NCBI GenBank assembly: GCA_025612375.1
Contig: JAAXKN010000037.1
Span: forward strand, 1-40,511
Reading direction: 5' to 3'
DNA: 40,511 bases
Source: Ignavibacteria bacterium
GTDB taxonomy: Bacteria > Bacteroidota > Ignavibacteria > Ignavibacteriales > SURF-24
The translations under genes and the position numbers were made by a program. Below the pieces are notes generated by a model that was given only the letters and a program-made list of their open reading frames with translations, was not told the DNA's origin and searched no databases. Below, one piece after another: positions 1 to 40,511 of the stretch. Each line of letters begins with the position of its first letter. The stretch's first letter is position 1.

Positions 1-2
1 TC

Positions 3-80
3 GTTCCTCCGGAACTCTTTTGATGTTTTGGGAATCTTCGTTTTTCCTACGGACAAGTCATCTCACCGGGATTCTATGTG
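3..80. repeat. Degenerate CCGGA-type intergenic repeat (window edge)
   Basis: Three related short blocks are seen: a small inverted repeat GTTCC-TCC-GGAAC at 3-15, CCTACGGAC near 46-54 and CACCGGGATT near 64-73, separated by T-rich spacers. No convincing open frame covers them. The pattern resembles dispersed CCTACGG-type intergenic repeats that I recall from Bacteroidota-related genomes, but only one partial copy is visible, so the assignment is tentative. Confidence 0.25.
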
Positions 81-154
81 CACCAACCGCTATTTGCTTT
101 CATTTCATTGGGGTTATTCAATGGAAAAGAAATCAAACCATCTCTATGCTTTAA

Positions 155-190
155 AATAAAAAAAGGAGAGACGGATAATCCGCCTCTCCT
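155..190 (-). terminator. Rho-independent terminator of gdhA
   Basis: Read on the minus strand, a 12-bp stem (164-175 with 179-190, one G-U pair at 183/171) closes a 3-nt loop and runs straight into an uninterrupted T tract (complement of the A run at 155-163). It lies 24 nt past the gdhA stop codon, as expected for its transcript end. Confidence 0.88.
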
Positions 191-214
191 CTTGTATAAA
201 TTCCCTGATAGGAA

Positions 215-1555
215 TTAAACCAGGCCCTGATCCATCATGGCATCGGCAACCTTAAGGAAGCCGGCAATGTTGGCACCGTTAACGTAGTTACCCGGTGTGC
301 CGAATCTTTCTGCTGTTTCGAGGCAGGTCTGGTGGATTCTCTTCATGATCTCATGGAGACGGCTGTCAACTTCTTCTCTTGACCATGGGAGTCTCATGCT
401 GTTCTGTGACATTTCGAGTCCTGATGTAGCAACGCCGCCTGCATTGGAAGCCTTGCCCGGTGAGAAGAGTATGTTGTTGTCTCTGAAGACCTTGAAGCCT
501 TCAATAGTGGTAGGCATGTTAGCGCCTTCAGTAACGCAGAGAACGCCGTTTTTAACGAGTTCTTTTGCGTCGTTTTCGTTAAGTTCGTTCTGTGTGGCGC
601 ATGGCATAGCAACGTCGACCTTTACGCTCCATGGTTTCTTTCCAGCGTAGAAAGGAACCTTGAATTCTTTTGCGTAATCTTCAACTGCATCCCTGTTGCT
701 GGCCCTCAGTTTCAGCATATAGTCGATCTTTTCGCCTGAGATGCCGTCCTTGTCGTAAACAAATCCGTCAGGACCTGAGATAGTAACAACCTTGCCGCCT
801 AACTGGTTGATCTTTGTAACAGCGCCCCATGCAACGTTACCGAAGCCGGAGACTGCAAAAGTAAGACCTTCAACTTCGTGGCATCTGGTTTTCAGCATTT
901 CCTGAGCGAAGTAGGTAGCGCCGAAGCCTGTAGCTTCAGGACGAACCAGTGAGCCGCCCCAGTTGATGCCTTTACCTGTAAGAACGCCTGAGAATTCATT
1001 TTTTAATCTTTTGTACTGGCCGAATAAGAAACCGATTTCCCTGCCGCCAACGCCGATGTCGCCGGCCGGTACGTCTGTATCCGGGCCGATATGGCGGAAA
1101 AGTTCTGTCATAAAGCTCTGGCAGAAGCGCATAACTTCATTGTCGCTCTTTCCTTTAGGATCGAAGTCGCTGCCGCCCTTACCGCCGCCCATAGGCAGAG
1201 TAGTTAAGCTGTTTTTGAACACCTGTTCGAAACCTAAGAATTTCAGTATACCCATGTTTACTGAAGGGTGGAATCTTAAACCGCCTTTGTAAGGGCCGAT
1301 TGCGCTGTTGAACTCAATGCGGTATCCGCGGTTTACGTGAATTTCGCCCTGGTCGTCCATCCATGGTACACGGAATGTGATGGCGCGTTCCGGCTCAATC
1401 ATTCTTTCCAGAATTTTGGCTGAACGATATTCAGGATGCCTGTCCATAACTACTTCCAGAGATTCTGCTACTTCCAGCACTGCCTGATGAAATTCAGGTT
1501 CAGCCGGATTCTTGGCTTTTACTTCAGCCATAAGTTTGCTAACATACTCGGACAT
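215..1555 (-). CDS. gdhA: Glutamate dehydrogenase, hexameric, probably NAD-dependent
   Basis: The enzyme interconverts glutamate and 2-oxoglutarate plus ammonium in the cytoplasm. The product is 446 residues, the usual size for small hexameric bacterial GDHs. The substrate-site segment PMGGGKGGSDFDPKGKS (about 120-136) carries the catalytic-region lysine, and PAGDIGVGGREIG follows. The dinucleotide fold has SGFGNVAWGA with Phe238, then SGPDG with Pro262 and Asp263. From memory, these three positions are the NAD-type residues of the Clostridium symbiosum enzyme, where NADP enzymes such as E. coli GdhA have Ser residues, so NAD use is inferred. A longer frame to 1606 exists, but I chose ATG 1555 because TTAGGGG precedes it at good spacing and the family starts here. 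It is monocistronic, with its own promoter and terminator. Confidence 0.95.
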   Translation of the reverse strand: MSEYVSKLMAEVKAKNPAEPEFHQAVLEVAESLEVVMDRHPEYRSAKILERMIEPERAITFRVPWMDDQGEIHVNRGYRIEFNSAIGPYKGGLRFHPSVNMGILKFLGFEQVFKNSLTTLPMGGGKGGSDFDPKGKSDNEVMRFCQSFMTELFRHIGPDTDVPAGDIGVGGREIGFLFGQYKRLKNEFSGVLTGKGINWGGSLVRPEATGFGATYFAQEMLKTRCHEVEGLTFAVSGFGNVAWGAVTKINQLGGKVVTISGPDGFVYDKDGISGEKIDYMLKLRASNRDAVEDYAKEFKVPFYAGKKPWSVKVDVAMPCATQNELNENDAKELVKNGVLCVTEGANMPTTIEGFKVFRDNNILFSPGKASNAGGVATSGLEMSQNSMRLPWSREEVDSRLHEIMKRIHQTCLETAERFGTPGNYVNGANIAGFLKVADAMMDQGLV

Positions 1556-1608
1556 AAAAACCCCTAAGATGATAATTAAAAGATGTTGTAATGAAAACTC
1601 CAGCAATT

Positions 1609-1622
1609 AAAACTGCAGTTTT
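1609..1622. other. 14-bp perfect palindrome in gdhA leader
   Basis: AAAACTGCAGTTTT is a perfect palindrome lying between the predicted gdhA promoter and its ribosome-binding site. It could be a regulator site or chance in AT-rich DNA. No protein can be assigned to it. Confidence 0.25.
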
Positions 1623-1698
1623 TTCACTGTTTTCTGCTAAAATATCACAGTTATCTTCTTACACACAACTTCTGTGCCCAAGTTCCGGGCAGCGGGGA

Positions 1699-1727
1699 AG
1701 TATAGAATTTCAAAAGTGAGCTGTAAA
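1699..1727 (-). promoter_or_regulatory. Sigma70-type promoter of gdhA
   Basis: On the minus strand TTTACA (1727-1722) is separated by exactly 17 nt from TATACT (1704-1699). These match the -35 and -10 consensus at five of six positions each. Transcription would start near 1692 and give a leader of about 135 nt before the gdhA ATG at 1555. Confidence 0.6.
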
Positions 1728-2009
1728 AAGAAAACTGAATCAGCATGACTAAAAATGCAACATTATTCGCCGAAAATCAACCTTTTATGTTCTGATATGC
1801 CTCCTAATGCTTATAAACAAAGAATTTGCGAAAAGAAAAATTTTTATAAAAAAGACCTTAAGGGAAAGTTTTTCAGGGAGAGATAAAAATGAGAGTCTGT
1901 GCCATGGCCTGAAGCTTTAGAGCTCAGCAGAAGTGGGGTTTTAGTGCGGTTTTTTTCTTAAAAATAGTAATTGCTGTTTCCAAAAATAGTTAAACTTCAG
2001 GCGCTTTTT

Positions 2010-3971
2010 TTAAGAATTAAGGAGGCTGATTGCCTTATCCACAGACATATGTGTTCCATATAGGATGAGTGAATCGCCGGCCAGTATCACCTCATCGCCC
2101 GAAGGGTTGGCGATAGTCCTATCCTCCCTCTGGAATGCTATTACGGTTGCGCCTGTTCTGGCTCGCAGGTTCAGTTCGCTTAGTTTCTTATTAGTGTTCG
2201 GGTTTGATTCCTCAACAAAGTAAATTTCCGTAACGCCCTCGGCCAGTATCTTATCGATATGGGAGAGCATGCTTTCGGGGGTAACTTCTTTCCTGAAAAA
2301 GCCGTAGGATTCGCTTCTTATAATGTTTGCCTGCTTCATAACTACGTTAATGGGGATGTGGTACTTTTCCAGCACCTTGCTGAATATCTGAAGCGAGGTT
2401 TCAAATTCCTCGGGGATGACCTCATCGGCTCCAAGCTTAATGAGGTTATCCACTTCGCTTATAAAGCGGGTTCTTACGATGCAGTAAATTGAAGGGTTCA
2501 TCTCTTTGGCAAGTTTGATGCCCGCGCGCGTGGAAATAAGGTCGGAGATTGCAAAGACCAGCACGCTTGCCTCTTTGCAGTTGGCGTATTCAAGGACTTC
2601 CCTGCGCGTTACGTCGCCGTAGATTATCCTTTCCCCCTGTTTCTTGGACTCCTTTACGGTAACGGGGTTCAGTTCCATTACAATGTAGCCTATACCGGTC
2701 TCCTTAAGCACGCGTGCAATATTGCGCCCGTTAAGGCCGAAGCCCGCAATTATTACGTGTCCTTTCATGCGGGGGGCAGATTCATCAGGCAGATTCTTTT
2801 TGAAGCTCTGATCCTTAAGTCCAAGTGCAAGCTTAGGCGCAGCCTGCAGAAGAAGCGGGGTTATGAGCATCGTAAAAATAGATGCGCTTAAAAAAGCGTT
2901 ATAGAACTCCGCATTTATCAGTCTCATCTGGAGTCCCGACTGCAGGAGTACGAAAGAGAATTCACCTATCTGGGCCAGGCTTAAGGCGGTCAGGAATGCA
3001 ACTCTTGATGGGTACTTAAGAAAGCGGGTTATAAGAAAAACCACCGCAAATTTAATAATTATTATGCCCAGAGTAAGCCCAAGCATCTCAAGGGGGTACA
3101 TTGCAATAAGGCCGTAGTCAAGAAGGAGCCCTATAGAGACAAAGAACAGGCTGTTAAATGCGTCCTTAAGGGGAACGATATCGGCTGCCACCTGGTGGCT
3201 GAACTCGGTATCTGAGAGTATAACGCCCGCAATAAAGGCACCGAGAGCAAGTGAAAGCCCGAGGGATTCGGTCAGGTACGCGGCCCCCAGTATCAGCAGC
3301 ATAACGCCGATTGTAAAAGCCTCCCTCATCCTCAGCTTTGCCACCTGGAAAAGGAGTTCAGGCATTACATAACGGGCTACAAAGATGACTGCGCCAAGTA
3401 TCCCGAAGGCAATAAGAAGTTTTACCGAAATATCTGCCAATGAAAGTCCCGTCTGGTTTCCAAGTAAAGGAAGGAGGATTATCATAGGCACTACGGCAAG
3501 GTCCTGGAAAATGAGCACTCCAAGTGAAATTTTCCCCTGCGGGGTATCGAGTTCATTTCTGTCGGAGAGCAGTTTAAGGACAATTGCCGTACTGGACATG
3601 CTGATAAGCATTCCGAAGAAGATGCTCTGGTTAACCGGTATACCCATGAGGCCTGAAATAAGGGCTGAAAGCGCAATGGTGCCAAGGACCTGAGAGCCGC
3701 CGGCAAGGATAAGAAAGCGTTTCATCTGTACCAGTTTGCCGACGGAGACTTCGAGTCCAATGGTAAAAAGCAGCAGTATTATTCCGATCTCAGCCATGAC
3801 TCTTATAGCTTCGGCCCCGGTAATAAGCCTGAAGCCGTAAGGCCCTATAATAATGCCTGCAACAAGAAACCCGGCAATGCTTGGCAGGTTAAGCTTTCTG
3901 AAAAGAAAAATTATAGGCAGCGAAGCCAGAAATATGATTACTAATACTTTTATAATTGGGATATGCTGCAT
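2010..3971 (-). CDS. Monovalent cation:proton antiporter-2 (KefB/CPA2 type)
   Basis: This is an integral inner-membrane antiporter or channel exchanging K+ or Na+ for H+, with cytosolic nucleotide gating. The 653 residues have the full CPA2-RCK layout. About twelve hydrophobic segments fill residues 1-380, with the signatures FTIGLEVS (about 72-79), GAFIAGVILSDTEFSHQ and SLAQIGEFSFVL. A TrkA-N/RCK domain starts near 402 with the NAD-fold motif GFGLNG. A TrkA-C domain occupies about 575-653 (GATVIAFQRED ... GDEVILAGDSLILYG). The start at 3971 gives the usual short periplasmic N-terminus before helix 1, though its ribosome-binding site is only modest. It is divergent from the peptidase gene at 4113. 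KefB, KefC and Na+/H+ members cannot be told apart here. Confidence 0.9.
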   Translation of the reverse strand: MQHIPIIKVLVIIFLASLPIIFLFRKLNLPSIAGFLVAGIIIGPYGFRLITGAEAIRVMAEIGIILLLFTIGLEVSVGKLVQMKRFLILAGGSQVLGTIALSALISGLMGIPVNQSIFFGMLISMSSTAIVLKLLSDRNELDTPQGKISLGVLIFQDLAVVPMIILLPLLGNQTGLSLADISVKLLIAFGILGAVIFVARYVMPELLFQVAKLRMREAFTIGVMLLILGAAYLTESLGLSLALGAFIAGVILSDTEFSHQVAADIVPLKDAFNSLFFVSIGLLLDYGLIAMYPLEMLGLTLGIIIIKFAVVFLITRFLKYPSRVAFLTALSLAQIGEFSFVLLQSGLQMRLINAEFYNAFLSASIFTMLITPLLLQAAPKLALGLKDQSFKKNLPDESAPRMKGHVIIAGFGLNGRNIARVLKETGIGYIVMELNPVTVKESKKQGERIIYGDVTRREVLEYANCKEASVLVFAISDLISTRAGIKLAKEMNPSIYCIVRTRFISEVDNLIKLGADEVIPEEFETSLQIFSKVLEKYHIPINVVMKQANIIRSESYGFFRKEVTPESMLSHIDKILAEGVTEIYFVEESNPNTNKKLSELNLRARTGATVIAFQREDRTIANPSGDEVILAGDSLILYGTHMSVDKAISLLNS

Positions 3972-4013
3972 AAAAAACTTCTGCTTTACTTGCCTTACAA
4001 ATCTTAAATAGTT

Positions 4014-4043
4014 AGTTTAATATAACTAAAAATTACCAGTCAA
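4014..4043 (-). promoter_or_regulatory. Candidate promoter of the antiporter gene
   Basis: On the minus strand TTGACT (4043-4038) is followed after 18 nt by TAAACT (4019-4014), a fair sigma70-like pair 43 bp upstream of the start codon. An AT-rich inverted repeat TTAGTT-N6-AACTAA (4012-4029) overlaps the -10 and could be an operator, but in such AT-rich DNA it may be chance. Confidence 0.4.
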
Positions 4044-4112
4044 TAAATTATTCTAATAATTACTCCTGGAAGTTAAAAGATTTTTCCAATAACCCAATTT
4101 TATGGAGTTAAT

Positions 4113-5303
4113 ATGTCGAAAGAAATGATAAAAGAGAAAATTGAACAGGCAGTTAAAATACTGCGTGAGAAGAATATCGACATGTGGCTGATTTTTGTGC
4201 GCGAGAGCTCAAATATCAAAGATCCTTCGATGGATATGGTTATTGGTACAAGCTGTACATGGGAGTCGGCTTATATCATTACAAAAGACGGGGATACGAC
4301 AGCCATACTTGGTTCTCTGGACGTTGCAAATATGAGGATGCAGGGGACATTCAAGAATGTTGTCGGGTACCTGAAGTCCATAAAAGACACTCTGGTTGCC
4401 ACAATAAACAAGTATCATCCGAACAAGATAGCAATTAATTTCTCGAGGGATTCGAGTCTTGCCGACGGTCTTACGCATGGAATGTACATGAATCTGGTTG
4501 ACTACCTGAAGGATACACCGTATCTGGACAGGCTGATTTCATCTGAAGATATAATTGCGGCTTTAAGGGGGAGGAAAACCCATGCCGAGCTTGAGATAAT
4601 GAAGCACGCAATAGATGAAACACTGAAAATTTTTGATGAGGCTACAGGCTTCATACGTCCCGGGGTAAGCGAAAAAGAAGTTGCAGCATATATAAAAGAG
4701 ATTGTCAGGAAAAAAGGCTTCGGCCTGGCCTGGGAGGCAGAATACTGCCCCAGCGTCTTCTCAGGTCCAGATACCGCAGGCGCACACGCAGGGCCAACGG
4801 ACAGGAAAGTAGAGCCGGGTCACGTGATCAATATAGATTTCGGAATTTCATATCAGGGTTACTGTTCAGACCTTCAGAGAACCTGGTATGTACTGAAAGA
4901 CGGGGAGGATAAGGCTCCCGAGGAAGTGCAGAGGGGCTTTAATGTAATCAAGGATTCCATAAAGCTTTCGGCAGATAACCTGAAGCCCGGGCGCCAGGGT
5001 TATGAAATTGACGACATTGCACGCAAGTATATTGTTGACCACGGATACGAAGAATATCCTCATGCACTTGGGCATCAGATAGGCCGCATGGCTCACGACG
5101 GCGGCGGGCTTCTGGCTCCGAAGTGGGAGCGTTACGGCGACCTGCCTTTCAAGAAAATTGAGCAGGGAGAAGTTTACACCATTGAGCCCCGTCTTCCGAT
5201 CAAGGATTTTGGAATAGCCACAATAGAAGAGGAAGTAGTGGTTACGGAAAACGGATGCGAATTTTTATCATCACCACAACAGGAGATAATTTTAGTCAGG
5301 TAA
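4113..5303 (+). CDS. Xaa-Pro aminopeptidase-like M24 metallopeptidase
   Basis: Predicted cytoplasmic pita-bread metalloenzyme that removes N-terminal residues next to proline. The N-terminal creatinase-like domain spans about 1-155 and the catalytic M24 domain about 160-396. All five metal ligands of the family are visible: Asp242 (INIDFG), Asp253 (CSDLQRTW), His321 (ALGHQIG), Glu358 (YTIEPR) and Glu372 (TIEEEVVV). The start has GGAG about 6 nt upstream. There is no signal peptide. The gene stands alone, divergent from the antiporter. It could instead be an Xaa-Pro dipeptidase or another M24B member, because substrate specificity cannot be read from these residues. Confidence 0.9.
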   Translation: MSKEMIKEKIEQAVKILREKNIDMWLIFVRESSNIKDPSMDMVIGTSCTWESAYIITKDGDTTAILGSLDVANMRMQGTFKNVVGYLKSIKDTLVATINKYHPNKIAINFSRDSSLADGLTHGMYMNLVDYLKDTPYLDRLISSEDIIAALRGRKTHAELEIMKHAIDETLKIFDEATGFIRPGVSEKEVAAYIKEIVRKKGFGLAWEAEYCPSVFSGPDTAGAHAGPTDRKVEPGHVINIDFGISYQGYCSDLQRTWYVLKDGEDKAPEEVQRGFNVIKDSIKLSADNLKPGRQGYEIDDIARKYIVDHGYEEYPHALGHQIGRMAHDGGGLLAPKWERYGDLPFKKIEQGEVYTIEPRLPIKDFGIATIEEEVVVTENGCEFLSSPQQEIILVR

Positions 5304-5339
5304 CGGCAAACGTTAATTAAACCTCAGACAAGATTGATA

Positions 5340-5370
5340 CGGCAGCCTTCCCCTTCAGGCGAGGCTGCCG
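5340..5370 (+). terminator. Stem-loop after the M24 peptidase, weak terminator candidate
   Basis: A perfect 9-bp GC-rich stem (5340-5348 with 5362-5370) closes a 13-nt loop 36 nt past the stop codon. No T tract follows, so it may act as an mRNA 3' stabiliser or a factor-dependent site rather than a classic terminator. Confidence 0.4.
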
Positions 5371-5538
5371 GCTCCTGTATCTCACAAAACACCATTCAGA
5401 AGCTTACACCAGCATTACGCATCAAAGAGCCTTAGAGAAGTAAATTTATCCTAATTATTTCATAGGGATTTAATATATTATTAAGACAGGCGGCACTCCA
5501 GGCTAAAGGGACTAAAAATAAGTCAAAACGAGGTGAAG

Positions 5539-6360
5539 ATGAAAAGGCTGTTAATTTCCGCTTTACTGCTGTCGTTAGTAATTGCTCTTCCCGGCTGCAT
5601 TGAAATCTATACCACCATCAATCTGAAGCGCGACGGAACAGGAACCGTAGAAAAAAATCTTATGATGAGCAAAGAAGCCATTATGATGATCTCAAACTTT
5701 TTCCCGAATCCTGACACCACGAAGAAGTTTGATCTTTTTGATGAGAATAAGTTCCGCAGGGATGCGCTTGACATGGGTGACCACGTTACGTATCTGTCGG
5801 GCAAAAGGCAGTCGGCCGGGGATAAGGAGGGTTACGTCATCACTTATTCTTTTACAGATATCGACAAATTAAGGATAGGGCAGAACCCGGCACAAATAGT
5901 AAGGCCGCCTGAGATGCAGGAAATGGAAAAAGATACTGCAAGTGACGGCGAGGAATACATCTCTTTTGATCTTTATAAGGATGATCCCTCTACGCTTACG
6001 ATAAATCTTCCTTCGGAAGAATTCCAGGAATCCGAGAAGCGGCAGCTTGAGTCTGCTGTTGATACGATGCAGATAGATACTCAGATGGAGCAGAAGATCA
6101 AGCAGATGATAAGCCAGATGAAAATGGCTTTTGTGGTAAACGTGCCGGGAAAAATAACAGGGACTAATGCCCAGTATCATGAGGGACAGAGGGTTACGCT
6201 GGCTGAAATTGATTTCGGGAAGCTGATTGAAAACCCTCAGAATTACAGGCGATTTATGGCAATGAAGGATAAGCCTTTTTCGGAAGCCAAGAAGTTCTTA
6301 AGGACAATTCCGGGTATTAAAATTGAGCTGAACGAAAAGGTGGAAGTAAAATTTAAGTAA
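5539..6360 (+). CDS. Predicted secreted lipoprotein of unknown function
   Basis: 273 residues. The N-terminus is a lipoprotein signal: a KR pair, a hydrophobic run and ALPGC, with Cys20 as the probable lipidation site. The mature part begins with a beta-rich segment (IEIYTTINLKRDGTGTVEKN), similar in feel to LppM-like beta domains with a DGTGTVE turn, followed by a charged alpha/beta region rich in Met and Glu. I do not recognise a family with confidence. A GTG six bases upstream keeps the frame open, but ATG 5539 is preferred because GAGGTGA (5530-5536) is a near-perfect ribosome-binding site for it. Preceded by about 170 bp of non-coding DNA and followed by the DUF2203 gene. Likely faces the periplasm or the outer membrane. 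Confidence 0.75.
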   Translation: MKRLLISALLLSLVIALPGCIEIYTTINLKRDGTGTVEKNLMMSKEAIMMISNFFPNPDTTKKFDLFDENKFRRDALDMGDHVTYLSGKRQSAGDKEGYVITYSFTDIDKLRIGQNPAQIVRPPEMQEMEKDTASDGEEYISFDLYKDDPSTLTINLPSEEFQESEKRQLESAVDTMQIDTQMEQKIKQMISQMKMAFVVNVPGKITGTNAQYHEGQRVTLAEIDFGKLIENPQNYRRFMAMKDKPFSEAKKFLRTIPGIKIELNEKVEVKFK

Positions 6361-6473
6361 TGGAGCCCATTTGTGTGCTTGAGGTCAATAAGAAGCCAGA
6401 GAGGATGATTATTTGTTGAATATAAAATTTATATAGATAGATTTAATTTAGGAGGGTACCAAAAAAGATACTA

Positions 6474-6920
6474 ATGAATAGAGTTAAGAAAAGACGGCAA
6501 AGAAAAAGCAAAGATGAACATATGAGAGAAGAGATGAAAACAGTTAGGTATTTTACGCCGGAAGAAGCAAGGAAGACATTACCGCTGGTAAGAAGGATAA
6601 TAAGGGACATCATTAATTCAGGCGAAACCATGCGCAAGCGTGCCACGGAAATCCATGGTAATGCAATTGAAGATCCGGAGATTCAGAATATTGCCCAGGC
6701 AATAAACGATTACATGGCTGAACTTGAGGAGATAGGCTGTTATTACAAGGATTGGAATTTTACAATAGGTCTGGTAGATTTCCCATCGATTATCCACGGT
6801 AAAGAGGTTATGCTGTGCTGGCGGAGTGATGAAGAAGAGATAAAATATTATCACGAAAAGGACGCAGGCTTCAGCGGCCGGAAGCTCATACCCGAGGAGT
6901 ATTTTCTGCATAGGATATGA
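6474..6920 (+). CDS. DUF2203 family protein
   Basis: 148 residues, cytoplasmic, function unknown. The domain signature is clear: YFTPEEARKTLPLVRRI (about 24-40), a helical middle, then IGLVDFPSIIHGKEVMLCWR and the C-terminal EIKYYHEKDAGFSGRKLI, which are conserved DUF2203 blocks. The first ATG (6474) adds 20 basic residues before the domain and sits 17 nt from a strong GGAGGG (6451-6456), which is too far for ideal use. ATG 6534 (MKTVRYF) follows an AGAGAAGAG stretch and would give a family-like N-terminus, so the start is uncertain. No partner gene suggests a role. Confidence 0.85.
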   Translation: MNRVKKRRQRKSKDEHMREEMKTVRYFTPEEARKTLPLVRRIIRDIINSGETMRKRATEIHGNAIEDPEIQNIAQAINDYMAELEEIGCYYKDWNFTIGLVDFPSIIHGKEVMLCWRSDEEEIKYYHEKDAGFSGRKLIPEEYFLHRI

Positions 6921-6924
6921 AATA

Positions 6925-6959
6925 GTTCGAGGTTCAAAGTTCGACGTTCGAGGTTAAGG
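6925..6959. repeat. Heptanucleotide tandem repeat (GTTCRAN x5)
   Basis: Five consecutive 7-nt units are seen: GTTCGAG, GTTCAAA, GTTCGAC, GTTCGAG and a decayed GTTAAGG. They lie in the convergent gap between DUF2203 and the OsmC gene. The same period and a related consensus occur at 13637-13695. Confidence 0.75.
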
Positions 6960-6982
6960 CAGGGGAAATAATGAATATAACG

Positions 6983-7010
6983 GTAGGGGCGCACGGGGGT
7001 GCGCCCACAA
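6983..7010. repeat. REP-like palindromic hairpin
   Basis: GGGCGCAC (6987-6994), a GGGG loop and GTGCGCCC (6999-7006) form a perfect 8-bp GC-only-flanked stem preceded by GTA. It resembles the GTAGGGGCG...CGCCC dispersed palindromes common in bacterial intergenic DNA. It lies between two convergent genes and could also slow transcription from either side. Confidence 0.5.
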
Positions 7011-7026
7011 TTAATATTATATTAAA

Positions 7027-7485
7027 TTATATTTCCGCGGGAGCTTCTTTTCTTTGCTCGATTCTGTAGGTGTGGGTGATGGGGACGGCTTTTTCGAGCA
7101 TTTTTGTTACCGAGCAGTACTTTGTAAGTGAAAGCTCAATTGCCCTTTCAACGTCTTTCTGCGGAATATTTTCCCCGTAGAAAACATATTCAACGTTAAG
7201 CTTTGTAAATACCTTTGGATGCTCGTCGGAGACTTCGGCTGTAATGTTCATTTCAAAGTCATCTGTATGTACGCGTTTCTTTCTCAGTATTGTAACTACG
7301 TCACTCCCGGTGCATCCGGCAAGTCCAATTAAAAGCAGTTCCTTGGGGCTTACACCCGCGTGGCTTCCGCCTGCTTCGCCCGGCGCGTCCATTGTAATCC
7401 AGTGGTTGGAATCGCTTTTACCCAGGAATGTGAGCTCGTTTGCCTGTCCTTTTATCTCTTTTACATAAGCTTTTTTCGTGGCCAT
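7027..7485 (-). CDS. OsmC/Ohr family peroxiredoxin-like protein
   Basis: 152 residues, cytoplasmic. OsmC-family proteins reduce organic hydroperoxides through two cysteines. Both are present in the usual settings: Cys58 in GLAGCTGSDVV and Cys124 in TKYCSVTKML. The N-terminal half ends with the DAPGEAGGSHAGVSPKELLL block typical of the YhfA-like branch, so it may be a YhfA-type member rather than Ohr. AAAGGATA precedes the ATG at 7485. It lies 59 nt downstream of the oxidoreductase gene on the same strand, so co-transcription is likely. Substrate unknown. Confidence 0.9.
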   Translation of the reverse strand: MATKKAYVKEIKGQANELTFLGKSDSNHWITMDAPGEAGGSHAGVSPKELLLIGLAGCTGSDVVTILRKKRVHTDDFEMNITAEVSDEHPKVFTKLNVEYVFYGENIPQKDVERAIELSLTKYCSVTKMLEKAVPITHTYRIEQRKEAPAEI

Positions 7486-7544
7486 AATTATCCTTTTGCT
7501 TTTATTTACTTAATATATGATTAAGGATTTCAAAGAAAGATTCA

Positions 7545-8492
7545 TCAGGCTGAAACCTGCAGAATGATCTTTCCTCTTACTCCTCCATTTTCCAGTTTCT
7601 GATGCGCTTCTGATACCTTGTTCAAAGGGAAGACGGAATCGACAACGGTTTTAATTTTTCCTTCTTCCGAAAGTGTACGCATCATTTCAATTTTGTGTTT
7701 GGCTCTTTCAAGAAAGAGAAGATAAAGCGTAATATTCTTTCTGTGGCCCGCGTTTATGTTTCCGGATACATTGACTATGCTTACAATCCGTCCGTATTTT
7801 TTTGTAATCTCAATACTTCTTGCGGTTGTATCGCCGCCCACTGTATCGAAAACGACGTCTGCCAGTTCGCCGCCTGTTTCCCTGAAGAAAGCCTTTGTAA
7901 AATCTTCTTTTCTGTAATCAATTGCAATATCGGCGCCGAGTGATTTTACAAGGTCCACGTTTTTCGGGCTGCAGGTTGTGGCAACAATGGCGCCCGAGAT
8001 CTTCGCTAGCTGTATGGCAAAGGATCCTACTCCGCCGGCGCCTGCGTGAACGAGAACGTTTTCACCGGGCTTGACTTTGGCCAGGTTGACAATTGCATCG
8101 AGTGCAGTGCATCCGGCAAGAGGCATTCCGGCAGCTTCAAGGAATGACATGTTCTTAGGCTTTAAGGCCACAATATCTTCATGTACAACCGCATACTGGG
8201 CATAGGTGCCGTGTCCCTGTTCAATGAAGGGAGTATAGAACACCTCGTCGCCCGGTTTGAAATCCTTAACGCCCGGTCCGCATTTTTCCACAACTCCTGA
8301 AGCGTCGTAGCCGATTATTGCGGGTGGAGTAACGGCCCAGGATCCGTTCATCCTGATTTTATAATCGACGGGATTGATTGACGATGCGTGCACTTTAATG
8401 AGCAGTTCACCGATTCCCGGTTCGGGTTTTGGAAGTTCTTTTTCCTCAAAGACTTCAGGGCCTCCGAAGGCCGTAATTACCATGGCTTTCAT
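7545..8492 (-). CDS. Zinc-free medium-chain quinone oxidoreductase-like protein
   Basis: 315 residues, cytoplasmic, NAD(P)H-dependent reductase of the quinone oxidoreductase/MDR family. The N-terminal GroES-like domain has IIGYDASGVVEKCGPGV and GDEVF. The Rossmann part carries the long motif VHAGAGGVGSFAIQLAK (about 147-163) and ends with GKIILQV. The structural-zinc cysteine cluster of alcohol dehydrogenases is absent, which fits the quinone-reductase branch. GGAG lies 5 nt before ATG 8492. First gene of a probable two-gene unit with the OsmC protein, which suggests a shared role in handling oxidised or electrophilic compounds (inference). Confidence 0.88.
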   Translation of the reverse strand: MKAMVITAFGGPEVFEEKELPKPEPGIGELLIKVHASSINPVDYKIRMNGSWAVTPPAIIGYDASGVVEKCGPGVKDFKPGDEVFYTPFIEQGHGTYAQYAVVHEDIVALKPKNMSFLEAAGMPLAGCTALDAIVNLAKVKPGENVLVHAGAGGVGSFAIQLAKISGAIVATTCSPKNVDLVKSLGADIAIDYRKEDFTKAFFRETGGELADVVFDTVGGDTTARSIEITKKYGRIVSIVNVSGNINAGHRKNITLYLLFLERAKHKIEMMRTLSEEGKIKTVVDSVFPLNKVSEAHQKLENGGVRGKIILQVSA

Positions 8493-8593
8493 TTTCGCTC
8501 CGGTTTTAATTTGCCGCTTTGGGGCAGGGTATATTTATTTTTAATTTATTTTTTTCTCTCAATAATTCAAGTACGGTTTTGTTTCACCGGATA

Positions 8594-8621
8594 TTGTTAT
8601 ATTTTAAATTTAAGCTATAAT
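8594..8621 (+). promoter_or_regulatory. Sigma70-type promoter of the acetyltransferase
   Basis: TTGTTA (8594-8599), a 16-nt spacer and a perfect TATAAT (8616-8621) are found 26 bp before the start codon. The predicted leader is only about 20 nt. Confidence 0.55.
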
Positions 8622-8647
8622 CATTGTGAAATTAATCAGATATAAAA

Positions 8648-9160
8648 ATGGAAATTGACCTTGGGATTTGCAAAGTAAGGCCGTGGAAGTTTTCGGATAA
8701 GGAATCCCTTGCCCGCTTTGCGAATAACCGGAATATATGGATAAACCTGAGGGATGCCTTCCCTAATCCTTATACTTTGGATGACGCCGAGGTGTGGCTT
8801 AATATGGTTGTAAATAAAAAGCCGGTAACACAGTTTGCAATTGAGGTGGATGAAAATGCCGTGGGTGCAATAGGATTTATTATCAAGGAGGACGTGCAGA
8901 GGATACAGGCTGAAATTGGGTACTGGCTTGCCGAGGAGTACTGGGGAAAGGGAATTGCCGTGGCCGCACTTAAAGCCGTTACGGAATACGCATTTAAGAA
9001 TTTCGACCTGAAAAGAATTTATGCAGACGTGTTTGAATGGAACAAGGGCTCTATGAGGGTGCTGGAAAAAGCAGGCTATGAGCTGGAAGTAAGGCAGAAA
9101 AAAAGCGTGATTAAGAACGGGGAGATTATAGACCAGTTTGTTTATGTGAAGTACCGTTAA
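8648..9160 (+). CDS. GNAT acetyltransferase, RimJ/RimL-like
   Basis: 170 residues, cytoplasmic, acetyl-CoA dependent N-acetyltransferase. The fold signature runs in order: RPWKFSDKESLARFANN, then EIGYWLAEEYWGKGIAVAAL (the acetyl-CoA loop, about 97-116), then RIYADVFEWNKGSMRVLEKAGY, which is the classic RimJ/RimL block. Length is normal for the family. The ribosome-binding site is poor, and the very short leader suggests near-leaderless translation. It diverges from the oxidoreductase and converges with zwf 35 nt away. Substrate unknown: it could act on ribosomal proteins, small amines or antibiotics. Confidence 0.88.
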   Translation: MEIDLGICKVRPWKFSDKESLARFANNRNIWINLRDAFPNPYTLDDAEVWLNMVVNKKPVTQFAIEVDENAVGAIGFIIKEDVQRIQAEIGYWLAEEYWGKGIAVAALKAVTEYAFKNFDLKRIYADVFEWNKGSMRVLEKAGYELEVRQKKSVIKNGEIIDQFVYVKYR

Positions 9161-9195
9161 GGGATTCTACTGCCGGAACAATCTGAAGGAAGCAG

Positions 9196-10740
9196 TTAAT
9201 CTTTATCTTTCTTTTTATCGTGGTTCTTCTTTTTCCCATTCAGTTTTATCGGCAGGTACATCCAGTGGTTGCCGTCGCGTGCAATAAGTGCCTCCGCGTC
9301 CTCAGGCCCCCAGGTGCCGGCAGGGTAGTTCGGGAAGTCCAGAGGCGGCGTTGAACCCCATACATTTAATATAGGCATAATGAGGCCCCAGGCGGCATCG
9401 ACCTGGTCCTCCCTCATAAAGAGTGTCTGATCGCCGAGCATTATATCCAGCAGGAGTGTCTCGTAAGCTTCGGGAGGCTCTTCCGTATAAACGTCGCTGT
9501 AGTTAAAGACCATATCGACGGGGTTAAAGGCCATTTTAAGTCCCGGGCGTTTTCCCTGAATATTAAGCCTTATTCCTTTCTCGGGCTGTATGCCGAGTAT
9601 AAGGCGGTTAGGGTGCCAGTTTATGGTTGATTCAGGAGGAAAGGCGTCGAAAGGCACGGGGTTAAATTCCACGGTTACGATAGAGACTGTTTCGGCCATA
9701 TGTTTTCCCGTACGGAGGTAGAAAGGCACGCCGTGCCAGCGCCAGTTATTAATAAAGAACTTTACAGCGGCAAAGGTTTCGGTATTGGAGTTAGGGTTTA
9801 CGCCCGGCTCCTCGCGGTAGCCCTTAACGTAGCGGCCTTCAATCCAGCCCGGTGCGTACTGGCCGCGCACGGCGTACTTATGAACGTCGGACTCACGGTA
9901 GCACTGTATTGAGTGCAGCACGTCGACTTTCCGGTTGCGCAGTTCATCGGCGCCGAATGAAACGGGAGCTTCCATTGCAATAAGGCAGAGTATCTGAAGA
10001 AGGTGGTTCTGTATCATATCGCGGAAAGCCCCCGCGTTATCGTAATAAGAGCCCCTGTGCTCAACGCCTAATTGTTCGGCTACGGTAATCTGCACGTTGT
10101 CTATATAGTTGCGGTTCCACACAGGTTCAAAAAGGGCGTTTGCAAAGCGGAAGGCCAGAATATTCTGGACCGTTTCTTTTCCCAGGAAGTGGTCGATGCG
10201 GTAGATCTGCGACTCATTGAAAATTTTGCGGAGTATACGGTTCAGTTCGCGTGCGCTTTCAAGGTCGCGTCCGAAAGGTTTTTCTGCAACGATGCGGCAG
10301 TGTTTTTCGTCCTTTGCCAGGCCCGACTCTCCGATCTCCTCAGCAATAGGTTCAATAAAGCGCGGAGGCACGGCAAGGTAAAAAACCTGATTAGCTTTAA
10401 CTTTCCACTCGCGGTTTATAGAATCCAGCTGCCGGCGGATCTTGTTAAAGACCTGCAGGTTAGTAAAATCGGCCTTGAGGTAGGATATCATGGAAGAAAA
10501 TTCCTTCCACTGGTCGGCCTTTCCCTTGGGGGAGAAGTCCGCTACTCCTTCTTTAAGGTGATTGCGGTATTCTTCGTCGCTCATCTCCTTAATATCAAGC
10601 CCGATCATCTGGAATTTTTCCGGAAGCCATCCTCCGGTATAGAGGTTATAGAGTGCCGGCACGATCTTGCGCCATGTAAGGTCGCCTCCGGCTCCAAAGA
10701 CAACAAGTACGCACGGATCGGGCTGTCTGGCTGATTCCAT
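9196..10740 (-). CDS. zwf: Glucose-6-phosphate 1-dehydrogenase
   Basis: First step of the oxidative pentose-phosphate pathway: glucose-6-phosphate plus NAD(P)+ gives 6-phosphogluconolactone. 514 residues, a typical length. The nucleotide motif is [10 protein letters not shown] at 16-25 (the family usually has GASGDL). EKPFGRDL lies at 153-160, and the substrate/catalytic signature RIDHFLGKE at 181-189 includes His184. The C-terminal tail is very basic ([14 protein letters not shown]). AAGGGAG precedes the ATG at good distance. It follows the RpiB-transaldolase fusion by 68 nt on the same strand, so the two are likely co-transcribed. Lactonase and 6-phosphogluconate dehydrogenase are not in this window. 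Confidence 0.96.
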
Positions 10741-10785
10741 TTTACTCCCTTTCTTTTCCGGTAATTCAAAAGAGAAACCGGCAGC

Positions 10786-10815
10786 TTTGCAATTTACCTG
10801 TTTGCAATTTACCTG
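10786..10815. repeat. Perfect 15-bp tandem duplication at the rpiB-tal stop
   Basis: TTTGCAATTTACCTG occurs twice back to back (10786-10800 and 10801-10815). The second copy contains the stop codon of the fusion gene, so the duplication extends the gap towards zwf and provides a second in-register TAA downstream. Confidence 0.9.
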
Positions 10816-12416
10816 GCCAGGTTCTTTTCCTTCATGTCCTTGATCTTGCTTTCCAGAGTTTTCATAAGCTTGTCGTATGGCTGAATAAACTTATCCACCG
10901 CTTCAACTTCAAGCTTCCGGGTAACCTGGTCTATATCAATTCCAAGGTCTTTCAGCTGGTGCAGGGCCCTGAAGGCCTGGTCGACGCCTTTATCGAGGCG
11001 CGGCTCCGGGTTACCGTGGTCGCGGTAAGCATCGAGAGTTTTCTCGGGCATGGTGTTAATGGTTTCGGGTCCAATTAAAGGCTCGACGTATTTTATGTCG
11101 CTATATGACGGGTTTTTAGTCCCCGTGCTGGCCCAGAGCAGGCGCTGGACGTGTGCGCCGTGGTTTAAGAGGTCCCTGTAGCGGTCGCTTTCAAACTGTT
11201 CCTGGAAAATTCTGTAAGCCACCTTGGCGCATGAGATAGCAATCTGTCCGATTAAGGATTTTGCGAGATCCCCTTTTTTACCTCCTTCGTTTGCAACTTT
11301 CTCGAGCATCGGGTCAATCATAACGTCGATGCGGCTTAAGAAGAAGCTTGCAACCGAGGCAATGTTATTAATTGGCCTTCCCGCCTCAACTCTTTCCTCG
11401 AGGGCTGAGAGGTAAGCCTCAATAATTTCGCGGTAGCGGTCGAGTCCGAATAAGAGAGTGATATTAATATTAATGCCGTCGCTGATAAGCTGTCTAATAG
11501 CGGGTATGCTTTCAGTAATGGCGGGGACTTTAATCATTACGTTAGGGCGGTTCACCATTTCCCAGAGGTGGTGGGCCTCTTTAATGGTGTCTTCGGTTTT
11601 GTGCGCGAGGTAGGGTGATACCTCAAGGCTTACGAAGCCATCCTGTCCCTGTGCCCTGTCGAATACGGGTCTGAGGAGGTCGGCTGCGTCCTGAATGTCG
11701 CGTATTGTCAGCTCCTCGTAGATTTTTTCTTTGGGTCTGCCCTGCATTGCGAGCGAGCGTATATCGCTTAAGTATTCTTCGCCTTCCGCTATTGCCTTTT
11801 CGAATATAGCGGGGTTGGAAGTAATGCCGCTTAAGCCGTCCTCCTCAATAAATTTTTTCAGTTTTCCGTTTTTAATCATTTGTCTGTTCAAGTTATCTAG
11901 CCAGATGCTCTGGAGATATTCTCCTACTTTAAGCAGGGGGTTTATTCCTCCTGAAGTCATTTTCTCTTCTCCTTTCATTTCGAGGCGTGTAATTTTTTCA
12001 AGCCGTCTTTTATGGCGTTCGGCGCCTGAGAATTCAGATTTAAGGAATATGCCAGTAAGTTCCTTAATAAGCGAGTAGCCGGTTACTCTGCCGCCGAAGC
12101 AGATTACGTTAATATTATCGTCCTCAACTCCCTGGTGGGCCGAGAAGCAGTCGTTAATTAAGGCTGCCCTGACGCCGGGGATTTTATTTGCGGCCACGGA
12201 GGCGCCGACGCCGCTTCCGCAGACTGCAATGCCGCGTTCGACCTCACGGGATGCAACAGCGCGTGCAAGGGGGAGGACGAAGTCGGGGTAGTCGTCATCG
12301 ACTGAAAGCCTGTACGCGCCGAAGTCGGTTACGCTGTGGCCTTCCGTGCGGAGGAAGGCGGCAATTTTTTCTTTCATTTCGAAGCCGCCGTGGTCGGCCG
12401 CGATTCCAATTTTCAT
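10809..12416 (-). CDS. Ribose-5-phosphate isomerase B / transaldolase fusion
   Basis: One 535-residue frame encodes two pentose-phosphate enzymes. Residues 1-146 are a complete RpiB: AADHGG (6-11), catalytic Cys66 in [28 protein letters not shown] (91-102), and the RpiB C-terminal helix [13 protein letters not shown]. Residues 153-535 are a complete mycobacterial/cyanobacterial-type transaldolase (383 residues) with [21 protein letters not shown] and the Schiff-base lysine Lys296 in VMIKVPA. The linker is only about ten residues. ATG 12416 is chosen over an in-frame TTG at 12431 because AGAGGTGA sits ideally before it. Inside the linker GGAG (11972-11969) precedes ATG 11960 by 8 nt, so free transaldolase could also be made. 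It probably heads an operon with zwf. Confidence 0.93.
11958..11972 (-). promoter_or_regulatory. Internal ribosome-binding site and start for free transaldolase
   Basis: On the minus strand GGAG (11972-11969), an 8-nt spacer and ATG (11960-11958) form a canonical start signal in frame inside the fusion at codon 153. It sits exactly where an unfused transaldolase would begin ([10 protein letters not shown]). This looks like the preserved start of a formerly separate gene. Confidence 0.6.
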
Positions 12417-12504
12417 GGTTTCACCTCTCAATAGTGTATTTATAAAGAGATAAGCAAAACGGGGGTTTTTATAAAGTCTATTTGGATGGGATTACCGGTA
12501 TAGA

Positions 12505-12537
12505 TAAAAAGAAAAGCCCCAGCTTTGGCTGGGGCTT
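12505..12537 (-). terminator. Rho-independent terminator of tonB
   Basis: A perfect 9-bp stem AGCCCCAGC (12515-12523) with GCTGGGGCT (12528-12536) closes a 4-nt loop. Read on the minus strand it is followed by TTTTCTTTTT (complement of 12505-12514). It lies about 50 nt past the tonB stop and insulates the pentose-phosphate operon downstream. Confidence 0.9.
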
Positions 12538-12585
12538 CCCCGGGAGGTGTCTAATGAGAACAGAGGAACGAACGAAAATCTATTT

Positions 12586-13419
12586 TTAATGAAGTCTAAA
12601 TACTATCGGGATGCTCATATTTACTTTTACGGCCTTGCCGTTTTGCTTACCTGCAATCCATTTGCCGGCTGTAAGGGCAACTACCCTCATGGCCTCTTCG
12701 TCGCATCCGCCGCCGATGCTCTTTAAGACTCTCATATTGCTTATGGATCCGCTTTTTTCAACTGTGAAGCTGACCATCACCTTGCCTTCAACACCGACCC
12801 TGCGGGCAAGTTCAGGGTAACGGATGTTTGCCATAAGGAAGGAAAGAAGCGCATCTTCGCCCTCGCTAAAGCGCGGCATCTCCTCGGCCCAGCTGAATAC
12901 GGTATTCTCCTCAGTGGTGTTGTCCTTTACTATATCCGTACTTACAGGCTCTTTTACGTCTATAAGGGTTACATCAATTCCGGCGTCGCTGCCTTTTCTA
13001 GTAACCATTCCGGGAATGGCATCCTTAAGCATGCTTACGTCCGGTGAATAATTCTCTATGACCTCGGCATCAGGTTTTACAAGAGGAACCATGTATTTGA
13101 ATGTGCTTACCTTAGGGATCAGCTTTGCAATTTCATCGAGGTTCAGCTGTTTGGTTACCGATGTAAGTGTTATGGCATCCAGTACAACGCTCCTTTTTGT
13201 TATTGCCGAGAGGCCGCTTTCTCCCGAATGGCTTCTTAATAAAAGCGGGGTGGTTACGCCGCCGGCAAAAAGCGTTACCGCGAGCCAGAAGGCGATCATG
13301 AGGTTCCGGGGATAAGCTTTCCTTAATACATAGGCGCCGTATGCCTTGTTACGGTTGGCAAATACAAGTTCTTCCATACCTGGAATATTATTAAAGCGGT
13401 TTTTGAGTACTGCTGTCAT
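12586..13419 (-). CDS. tonB: TonB family energy transducer
   Basis: 277-residue inner-membrane/periplasmic protein that passes proton-motive force from ExbB/ExbD to outer-membrane TonB-dependent transporters. The N-terminus has the Bacteroidota-type cytoplasmic motif ELVFANRNKAYGAYVLRKAY (17-36), followed by one membrane segment (about 40-61) and a periplasmic stretch unusually poor in the Pro-rich repeats of enterobacterial TonB. A C-terminal TonB_C domain follows (RYPELARRVGVEGKVMVSF ... VLKSIGGGCDEEAMRVV ... NMSIPIVFRL). GGAGGAAG precedes ATG 13419. No exbB, exbD or transporter gene is adjacent, so its partners are elsewhere. Confidence 0.93.
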   Translation of the reverse strand: MTAVLKNRFNNIPGMEELVFANRNKAYGAYVLRKAYPRNLMIAFWLAVTLFAGGVTTPLLLRSHSGESGLSAITKRSVVLDAITLTSVTKQLNLDEIAKLIPKVSTFKYMVPLVKPDAEVIENYSPDVSMLKDAIPGMVTRKGSDAGIDVTLIDVKEPVSTDIVKDNTTEENTVFSWAEEMPRFSEGEDALLSFLMANIRYPELARRVGVEGKVMVSFTVEKSGSISNMRVLKSIGGGCDEEAMRVVALTAGKWIAGKQNGKAVKVNMSIPIVFRLH

Positions 13420-13869
13420 GGCCTTCCTCCGCCTGGGTTTGGTGAATCAGAATGCTGATTTAATTATTCCGTCAATGCCGGATAAAATCTATTCTAAAGA
13501 ACCTTGTATTTTTTATATAGGAAGATCAAATTCTCAATACATTAATACCAATATATTATGCCCCGGGCAACGGCATGTGTATGCGGTTTTTTAAGTAAAT
13601 ATTTATCGGGGGATGGCATGATTATGTGGTTTTTAGGTCCAACGTCCAACGTCCGACGGGAAGGCAGGTCCGACGTCCGACGGGACAGGTCCAACGTTTC
13701 CTGCTTTGACCTGGGACCTTGGACATCGGATTTTGGATACCGCCGGAGGCGGTCAGGCTTGACAATGGGCGGCAATTTTATAAACTTACCTTTAAAGTTT
13801 AGTAGTAAAGTTTAGAAGCACGATGATGTAAGATTAATACAGATTTTGAAACAATATGAAGATGCCGCA
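13420..13869. other. 450-bp divergent intergenic region with repeats
   Basis: No credible gene. The first half (13420-13620) is AT-rich upstream DNA of tonB without a promoter I can defend. The middle holds the heptamer array (13637-13695) and a GC-rich palindrome ACCGCC-GGA-GGCGGT (13739-13753). The final 110 bp lead to the oxidoreductase gene. Short open frames here are repeats or chance. Confidence 0.55.
13637..13695. repeat. Heptanucleotide tandem repeat (GTCCRAC)
   Basis: 7-nt units are GTCCAAC (13637), GTCCAAC (13644) and GTCCGAC (13651), then a 10-nt interruption, then GTCCGAC (13668), GTCCGAC (13675), GGGACAG (13682) and GTCCAAC (13689). The period and the GTYCRAC consensus match the array at 6925-6959. 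There are no unique spacers, so this is not CRISPR. Confidence 0.8.
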
Positions 13870-14523
13870 ATGGAAACTAATATCAAGGTTCTTCTCTGCG
13901 GAGCTACCGGACTGGTAGGATCCGAATGCCTGAGAATGCTTTTGCACGACCCTTTTATCACTCAGGTAAATGCTATGGTGCGAAACCCGACCGGGGCAAG
14001 CAGCCCAAAGCTGAATGAATTTGTAATTAACTTCGATGAAATGGAAAACTACCCTGATATCTTTAAGGTAAGAGCCATCATCTGCGCTTTAGGTACAACA
14101 ATTAAAAAGGCTGGATCCAAGGAAAATTTCAGGAAGGTGGATTATCATTATCCCCTCCGGATTGCAAAAATGGGGCTTCAGGAGGGAGCTTCGCATTTTG
14201 TCCTCGTCTCTTCACTTGGGGCTGACGCCCGCTCGCACACGTTTTATTACAGGACAAAAGGGGAGCTTGAGGACGCACTTAAGGCGCTTGGCTATAAGCA
14301 GCTTACAATACTGAGGCCCTCACTTCTGCTTGGCAGGCGCAAGGAATTCAGGCTGGGTGAGGAAATTGCAAAAAGCTTTACTTTTCTTATGCCCGGCAAA
14401 TACAGGCCGAATCCGGCTGAAAAGGTCGCCAGCGCAATCTTAAACGGCGTTAAGTATCCGCCGCCCAAAGTCAGGTATATTTCATCTTCTGAAATAAACG
14501 AGGAAACTCCGGAACACATATAA
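13870..14523 (+). CDS. NAD(P)-binding atypical short-chain oxidoreductase (TIP30/NmrA-like)
   Basis: 217 residues, cytoplasmic Rossmann-fold protein of the atypical SDR group. The nucleotide motif GATGLVG is at 11-17. The SDR catalytic-type pair is present in altered form: VSSLGAD, then YYRTKGELE (YxxxK), followed by ILRPSLLLG. It resembles HTATIP2/TIP30 and small NAD(P)H-dependent epimerase-like proteins, and substrate is unknown. An upstream in-frame TTG (13846) would add eight residues, but ATG 13870 gives the natural start just before the first beta strand. Both have weak ribosome-binding sites. It ends 15 nt before the GH92 gene, so the two are probably one transcript, although no functional link is obvious. 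Confidence 0.85.
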   Translation: METNIKVLLCGATGLVGSECLRMLLHDPFITQVNAMVRNPTGASSPKLNEFVINFDEMENYPDIFKVRAIICALGTTIKKAGSKENFRKVDYHYPLRIAKMGLQEGASHFVLVSSLGADARSHTFYYRTKGELEDALKALGYKQLTILRPSLLLGRRKEFRLGEEIAKSFTFLMPGKYRPNPAEKVASAILNGVKYPPPKVRYISSSEINEETPEHI

Positions 14524-14538
14524 ATTACCAGGTCCGTC

Positions 14539-16782
14539 ATGAAAAAACTTTTTCTTGTTACTTTGGGGGTTATTATGGCCTCTCTTACGTATGCGCAGCA
14601 AAAAGAGGATTTTACAAAGTACGTTAATCCTTTTATTGGTACTGCAGCACACGGGCACACTTTTCCCGCCGCGTCGCTTCCGTTTTCAATGGTGCAGCTG
14701 GGTCCCGACACGGGTACAGAGGGGTGGGACTGGTGCTCGGGCTATAACTATCAGGATAAGAGCATAATGGGCTTCAGCCATACGCACCTTTCAGGGACCG
14801 GAGTAGGTGATATGGGCGACTTTCTTATTATGCCGGTTGTGGGAACGCTTAAGACGGAGCCCGGGGATAAGGATAAGCCCCAAACGGGCTACAGATCCGG
14901 ATTCTCACATGAAAATGAAACTGCAAGCCCCGGCTACTATTCTGTATTCCTTGATGATCCCAAAGTTAAGGCTGAATTAACCACAACACTCCGTGCGGGA
15001 ATTCATAAGTATACTTTCCCTCAGACGGACAGCGCGCATTTTATAATTGACCTCAGGCATACGGTTTACAACCAGAAGGTTGTCATGTCCACGGTGTCAA
15101 TAAAATCAAATGACCTCATTACGGGCTATCACCAGGTAATGGGAATGGCAAAGAACAGGTTTATCTATTTTGCCGCGAGGTTTTCAAAGCCTTTTGATTC
15201 ATACGGGCTTAAGATAAGAGGAGAGATCGTAGAGAACTGGCCCGAAGAATCCTCAGACAGCCTTCTGGCTTTTGTGAATTTTAAGACCGGGAAGGATGAG
15301 GCGGTTTATATAAAAGCCGGGATCTCGTATGTCTCGACCGAGGAAGCTCTTAACAATCTGGATAAAGAGATTCCGGGATGGGATTTTGAAAAGGTGAGGA
15401 GTGACGCAAAAGAAGCGTGGAATAAGGAGCTTTCGAAAGTGTCCGTTGATGCTTCGGAAAAGGATAAAACTATTTTCTATACGGCTCTTTATCACAGTTT
15501 CTTAACTCCAGGCCTCTGCATGGATATTAGCGGGAGCTACCGGGGATATGACGGGCTGATACACAAGGCCAAGGGGTTTTCGAAGTATTCCACTTTTTCC
15601 TTGTGGGACACTTTCCGCGCGGCTCATCCGCTTTATACGATACTGGTGCCTGAAAGGGTGAATGATTTTGTAAACTCTTTACTGGCTGACTATGAAGAGA
15701 ATACATTTAAGATACTTCCCATATGGCCCCTGGCAAATATAGAGACCTGGGCAATGATAGGCTATCATTCGGCTTCTGTTATTTCTGAAGCATACGTTAA
15801 AGGTATAAGGGGCTACGACGCCAGACTGGCTTTTGAGGCGATGAAGATGAGCGCCACGTGCCGAATATATGAAGGCCTTGAAGAGTACATGAAACTGGGT
15901 TACGTGCCGGCAGACCACTGGGAGCAGTCGGCATCCAAAACGCTCGAGTATGCCTTTGACGACTGGTGCATTGCGCGTGCGGCAAAGGAGATGGGGCTGG
16001 AAGATGAGTACAATACATTCCTCAAGCGTTCAGAAAACTACAGGAATGTTTTTGACAGGTCTGCGGGTTTTATGCGCGGGCGCAACTCGGACGGAACGTG
16101 GCGAAAGGACTTCAGTCCCCTTAACGCCTCTTACGGAAACGATTTTACAGAAGGCAACTCATGGCAGTACACGTGGTTTGTGCCGCAGGATGTTCAGGGG
16201 CTGATCAGTCTTATGGGGGGAAAAGAGGCTTTTGTAAAAAAACTGGATTCTCTCTTTACAATTACAGGCAGGAGCGAGGGAACTCCAATGGACGTATCGG
16301 GAACCATAGGGCAGTACGCGCACGGCAATGAACCGGGGCATCACACAGTCTATCTTTACAGTTATGCGGGATACCCGTGGAAGACGCAGGAAAGGGTAAA
16401 GGAGATAATGAGGCTTTTCTATACTGACAAGCCCGACGGGCTTTGCGGCAACGAGGACTGCGGGCAGATGTCGGCCTGGTATGTTATGAGCGCGCTTGGC
16501 CTGTATGCTGTAAACCCTGCAAGCGGAATGTATGTGCTGGGTTCGCCGGCGTTAAAGGAGGTAAAGATTAAAACGGCAAAAGGAAATGAATTTGTTATAA
16601 AGGCTGATAACCTTTCCGGCGAGAATGTTTACGTGAAGTCGGTAAAGCTTAACGGAAAGCCGTACCACAGTTTTGAGATCAGTCATAATGATCTCTTACA
16701 GGGCGGAAGTCTTGAGTTTCAGATGAATAAGGAGCCGGAGAAGACTTTTGGGATAAACTTAAGGACTCAGAAAGCCCAATAA
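14539..16782 (+). CDS. GH92 family exo-alpha-mannosidase, secreted
   Basis: 747 residues. GH92 enzymes are calcium-dependent inverting exo-alpha-mannosidases trimming mannose from glycans. A signal peptide covers 1-19 (cut after TYA), so it acts in the periplasm or outside. Family blocks appear in order: VNPFIGTAAHGHTFPAASLPF near the N-terminus, GFSHTHLSGTGVGDMGDF, TEGNSWQYTW (about 537-546, with Glu538 as candidate acid), NEPGHHTVYLY and GNEDCGQMSAWYV (637-649, with Asp640 as candidate base region). AGG lies 8 nt before the ATG. It is the second gene after the oxidoreductase. No SusC/SusD pair or other glycosidase is nearby, so this is not a classical polysaccharide-utilisation locus. Linkage specificity is unknown. 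Confidence 0.95.
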   Translation: MKKLFLVTLGVIMASLTYAQQKEDFTKYVNPFIGTAAHGHTFPAASLPFSMVQLGPDTGTEGWDWCSGYNYQDKSIMGFSHTHLSGTGVGDMGDFLIMPVVGTLKTEPGDKDKPQTGYRSGFSHENETASPGYYSVFLDDPKVKAELTTTLRAGIHKYTFPQTDSAHFIIDLRHTVYNQKVVMSTVSIKSNDLITGYHQVMGMAKNRFIYFAARFSKPFDSYGLKIRGEIVENWPEESSDSLLAFVNFKTGKDEAVYIKAGISYVSTEEALNNLDKEIPGWDFEKVRSDAKEAWNKELSKVSVDASEKDKTIFYTALYHSFLTPGLCMDISGSYRGYDGLIHKAKGFSKYSTFSLWDTFRAAHPLYTILVPERVNDFVNSLLADYEENTFKILPIWPLANIETWAMIGYHSASVISEAYVKGIRGYDARLAFEAMKMSATCRIYEGLEEYMKLGYVPADHWEQSASKTLEYAFDDWCIARAAKEMGLEDEYNTFLKRSENYRNVFDRSAGFMRGRNSDGTWRKDFSPLNASYGNDFTEGNSWQYTWFVPQDVQGLISLMGGKEAFVKKLDSLFTITGRSEGTPMDVSGTIGQYAHGNEPGHHTVYLYSYAGYPWKTQERVKEIMRLFYTDKPDGLCGNEDCGQMSAWYVMSALGLYAVNPASGMYVLGSPALKEVKIKTAKGNEFVIKADNLSGENVYVKSVKLNGKPYHSFEISHNDLLQGGSLEFQMNKEPEKTFGINLRTQKAQ

Positions 16783-16804
16783 AATCAGAGCGGCTTTATT
16801 AATG

Positions 16805-16854
16805 GAATCCCGGGGGAATGAATTGGCTGCAGGCAAGCCACCCCTCCGGGATTC
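16805..16854. terminator. Long stem-loop between convergent genes
   Basis: GAATCCCGG (16805-16813) pairs perfectly with CCGGGATTC (16846-16854). The stem continues inside with GGG/CCC around a one-base bulge, and an inner TGGCT/AGCCA helix can form in the loop. It lies between the ends of the GH92 (+) and DinB (-) genes. T tracts are poor on both sides, so it may be a bidirectional terminator of modest strength. Confidence 0.5.
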
Positions 16855-16860
16855 TTAATT

Positions 16861-17391
16861 TCAGGGGACATCCCTTAATGCCGCGGTTGTCTTGGGATGG
16901 AGATAGCTGCCTATGATGTAAGTGGTTTTTTCCCAGTCCTCAACCGGAGACTTCCACTTCCTGTCTAAAGCCCGCCTGAGATAAATTATCTGCGCAAGGT
17001 GATAAAGGTGATGCTGGCTGAGGTGCGGCAGTATATGGTCCAGGCTCTCGTGCTCCGGAGCGATTTCCGAAGGCCTCGGTTTCATCAGTTCTGAATCCTC
17101 GCTAAGTCCGTTAAGTATTTCCAGGACATACTCTTCAGTTTTTTTTACTGCCGATTTCAGCGCATGCTCATCACCTGTTTTAGGGGCTTCGAAAGCCGGC
17201 ACATATCCCATTTTTTTAAGGAAGTGAAGATCGACCCTGATGATGTGGGCTGCAATTTCGGCAATAGGGCGCGATTCAGGAGCGGGTTTCCATGTAAGTT
17301 CTTCCTTTGTGGCGCCGTCGACCGCCTTATAGACCACCTGCGAGGATGCGCGGAAAATTTCCGAGATCATTGTAATTCTTTCTCTGAACAT
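16861..17391 (-). CDS. DinB-like four-helix metal-binding protein
   Basis: 176 residues, cytoplasmic. The DinB/YfiT fold is a four-helix bundle with a three-histidine metal site, often linked to thiol chemistry or damage response. Visible features are ISEIFRASSQVVYKAVDG, ITKEEL-like text in helix 1-2, the first ligand in EIAAHIIRVD (about His48), and the pair in LPHLSQHHLYHLAQIIYLRR near 126-145. Length is normal. The start at 17391 has no strong ribosome-binding site; Met8 (MISEIFR) is an alternative. It is flanked by convergent GH92 and, upstream, the small secreted protein on the same strand. Its enzyme activity cannot be stated. Confidence 0.82.
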   Translation of the reverse strand: MFRERITMISEIFRASSQVVYKAVDGATKEELTWKPAPESRPIAEIAAHIIRVDLHFLKKMGYVPAFEAPKTGDEHALKSAVKKTEEYVLEILNGLSEDSELMKPRPSEIAPEHESLDHILPHLSQHHLYHLAQIIYLRRALDRKWKSPVEDWEKTTYIIGSYLHPKTTAALRDVP

Positions 17392-17498
17392 TATTAAGCC
17401 TTCCCTTCAGATATTATAATTAAAATCTAAATATTCCAGATGTAACTGCAATCCGTATTTTGATATACTTTACAGCTCCGGGATACCGGGAGGCCTTA

Positions 17499-17527
17499 TA
17501 AAAAAATGGCTTCCGGATGGAAGCCAT
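17499..17527 (-). terminator. Rho-independent terminator of the small secreted protein gene
   Basis: ATGGCTTCC (17506-17514), a GGAT loop and GGAAGCCAT (17519-17527) form a perfect 9-bp stem. On the minus strand it is followed directly by a T tract (complement of 17500-17505). It starts 29 nt after the stop codon at 17556. Confidence 0.88.
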
Positions 17528-17555
17528 GAGAAAAATCTGTTTATTGCCTGAACCG

Positions 17556-18071
17556 CTATTTGCTCCTTTGGGACTTTCCTTCGACGTATGTCCTGAAGTT
17601 CTTTCCGTCCTGCGACATGGCAAATATGGTATTTACAGTATTGCTGTCAATGACAGAATAGGTGAGTCTGAACACCGGGGCGCTGGGAGTTTTATCGCTT
17701 GTAAAAACAATGTCACTGTCATTCGGGAAAGTAACTGAATAGTTAATCACGTGCCCTTCATTGTCGAAATAGATTGCCTTGCCGGGGTTGCCGGAACTGT
17801 CAGGATAAATTATGAGCAGGTCGTCATGAACAATCAGGGGTTTATCCTTTTGAGCCGGATATTCAGAGTGGCTTTTTCTGACAAATACATTATTATCCAG
17901 GTCGGGCTTAAATGAAAAATATCCCTGGCCTTCGCCGGGTTTACCGCTGCCTTCACCCTTCCAGTTTCCGGTCAGGTAATTAAGTTTTTCCCAGTTGCTG
18001 TTTTTCCCCTGGCCTGAGACGGCGCCTGTTACAATAATAAGAAATGCTGCTAAAATCAGATTTAATTTCAT
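17556..18071 (-). CDS. Small secreted protein, lipocalin/DUF1579-like
   Basis: 171 residues with a clean signal peptide (about 1-20, cut near SGQG), so exported. The mature part begins WEKLNYLTGNWKGEGSG and alternates short polar and hydrophobic strands (YFSFKPDL, FVRKSHSEY, DDLLIIYPD, GKAIYFDNEGHVINYSV). This suggests a small beta-barrel like the GxW-containing DUF1579/nitrobindin-like or lipocalin-like proteins, but I would not assign a ligand. AAAGG lies about 8 nt before the ATG. It is transcribed away from the chemoreceptor gene and ends at its own terminator, so it is probably monocistronic. Confidence 0.75.
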   Translation of the reverse strand: MKLNLILAAFLIIVTGAVSGQGKNSNWEKLNYLTGNWKGEGSGKPGEGQGYFSFKPDLDNNVFVRKSHSEYPAQKDKPLIVHDDLLIIYPDSSGNPGKAIYFDNEGHVINYSVTFPNDSDIVFTSDKTPSAPVFRLTYSVIDSNTVNTIFAMSQDGKNFRTYVEGKSQRSK

Positions 18072-18419
18072 GTTCGGGACCTTTTCAATGATAATTTGAC
18101 CGGAATAATAGCAAAGTATAAGCTGGTATGCAAATTCTGCGCACTGAATTTGCTGCTCTGATGGATAAATTTGGGCGGTAGGAAAATTTTTATTAAAAAT
18201 AGTTGTTGACTATTGTAAAATAATTTCAAAACCATCCGATAATAACTCTATCTTCCAATGCATAAATAATTCGTAAAGTTGTAATTATTTGAATCTCGCT
18301 GATGATTATCAAGTTATTAGATCAAGCTGCGCGCGGTCCTGTGGAAAAAACTGACTGCATTGGAAATCAAATCATATTATAATTGTCAATTAAGTGACTT
18401 TTTCAAACGGGGAGAAATT
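18072..18419. other. 348-bp divergent region upstream of the chemoreceptor
   Basis: It separates the small secreted protein (-) from the chemoreceptor (+). It contains the sigma28-like promoter at 18216-18242 and a leader of roughly 170 nt. The frame of the chemoreceptor is open from a TTG at 18360, but this lies upstream of the real ribosome-binding site. No RNA gene or small protein could be supported. Confidence 0.6.
18216..18242 (+). promoter_or_regulatory. Sigma28 (FliA)-type promoter of the chemoreceptor
   Basis: TAAA (18216-18219), a spacer of exactly 15 nt and TCCGATAA (18235-18242) match the flagellar sigma28 consensus TAAA-N15-GCCGATAA at eleven of twelve positions. The gene downstream is a chemoreceptor, the standard target of FliA. 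Confidence 0.6.
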
Positions 18420-20516
18420 ATGAAGTGGTTCGGTAACCTAAAAATCGGTGTCAGACTAACAGTGAGCTTTTGCATTGTAGCTGTTATTGCTGCCATTATT
18501 GGATTGGTTGGATCTTATAATCTTAACAAAGTTGCAAAATCAAGTGAAAGTATGTGGGTGGACCATGCACTGCCGATTGCCAAGCTGGGAGATGTGCTGC
18601 AGCGTTATCAGCATGTAAGGGTCTCCACGTTGAAGGCGGTAATGGAGAACGACAGAAGCAAGGTGCAGGGATATGTTGACGACATATCAAATGATTCAAA
18701 AGCAATTTCTGAAGAGATTGAGTTCAGCTCCAAATCGGCCGATACAGATCAGGAGAAAGAATTTGTAAGAAATGCCAAAGAAAAAAGGGAGAATTACAGA
18801 AAGTACCTGCTGGAAGTTGAAAACCTGGCACTTGAGAATAAGGATGAAGAAGCAAGAGCCGTACTGCTTGGCGATATGACAAGAGCCGCAGTGGAATACG
18901 AACAGGCAATAGAATCCTGGGTGAAGTTCAACCAGGATGAAGGCGACAAGATTTCCTCTCAAAATGTAGAAGAAGCCGGTTCCGCAGTTACAACTATGTA
19001 TATTTTTATGATAATTGGTGTTGCGGCTTCAATCGGTTTCGGAATTTTCATTTCCGGCCAGATAAAGCGCCCCGTAAACAAAGTGCTTAATATGGCGCAG
19101 GAACTGCAGAAGGGGCACGTGGAAGCAAGAGCCAATGTGGACGCGGGTGATGAGATAGGTGTGATGGCAAAGGTGCTTGACCAGTTTGCGTACCAGCTGG
19201 AAAAGCTTGCCGAAGGAATGTATGCTACCTCGCAGGGGGATCTTTCCACTGAGTTCACGGTATATGACAGTAAAGATAAGCTTTCCCCTGCCATGAATGC
19301 ATTCACAAAAGTAATTAGGGATTTGACGGAAGAAGTAAACGGACTGACGAAAGCCGCAGTGGATGGGGAGCTTTCAAAAAGAGGAAATGCTGAGAAGTAC
19401 AGCGGCGGTTATAAAAAGATAGTATCCGGAATTAATGATACTCTTGATACAATAATGTCTAAGATACGCGATTATGAAGCAGTGGTGGAAAAAGTTGCAC
19501 AGGGCGACCTGACGGCGAGAATGACAGGCGAGTATAAGGGTGAGTATAAGAAACTGCAGAACAATGCAAACCACCTGGCTGAATCGCTCAACTCCCTTAT
19601 TCTTCAGGTGCACGAAGCAACCGAGGCTACGGCAAGTTCGGCAAATGAGATCTCTTCATCTTCGGAACAGATGTCGGCCGGAAGCCAGGAACAGGCACAG
19701 CAGGCTACAGAAGTTGCCGGGGCTATTGAAGAGATGACAAAGACTGTTTACGAGACAGCCAAGAACGCCAATGAGGCTGCCGAGGTATCCAGAGGATCGA
19801 GCCAGGCGGCAGAAAAGGGCGCAAAGAAAGTAGAGGAAACAAAGAAAGGCATTAACAAAATAGTTTCCTCATCTGAAGAGACTGCAAAGATTGTTGCATC
19901 ACTTTCAAAGAGGACTGACCAGATTGGTGAAATCACCCAGGTAATTGACGACATTGCAGACCAGACAAATCTGCTTGCACTAAACGCCGCAATTGAGGCA
20001 GCACGTGCCGGCGAGCAGGGCCGCGGTTTTGCGGTTGTGGCAGACGAGGTAAGGAAGCTTGCCGAGCGTACAACGAAGGCAACAAAAGAAATTGCCGAGA
20101 CGATCAAAGCAATTCAGATGGAAGCTAAAGGGGCAGACCAGGCCATGGGTGAATCGAGGACTGCAGTTGAAGCAGGCATGAAGCTTACTGAAGAAGTGGC
20201 TGAGGTATTAGGTGAAATTCTTAAGGGAGCGCAGAAGACTACTGACGTGGTACTGCAGGTTGCGGCTGCAAGTGAGGAGCAGTCGAGCGCGGCCGAGCAG
20301 ATCTCGAAGAACATTGAAGGCATTTCCAGCGTCACACAGCAGTCAGCCGCAGGAACCGAGCAGATAGCGCGTGCAGCCGAGGACTTAAACCGTCTTACGG
20401 TAAACCTGCAGGAACTGGTATCGAGATTTAAGCTGGATGTGAATGATGGAGGCAGATCGATGCAGAAAGAAAAGTTTGCGCTGAAAGGCCACAGCAATAA
20501 GCTAATGAGAAACTGA
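18420..20516 (+). CDS. Methyl-accepting chemotaxis protein with several HAMP-like modules
   Basis: 698 residues, inner-membrane chemoreceptor signalling to CheA/CheW. TM1 is about 11-32, a periplasmic four-helix-bundle type sensor (4HB_MCP) about 33-190, and TM2 about 191-212. A HAMP domain begins at [10 protein letters not shown], followed by at least two more HAMP-like segments (around [17 protein letters not shown] and [19 protein letters not shown]). The long cytoplasmic coiled coil has its conserved tip [31 protein letters not shown] near 515-545. Glu/Gln-rich EEQSSA and SSSEQMSAG regions are likely methylation sites. ATG 18420 is chosen because GGGGAG lies 6 nt before it. The TTG at 18360 has no such signal. 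No other che or flagellar gene is in the window. Confidence 0.95.
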
Positions 20517-20544
20517 CCGTAAAGCGTCAGCCTGCCAGATTAAG

Positions 20545-20588
20545 ACGGGATGTTATCCAACGCATGGATGGCATCCCGTATTTTTTTT
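20545..20588 (+). terminator. Rho-independent terminator of the chemoreceptor gene
   Basis: ACGGGATG (20545-20552) and ATCC pair with GGAT and CATCCCGT (20572-20579) around a small TT/GG internal loop, followed by an A and eight T residues. It begins 29 nt after the stop codon. Confidence 0.92.
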
Positions 20589-21060
20589 AGTTGTTAAGGC
20601 AAAACGCAGTAAAACCGGTAGAAATTACGGCAATTATGCCGAAAAACTAAAATTAATTAGAAAAATTCTGATATTTCTTTACTTATTGACTTGAAAATGT
20701 ACAAACCTGAACTTATATTCGATATCAGATACAGACATGCAGGAATCTTTATTAAATATTACCCTATTGATAAGGAAGAAATTCTTCTCTGAAGAATTAT
20801 GTCTTGAAGTTCATAATGTCCAACCTACAATTCTCAAACCAGGGATTACCAAACCTACGGCCGCAGAAAGTATTACCATACTAAAAGGCTAAACAGCTGG
20901 TCAATCCAAAATCAAATTATCTACACAAATAATAAAGATCATGGGTTGACCGGATCCGTGAGAATATTACAGGACTTAAAAATCTTTGCTCTTTTTTCTG
21001 AAAACTGAATTTATGGATAATAAGAAGTTATTTGTTTTATAACAGAAGGGAAGGCGGAAA
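20589..21060. other. 472-bp AT-rich region upstream of the glutamate synthase gene
   Basis: No credible gene. A 51-codon open frame (20737-20892) has no ribosome-binding site and no recognisable sequence. TTGACT (20686) and TTGACC (20954) are present but have no -10 at proper spacing, so no promoter is assigned. The leader next to the gene carries TTATGGATAATAAGAAGTTA and a GAAGGCGG ribosome-binding site. Confidence 0.5.
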
Positions 21061-24000
21061 ATGAAAGGTTCTGATCTCTACGGATTTAATCTGTTTGATG
21101 CAGAAAAGGATGCGTGCGCCATTATTGCACGCGTAAAAAAAGACGGTACAGCAACACACGGCAATGTAAAGCGTACGCTGCTGGCACTGGAGAATATGGG
21201 CCACCGTACGGGTGAAATAGACCACGAAGGCGACGGCACGGGAATACAGACAGACATACCAAAACAAATATGGATGGCAAGGCTTGAAGCGGAAGGGATA
21301 GATCCAAGAACAGTCTACCAGCATTATTTTACAGTTGCACACCTTATGATACGCGGGGAGCTTAACAGTCCGGGCTTAAAACAATCGCTCGAGGCGGCGG
21401 AGGCAATACTTAACCGCAACGGATTTGAGGTTTTATACAGCAAGCCTCTGCCTGTAAGAAGCGAGGCCCTGGGCGCACGCGCAAAGGCAATTGAGCCTGT
21501 GGTGTGGAGCTTAGCCATGATACCGCTTGGCAGGATAGCGCTATCGTGGAAGAATATTCTTACCTCGAGGCATGAAATTGAAAAGGAGCTTCCGCACATA
21601 CACGTAATGTCTATGAGTCCCAACAGCGTAATTTACAAAGTAAGGGGTGACGTGCGCACGCTTGTAAACTACTATCCCGATCTTAAGAACCCCGGCTTTA
21701 AGAGTGCAATTGCGCTTGGGCACGGGAGATACTCAACAAACACCGACTCAAACCATGAGCGTGCGCAGATGTTCTCGACGCTGGGGCATAACGGTGAGAT
21801 TAATACGATTGTAAGACTAAGGCGCGAGGCTGCAATGCTGGGCATGCCCGTTGTAGGGCTTGGCTCGGACAGCCAGGATTTGGACCGCCTGATTGAAAGC
21901 CTAATGTTCGTGAACAACTTTTCACTCATGGAAGCAATGGAGATTGTATTTCCTCCGGTGTGGAGCGAGATAGATTCGTACAAAGATGAGATGAAGGATA
22001 TATACACCTATTACAGGCGCGTGCTCGGGATGCCCGCACAGGGCCCGGCTGCAATTATTGCGCGCCAGGGTGATGAGATTGTATTTTCAGTTGACGCTCT
22101 GGGCTTAAGGCCCCTATGGATCGGTGAGACCGACAAGGAATATTTTGCCTCTTCGGAAAAAGGCGTTATTGAGCTTGAGCTATTGCACTCGGATCCCACG
22201 CCGATTGCGCCGGGAGAAAAAAGGGGATTTCTTTTAAGGCGCCCCATAAGCCAGATTGATTCAAATAACGGGGCCTTAATTCCGGGCAAAGCCGAGGCCT
22301 TTGACTACGCAAGCCTCCAGATGCAGATACTTAAAGAATTCAGGTACAGGAGAAGGAAAATTTGCCCCGTGCTGAAGCCTGAAAGAAAAGCTGAAAATGA
22401 GAATAATGATTACGCTCTTCCGGAGGCCGCAACTCCATGCCTGCGCTCATTCGGCTGGTACAGGGAGGATGAGGAATCTATTAGCAGCATGGCAAAGACT
22501 GGAAAGGAATCTGTTGGCGCAACGGGCTATGACGCACCTCTTGCAGTATTACGGAATGACATTGTAAACATTCCTGAATTCATAAAAGAAACAGTTGCCG
22601 TAGTTACTAACCCTTCAATTGACAGGGAGAGGGAAAGCGCACAGTTTTCTTTAAGGACATTCCTTGGTGCGCGGCCCGACTTCAAAAAGCCTGACATATA
22701 TCCCCAGATCATGCTTAGCCAGCCGGTGCTTATGGACGGATATAATGATGAAGAGATGGCATCGTTAAAAAGCCTTTATACTTCAGACGGGCCCAGGGTA
22801 TTATTTGAGGATTTATCATCCGAAGGCTCAGGCATGAAAGATCGGATGGACTCATTTATTGAAAAGATGATTAAGAAAATTGAGAAGGAAAATTCATCTA
22901 TTGTAATTTTGTCGGATGCCAATAAATATAGTGCAGAAAACAGCATTGATCCTTTCCTTACGCTTGGCGCGCTGAATGAGAAATTAAGACACATAAAGGA
23001 TAAAGACGGAATATCAATCAGGCGGAAAACCAGCCTTGTACTCCACTCGGGGCAGATCAGGAATACGCACGACTGCTGCGCTGCTCTCGGGCTTGGTGCC
23101 GATGCGCTTGCGCCTTATATGGTCTGGCAGGTTGTACGCTCCCATTCAGAGGGTGAGAGCCTGAGGCAGAGTCTGAAGAATGCAATGGACGTTCTGACCT
23201 CGGGAATTGAGAAAGTGATTTCCACAATGGGCATTCACGACCTTAGCGGCTACGCTCCCATGTTTGCATCAATAGGCCTCTCGCGTGAAATAGTAAAGGA
23301 GATAGGAATTACTTCGGCGCTTGATGAAGGGGCTTCTTTCCGTTATGAAGATCTTGATAACCAGTATAAAATGAGAAGGGATATACTTTCCTCAAAGGAA
23401 TCGCGCCTGCCGGTTGAAAACAGGCTTTACATAAAGTTGTGGAAGGCGCTTGGCGATTCTGCCATGGGGCGCCTGGAATACAGTTCATTTGAGGACAGGT
23501 ATAAAAAGCTGATTGATAAGCAGCCGGTTACATTCCGCCACATAATTGGAATTAAGAACGCGGCTGAGGCGGCAATGGACTGCGACATTACGACAGGAAG
23601 TTATGACGCACCATTTTATATTTCAGCCATGTCATTCGGCTCGCAGGGCGAGACGTCTTTCAGGGCGTATGCAGAGGCTGCATACCGTTCAAACATAATC
23701 TGCATGAACGGTGAAGGCGGGGAAATAAGAGACATTATGGGCAGGTACTACAACCACCGCGGGCAGCAGATTGCATCGGCACGTTTTGGTGTTAATGCGC
23801 TGATGCTCAATTCCTCGAAGTTCCTGGAGATAAAGGTTGGCCAGGGCGCAAAGCCGGGTGAAGGAGGCCACCTGCCGGGCTTTAAGGTTACTGCAAAAAT
23901 TGCAGAGACGAGGCATACTAATAGAGGGATAGACCTGATCTCGCCATCAAACAATCACGACATATATTCAATTGAGGACTTAGCGCAGCTGATTGAGGAG

Positions 24001-25617
24001 TTGAAAACGGTAAACCCCGACTGCAGGGTAAGCGTAAAGATTCCGGCAATACCTAATATAGGCCCCATAGCGTGCGGAGTAGCAAAGGCAAACGCGGACA
24101 TCATTACCATTTCGGGCTACGATGGAGGAACCGGTGCCGCACGCGTGCATTCACTGAAGTACGTGGGGTTTCCGGCTGAGCTGTCAGTTTATGAGGCGCA
24201 TGAGGCTCTTCTTGCCGCGGGCTTAAGGGACCACGTTGAAATATGGGCCGACGGCGGCGTTAAGTCGACTGACGACATACTGAAGCTGATGGCGCTGGGC
24301 GCAAACCGCGTGGGCGCTGCAACGCTTGCAATGATTGCAATTGGATGCACGATATGCCGCGACTGCAATACGGGCACGTGCCACACGGGTATTACGGCAC
24401 ACTTCAAAACTAAAGAGGAGGCACTTGCCTCGGGCGTGGAAAGGTATGAACCGAGGGTGCCGGAGGAATCGGTTGAAAGGCTGACAAGGCTTTTTGATGA
24501 AATGAAGATGAGCCTTAAGGAAAAAGGAAAGAATATGGGATTAAGCCACTTAAGTGAAATTGTAGGGAAGAGGCAGCTTCTCTTCCAGTCGGCTTACGTG
24601 GACAAAGTTGATTTAAGCAGGCTTTTTATTCCTTCTCTTTACACGTACAGGCAGGACAATATGAACAGCACGACTGTTGTAATAAGCCGTCCCCGCACGT
24701 CGCTTTCCAGGATAATAGCGCAGAAGATAAAAGAGAAGGTTGCCATGGGAGCCAGAACGATAAAGTACCAGGACGACCTTGTAGGCAACATTGACCGTGC
24801 GCTTGGATCATCGAGTGCGGGCGAGCTGGCGAAGATGGAGCTCTCGGGCTATAAATTTGAAGGGAATATAGATTTTGAATTTGAAGGCACTACTGTTCCC
24901 GGCAACGGGCTCGGGGCTTTTATTACAGACGGTATGACAATAAGAGTCCAGGGCGGCGGGCAGGACGGCGTTGCAAAATCCGCCGGAGGCGGCAAGGTTG
25001 TAATTCTAAAAGGATACAACCACGACGGCATGCTTGTGGATGGGTCCGTTGGCAAGTGTTTTGCTTACGGGGCGCAGAAAGGGAAGTTCTTTGTGCAGGG
25101 CAGCGCCGATTCGAGAGCGTGCATAAGGCTTTCGGGGGCCGAGGTGGTTTTTGGTGCCATGCTGGCGGAACCGATAAATGACAAGCTTCCCAATATTGCC
25201 TCAAGGGCAAACCTGAAAGGGTTTGCATTTGAGTACATGACAGGAGGCCGAGTAGTGGTGCTTGGTGACCCGGGTCCCTGGATCTGCGCCGGCATGACGG
25301 GCGGAGCCATTTACTGCCTACTTGATGAAGCGAAGGGACTGACAGTTGAAGCCCTGAAAAGGAGGCTTGCCAAAGGTGCCAGGATGAAATTTATGAAGCC
25401 TGAGGCATCCGACCATCAGGTGATCTCAAGGCTGCTTGAAGAGTATCTAATGGAACTGACGAGGACGTCTCAGGCTGAGCAACTGAAGGAGGCTGCAAAG
25501 CTTAAGAAGGTAATGGAAAAGGTTAAGACAAATTTCATAGCGCTCAGGTGTGAAGGCGATCCCGCACTGGCTCAGGAGAAGATGAGGGCAGGGAAGGAGT
25601 ATCAGTTAAGGAGATAG
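21061..25617 (+). CDS. gltB: Glutamate synthase, large (alpha) subunit, divergent
   Basis: 1518 residues. GltB moves the amide nitrogen of glutamine onto 2-oxoglutarate to give two glutamates. Order of domains: an 18-residue propeptide; a class II amidotransferase starting at nucleophile Cys19 (KDACAIIARV, where the family usually has CG) with GHGRYSTNTDSN and GHNGEINT; a central domain; an FMN/2-oxoglutarate barrel with SGYDGGTGAARVHSLKYVG; a 3Fe-4S set Cys1096-x5-Cys1102-x4-Cys1107 with an extra Cys1099; and a GXGXG C-terminal domain (about 1280-1480). No gltD lies on either side, so the electron donor (NADPH via a distant GltD, or ferredoxin) is unknown. With gdhA, the window covers both ammonium routes to glutamate. 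Confidence 0.92.
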   Translation: MKGSDLYGFNLFDAEKDACAIIARVKKDGTATHGNVKRTLLALENMGHRTGEIDHEGDGTGIQTDIPKQIWMARLEAEGIDPRTVYQHYFTVAHLMIRGELNSPGLKQSLEAAEAILNRNGFEVLYSKPLPVRSEALGARAKAIEPVVWSLAMIPLGRIALSWKNILTSRHEIEKELPHIHVMSMSPNSVIYKVRGDVRTLVNYYPDLKNPGFKSAIALGHGRYSTNTDSNHERAQMFSTLGHNGEINTIVRLRREAAMLGMPVVGLGSDSQDLDRLIESLMFVNNFSLMEAMEIVFPPVWSEIDSYKDEMKDIYTYYRRVLGMPAQGPAAIIARQGDEIVFSVDALGLRPLWIGETDKEYFASSEKGVIELELLHSDPTPIAPGEKRGFLLRRPISQIDSNNGALIPGKAEAFDYASLQMQILKEFRYRRRKICPVLKPERKAENENNDYALPEAATPCLRSFGWYREDEESISSMAKTGKESVGATGYDAPLAVLRNDIVNIPEFIKETVAVVTNPSIDRERESAQFSLRTFLGARPDFKKPDIYPQIMLSQPVLMDGYNDEEMASLKSLYTSDGPRVLFEDLSSEGSGMKDRMDSFIEKMIKKIEKENSSIVILSDANKYSAENSIDPFLTLGALNEKLRHIKDKDGISIRRKTSLVLHSGQIRNTHDCCAALGLGADALAPYMVWQVVRSHSEGESLRQSLKNAMDVLTSGIEKVISTMGIHDLSGYAPMFASIGLSREIVKEIGITSALDEGASFRYEDLDNQYKMRRDILSSKESRLPVENRLYIKLWKALGDSAMGRLEYSSFEDRYKKLIDKQPVTFRHIIGIKNAAEAAMDCDITTGSYDAPFYISAMSFGSQGETSFRAYAEAAYRSNIICMNGEGGEIRDIMGRYYNHRGQQIASARFGVNALMLNSSKFLEIKVGQGAKPGEGGHLPGFKVTAKIAETRHTNRGIDLISPSNNHDIYSIEDLAQLIEELKTVNPDCRVSVKIPAIPNIGPIACGVAKANADIITISGYDGGTGAARVHSLKYVGFPAELSVYEAHEALLAAGLRDHVEIWADGGVKSTDDILKLMALGANRVGAATLAMIAIGCTICRDCNTGTCHTGITAHFKTKEEALASGVERYEPRVPEESVERLTRLFDEMKMSLKEKGKNMGLSHLSEIVGKRQLLFQSAYVDKVDLSRLFIPSLYTYRQDNMNSTTVVISRPRTSLSRIIAQKIKEKVAMGARTIKYQDDLVGNIDRALGSSSAGELAKMELSGYKFEGNIDFEFEGTTVPGNGLGAFITDGMTIRVQGGGQDGVAKSAGGGKVVILKGYNHDGMLVDGSVGKCFAYGAQKGKFFVQGSADSRACIRLSGAEVVFGAMLAEPINDKLPNIASRANLKGFAFEYMTGGRVVVLGDPGPWICAGMTGGAIYCLLDEAKGLTVEALKRRLAKGARMKFMKPEASDHQVISRLLEEYLMELTRTSQAEQLKEAAKLKKVMEKVKTNFIALRCEGDPALAQEKMRAGKEYQLRR

Positions 25618-25632
25618 AAAAAAAGGTATCAG

Positions 25633-25663
25633 GAAAAGGCGGCCTATACAGATGCAGCCGCCT
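25633..25663 (-). terminator. Terminator of the RND efflux operon
   Basis: AGGCGGC (25637-25643) pairs with GCCGCCT (25657-25663) over a 13-nt loop. On the minus strand the stem is followed by TTTTCC, which suits the end of the efflux operon 45 nt away. On the plus strand no T run follows, though it may also slow transcription from gltB. Confidence 0.55.
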
Positions 25664-25707
25664 GCCGGAGCAATAGAGGTTACAAGGTTAAAGTCTAATG
25701 CCCGAAA

Positions 25708-28700
25708 TTACAATTTTTCCTTCTCAACCATTCTTAAAAATGTAGGCAGTACAACTAAAAGAAGGGGTAAAGCTATAATGAGTCCTCCTATAATTGCAAT
25801 AGCCAGGGGCTGATGCATCTGGGCGCCGGTACCGATTCCAAGCGCAAGAGGGAGCAGGGCGGCTATTGCGCCCAAAGCAGTCATAAGTTTAGGCCGAAGT
25901 CTTGTTGAAATCGCATAGATAATCGCTTCATCGCGCCCGGTTTTAGTGCGTTCGGCCTTATACTGGAGGTATGTAAAGACCGAGTTTTCGCCTATGATTC
26001 CTACAATCATTATCATGCCGGTGTAGCTGCCTACGTTAAGCGGGGTACCCGTAATAAAAAGTGCCAGCATGCTGCCTGCGGTTCCGAGCAGCGCAATGAT
26101 AATTATCAGAATGGAAACTTTAACATTCCTGAAGAGGAAAAGTATTACTACAAATACCAGGAAGCATGAAGTAATCAGAATCATTAGAAGTTCACCAAAG
26201 GCTTTCTGCTGTTCGGAGTATGCGCCGCCATATTCAATATTATAGCCCGGGGGAAGTGAGATGCCCGATGAAATTTTCTGCTGAATTTCCTTTAATGTGC
26301 TGCCGAGGTCCCTGTTATTAAGCCTGCCGGTTACGGCAATCATGGGTTTAAGGTTTTCGCGTTCAATTTCAGCAACGCCTTTCGTCAGTTTAACTTTTAC
26401 AAATTCACTCAGCGGCATGGATTTCCCGCCGGGGAGAAAAACCGGCTGATTATTCAATTCACTAAGGGAAAGAGGCTTTCTGCCCGACCCGAGTGTCCTT
26501 ATGTCGGTCAGCTTATTGTTTTCAAGTATACTGCCGGCAACATTGCCTTCAATCATGTTCTGAATATCATACTGCAGGTCTGTGGGTGACAGGTTGAACA
26601 AGGCAAGTTTAGAAACGTCCGGTTCTAATGTCATTTCGGGTCCCGCTATTGTAATACCGTTAAAAACATCGGCAGTTCCTTTTACTCCTTCTACAATTTT
26701 GGAAGTATTTCCGGCAAGTGTTTTGAGTTCTTCCTGGCTATCGCCAAATATTTTTAATTCAATTGGCTGAGTCGAGCTCATGAGGTCGCCCAGCATATCG
26801 CCTATTACCTGTCCGAAGTCCACCTTAAGAGCGGGCAGTGTTGACTCTATCTGCCCCCTGATGTCGTCAGCCACATCCATAGTGGGTTTCCTGCGGTTTT
26901 TCTTGAGCTGGATCAGGTAATCGCCCCGGCTGGGTTCCGTAATAAAAAATCCCAACTGGGTTCCAAGCCTTCTTGAGAAGCTTTCGATATCGGGCTGCTG
27001 TTTTAATATGGCATCAACCTTCTGCAGCATCTTATCGCTTTCTTCAAGTGAAGTGCCGGGAGGTGTGTCGAAATCGAGCACAAGTGAGCCCTCGTCCATT
27101 TCCGGCAGAAATCCGCTCGGGAGTTTTGGAAGAATAATTAAAGCAGCAGCTGCCAGAAGGACGGAAAATGCTCCGGCAATAAGAGGCCGCACAATAAAGA
27201 ACTGCACCCAGCGCCTTTGTTTTACCTCTTTGGCGCCTGAGGTGATATTATGTACTTCCTTTGAGAATAAGATGTAAATTACCGGCAGGCCGATCCATGT
27301 AACAAAAAAGGAGCATACAAGCGTGATGATCATGGTATCGGTCATTACCTTAAAGTAAGCCCCTGCAACGCCGCTCATCAAAACGAAGGGGAGAAAAATG
27401 ACGATAGTTGAAAGTGACGATCCTGCCATTGCGGGAAAGAGATAGCGTATTGCAACGTTAACCAGCCTGAAGCTGCTTTCATTCGGATGCTCCTCGTGTG
27501 TGCGGTGGATCTGTTCAACAACAACAATAGCGTCATCTATAATAAGGCCTATTGCGGCGGCAATTGCGCCAATGGTCATTATGTTGAAGGTGTATCCGGC
27601 CGCATATAGAACTATTACTGTAAGTGAAAGTGTTACTGGAATGGTAATCAGCACTACGGAACTTGCCTTAAGGGAGCGGAGGAAAAATACGGTTACCATA
27701 ATGGCAAGCAGGAGCCCGACCCATAAAACATCCCTCAGGCTGCGGATTGAATCATTGACAAAATCGGCCTGGTTATAGTACGGCTTAAGCTCAACTCCTT
27801 TAGGAAGAAGCCGGCTTAAATTCTTAACCTGCGTCTGAACCATTGAAGCAACACTGATCAGATTAGCATCGGGCTGTTTCAGTACGGCAATTAGGGGAAC
27901 GTCTTTTCCGTTTGCATTTATCTTTACATACTCTTTTTTTTCGCCGATTTCTACATTTGCAATATCTTTTAACTGTATGGCACGCTGAGCTGTGTTCTTA
28001 ATGATAAGGTTTTCCAGGTCCTCTTTTTTATTTATTGAAGTATTTGTAATGCTTAAGTAGAGTCTGTTATAATCTGCCACGTATCCGTTTGATGTAATAA
28101 AGTTGCTTTGCTGGAGGGCCTGTGAGACCGCCTGGGGAGTGATTTCAAGATTGCTCATCTTTACGGGGTCCAGTATGACGTGATATTCCTTAGTTTTGCC
28201 TCCGGTTACAGCTACCTCGGAAACTCCTTCGACCCTTGAGAGGAAAGGTTTCACCGTATATTCGGCAATCTGCCTCAGTTCAATCTGCGATTTTCCTGAT
28301 CCCTCGAGTGAATATCCCATGACGGGAAGAATTGACGGGTTCATTTTTTCAACAGTTATTGCTATACCCTGCGGCAGGTCCTGCTTTATTGCATTAATCT
28401 GCGATTCAATTCTCTGTTTGCCCAGGTCTACATCTGAATTCCAGTCCATGAAAGCCGATATTTCGCAGCTGCCGCGGCTTGTAGTGCTTCTGAGGAGCCT
28501 CAGGTTCTGGACTCTTTTAATTGAATTTTCCAGGGGCACCGTAACAGCCGCCATCATTTTATCCACTGGCTGCTGGCCGGCCTCGGCAATAATTTTAATT
28601 TTGGGGAATGTTATATCGGGGAAGAGCCCCGTTTGAATATTCACAAGAGATAAAACTCCGCCAATTAAAATAAAAAGGAGAATAGCTGCAATGGGGCCTT

Positions 28701-28725
28701 TATATGAAGTATAAAACTCTTTCAT
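25708..28725 (-). CDS. RND efflux pump inner-membrane transporter, CusA-like
   Basis: 1005 residues, proton-driven trimeric pump of a tripartite exporter. TM1 near the N-terminus (GPIAAILLFILIGGVLSLV) is followed by the first porter loops, then TM2-6 with the proton-relay aspartates in GLIIDDAIVVVEQIH (about 396-410). A second porter domain and the TM7-12 half follow, with GIIGENSVFTYLQY, where Glu replaces the lysine of AcrB-type TM10. This resembles CusA/CzcA-type heavy-metal pumps, so metal export is plausible but not shown. It starts 3 nt after the adaptor stop codon, the last gene of a tolC-adaptor-pump operon. A drug or lipid substrate remains possible. Confidence 0.9.
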   Translation of the reverse strand: MKEFYTSYKGPIAAILLFILIGGVLSLVNIQTGLFPDITFPKIKIIAEAGQQPVDKMMAAVTVPLENSIKRVQNLRLLRSTTSRGSCEISAFMDWNSDVDLGKQRIESQINAIKQDLPQGIAITVEKMNPSILPVMGYSLEGSGKSQIELRQIAEYTVKPFLSRVEGVSEVAVTGGKTKEYHVILDPVKMSNLEITPQAVSQALQQSNFITSNGYVADYNRLYLSITNTSINKKEDLENLIIKNTAQRAIQLKDIANVEIGEKKEYVKINANGKDVPLIAVLKQPDANLISVASMVQTQVKNLSRLLPKGVELKPYYNQADFVNDSIRSLRDVLWVGLLLAIMVTVFFLRSLKASSVVLITIPVTLSLTVIVLYAAGYTFNIMTIGAIAAAIGLIIDDAIVVVEQIHRTHEEHPNESSFRLVNVAIRYLFPAMAGSSLSTIVIFLPFVLMSGVAGAYFKVMTDTMIITLVCSFFVTWIGLPVIYILFSKEVHNITSGAKEVKQRRWVQFFIVRPLIAGAFSVLLAAAALIILPKLPSGFLPEMDEGSLVLDFDTPPGTSLEESDKMLQKVDAILKQQPDIESFSRRLGTQLGFFITEPSRGDYLIQLKKNRRKPTMDVADDIRGQIESTLPALKVDFGQVIGDMLGDLMSSTQPIELKIFGDSQEELKTLAGNTSKIVEGVKGTADVFNGITIAGPEMTLEPDVSKLALFNLSPTDLQYDIQNMIEGNVAGSILENNKLTDIRTLGSGRKPLSLSELNNQPVFLPGGKSMPLSEFVKVKLTKGVAEIERENLKPMIAVTGRLNNRDLGSTLKEIQQKISSGISLPPGYNIEYGGAYSEQQKAFGELLMILITSCFLVFVVILFLFRNVKVSILIIIIALLGTAGSMLALFITGTPLNVGSYTGMIMIVGIIGENSVFTYLQYKAERTKTGRDEAIIYAISTRLRPKLMTALGAIAALLPLALGIGTGAQMHQPLAIAIIGGLIIALPLLLVVLPTFLRMVEKEKL

Positions 28726-28728
28726 GAT

Positions 28729-29655
28729 TTATTTCTTAATGATAATTTTAGCCGTATCGGGCAGACCATAGGCACCGTCTGCAATAAATCTGTCGTTTTT
28801 AGATATCGGGGGGTCTGTTATCTGAACCAGGCTGTCTGTTTCAATTCCTTTTTTAATGTTCAGCCTTACGGCGAGGGTATCGTTTACGGCTTTCATTACC
28901 CAGAACTCTGTCTGTGTTTCGTTAGAAATGACTGAAGACTTCGGAAGCGCCGCGGCATTGCCCGCGTGTTTTACGGGTATTTTTACCGTAAGGTTAAGAT
29001 TTGCGGGAATTGCCGTAAAGGGAACGGGCTCCAGTATGAATGTCTGAGTCTGGCTTGCAGGGTCGATAGAAGGAATTTTCCTGATTACTTTTGCCTGATG
29101 AATTTTTCCATCCGGAAGCCTCAGGCTGTATGTGCCCGAGCTGCTTATAAGAGAGGCATAGCGGAAAGGCACATTCAGCATAATTTTCAATGACCGGGGT
29201 TCTACAACTATGGCGAGCTTGTCGCCCTCTGATACGTAATTGCCCGACTGGAAGTCCAGTTCTGTTAAAACACCGCTTGTGCGCGAATGGAGTTTTACAA
29301 GTCCGGAGAACTCACCGCCTCCTAAGTTGATATTCACGCTGTCCTGGGCGCTGGCTTCCCTGGTTCTCATAAGAAAAAGGATGTCTCCCTTATTGATGGG
29401 GTCGCCGGGATTTTTATAGCTTTTAACTATATAGCCTGCGAAGGTTGCGCGGACAATCTCCTGGTTCTGGAACACTGTAGTGGCGTTTAAGTCTATGAAT
29501 TCAGTCATATTTTCAACAACCGGGTGTATCAGGCTGACCGAAGCGCCCCGGAACTCTGAGGATTGTTCTTCTTCAGGATCTTTCTTTGCGCAAGAGGGCA
29601 GAAGGAGTAATGACAAATAAAGGAATATTAAAGCGCTTCTTTGGGTTAATCTCAT
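28729..29655 (-). CDS. RND periplasmic adaptor lipoprotein (membrane fusion protein)
   Basis: 308 residues, links the pump to the outer-membrane channel. The chosen start is ATG 29655, one base after the stop of the upstream tolC-like gene, which implies translational coupling. The frame upstream of it (to 29706) runs inside that gene and is discarded. The signal ends in the lipobox LLLPSC, so it is anchored by lipid. The barrel-sandwich halves are seen as VRATFAGYIVKSYKNPGDPINKGDILF and LHSRTSGVLTELDFQSGNYVSEGDKLA. The alpha-helical hairpin between them is very short compared with AcrA, a feature of some metal-pump adaptors. A beta-barrel follows, and the protein ends with a small C-terminal region. 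Confidence 0.88.
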   Translation of the reverse strand: MRLTQRSALIFLYLSLLLLPSCAKKDPEEEQSSEFRGASVSLIHPVVENMTEFIDLNATTVFQNQEIVRATFAGYIVKSYKNPGDPINKGDILFLMRTREASAQDSVNINLGGGEFSGLVKLHSRTSGVLTELDFQSGNYVSEGDKLAIVVEPRSLKIMLNVPFRYASLISSSGTYSLRLPDGKIHQAKVIRKIPSIDPASQTQTFILEPVPFTAIPANLNLTVKIPVKHAGNAAALPKSSVISNETQTEFWVMKAVNDTLAVRLNIKKGIETDSLVQITDPPISKNDRFIADGAYGLPDTAKIIIKK

Positions 29656-29656
29656 C

Positions 29657-30925
29657 TTACCAGTTCCAATAGTTAAATTGATTGAGAGCCTGCTGATAGC
29701 CTGCAAAGGTCTGGATCTCAGCCTTCTTAAGCTCCAGGAAATTCCGGATAATGGTAATAAATTCCACCATAGTTAGTTCCCCGCGCATGAGTTCCGAGCG
29801 CGAGAGTCTTAGTATCTGTTCATAATCTTTCATCTGGCTTTGGATTGCGTTTATACTGCGGGAATAGACTTCCAGCTGGCCTGAGACTTCATTAAGTTTG
29901 TTCCGGATGGTAATTCTCTGGCTTTCGCGCTGTGCGGCGATGGTGTGGGCCGAGATTAGTGACTGCTGGCGTGTGATGCTTTTCTGGCCCCCGTCGAACA
30001 GGGGATAAGAGAAGTTCAAGCCTGCACTCACGCCAAATCTTCTTTGTATTCCTTTAAGCTCGACGGCATTAAGCCCCGTGTTTGCGAAGATGCTCAGCTG
30101 CGGGAGGTACTTTGTTTCAAGGGTCTTCTGGGAGCTTACAATAAGCATGCTGTCGATTGAGTACTGCCTGAGGAAGTTCGATTCATTTACGGGGCCTGAG
30201 GTATGAAGTTCTGTACTCTGAAGCTCAACCATTGCCGTGTCATAGATGCCGCAGGCGGTATTCAGTTGGTAGAGGTTTGTCTTAAATGCGCTGAAGGCCT
30301 CATCTGAGGCGATCTGCTGGTTCGCAAGCTCAACTTTAAGCAGCAGGTAATCGGTTTCTTTTACAAGCCCTTTAAACACTAAGGCATGTGTTATCTGAAG
30401 CTGCTGTTTAATTGTATCTATAAGTGCACGCGACAGATAATACAGCTGTCCTGCCTGATAGCTTGCAAGGTACTGCTCGGTTATATCTCTATGAAGAGCG
30501 TGCTTTTCCAGTTCTATCGCATTTCCGCTGCTTAGAATCTGAAGCCCGGTCTGCGAATTATAAGCCTCAGTAAGGCCGCTGTTAAATATATTTTTTGTAA
30601 CATTTAGCTGTGCCGAATAAAGCCCGCCGTTAGTAATTGAAGGATCGTAACCTATGGCCTCAGGATCAGGAGCAGTGGTTATGAGCCTGCTGTTATTGAA
30701 ATAGGGGGCAAAAAGGTAATTGGCTGTTATGGACACCTGCGGCATATTAAACTGTGCGTTGTTAAGCGACCGGTCCAGGTACTTAATCTCTATGTTATTC
30801 ATGTCTTCTTTTATGCCTGGATTATTCCGCAATGCAGCTGAAAGGTAGAACTGCAGGTTGTTCTGGGCTGAAAGAAAGTTAGATGTCAGCGTGGTAAGCA
30901 GCAGGATATAGCACAATATTTTCAT
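29657..30925 (-). CDS. TolC-like outer-membrane efflux protein
   Basis: 422 residues, trimeric outer-membrane channel of the efflux system. A signal peptide (about 1-20, cut after LSAQ) is followed by two outer-membrane efflux (OEP) repeats of long helices and short strands: LSAALRNNPGIKEDMNNIE starts the first, and SLISAHTIAAQRESQRITIRNKLNEV lies in the second. The family-typical AGLNFSYPLFDGGQ-like segment is present (SAGLNFSYPLFDGG). It ends in NYWNW, an aromatic C-terminus. First gene of the operon; its stop codon is 1 nt from the adaptor start. The ribosome-binding site before 30925 is weak. The length is slightly short for TolC but normal for this branch. Confidence 0.88.
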   Translation of the reverse strand: MKILCYILLLTTLTSNFLSAQNNLQFYLSAALRNNPGIKEDMNNIEIKYLDRSLNNAQFNMPQVSITANYLFAPYFNNSRLITTAPDPEAIGYDPSITNGGLYSAQLNVTKNIFNSGLTEAYNSQTGLQILSSGNAIELEKHALHRDITEQYLASYQAGQLYYLSRALIDTIKQQLQITHALVFKGLVKETDYLLLKVELANQQIASDEAFSAFKTNLYQLNTACGIYDTAMVELQSTELHTSGPVNESNFLRQYSIDSMLIVSSQKTLETKYLPQLSIFANTGLNAVELKGIQRRFGVSAGLNFSYPLFDGGQKSITRQQSLISAHTIAAQRESQRITIRNKLNEVSGQLEVYSRSINAIQSQMKDYEQILRLSRSELMRGELTMVEFITIIRNFLELKKAEIQTFAGYQQALNQFNYWNW

Positions 30926-31013
30926 TGTTATATACTATAACTTTCAAATTGTGAATGAAAAGCAGCAAAATCAATAAGCTTTCGTTTAATTTACTGAATT
31001 TAGTTTATATTAT

Positions 31014-31043
31014 AAAGCCCGGCCGTCTGAAAGACCGGGCTTT
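31014..31043 (-). terminator. Terminator after the PepSY-like gene
   Basis: AAAGCCCGG (31014-31022) pairs with CCGGGCTTT (31035-31043), with a small inner TCT/AGA helix. On the minus strand it ends in TTTATAATATAAA, a short T run. It separates the regulator/PepSY transcript from the tolC-led efflux operon. Confidence 0.7.
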
Positions 31044-31079
31044 GTATGAAAACCTGATGTGAAACAAATTCAAAAGAGC

Positions 31080-31607
31080 TTAATCTTTTTCGTTTTCCTC
31101 GTCCTGTTCTTTTTCTTTTCCGGATCCTTTAATTTCCTTATTAATTACTTTTCCATTCTTGTCAAGGACTATTTCCATAGAACTTTTACCGCTCTTTACA
31201 ATCAGTTCGTAGTTTTCCGCGCCGTCTTTTGTAACTCTTTCAGCTGTTGTTATTTTACCTTTCGGGGATTCCTTCTTTACTGATTCAATAACTGAAGCAG
31301 GAAGATCTTTGGTAGGAATCTTTTCTTCTATCTCAGCTACTTTTCCGTCGGGCAGGTAAAGGAGGTCCCTTTTGACTTTTCCGTCGACGCTCTCTATTTC
31401 AAAAAATGTCTTTCCTTCTTCAACTTCTTTGCCTGAACCCTTAATTACTGCTTTCGGATACGCTTTTTTGAAGGCATCGAGGACAACCTGAGGAATATTT
31501 TTTGCGGCGTCTTTTTTCTTTGACTGGGCATTGGAACAAAAAGACACTGTTAGCGTGAGGACGGTAGCCATTAAAACTACTTTTGAATTAAAAATAATGT
31601 TTTTCAT
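31080..31607 (-). CDS. Secreted PepSY-like domain protein
   Basis: 175 residues. A signal peptide (1 to about 28, ending FCSNAQ) exports it to the periplasm. The mature part has two PepSY-like/BLIP-fold repeats: PQVVLDAFKKAYPKAVIKGSG ... DGKVKRDLLYLPDGKV, and LPASVIESVKKESPKGKITTAERV ... SSMEIVLDKNGKVI. The tail is highly charged (GSGKEKEQDEENEKD). ATG 31607 is chosen because AGGGTG precedes it and the signal peptide starts there. The frame is open 34 codons further but lacks any signal. It lies 105 nt downstream of the sensor kinase on the same strand, so it may be co-regulated or modulate the kinase or the stress response (inference). Confidence 0.82.
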   Translation of the reverse strand: MKNIIFNSKVVLMATVLTLTVSFCSNAQSKKKDAAKNIPQVVLDAFKKAYPKAVIKGSGKEVEEGKTFFEIESVDGKVKRDLLYLPDGKVAEIEEKIPTKDLPASVIESVKKESPKGKITTAERVTKDGAENYELIVKSGKSSMEIVLDKNGKVINKEIKGSGKEKEQDEENEKD

Positions 31608-31712
31608 ATTACACCCTGATTTTGATAGAATAGTTGTGTTAATTGAGCAACTAAACTTAGAAAGAGAATATGAAAATAAGATGAAAGCAGGATTTACAGG
31701 GAAAAGCAAAAC

Positions 31713-33083
31713 TCAAACAGGCAGCTGTACAGTAAACACTGTTCCCGATTGTTCGACGCTTTCTGCAGAAATCGTACCTTTATGCAGTTCAACGAATTCC
31801 CTGGCTATGGTAAGACCCAGGCCGTTGCCCCTGATTTTCGACGGAATATCAGCCGACCGGTAGAATCTTTCAAAGACATTCTTAATTTCAGAAGGACGGA
31901 TCAGAATACCAAAATTCACGAATTTTATATTTACTTTTCCTGAGGCCAGTTCCATGAAGATTCTGACGGCAGAATTTTTATTAGAATATTTTACCGCATT
32001 ATCCATAAGGTTGATGAATACACTTTTCATCTTGTCCTTATCCGCGCATATCTGAACGGGTTCAGTTAAATGCAGTTCCAGGGAAATATTCTTTTCACCG
32101 GCAGCCTTTTTCATGAACTGAATGCTTTCAATCAAAAGTTCATCGAGGCGTATCTCCTCGAGGTTTAATGAATGCTGAGAGGAGTCGAGCTTTGCAAGAG
32201 TCAGTAATGAGGTGGTTAATTTTGAAAGACTTTCAATTTCAAGAAGAGAGGTTCTTATACTTTCTTTATTTGAGCTTCCGGTTAGATTATTTTGGAGCAG
32301 TTCCAGCTCAGTCTGCAGAATAGTAAGCGGGGTTCTGATTTCATGTGATGCATCTGAAATAAACTGCCGGTGGCTCCGGAAGGAATTATCTAAACGGCTT
32401 ATCATATCGTTTAAGGTATTCCCGAGATAAAATATTTCATCTTTAGCCTCAGGAAGTTCCAGCCTTTTATCGAGGCTTTTTGCGGTAATTTCCCTTGCGG
32501 TCTGCGACATTCTTATTACAGGCTTAAAGGCTGCCTTAGAGATAAGCCAGGCAGCAAGGCCGGCAATGAGGAGGGCAAAGGGGATAATAATGCACATTAT
32601 GGCAAGAAGCCTGCTTAAAGAATTATCAACGCCCTTCAGGGAAGCCATAATACGGAGGGCATATTCAATTCTTCCATTGCATTCAACCCCGCTCCAGTAT
32701 GATCTGTAGCTCTCACCCGAAGGGGTTTTAACTGTCCCGGTAAAATCACTGTTGATTATGGCGATTTTCCATTTATCTTCATCAACGGCGATGGAGTCTG
32801 AGAGCAGCTTGTTGCCATGAGTGTCGTAAAGGGCGAGCTTTACATCCTGCAGGCCTTCGGTTTTTACCTGCTTCAGTTCATCTGTATTCAGGCTTTTTTC
32901 ATCGGAGACCTGTTCTTCTATTTCCGACTGAAGGACTATTGAATAACTTTTAATACTGCTGTCGATCCTTTCAATTTCATTTTGCTTAATGCTCTGATAA
33001 ATTATAAAAGCAAAGATTACAAGCACAATTCCGAATACCAAGGTATAGGCCAGGATCAGCTTCTGTTTAATTGTAAGAGTCAT
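31713..33083 (-). CDS. Sensor histidine kinase
   Basis: 456 residues, inner-membrane sensor of a two-component system. TM1 is about 8-28, a periplasmic sensor about 29-158, TM2 about 159-181 and HAMP about 182-233. The phosphoacceptor is His247 in FISDASHEIRTPL, the N box is FINLMDNAVKYSN, and the ATP lid and G box follow (RGNGLGLTIAREFVE). The complete CusS/EnvZ-like layout suggests a working kinase. Its ATG overlaps the stop of the response-regulator gene by ATGA (33083-33080), so the two are translated together. The nearby pump genes suggest that it controls efflux. Confidence 0.94.
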   Translation of the reverse strand: MTLTIKQKLILAYTLVFGIVLVIFAFIIYQSIKQNEIERIDSSIKSYSIVLQSEIEEQVSDEKSLNTDELKQVKTEGLQDVKLALYDTHGNKLLSDSIAVDEDKWKIAIINSDFTGTVKTPSGESYRSYWSGVECNGRIEYALRIMASLKGVDNSLSRLLAIMCIIIPFALLIAGLAAWLISKAAFKPVIRMSQTAREITAKSLDKRLELPEAKDEIFYLGNTLNDMISRLDNSFRSHRQFISDASHEIRTPLTILQTELELLQNNLTGSSNKESIRTSLLEIESLSKLTTSLLTLAKLDSSQHSLNLEEIRLDELLIESIQFMKKAAGEKNISLELHLTEPVQICADKDKMKSVFINLMDNAVKYSNKNSAVRIFMELASGKVNIKFVNFGILIRPSEIKNVFERFYRSADIPSKIRGNGLGLTIAREFVELHKGTISAESVEQSGTVFTVQLPV

Positions 33084-33757
33084 TCTGCATTCTCCGAGAA
33101 CATATAGCCTGCTCCTCTTACTGTATGAATCAGCTGTTTTGAAAAACCGTTATCCATCTTTTGCCTTAAGAATTTAACATAGGATTCAATTATGTTGCTT
33201 CTGGGGTCGAAATTCATATCCCAAAGATGCTCAGATATCATCTCTCTTGAGAGAATCCGGCCGGAATTTAACATAAAGAGTTCGAGCAGGGAAAATTCCT
33301 TGGCAGTAAGCATTATTTCTTTGCCTTCACGCAGAGCCCTATGCGTATTCTGATCCAGGGAAATGCCATACTTTACAATGACAGTGCTTCTTACCTTGCT
33401 GTTCCTTCTTATAAGCGAGCGCAGTCTGGCCAGAAGCTCACCGAAGTGAAACGGTTTAGCAAGGTAATCATCGGCTCCGTTATCGAGGCCTTTGATTTTA
33501 TCGTTAACGTCGTCAAGCGCAGTAAGCATTAAGATTGGCGTCAGTATTTTGTCCTGCCTCAGGTTCATACATGTCTTAAAACCATCCTGCAGAGGCAGTT
33601 TTACATCCAGAATAATTGCATCATAGTCATTTATTTTAGCCAGGCTTTCTCCACGGATTCCGTCAAAAGCCTGATCTACGGCGAAGCTCTCCTGCCTGAG
33701 ACCCTTCGAAAGGCCGGCTGATATTTTTTCGTCGTCTTCAATAATAAGGATTCTCAT
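33080..33757 (-). CDS. OmpR/PhoB-family response regulator
   Basis: 225 residues. The receiver domain is 1-118 with the acidic pair Asp8-Asp9 in IIEDDE, phosphoacceptor Asp51 in ILDVKLP, and the Lys of LAKPFHF near 101. A winged-helix DNA-binding domain spans about 125-222 (LTAKEFSLLELFML ... ESYVKFLRQKMD ... IHTVRGAGYMF). I chose the second ATG of ATGATAATG because the protein then starts MRILIIEDDE, the family norm, with AGGT upstream at better distance. The other start (33763) would add two residues. It overlaps the kinase gene by 4 nt. It probably binds near its own promoter and the tolC operon. Confidence 0.94.
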   Translation of the reverse strand: MRILIIEDDEKISAGLSKGLRQESFAVDQAFDGIRGESLAKINDYDAIILDVKLPLQDGFKTCMNLRQDKILTPILMLTALDDVNDKIKGLDNGADDYLAKPFHFGELLARLRSLIRRNSKVRSTVIVKYGISLDQNTHRALREGKEIMLTAKEFSLLELFMLNSGRILSREMISEHLWDMNFDPRSNIIESYVKFLRQKMDNGFSKQLIHTVRGAGYMFSENAE

Positions 33758-33801
33758 TATCATTTACCTGCTGAATTTGAGCCGCTTACGTTATCAAATT
33801 A

Positions 33802-33819
33802 ATAATTTTGAAAAATTAT
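33802..33819. promoter_or_regulatory. AT-rich palindrome upstream of the response regulator
   Basis: ATAATTTT-GA-AAAATTAT is a perfect inverted repeat with 8-bp arms and a 2-nt centre, 45 bp upstream of the regulator start. It may be an operator for autoregulation. The low GC content makes chance hard to exclude. Confidence 0.3.
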
Positions 33820-33838
33820 CTTCCCCAATTTAAATGTT

Positions 33839-34834
33839 TTATATGGACAATACCAAAACGCCAAAACTCTTCATGTTATTCTTTCCTTCAATCATGCCAA
33901 TGAGGTATATGTTATGTGTTTTCGGGTCAAGGGCCAGAGTTCTCAACCCTTTTGCAGTAGGAATATTTGCAAGCACCTTGTATCTGTCCGGAGATTCCTG
34001 GCTTATTTCCGTAAGTGTCCCTTCACCGTTTGAGCTGAATACATGGTGTGACGCAGGGTCATAAGCGCAGCCGTCAACACCGCCGCCGATCGGGACTTCG
34101 GCAACTACTTTTCCTGTTACGGCGTCGAGCACGGCCATTTTTGTATTTCTTCCTACGGTGAAAAGTCTGTTGTTATAAAGGTCTATTGCCATGCCTGAGG
34201 GCTCCCGGCAGGGGGCAATTGACCACTTTGCTGTTACTTCCAGCTCTTTGGGATCGAATTCTTCTATGATGCTCTTGTCTTCAATGTTGACATACATTTT
34301 CCCCTTGAGATTTGAGACGGCAAATTCAGGCTTTCCGTCGAGTGGAAGTGTTCCGGCAACCTTATCTGTTTTTGCGTCGATAGCCGTGGCATTGGAAGAC
34401 CTGCCGTTAAATGTAAACACCCTTTGTGAAAACGGATCATAAATTATGGCATCGGGATTCTTTCCTGTTACACGGATACTGCCGGTTACCTTAAGGGTTT
34501 TAAGGTTAAAGACCGTTACTGTGTCGCTTTTTCCGTTACTGATAAAGCCCTTATTAAAATCGTATGCAATGGCAATGCCATGTACGCCATTAAGGCCTGT
34601 TATTTCGCCTGAAAGCTTATTGGTGTTAAGATTAACTGCATGGACCTTATTGCCGTGTGAGACGAAGAGCTGGTGATTGACCGAGTCGACGATGCAGTAA
34701 TCCCACCTATCACTCCCTCCTATATTGATTGCCCCGGTAACCTTATAGCCGGCGGGCTGGGAAAAGAGTTGTCCTGCCTGAAGGAGCAGGAATAAGGTTA
34801 CTGTAAGGCCTGGCAGATATATATATCTTCTCAT
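33839..34834 (-). CDS. Secreted YncE/YVTN-type beta-propeller protein
   Basis: 331 residues with a signal peptide (about 1-25, cut near LFSQ), so it works in the periplasm. The mature part is made of about seven repeats of roughly 40 residues with the YVTN-like pattern (HQLFVSHGNKVHAVNLNTNKLSGEI, KGFISNGKSDTVTVFNLKT, NRLFTVGRNTKMAVLDAVTGKVV, HHVFSSNGEGTLTEIS), a seven-bladed propeller like YncE or surface-layer YVTN proteins. No enzyme motif is seen. AAAAGGAG lies 6 nt before ATG 34834. It follows the cytochrome gene on the same strand, but a terminator-like hairpin lies between, so linkage is uncertain. Its ligand is unknown. Confidence 0.88.
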   Translation of the reverse strand: MRRYIYLPGLTVTLFLLLQAGQLFSQPAGYKVTGAINIGGSDRWDYCIVDSVNHQLFVSHGNKVHAVNLNTNKLSGEITGLNGVHGIAIAYDFNKGFISNGKSDTVTVFNLKTLKVTGSIRVTGKNPDAIIYDPFSQRVFTFNGRSSNATAIDAKTDKVAGTLPLDGKPEFAVSNLKGKMYVNIEDKSIIEEFDPKELEVTAKWSIAPCREPSGMAIDLYNNRLFTVGRNTKMAVLDAVTGKVVAEVPIGGGVDGCAYDPASHHVFSSNGEGTLTEISQESPDRYKVLANIPTAKGLRTLALDPKTHNIYLIGMIEGKNNMKSFGVLVLSI

Positions 34835-34929
34835 TTTTTCTCCTTTTGGAAGTAGTTGTTAAATATAAAATAACATTTCAAAGTGAAAATGATATGAAAA
34901 TCCGGGTAGTAAGAAGATGGGGGTAATAG

Positions 34930-34956
34930 CAGAAAACCGTCCCTTTTGAGGACGGT
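34930..34956 (-). terminator. Terminator after the cytochrome c gene
   Basis: ACCGTCC (34936-34942) pairs with GGACGGT (34950-34956) over a 7-nt loop. On the minus strand it is followed by TTTTC. It lies 41 nt after the cytochrome stop and upstream of the propeller gene. The T run is short, so partial read-through is likely. Confidence 0.6.
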
Positions 34957-34997
34957 ATGCATTCTGCTAAAAATATTATTATGAGGCTGAGGGATAA

Positions 34998-35600
34998 CTA
35001 TTTCCCGGCTACGGATGCCTGGGCAACCATATTAGGCGGAATGGGATCGGGCACCTTATTGCTAATTGGTTTAATGGATTTAAGGTATGTAAAGACTGCC
35101 TTCAGGTCCTGGTCGGTTAAGCCGGCCACACTTTGCCAGGGCATAGGTGGCAGTATAGGGCGGCCGCTTCCCATATGTTTTCCTTCTCTCATTGCCTTAA
35201 CGAATACGTTCTCATCCCAGCTTCCAATTCCTGTCTGGTCGTCGGGAGTAATATTTGCGGGGAAAGTAACGCCCCATGGTCCGGCCCAGGCTGTAAGGTC
35301 CATGCTGGTATAGACCCATTTGGAATTAGTGACCGATGTATCGATTGGGGCCAGCGGTGTGCCGGCGGGATGGCCGGAGAGGAGCCGGGTTGAGTCGGGT
35401 ACGGGGCCCTGGGCAGTCATAACCTTAGGTGAATGGCAGTCGTTGCATCCTCCGAAATTAACGAGGTATTTGCCGCGGGCAACGAGTTCATCGTGTGACA
35501 TATTCTTATTCTCTTTATTTTGGTTTGAGCACTGAAGCTGGGTCAAAACAAAAAGAATAAACGCAAATGTAATCACCGAAGCGGATACATATTTCTTCAT
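34998..35600 (-). CDS. Exported mono-haem c-type cytochrome
   Basis: 200 residues, exported electron carrier. The N-terminal signal (about 1-22) ends LTQLQCSNQ; Cys24 could be a relaxed lipobox cysteine, so a membrane-anchored form is possible. One haem c site is visible: CNDCH at 52-56, with a likely distal ligand Met153 in ILPPMPW. The body resembles the diheme/IsoP-type class I cytochromes used with dehydrogenases (ARGKYLVNFGGCNDCHSP, LSGHPAGTP, LTDQDLKAVFTYLKSI). GGAAGGAA lies about 9 nt before the ATG. No dehydrogenase or oxidase gene is adjacent, so its redox partner is unknown. Confidence 0.88.
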   Translation of the reverse strand: MKKYVSASVITFAFILFVLTQLQCSNQNKENKNMSHDELVARGKYLVNFGGCNDCHSPKVMTAQGPVPDSTRLLSGHPAGTPLAPIDTSVTNSKWVYTSMDLTAWAGPWGVTFPANITPDDQTGIGSWDENVFVKAMREGKHMGSGRPILPPMPWQSVAGLTDQDLKAVFTYLKSIKPISNKVPDPIPPNMVAQASVAGK

Positions 35601-35874
35601 TATTTATTCCTTCCTTCATAGAACATTAAAAGACAAATTATTTATTTAATTTTTTCAGCCCCGCAGGACCGGGGTTTCAATAACGTATATACATTTAGGA
35701 AGATTATCAATGGTGTCCCGATTTTTGGGATTTACCTGGTGGTTTAGAGTAAGGCGGCAAAAAAAGAGATCTGTATGATAAGAGGCTTTCTTTTAGTAAA
35801 TTTGTATTAAAATATGACGGGTATTCAGATGCCGGTATTTAACAAATAAGCTTAAAATCAAAAGGAGTTAAAGA

Positions 35875-36036
35875 ATGCCAAAAGATATTGATCCGCATGG
35901 TACAGTAAAGCAGGATAACAGGTGGGCTGTAAAAAGATCGGGAAAAGCAAAAGCAGAGAGCGCTGAATCCAAACAGAATAAAATTCTGGAGAAGGCCAGG
36001 GAGATAGCGAAGAAGAAAAACACAAATAAGGATTAA
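35875..36036 (+). CDS. Small DUF2188-like protein
   Basis: A 53-residue basic cytoplasmic protein. The text WAVKRSGKAKAESAESKQN followed by an AREIAKKK helix matches the N-terminal part of DUF2188 proteins, but the usual C-terminal part with a GRDG-type ending is missing, so it is a short or truncated member. AAAGGAG stands 7 nt before ATG and a strong terminator follows, which together argue that it is a real gene. Function unknown; the high Lys content suggests a nucleic-acid or ribosome contact (inference). Confidence 0.7.
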   Translation: MPKDIDPHGTVKQDNRWAVKRSGKAKAESAESKQNKILEKAREIAKKKNTNKD

Positions 36037-36364
36037 GGCTCAAAGAGTAAACGAAAGGATCTGCAGCAATAATGCAGCCGCAATTGTAAAAATGTTTTGA
36101 GGATATACAAAACTGACAGGCCGGAACTTAATAGTTTCCCGGCCTTTTTAATTTTAAACGGTTCGGGCTTCTTCAGCAGATCCGGAATTGAATAAACAAA
36201 TTATTTCCACATATATATTATCAAATACTCTCTGAAGATGCAACTATGAAGATATTTTTCTTCTTTTTAACTTCCGGTACATGGAAAAATAATAATTGAG
36301 AATTTTAGCGGCTTTTCTATTTCAGAAATAAGTCTAAACCGGTTAAACAATTGGAGGAAACATT
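36037..36364. other. 328-bp intergenic region before the flavodoxin-fold gene
   Basis: It contains the terminator at 36118-36149 and a small inverted repeat CTGCA-N7-TGCAG near 36061. An AT-rich stretch follows, with an AACCGGTT octamer just ahead of the ribosome-binding site of the next gene. A possible TTGAAT-N18-TATATA promoter near 36186-36215 is too weak to assert. Confidence 0.5.
36118..36149 (+). terminator. Rho-independent terminator of the DUF2188-like gene
   Basis: AGGCCGG (36118-36124) pairs with CCGGCCT (36139-36145), and the stem runs into TTTT (36146-36149) and further AT-rich DNA. It begins 81 nt after the stop codon. Confidence 0.85.
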
Positions 36365-37099
36365 ATGAAAATTACAGTCTTTAACGGAAGTCCGAGGGCA
36401 AAGCTGGGTAACACGAACGTTATAGTTGAGAATTTTCTTGAGGGTGCAAGGCAGGCAGGCGCCGAGGCTGAGCAGGTTTATTTAGCAAAGTATAAAATAA
36501 ACCCATGCCGGGGGTGCAAGACGTGCTGGGAAAAAACTCCGGGCAAATGTGCGCAGAAGGACGACATGGCGGAGCTGATAGATAAAGTTATATCGTCGGA
36601 TGTAATGGGTTTTGCCACGCCTGTTTATGCCGATAATGTAAGCGGCACGCTTAAGAACTTTATTGACAGGCTGATAGTAATTGGTGATCCTCACTGGGTG
36701 AAGGATGAGTTTGGGGAATGCCGTCATGTGCTGCGTTATGAAAAACCGAACAGGCTCCTGGTTTTTTCGAACTGCGGTTTTCCGGAGCAGAGTCACTTCC
36801 AGGTATTGCGTCTGTTGTTTAAGAGGATGGCGAGGAACCTGGGCTGGAGCATAATGGGGGAAGTCTACAGGGCAGGCGGAGCGCTTTTGACTTCAAAGGA
36901 TGAAAATACTATTCCGTTTATCGAGAAGTACAAGCAGCTGCTGAAGAAAGCCGGGATTGAAGCAGTAGAGCAGGGGAGGATAAGCGAAGAGACCTCGGCA
37001 GAGCTTGAAAAGCCGCTATTGCCCATTCCCAATTTTACGGATGTTTTTTTCAGGCGTGTAAATCAGATTTGTGATGAGATGGATTTAAGGTTTAAATAG
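36365..37099 (+). CDS. Flavodoxin-fold NAD(P)H:FMN reductase with four-cysteine motif
   Basis: 244 residues, cytoplasmic flavoprotein of the NADPH-dependent FMN reductase group. The FMN phosphate loop is FNGSPRAKLGNT (5-16). It is followed by the cysteine cluster Cys48-x2-Cys51-x2-Cys54-x7-Cys62 (NPCRGCKTCW ... GKCAQKDDM), then the second flavin loop TPVYADNVSGTLKNFIDRL. The cysteine spacing fits the compact CX2CX2CX4-7C set of iron-sulfur flavoproteins, so a 4Fe-4S cluster is possible; many related reductases carry similar cysteines without proof of a cluster. GGAGG lies 7 nt before the ATG. It is a single-gene unit with no redox partner beside it. Confidence 0.87.
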   Translation: MKITVFNGSPRAKLGNTNVIVENFLEGARQAGAEAEQVYLAKYKINPCRGCKTCWEKTPGKCAQKDDMAELIDKVISSDVMGFATPVYADNVSGTLKNFIDRLIVIGDPHWVKDEFGECRHVLRYEKPNRLLVFSNCGFPEQSHFQVLRLLFKRMARNLGWSIMGEVYRAGGALLTSKDENTIPFIEKYKQLLKKAGIEAVEQGRISEETSAELEKPLLPIPNFTDVFFRRVNQICDEMDLRFK

Positions 37100-37167
37100 A
37101 CCATATATATCCCCTCTTTCTTAATCTCTCTTCCCGAAAGTGAGATGCAATTTGGGAGTTCCATAAA

Positions 37168-37476
37168 TTATACAGCAGCAGCCTTCGTGTGCTGCGGGTG
37201 TTCTTTGGTATCCTCTGCGATACAGAGTTTCACGTGCAGCACACTGCAAACCTTTAATAAGGTTGTCACGTTAAAGCTGATTCCGTTTTCTAACTTTGAG
37301 ACCTGCTGTTGGGTCAACTCTGCCATCCGGGCAAGTTCAGATTGCGTAAGCCCATTCTTTTCTCTGACCTTTGCGAGCTCTACGGCTATTTCGAGAATAA
37401 GTCTTTCCTGTTTGTAAAGTTTTGCAAACTCCGGTTTCTTGAGTTTTTCCTGTAATTTCTTATGGTAGTTGATCAT
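37168..37476 (-). CDS. HigA-type antitoxin, XRE/Cro-C1 helix-turn-helix
   Basis: 102 residues. The helix-turn-helix region is GLTQSELARMAELTQQQVSKLENG (about 53-76), preceded by basic helices (YHKKLQEKLKKPEF) and followed by a short C-terminal dimerisation part. The protein should bind the toxin and repress the operon. The frame is open upstream to 37563, but ATG 37476 is preferred because AAAGGGT lies before it, while the upstream ATGs lack any signal and would overlap the 12-bp inverted repeat. It is the second gene, 109 nt after the toxin stop codon, in toxin-first HigBA order. Confidence 0.88.
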   Translation of the reverse strand: MINYHKKLQEKLKKPEFAKLYKQERLILEIAVELAKVREKNGLTQSELARMAELTQQQVSKLENGISFNVTTLLKVCSVLHVKLCIAEDTKEHPQHTKAAAV

Positions 37477-37513
37477 ATTATACCCTTTGTCATTTAATTC
37501 TACATCTTCGCAG

Positions 37514-37550
37514 CAGTCTGCACTAGAATTGTGAGTTTTAGTGCAGACTG
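37514..37550. repeat. 12-bp perfect inverted repeat between toxin and antitoxin
   Basis: CAGTCTGCACTA (37514-37525) and its exact reverse complement (37539-37550) flank a 13-nt loop. In the mRNA it would form a strong stem just upstream of the antitoxin ribosome-binding site. In DNA it could be an extra operator. No T run follows, so it is not a plain terminator. Confidence 0.8.
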
Positions 37551-37585
37551 TACGTACCATCATTTATAATGATGCTGCATTCGGG

Positions 37586-37966
37586 TTATGCTTCGTATTG
37601 CTTATCTAATTTCTGCCTTGTAAATCTCTGGCAGAAATCCTCACGATGAGCGATTGCCTTGTCAATCTCCTCATCTGGTACTTTATCTGTATTCTTTACA
37701 AAAGTATGGCTAAGAACGATATAGTTCCCATAACAGAAGAAATATAAGGTCCTTGTCTGTTTTCCCGATAATTTAACCCTAAGCTCATGAATGCCATCTC
37801 TTAATAAGTCGGCATAAGGTCTAGGCAGCTGTGGACCATCTGCTTCCAGTTTGTCAATAAAGGAGTATATTTTTACCTGGTCCCCCTCCTTTCTACTTTC
37901 GATAAAGGCATCTACTTCAGAATATCCTTCATGATCTTCATATGCAATTACACGATATTTGTTCAT
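37586..37966 (-). CDS. HigB-type toxin (RelE/Gp49-like)
   Basis: 126 residues. The Gp49-like/HigB core is clear: LPRPYADLLRDGIHELRVKLSGKQTRTLYFFCYGNYIVLSHTF fills about 54-98, followed by the family-typical ending KNTDKVPDEEIDKAIAHREDF. Family members are ribosome-dependent mRNA endonucleases that act when the antitoxin is degraded. The gene is first in the operon, transcribed from the promoter at 38005-38036 between two matched operator-like repeats. The ribosome-binding site before 37966 is weak, which fits low toxin expression. Activity is inferred, not shown. Confidence 0.88.
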   Translation of the reverse strand: MNKYRVIAYEDHEGYSEVDAFIESRKEGDQVKIYSFIDKLEADGPQLPRPYADLLRDGIHELRVKLSGKQTRTLYFFCYGNYIVLSHTFVKNTDKVPDEEIDKAIAHREDFCQRFTRQKLDKQYEA

Positions 37967-37984
37967 CTTTATTAATGGTTGTTC

Positions 37985-38000
37985 ACATCAGTATTGATGT
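37985..38000. promoter_or_regulatory. Operator-like inverted repeat 1 of the toxin-antitoxin operon
   Basis: ACATCA-N4-TGATGT is perfectly symmetric and lies just past the expected transcription start. It is one of two copies 27 bp apart; the other is at 38012. It is a likely site for the HigA helix-turn-helix dimer. Confidence 0.65.
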
Positions 38001-38004
38001 AATA

Positions 38005-38036
38005 CAAAGATACATCAATTTTGACGTAAAGTCAAG
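38005..38036 (-). promoter_or_regulatory. Promoter of the toxin-antitoxin operon, Bacteroidota type
   Basis: On the minus strand TTGAC (38035-38031) is followed after 18 nt by TATCTTTG (38012-38005), an exact TAnnTTTG -7 element as used by Bacteroidota housekeeping sigma. It ends 39 bp upstream of the toxin start codon and is overlapped by operator-like repeat 2. Confidence 0.65.
38012..38027. promoter_or_regulatory. Operator-like inverted repeat 2 of the toxin-antitoxin operon
   Basis: ACATCA-N4-TGACGT repeats the layout of the site at 37985 with one base changed in the right arm. It sits in the spacer between the -35 and -7 elements, where a bound repressor would block RNA polymerase. Confidence 0.6.
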
Positions 38037-38182
38037 TATTAATCTCTTCCATACAATACCATGCTGCGGAAATTTGTGATCTTATTGCGCATTTAGCGAA
38101 AGAAAAAAGAATAAAATGGTTAAGAAAGGATTATTAAAAGTTATTACGGTCAAGAAATTATTAAATTATTTATTTCCCGCAG

Positions 38183-38210
38183 GCAACTTTTCTTACTATT
38201 TTGCGTCTAG
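38183..38210 (+). promoter_or_regulatory. ECF-type promoter upstream of the sigma factor gene
   Basis: GCAACTT (38183-38189), a 15-nt spacer and GTCTAG (38205-38210) resemble the ECF sigma pattern GGAACTT-N15/16-GTCTAA. It lies 24 bp before the sigma factor start codon, the usual place for an autoregulated ECF promoter. Confidence 0.5.
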
Positions 38211-38234
38211 TTAGTAAATACACTTTCAGGTCTT

Positions 38235-38744
38235 ATGCAGAATAACTCAATCATAGACTTCACCCTTACTTATAATAAGTTCAAAGAGCCTCTCTTTAAC
38301 TATGTCATAAAGATCGTCAGATCTGAAATGCTGGCAGAAGATATCGTTCATAATACCTTCATGAAGCTTTATGATAATCTCAGTCACATCAGAAACTATG
38401 AACGAATCGAAATATGGATCTTTACTACTGCCCGCAATGAGGCATTCAGCCATTTCAGGAAGAAAATCAATAAGTATGAACAGGACATAGAGCTGATAGG
38501 GGAGAAGGCTTCAACGGGAAACTTTTATAATGAACTTGAGACTAAAGAACTGATCGATATAGTAGAAAAGGAACTTGACAGAATGGATCCTTCACAAAGC
38601 GAGGCCTATTACCTGAAGGAATTCTCTGACCTTAGCTATAAAGAAATTGCTGAGATCATGAATATTACTGAAGACCTGGTGAAAAGCCGCATCTTCAAGG
38701 TCAGGCAGAAATTAAGAAAAGCACTGATAAATCTTGAACGATAG
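38235..38744 (+). CDS. ECF-subfamily RNA polymerase sigma factor
   Basis: 169 residues. Region 2 is visible as EMLAEDIVHNTFMKLYDNLSHI ... IEIWIFTTARNEAFSHFRKK (about 31-77), and region 4 as MDPSQSEAYYLKEFSDLSYKEIAEIMNITEDLVKSRIFKVRQKLRKAL (about 116-164). It has the two-domain ECF layout without regions 1 and 3. CAGGT precedes the ATG at short spacing. It is first in an operon with the anti-sigma factor (39 nt gap) and the TonB_C lipoprotein. A GCAACTT/GTCTAG motif upstream suggests that it drives its own transcription. The ECF group cannot be named from sequence alone. Confidence 0.93.
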   Translation: MQNNSIIDFTLTYNKFKEPLFNYVIKIVRSEMLAEDIVHNTFMKLYDNLSHIRNYERIEIWIFTTARNEAFSHFRKKINKYEQDIELIGEKASTGNFYNELETKELIDIVEKELDRMDPSQSEAYYLKEFSDLSYKEIAEIMNITEDLVKSRIFKVRQKLRKALINLER

Positions 38745-38783
38745 AAAATATAAAATATTGAACACCGGAAAAGAGGACAAACA

Positions 38784-39251
38784 ATGAACTGTGATGATAT
38801 TAAAATGATGATAAGCGAATATCTCGATAATGAACTCCCAAAAGAAAAAGACGGAATTCTCTTTACTCATCTTTCTTCCTGCTCTGAATGCCGTGAGGAA
38901 TTTAAGTCCCAGAATATAATTCAGCACCAGGTGAAACTTCATAAAAAACAGGTGCCGGACAGGCTTGAAGAGCGCGTCTTTAATTCAATAAAGCAAAAGC
39001 AGAACCAGCCTTTACAAACCTGGCTTACCAGGCCGATGCCTGTTTACGTCAATTACCTTTTGGGAATTGTAATTATCCTTATCGCACTGTTTTCATACAT
39101 GCAGATTAGCGCACTGCGCTACGACCTGAATAATTTCCAGGACAGATACGACACTGCTATTGAAAGAATTCAGATCCAGTCGCAGCAGATGAACTTAATG
39201 ATGAACAATATGCCGGCTGTCAGGATAACCAGCAATCCGGCAAAATTATAA
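38784..39251 (+). CDS. Anti-sigma factor with zinc-finger (ZAS/zf-HC2) domain
   Basis: 155 residues, inner-membrane partner that holds the sigma factor inactive. The cytoplasmic N-terminus has the anti-sigma zinc motif His29-x3-Cys33-x2-Cys36 (HLSSCSEC) with Cys3 as a possible fourth ligand. One membrane helix follows (about 88-106), then a short periplasmic C-terminus of coiled-coil type (RYDTAIERIQIQSQQMNLMMN). AGAGGA lies about 7 nt before the ATG. Location next to the sigma gene supports the role. The signal could be sensed by the periplasmic tail or by redox at the zinc site (inference). Confidence 0.88.
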   Translation: MNCDDIKMMISEYLDNELPKEKDGILFTHLSSCSECREEFKSQNIIQHQVKLHKKQVPDRLEERVFNSIKQKQNQPLQTWLTRPMPVYVNYLLGIVIILIALFSYMQISALRYDLNNFQDRYDTAIERIQIQSQQMNLMMNNMPAVRITSNPAKL

Positions 39252-39267
39252 AAAAGGGGAGCTGATT

Positions 39268-40511
39268 ATGAAAAAAGCTTTTTTTATCCCGGTTATTTGT
39301 GCGCTCATATTTTATTCGGGATGCAAAACTGATGCACACAAAAACACAAACAATCATGAAATCAATTATGGTATTTCACAAACCTATGACTTTTGGCCGA
39401 CATACGATGATATGCTTGATGAAAAGTCATCTGCCAGGGTTGATACTGCACTATTCAGACTTCAGATGAATGAACTGCTTCCGCCTGAAAAGATATTTGA
39501 ACTCTTCGGTTCGGGTTATCACAATTTCTACCTTCAGCTTGTTATAAAGGAAAATGAATCAAGTTTCCGCTTGTGTACTGATGCTTCTTTCTGGAGAGGC
39601 CGGGGTGAGGATACTGAAGATATGCTTTATACCGATTCTAAAGGTCAGTTCCCCCGGCACAGGCCTTCTGTAAGATATTCGAAGAATACTGATAAAAAAA
39701 TTACACATGAGAATGTTACTGATAACGGCAAAATTTCTGTCTTTTATTCCATTTATCCCGATGCAAAAAAAATATTTATTGTTAAGCCGGGAATAAAAAA
39801 CGGCAAACCGGTCAGAAGCAGCAAACTTTATGAAATAAGTGTCTTTATCGGAAAAGATAAAAAGATCGCGCGCCCCTGGAGTATAAAGGAAGTAAATATT
39901 TCAAAATATCTGGATCATATTTATGAGAAAAATGTTGACAGGTTCTGGTACTCTACGGGACTGGCAGCTGTAAGCATTGATGGTTTTGAATCAGTACGCA
40001 AAGCAATTTCATATCCTGAAGAAGCCTTGAAAAATGGTGTGACAGGAAGAGTAATTGTTGAGATCTTTGCTGATGAAGAAGGCAATTTTGCAGGCTATCA
40101 GCTATTAAAAGGCTTAGGCTACGGCTGCGATGAAGCTGTTATTAAGGCAATTAAGGATCTAAAACCTAAAACCTATCCGACCGGACAGAGAAGCTCCATT
40201 ATTGTTCCCTTTGAATTCGGTCCTCCGCAGACAACACCCATCGATTTGGCTGTACAGCTTTTTGATGTTAATCCTGACCCGAATGTTTATAACAATATCC
40301 GTCTCGGAATTATTAATAAGAACAAAACCGATAAGAACCTGGACCAGAAATACTTTGTGTATGTATATATAGACAAACACCTTGTCTTTCAGACCTTATG
40401 TAACGGTATTTCAAAATCTGATGCCCAGCAGTTCTACTGGTTCCGCTTTCAGCCCAATAAACCAGGGACATATGACTATACTGTTTATATAGACCCTGAG
40501 AACAGGCTTAA
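39268..40511 (+). CDS. Lipoprotein with internal TonB C-terminal domain (3' end outside window)
   Basis: At least 414 residues, no stop codon before the window ends. The signal ends FYSGC, so Cys19 is the likely lipidation site; tyrosine at -3 is unusual but tolerated in this lineage. Residues 20-240 form a domain I do not recognise (VDTALFRLQMNEL, LFGSGYHNFYLQLVIKE and a beta-rich stretch). A TonB_C-type domain occupies about 246-315 (SYPEEALKNGVTGRVIVEIFADEEGNF ... LGYGCDEAVIKAIKDLKP). A further beta-rich domain with YVYIDKHLVF follows to the edge. AAGGGGAG lies about 8 nt before the ATG, 16 nt after the anti-sigma stop, so it belongs to the sigma operon. Unlike a real TonB it has no membrane helix. 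Confidence 0.82.
   Translation, partial: MKKAFFIPVICALIFYSGCKTDAHKNTNNHEINYGISQTYDFWPTYDDMLDEKSSARVDTALFRLQMNELLPPEKIFELFGSGYHNFYLQLVIKENESSFRLCTDASFWRGRGEDTEDMLYTDSKGQFPRHRPSVRYSKNTDKKITHENVTDNGKISVFYSIYPDAKKIFIVKPGIKNGKPVRSSKLYEISVFIGKDKKIARPWSIKEVNISKYLDHIYEKNVDRFWYSTGLAAVSIDGFESVRKAISYPEEALKNGVTGRVIVEIFADEEGNFAGYQLLKGLGYGCDEAVIKAIKDLKPKTYPTGQRSSIIVPFEFGPPQTTPIDLAVQLFDVNPDPNVYNNIRLGIINKNKTDKNLDQKYFVYVYIDKHLVFQTLCNGISKSDAQQFYWFRFQPNKPGTYDYTVYIDPENRL

Follow-up and report, generated by a model that had tools for sequence, protein, structure and literature searches.

A conserved ECF sigma/anti-sigma/TonB_C triplet in the Ignavibacteria and a possible contact between its TonB_C protein and the anti-sigma tail

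What is a TonB C-terminal (TonB_C) domain doing on a predicted lipoprotein encoded beside an ECF sigma factor? In the TonB energy transducer this domain is the coupling end, and an N-terminal inner-membrane helix contacts ExbB/ExbD. The window analysed here spans all 40,511 bases of contig C37 from a draft genome of 5.2 Mb. Its right end is occupied by three genes of the same orientation, which encode an ECF sigma factor, an anti-sigma factor and a lipoprotein. A first-pass annotation of this DNA had argued that a lipid-anchored TonB_C could not transduce energy in the normal way, and had proposed instead an envelope sensor that touches TonB-dependent receptors or the peptidoglycan. The closest named full-length relatives are Melioribacter and other Ignavibacteriales MAGs.

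The third gene (39268-40511, forward strand) opens with ATG and runs out of the window at the contig end, so that 414 of about 431 residues are present; the gene is cut some 18 codons short, and its relatives extend by 17 residues (NDSNRENNTVRGTLVVK) and a stop. Its product is a predicted lipoprotein, with a signal peptide (39268-39324, +) ending in the lipobox YSG-C19, whose cysteine is shared by all 13 aligned family members, and with no transmembrane helix besides the signal peptide. The TonB_C domain occupies residues 247-317 (40006-40218, +) and scores 43.4 bits against a Pfam cut-off of 24.6, with TIGR01352 also above its own cut-off. In an AF2 model built on the family alignment (overall pLDDT 72), residues 241-317 form helix-helix-strand-strand-helix-strand, the order of TonB_C, and VIA fold comparison of the model gives TonB C-terminal domains at Z 8.7 (9ddz) and 8.2 (2gsk). 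A CARDB-type Ig-like domain follows at residues 326-413, its last strand missing (40243-40506, +); it falls below the Pfam cut-off (E 0.0047), and is identified by a PDB profile match to 2l0d at 6e-7 and by a beta sandwich at residues 327-409 of the model (Z 7.4 to 2l0d, 7.2 to 3idu). The family profile of the lipoprotein, compared with PDB sequences, likewise matches TonB sequences and CARDB. The architecture first described for this protein, a lipobox without a transmembrane helix and a TonB_C domain in mid-protein with extra domains on both sides, is thus borne out, including the fold that structure prediction had been expected to settle. Without the N-terminal helix, this protein cannot serve as a normal energy transducer. 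An internal contrast is provided by an ordinary TonB of 277 aa elsewhere in the window (12586-13419, -), which has an NKxYGAYxLRK start, an N-terminal helix and TonB_C.

The domain ahead of TonB_C (residues ~46-210; 39403-39897, +) is a divergent TonB_C-like domain, as judged from the AF2 model and a two-step profile link. The model has pLDDT 80-94 across most of the domain, a disordered insert aside, and is confidently folded at ~55-103 and 165-210. Compared directly with TonB_C, the profile of this domain in the window's family is negative (probability 4%), but it matches the N-terminal domain of the wider, shorter third genes (E 5e-13), which in turn matches TonB_C (E 2e-17). Among the matches listed by a VIA fold search there was nothing specific for the N-terminal domain, the list being filled by the other domains, and this says nothing on novelty. 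Because of the two-step link, and because the third genes of several relatives hold two to three recognisable tandem TonB_C copies, these genes are best described as encoding tandem TonB_C proteins, with the window's family having one copy strongly diverged and CARDB added.

Variation across the third-gene family also bears on the lipid anchor, which had been the basis of the original argument. Many members are lipoproteins, in others the signal peptide is of the ordinary kind, and a membrane helix is seen in a few; many are tandem TonB_C proteins with no membrane anchor. The anchor is therefore common but not general, which argues that nearness to the membrane may help the role of the third protein and is not the mechanism itself. 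Other architectures were seen as well. Third genes with three TonB_C copies, in open frames of 389-576 aa, occur at five loci (L123, L129, L133, L135, L143), some followed by further TonB_C genes, and the third gene of locus L112 joins TonB_C to a domain of the CarboxypepD_reg type, which resembles the extension at the N-terminus of SusC receptors.

The first gene of the operon (38235-38744, +) encodes a sigma factor of 169 aa consisting of regions 2 and 4 only, as expected of an ECF sigma (~170 aa); Sigma70_r2 (1.5e-9) and Sigma70_r4_2 (1.6e-13) are both above their Pfam cut-offs. An orthologue, 47-70% identical, is present in every full-length relative. Upstream lies the operon promoter, with the sequence GCAACT-N14-GCGTCT ahead of AGTTAGTAA (38183-38217, +), found through genome searches and conservation. 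Its core, GCAACT-N14-GCRTCT at 38183-38208, is the sole exact match in the 5.2 Mb genome. The extended form is found once per genome, always upstream of the sigma gene, in 9 of 9 genomes with the full-length triplet, and is absent from seven other genomes searched alongside, which lack the full-length family or have divergent copies. Within the taxonomic order of the window (below, "in-order"), a site with at most two mismatches precedes 43 of 58 sigma genes, as against 0 of 58 control windows, and with one exception these 43 sites lie 50-66 bases from the gene. A relaxed form gives 0-3 sites per genome, mostly at triplets. With sites upstream of the sigma gene and few elsewhere, the sigma factor is very probably autoregulatory. 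Almost no further exact sites were present in the genomes searched, weaker sites being possible, and by this measure any further regulon would be small at most. Just upstream of the operon, at 37168-37966 on the reverse strand, is a divergent pair of genes (126 aa and 131 aa, with helix-turn-helix) that by eye resembles HigB/HigA, a putative toxin-antitoxin system.

Since the strong promoter of the sigma factor precedes the operon, the third gene is very probably one of its outputs. It could even be output and nothing else, an envelope or receptor-blocking product of the sigma response that never contacts the anti-sigma factor, with any conserved feature of the anti-sigma tail serving to bind something else, such as a protease. 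We consider this explanation rather unlikely. It leaves unexplained why the gene order is never broken, and also the TonB-box-like strand that anti-sigma tails carry in systems with a TonB_C neighbour; both observations are set out below.

The anti-sigma factor (155 aa; 38784-39251, +; Pfam zf-HC2 3e-7, above cut-off, and family alignment) has a zinc-binding N-terminal domain (C3, H29, C33, C36), one transmembrane helix (residues ~91-106; 39054-39101, +, from sequence and hydropathy) and a periplasmic tail of about 45 residues. The zinc motif HX3CX2C, formed by H29, C33 and C36 and joined by C3, together with the single helix makes it a ZAS anti-sigma, so that both operon partners named at the outset, ECF sigma and ZAS anti-sigma, are confirmed above Pfam cut-offs. 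Past the helix, the tail consists of a coiled-coil-like stretch and then a short motif; the peptide in the window is ...LMMNNMPAVRITSNPAKL, and its conserved TonB-box-like motif is MPAVRI (residues 143-148; 39210-39227, +). Elsewhere the motif takes forms such as LPxVEV(xG), LPTVTVKP and LPAVEVRG. All 15 aligned family members have P144, and the motif is found in 62 of 65 in-order anti-sigmas although the rest of the tail varies.

Several further features of these proteins were recorded. The zinc motif HX3CX2C is kept in only 16 of the 65 in-order anti-sigmas, and most relatives have lost the zinc ligands while keeping the tail motif and the TonB_C neighbour. In one family (f10; loci L176, L178, L195, L196, L206, L216 and L222) the tails carry two successive copies of the motif (LPGQVVYSMPTQVVYP is one example), which might allow two strands to be bound. 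Ten other loci (L191, L194, L199, L201, L203, L208, L209, L212, L213 and L215) represent another type of sensor in this class: the anti-sigma-like ORF is 387-441 aa long, much of it extracytoplasmic, and no TonB_C gene adjoins it.

All full-length relatives have the three genes in the order sigma, anti-sigma, lipoprotein. A survey of 391 genomes of the class was run with the anti-sigma profile alone in order to reduce circularity, the profile itself being built from triplet members. It yielded 49 further in-order anti-sigma matches, which were fetched and their downstream gene inspected: a TonB_C gene lies directly downstream in 48 of 48 testable cases, the 49th stopping at a contig end. When loci found through TonB_C are included, the count is 63 of 65, the exceptions being one contig end and one broken third gene. 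These data support the sigma/anti-sigma/TonB_C triplet as a conserved unit and not a local arrangement, and the survey did not show the third gene to be unrelated to the sigma pair, the outcome that would have undone the first-pass reading. The long architecture of the window is rarer, its N-terminal domain occurring in 10 of the 391 genomes, all in the same order. Among the matches listed by a phylum-wide search with the profile of the tail-bearing anti-sigma, none outside the class was full-length, weak evidence that this type may be restricted to the class. At the locus with the broken gene (L050, 320-4209) the third gene is split into two ORFs, and across the sigma gene from it there is another copy of the TonB_C lipoprotein, so that duplication and decay of the lipoprotein both occur.

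Does the tail motif go with the TonB_C neighbour? A nine-column motif matrix was trained on in-order tails and applied, with a threshold of at least 7, to 71 anti-sigmas from outside the order, nearly all belonging to other families of the class. The threshold was reached by 23 of 27 anti-sigmas with a TonB_C neighbour and by 0 of 44 without one (AUC 0.98), or 22 of 26 against 0 of 40 once four negatives without downstream room and one positive without a nearby sigma gene are left out; these figures overstate the association because few independent events lie behind them on the sigma tree, where the TonB_C state changes about four times (two to four independent pairs, with no contrast opposed).

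The motif also resembles the TonB boxes of Bacteroidota. We scored the segment before the plug domain of TonB-dependent receptors from the window's own genome with the same matrix minus its proline column, and 10 of 28 receptors scored at p<=0.05, against 1.4 expected. The scores peak on the receptors' TonB boxes, and the best stretches (SLSGVVVTA, LKGVEVTA and TLGAVVVQG) are TonB-box-like. For comparison, VDEVVV is the TonB box that has been tested by experiment in Bt1763, a SusC protein of Bacteroides (PMC7782687). Where a TonB_C gene adjoins an anti-sigma factor that ends in a TonB-box-like strand, the simplest explanation is that one binds the other, and most simply, then, the anti-sigma tail would bind the TonB_C protein of the neighbouring gene.

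A structural prediction of this contact was attempted with AF2 on a natural in-frame anti-sigma/TonB_C pair (locus L147), modelled as one chain with the stop read as Gly, on a 70-row alignment, to ask by a criterion fixed beforehand whether the tail would turn into a strand. The TonB_C domain folded (pLDDT 98), but the motif stayed a loop (block pLDDT ~55-81), a negative result from what is a weak test (single chain, a linker of ~55 residues, no contacts output). The prediction thus lends no support to the contact, which we infer from the motif and its neighbour.

A TonB-box-like tail might instead be read by the ordinary machinery. The anti-sigma tail would then mimic a TonB box and be pulled by energised TonB, while the lipoprotein competes for the site and sets a threshold. 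The genome does hold ordinary TonB proteins (at locus L005 and at 12586-13419 of the window), and many of its roughly 43 receptor plug domains come with similar boxes. Within the class, however, the motif tracks a dedicated TonB_C gene, for which an ordinary TonB would by itself create no need; we regard this energy-linked sensor as quite doubtful. Direct sensing of TonB-dependent receptors or peptidoglycan by the lipoprotein, as originally proposed, appears improbable to us. TonB_C can in principle bind receptor TonB boxes, and CARDB or CarboxypepD_reg domains could bind other parts of the envelope, but no receptor gene was recognised beside the triplet when the ORF lists of relatives were inspected by eye, and Pfam and TIGR domain searches found no peptidoglycan-binding domain. 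The evidence points instead to the TonB-box-like tail of the anti-sigma factor as the partner of TonB_C.

We therefore favour, with a probability of about one half, a self-contained envelope switch of the RpoE-RseA-RseB kind in which the anti-sigma tail is gripped, as an added strand, by a TonB_C protein that is not energised. The ECF sigma would be held by the membrane anti-sigma, and the third gene would supply an exported TonB_C protein, here lipid-anchored, that transduces no energy. To the sheet of this protein the periplasmic tail would be added as a beta strand, as TonB binds a TonB box. Such binding would set the stability of the anti-sigma, most likely by shielding it from regulated proteolysis as RseB does RseA. 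The protective sign is borrowed from FoxA/FoxR, where the signalling domain of FoxA, bound to the C-terminus of the anti-sigma FoxR, protects FoxR from proteolysis (PMC11637429). Removal of the TonB_C protein by some event in the periplasm, the presumed signal, would free the sigma factor, which would mainly transcribe its own operon, and the resulting supply of TonB_C protein would reset the switch. In a variant that we think unlikely, the system would sense free TonB boxes by titration. The lipoprotein would partition between the TonB boxes of outer-membrane receptors and their mimic on the anti-sigma tail, and the cell would read box exposure as TonB demand and respond by making more or less of a TonB_C decoy, one that may also close the receptors.

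On the preferred reading of a tail-gripping switch, our observations suggest that sigma/anti-sigma signalling has taken over TonB_C, otherwise known for coupling in an energy transducer, as a module for ligand binding, and that the TonB box of a receptor has been copied onto an anti-sigma factor. The TonB_C proteins of this class that lack a membrane anchor, for which general "TonB family protein" models give the only matches, would thereby gain a testable function. In the open papers searched we found no description of such a system.

Parts of this arrangement have counterparts in known systems. With the TonB energy transducer the window's protein shares the TonB_C domain itself, placed mid-protein, whereas its family has no inner-membrane helix or proline-rich linker, is lipid-anchored or secreted, and carries extra domains. 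TonB_C also forms the outer part of a signalling protein in BlaR1-like M56 peptidases, although these are single polypeptides with a protease domain and no sigma/anti-sigma operon; one such M56-type membrane peptidase (HEEAH, by eye), with a C-terminal TonB_C, is encoded in the same genome (locus L004, contig C21, 1420-2676). A Bacteroidota anti-sigma system likewise connects the envelope to an ECF sigma, but there one protein spans both membranes, and the part of that report drawn on here mentions no TonB_C partner (PMC13088901). In FecI-FecR-FecA and FoxI-FoxR-FoxA, as in our proposal for the window, an ECF sigma is under an anti-sigma of the inner membrane, and contact with an envelope protein protects the periplasmic C-terminus of that anti-sigma (PMC11637429). 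The window differs in that its anti-sigma is of the zf-HC2 and not, by Pfam, of the FecR family, and in that the TonB-box-like element is on the anti-sigma and not on a receptor; no TonB-dependent receptor with an STN domain was recognised beside the triplet, as judged by eye from the ORFs of relatives, the window's contig ending inside the third gene. RpoE-RseA-RseB of E. coli (MucA/MucB in Pseudomonas) comprises an ECF sigma, a single-helix anti-sigma, a periplasmic third protein and an autoregulated promoter. The window operon has the same parts, with an exported third protein, but that protein is TonB_C (with CARDB) and not of the RseB family by Pfam search, the anti-sigma tail is short and TonB-box-like, and the regulon seems limited to the operon.
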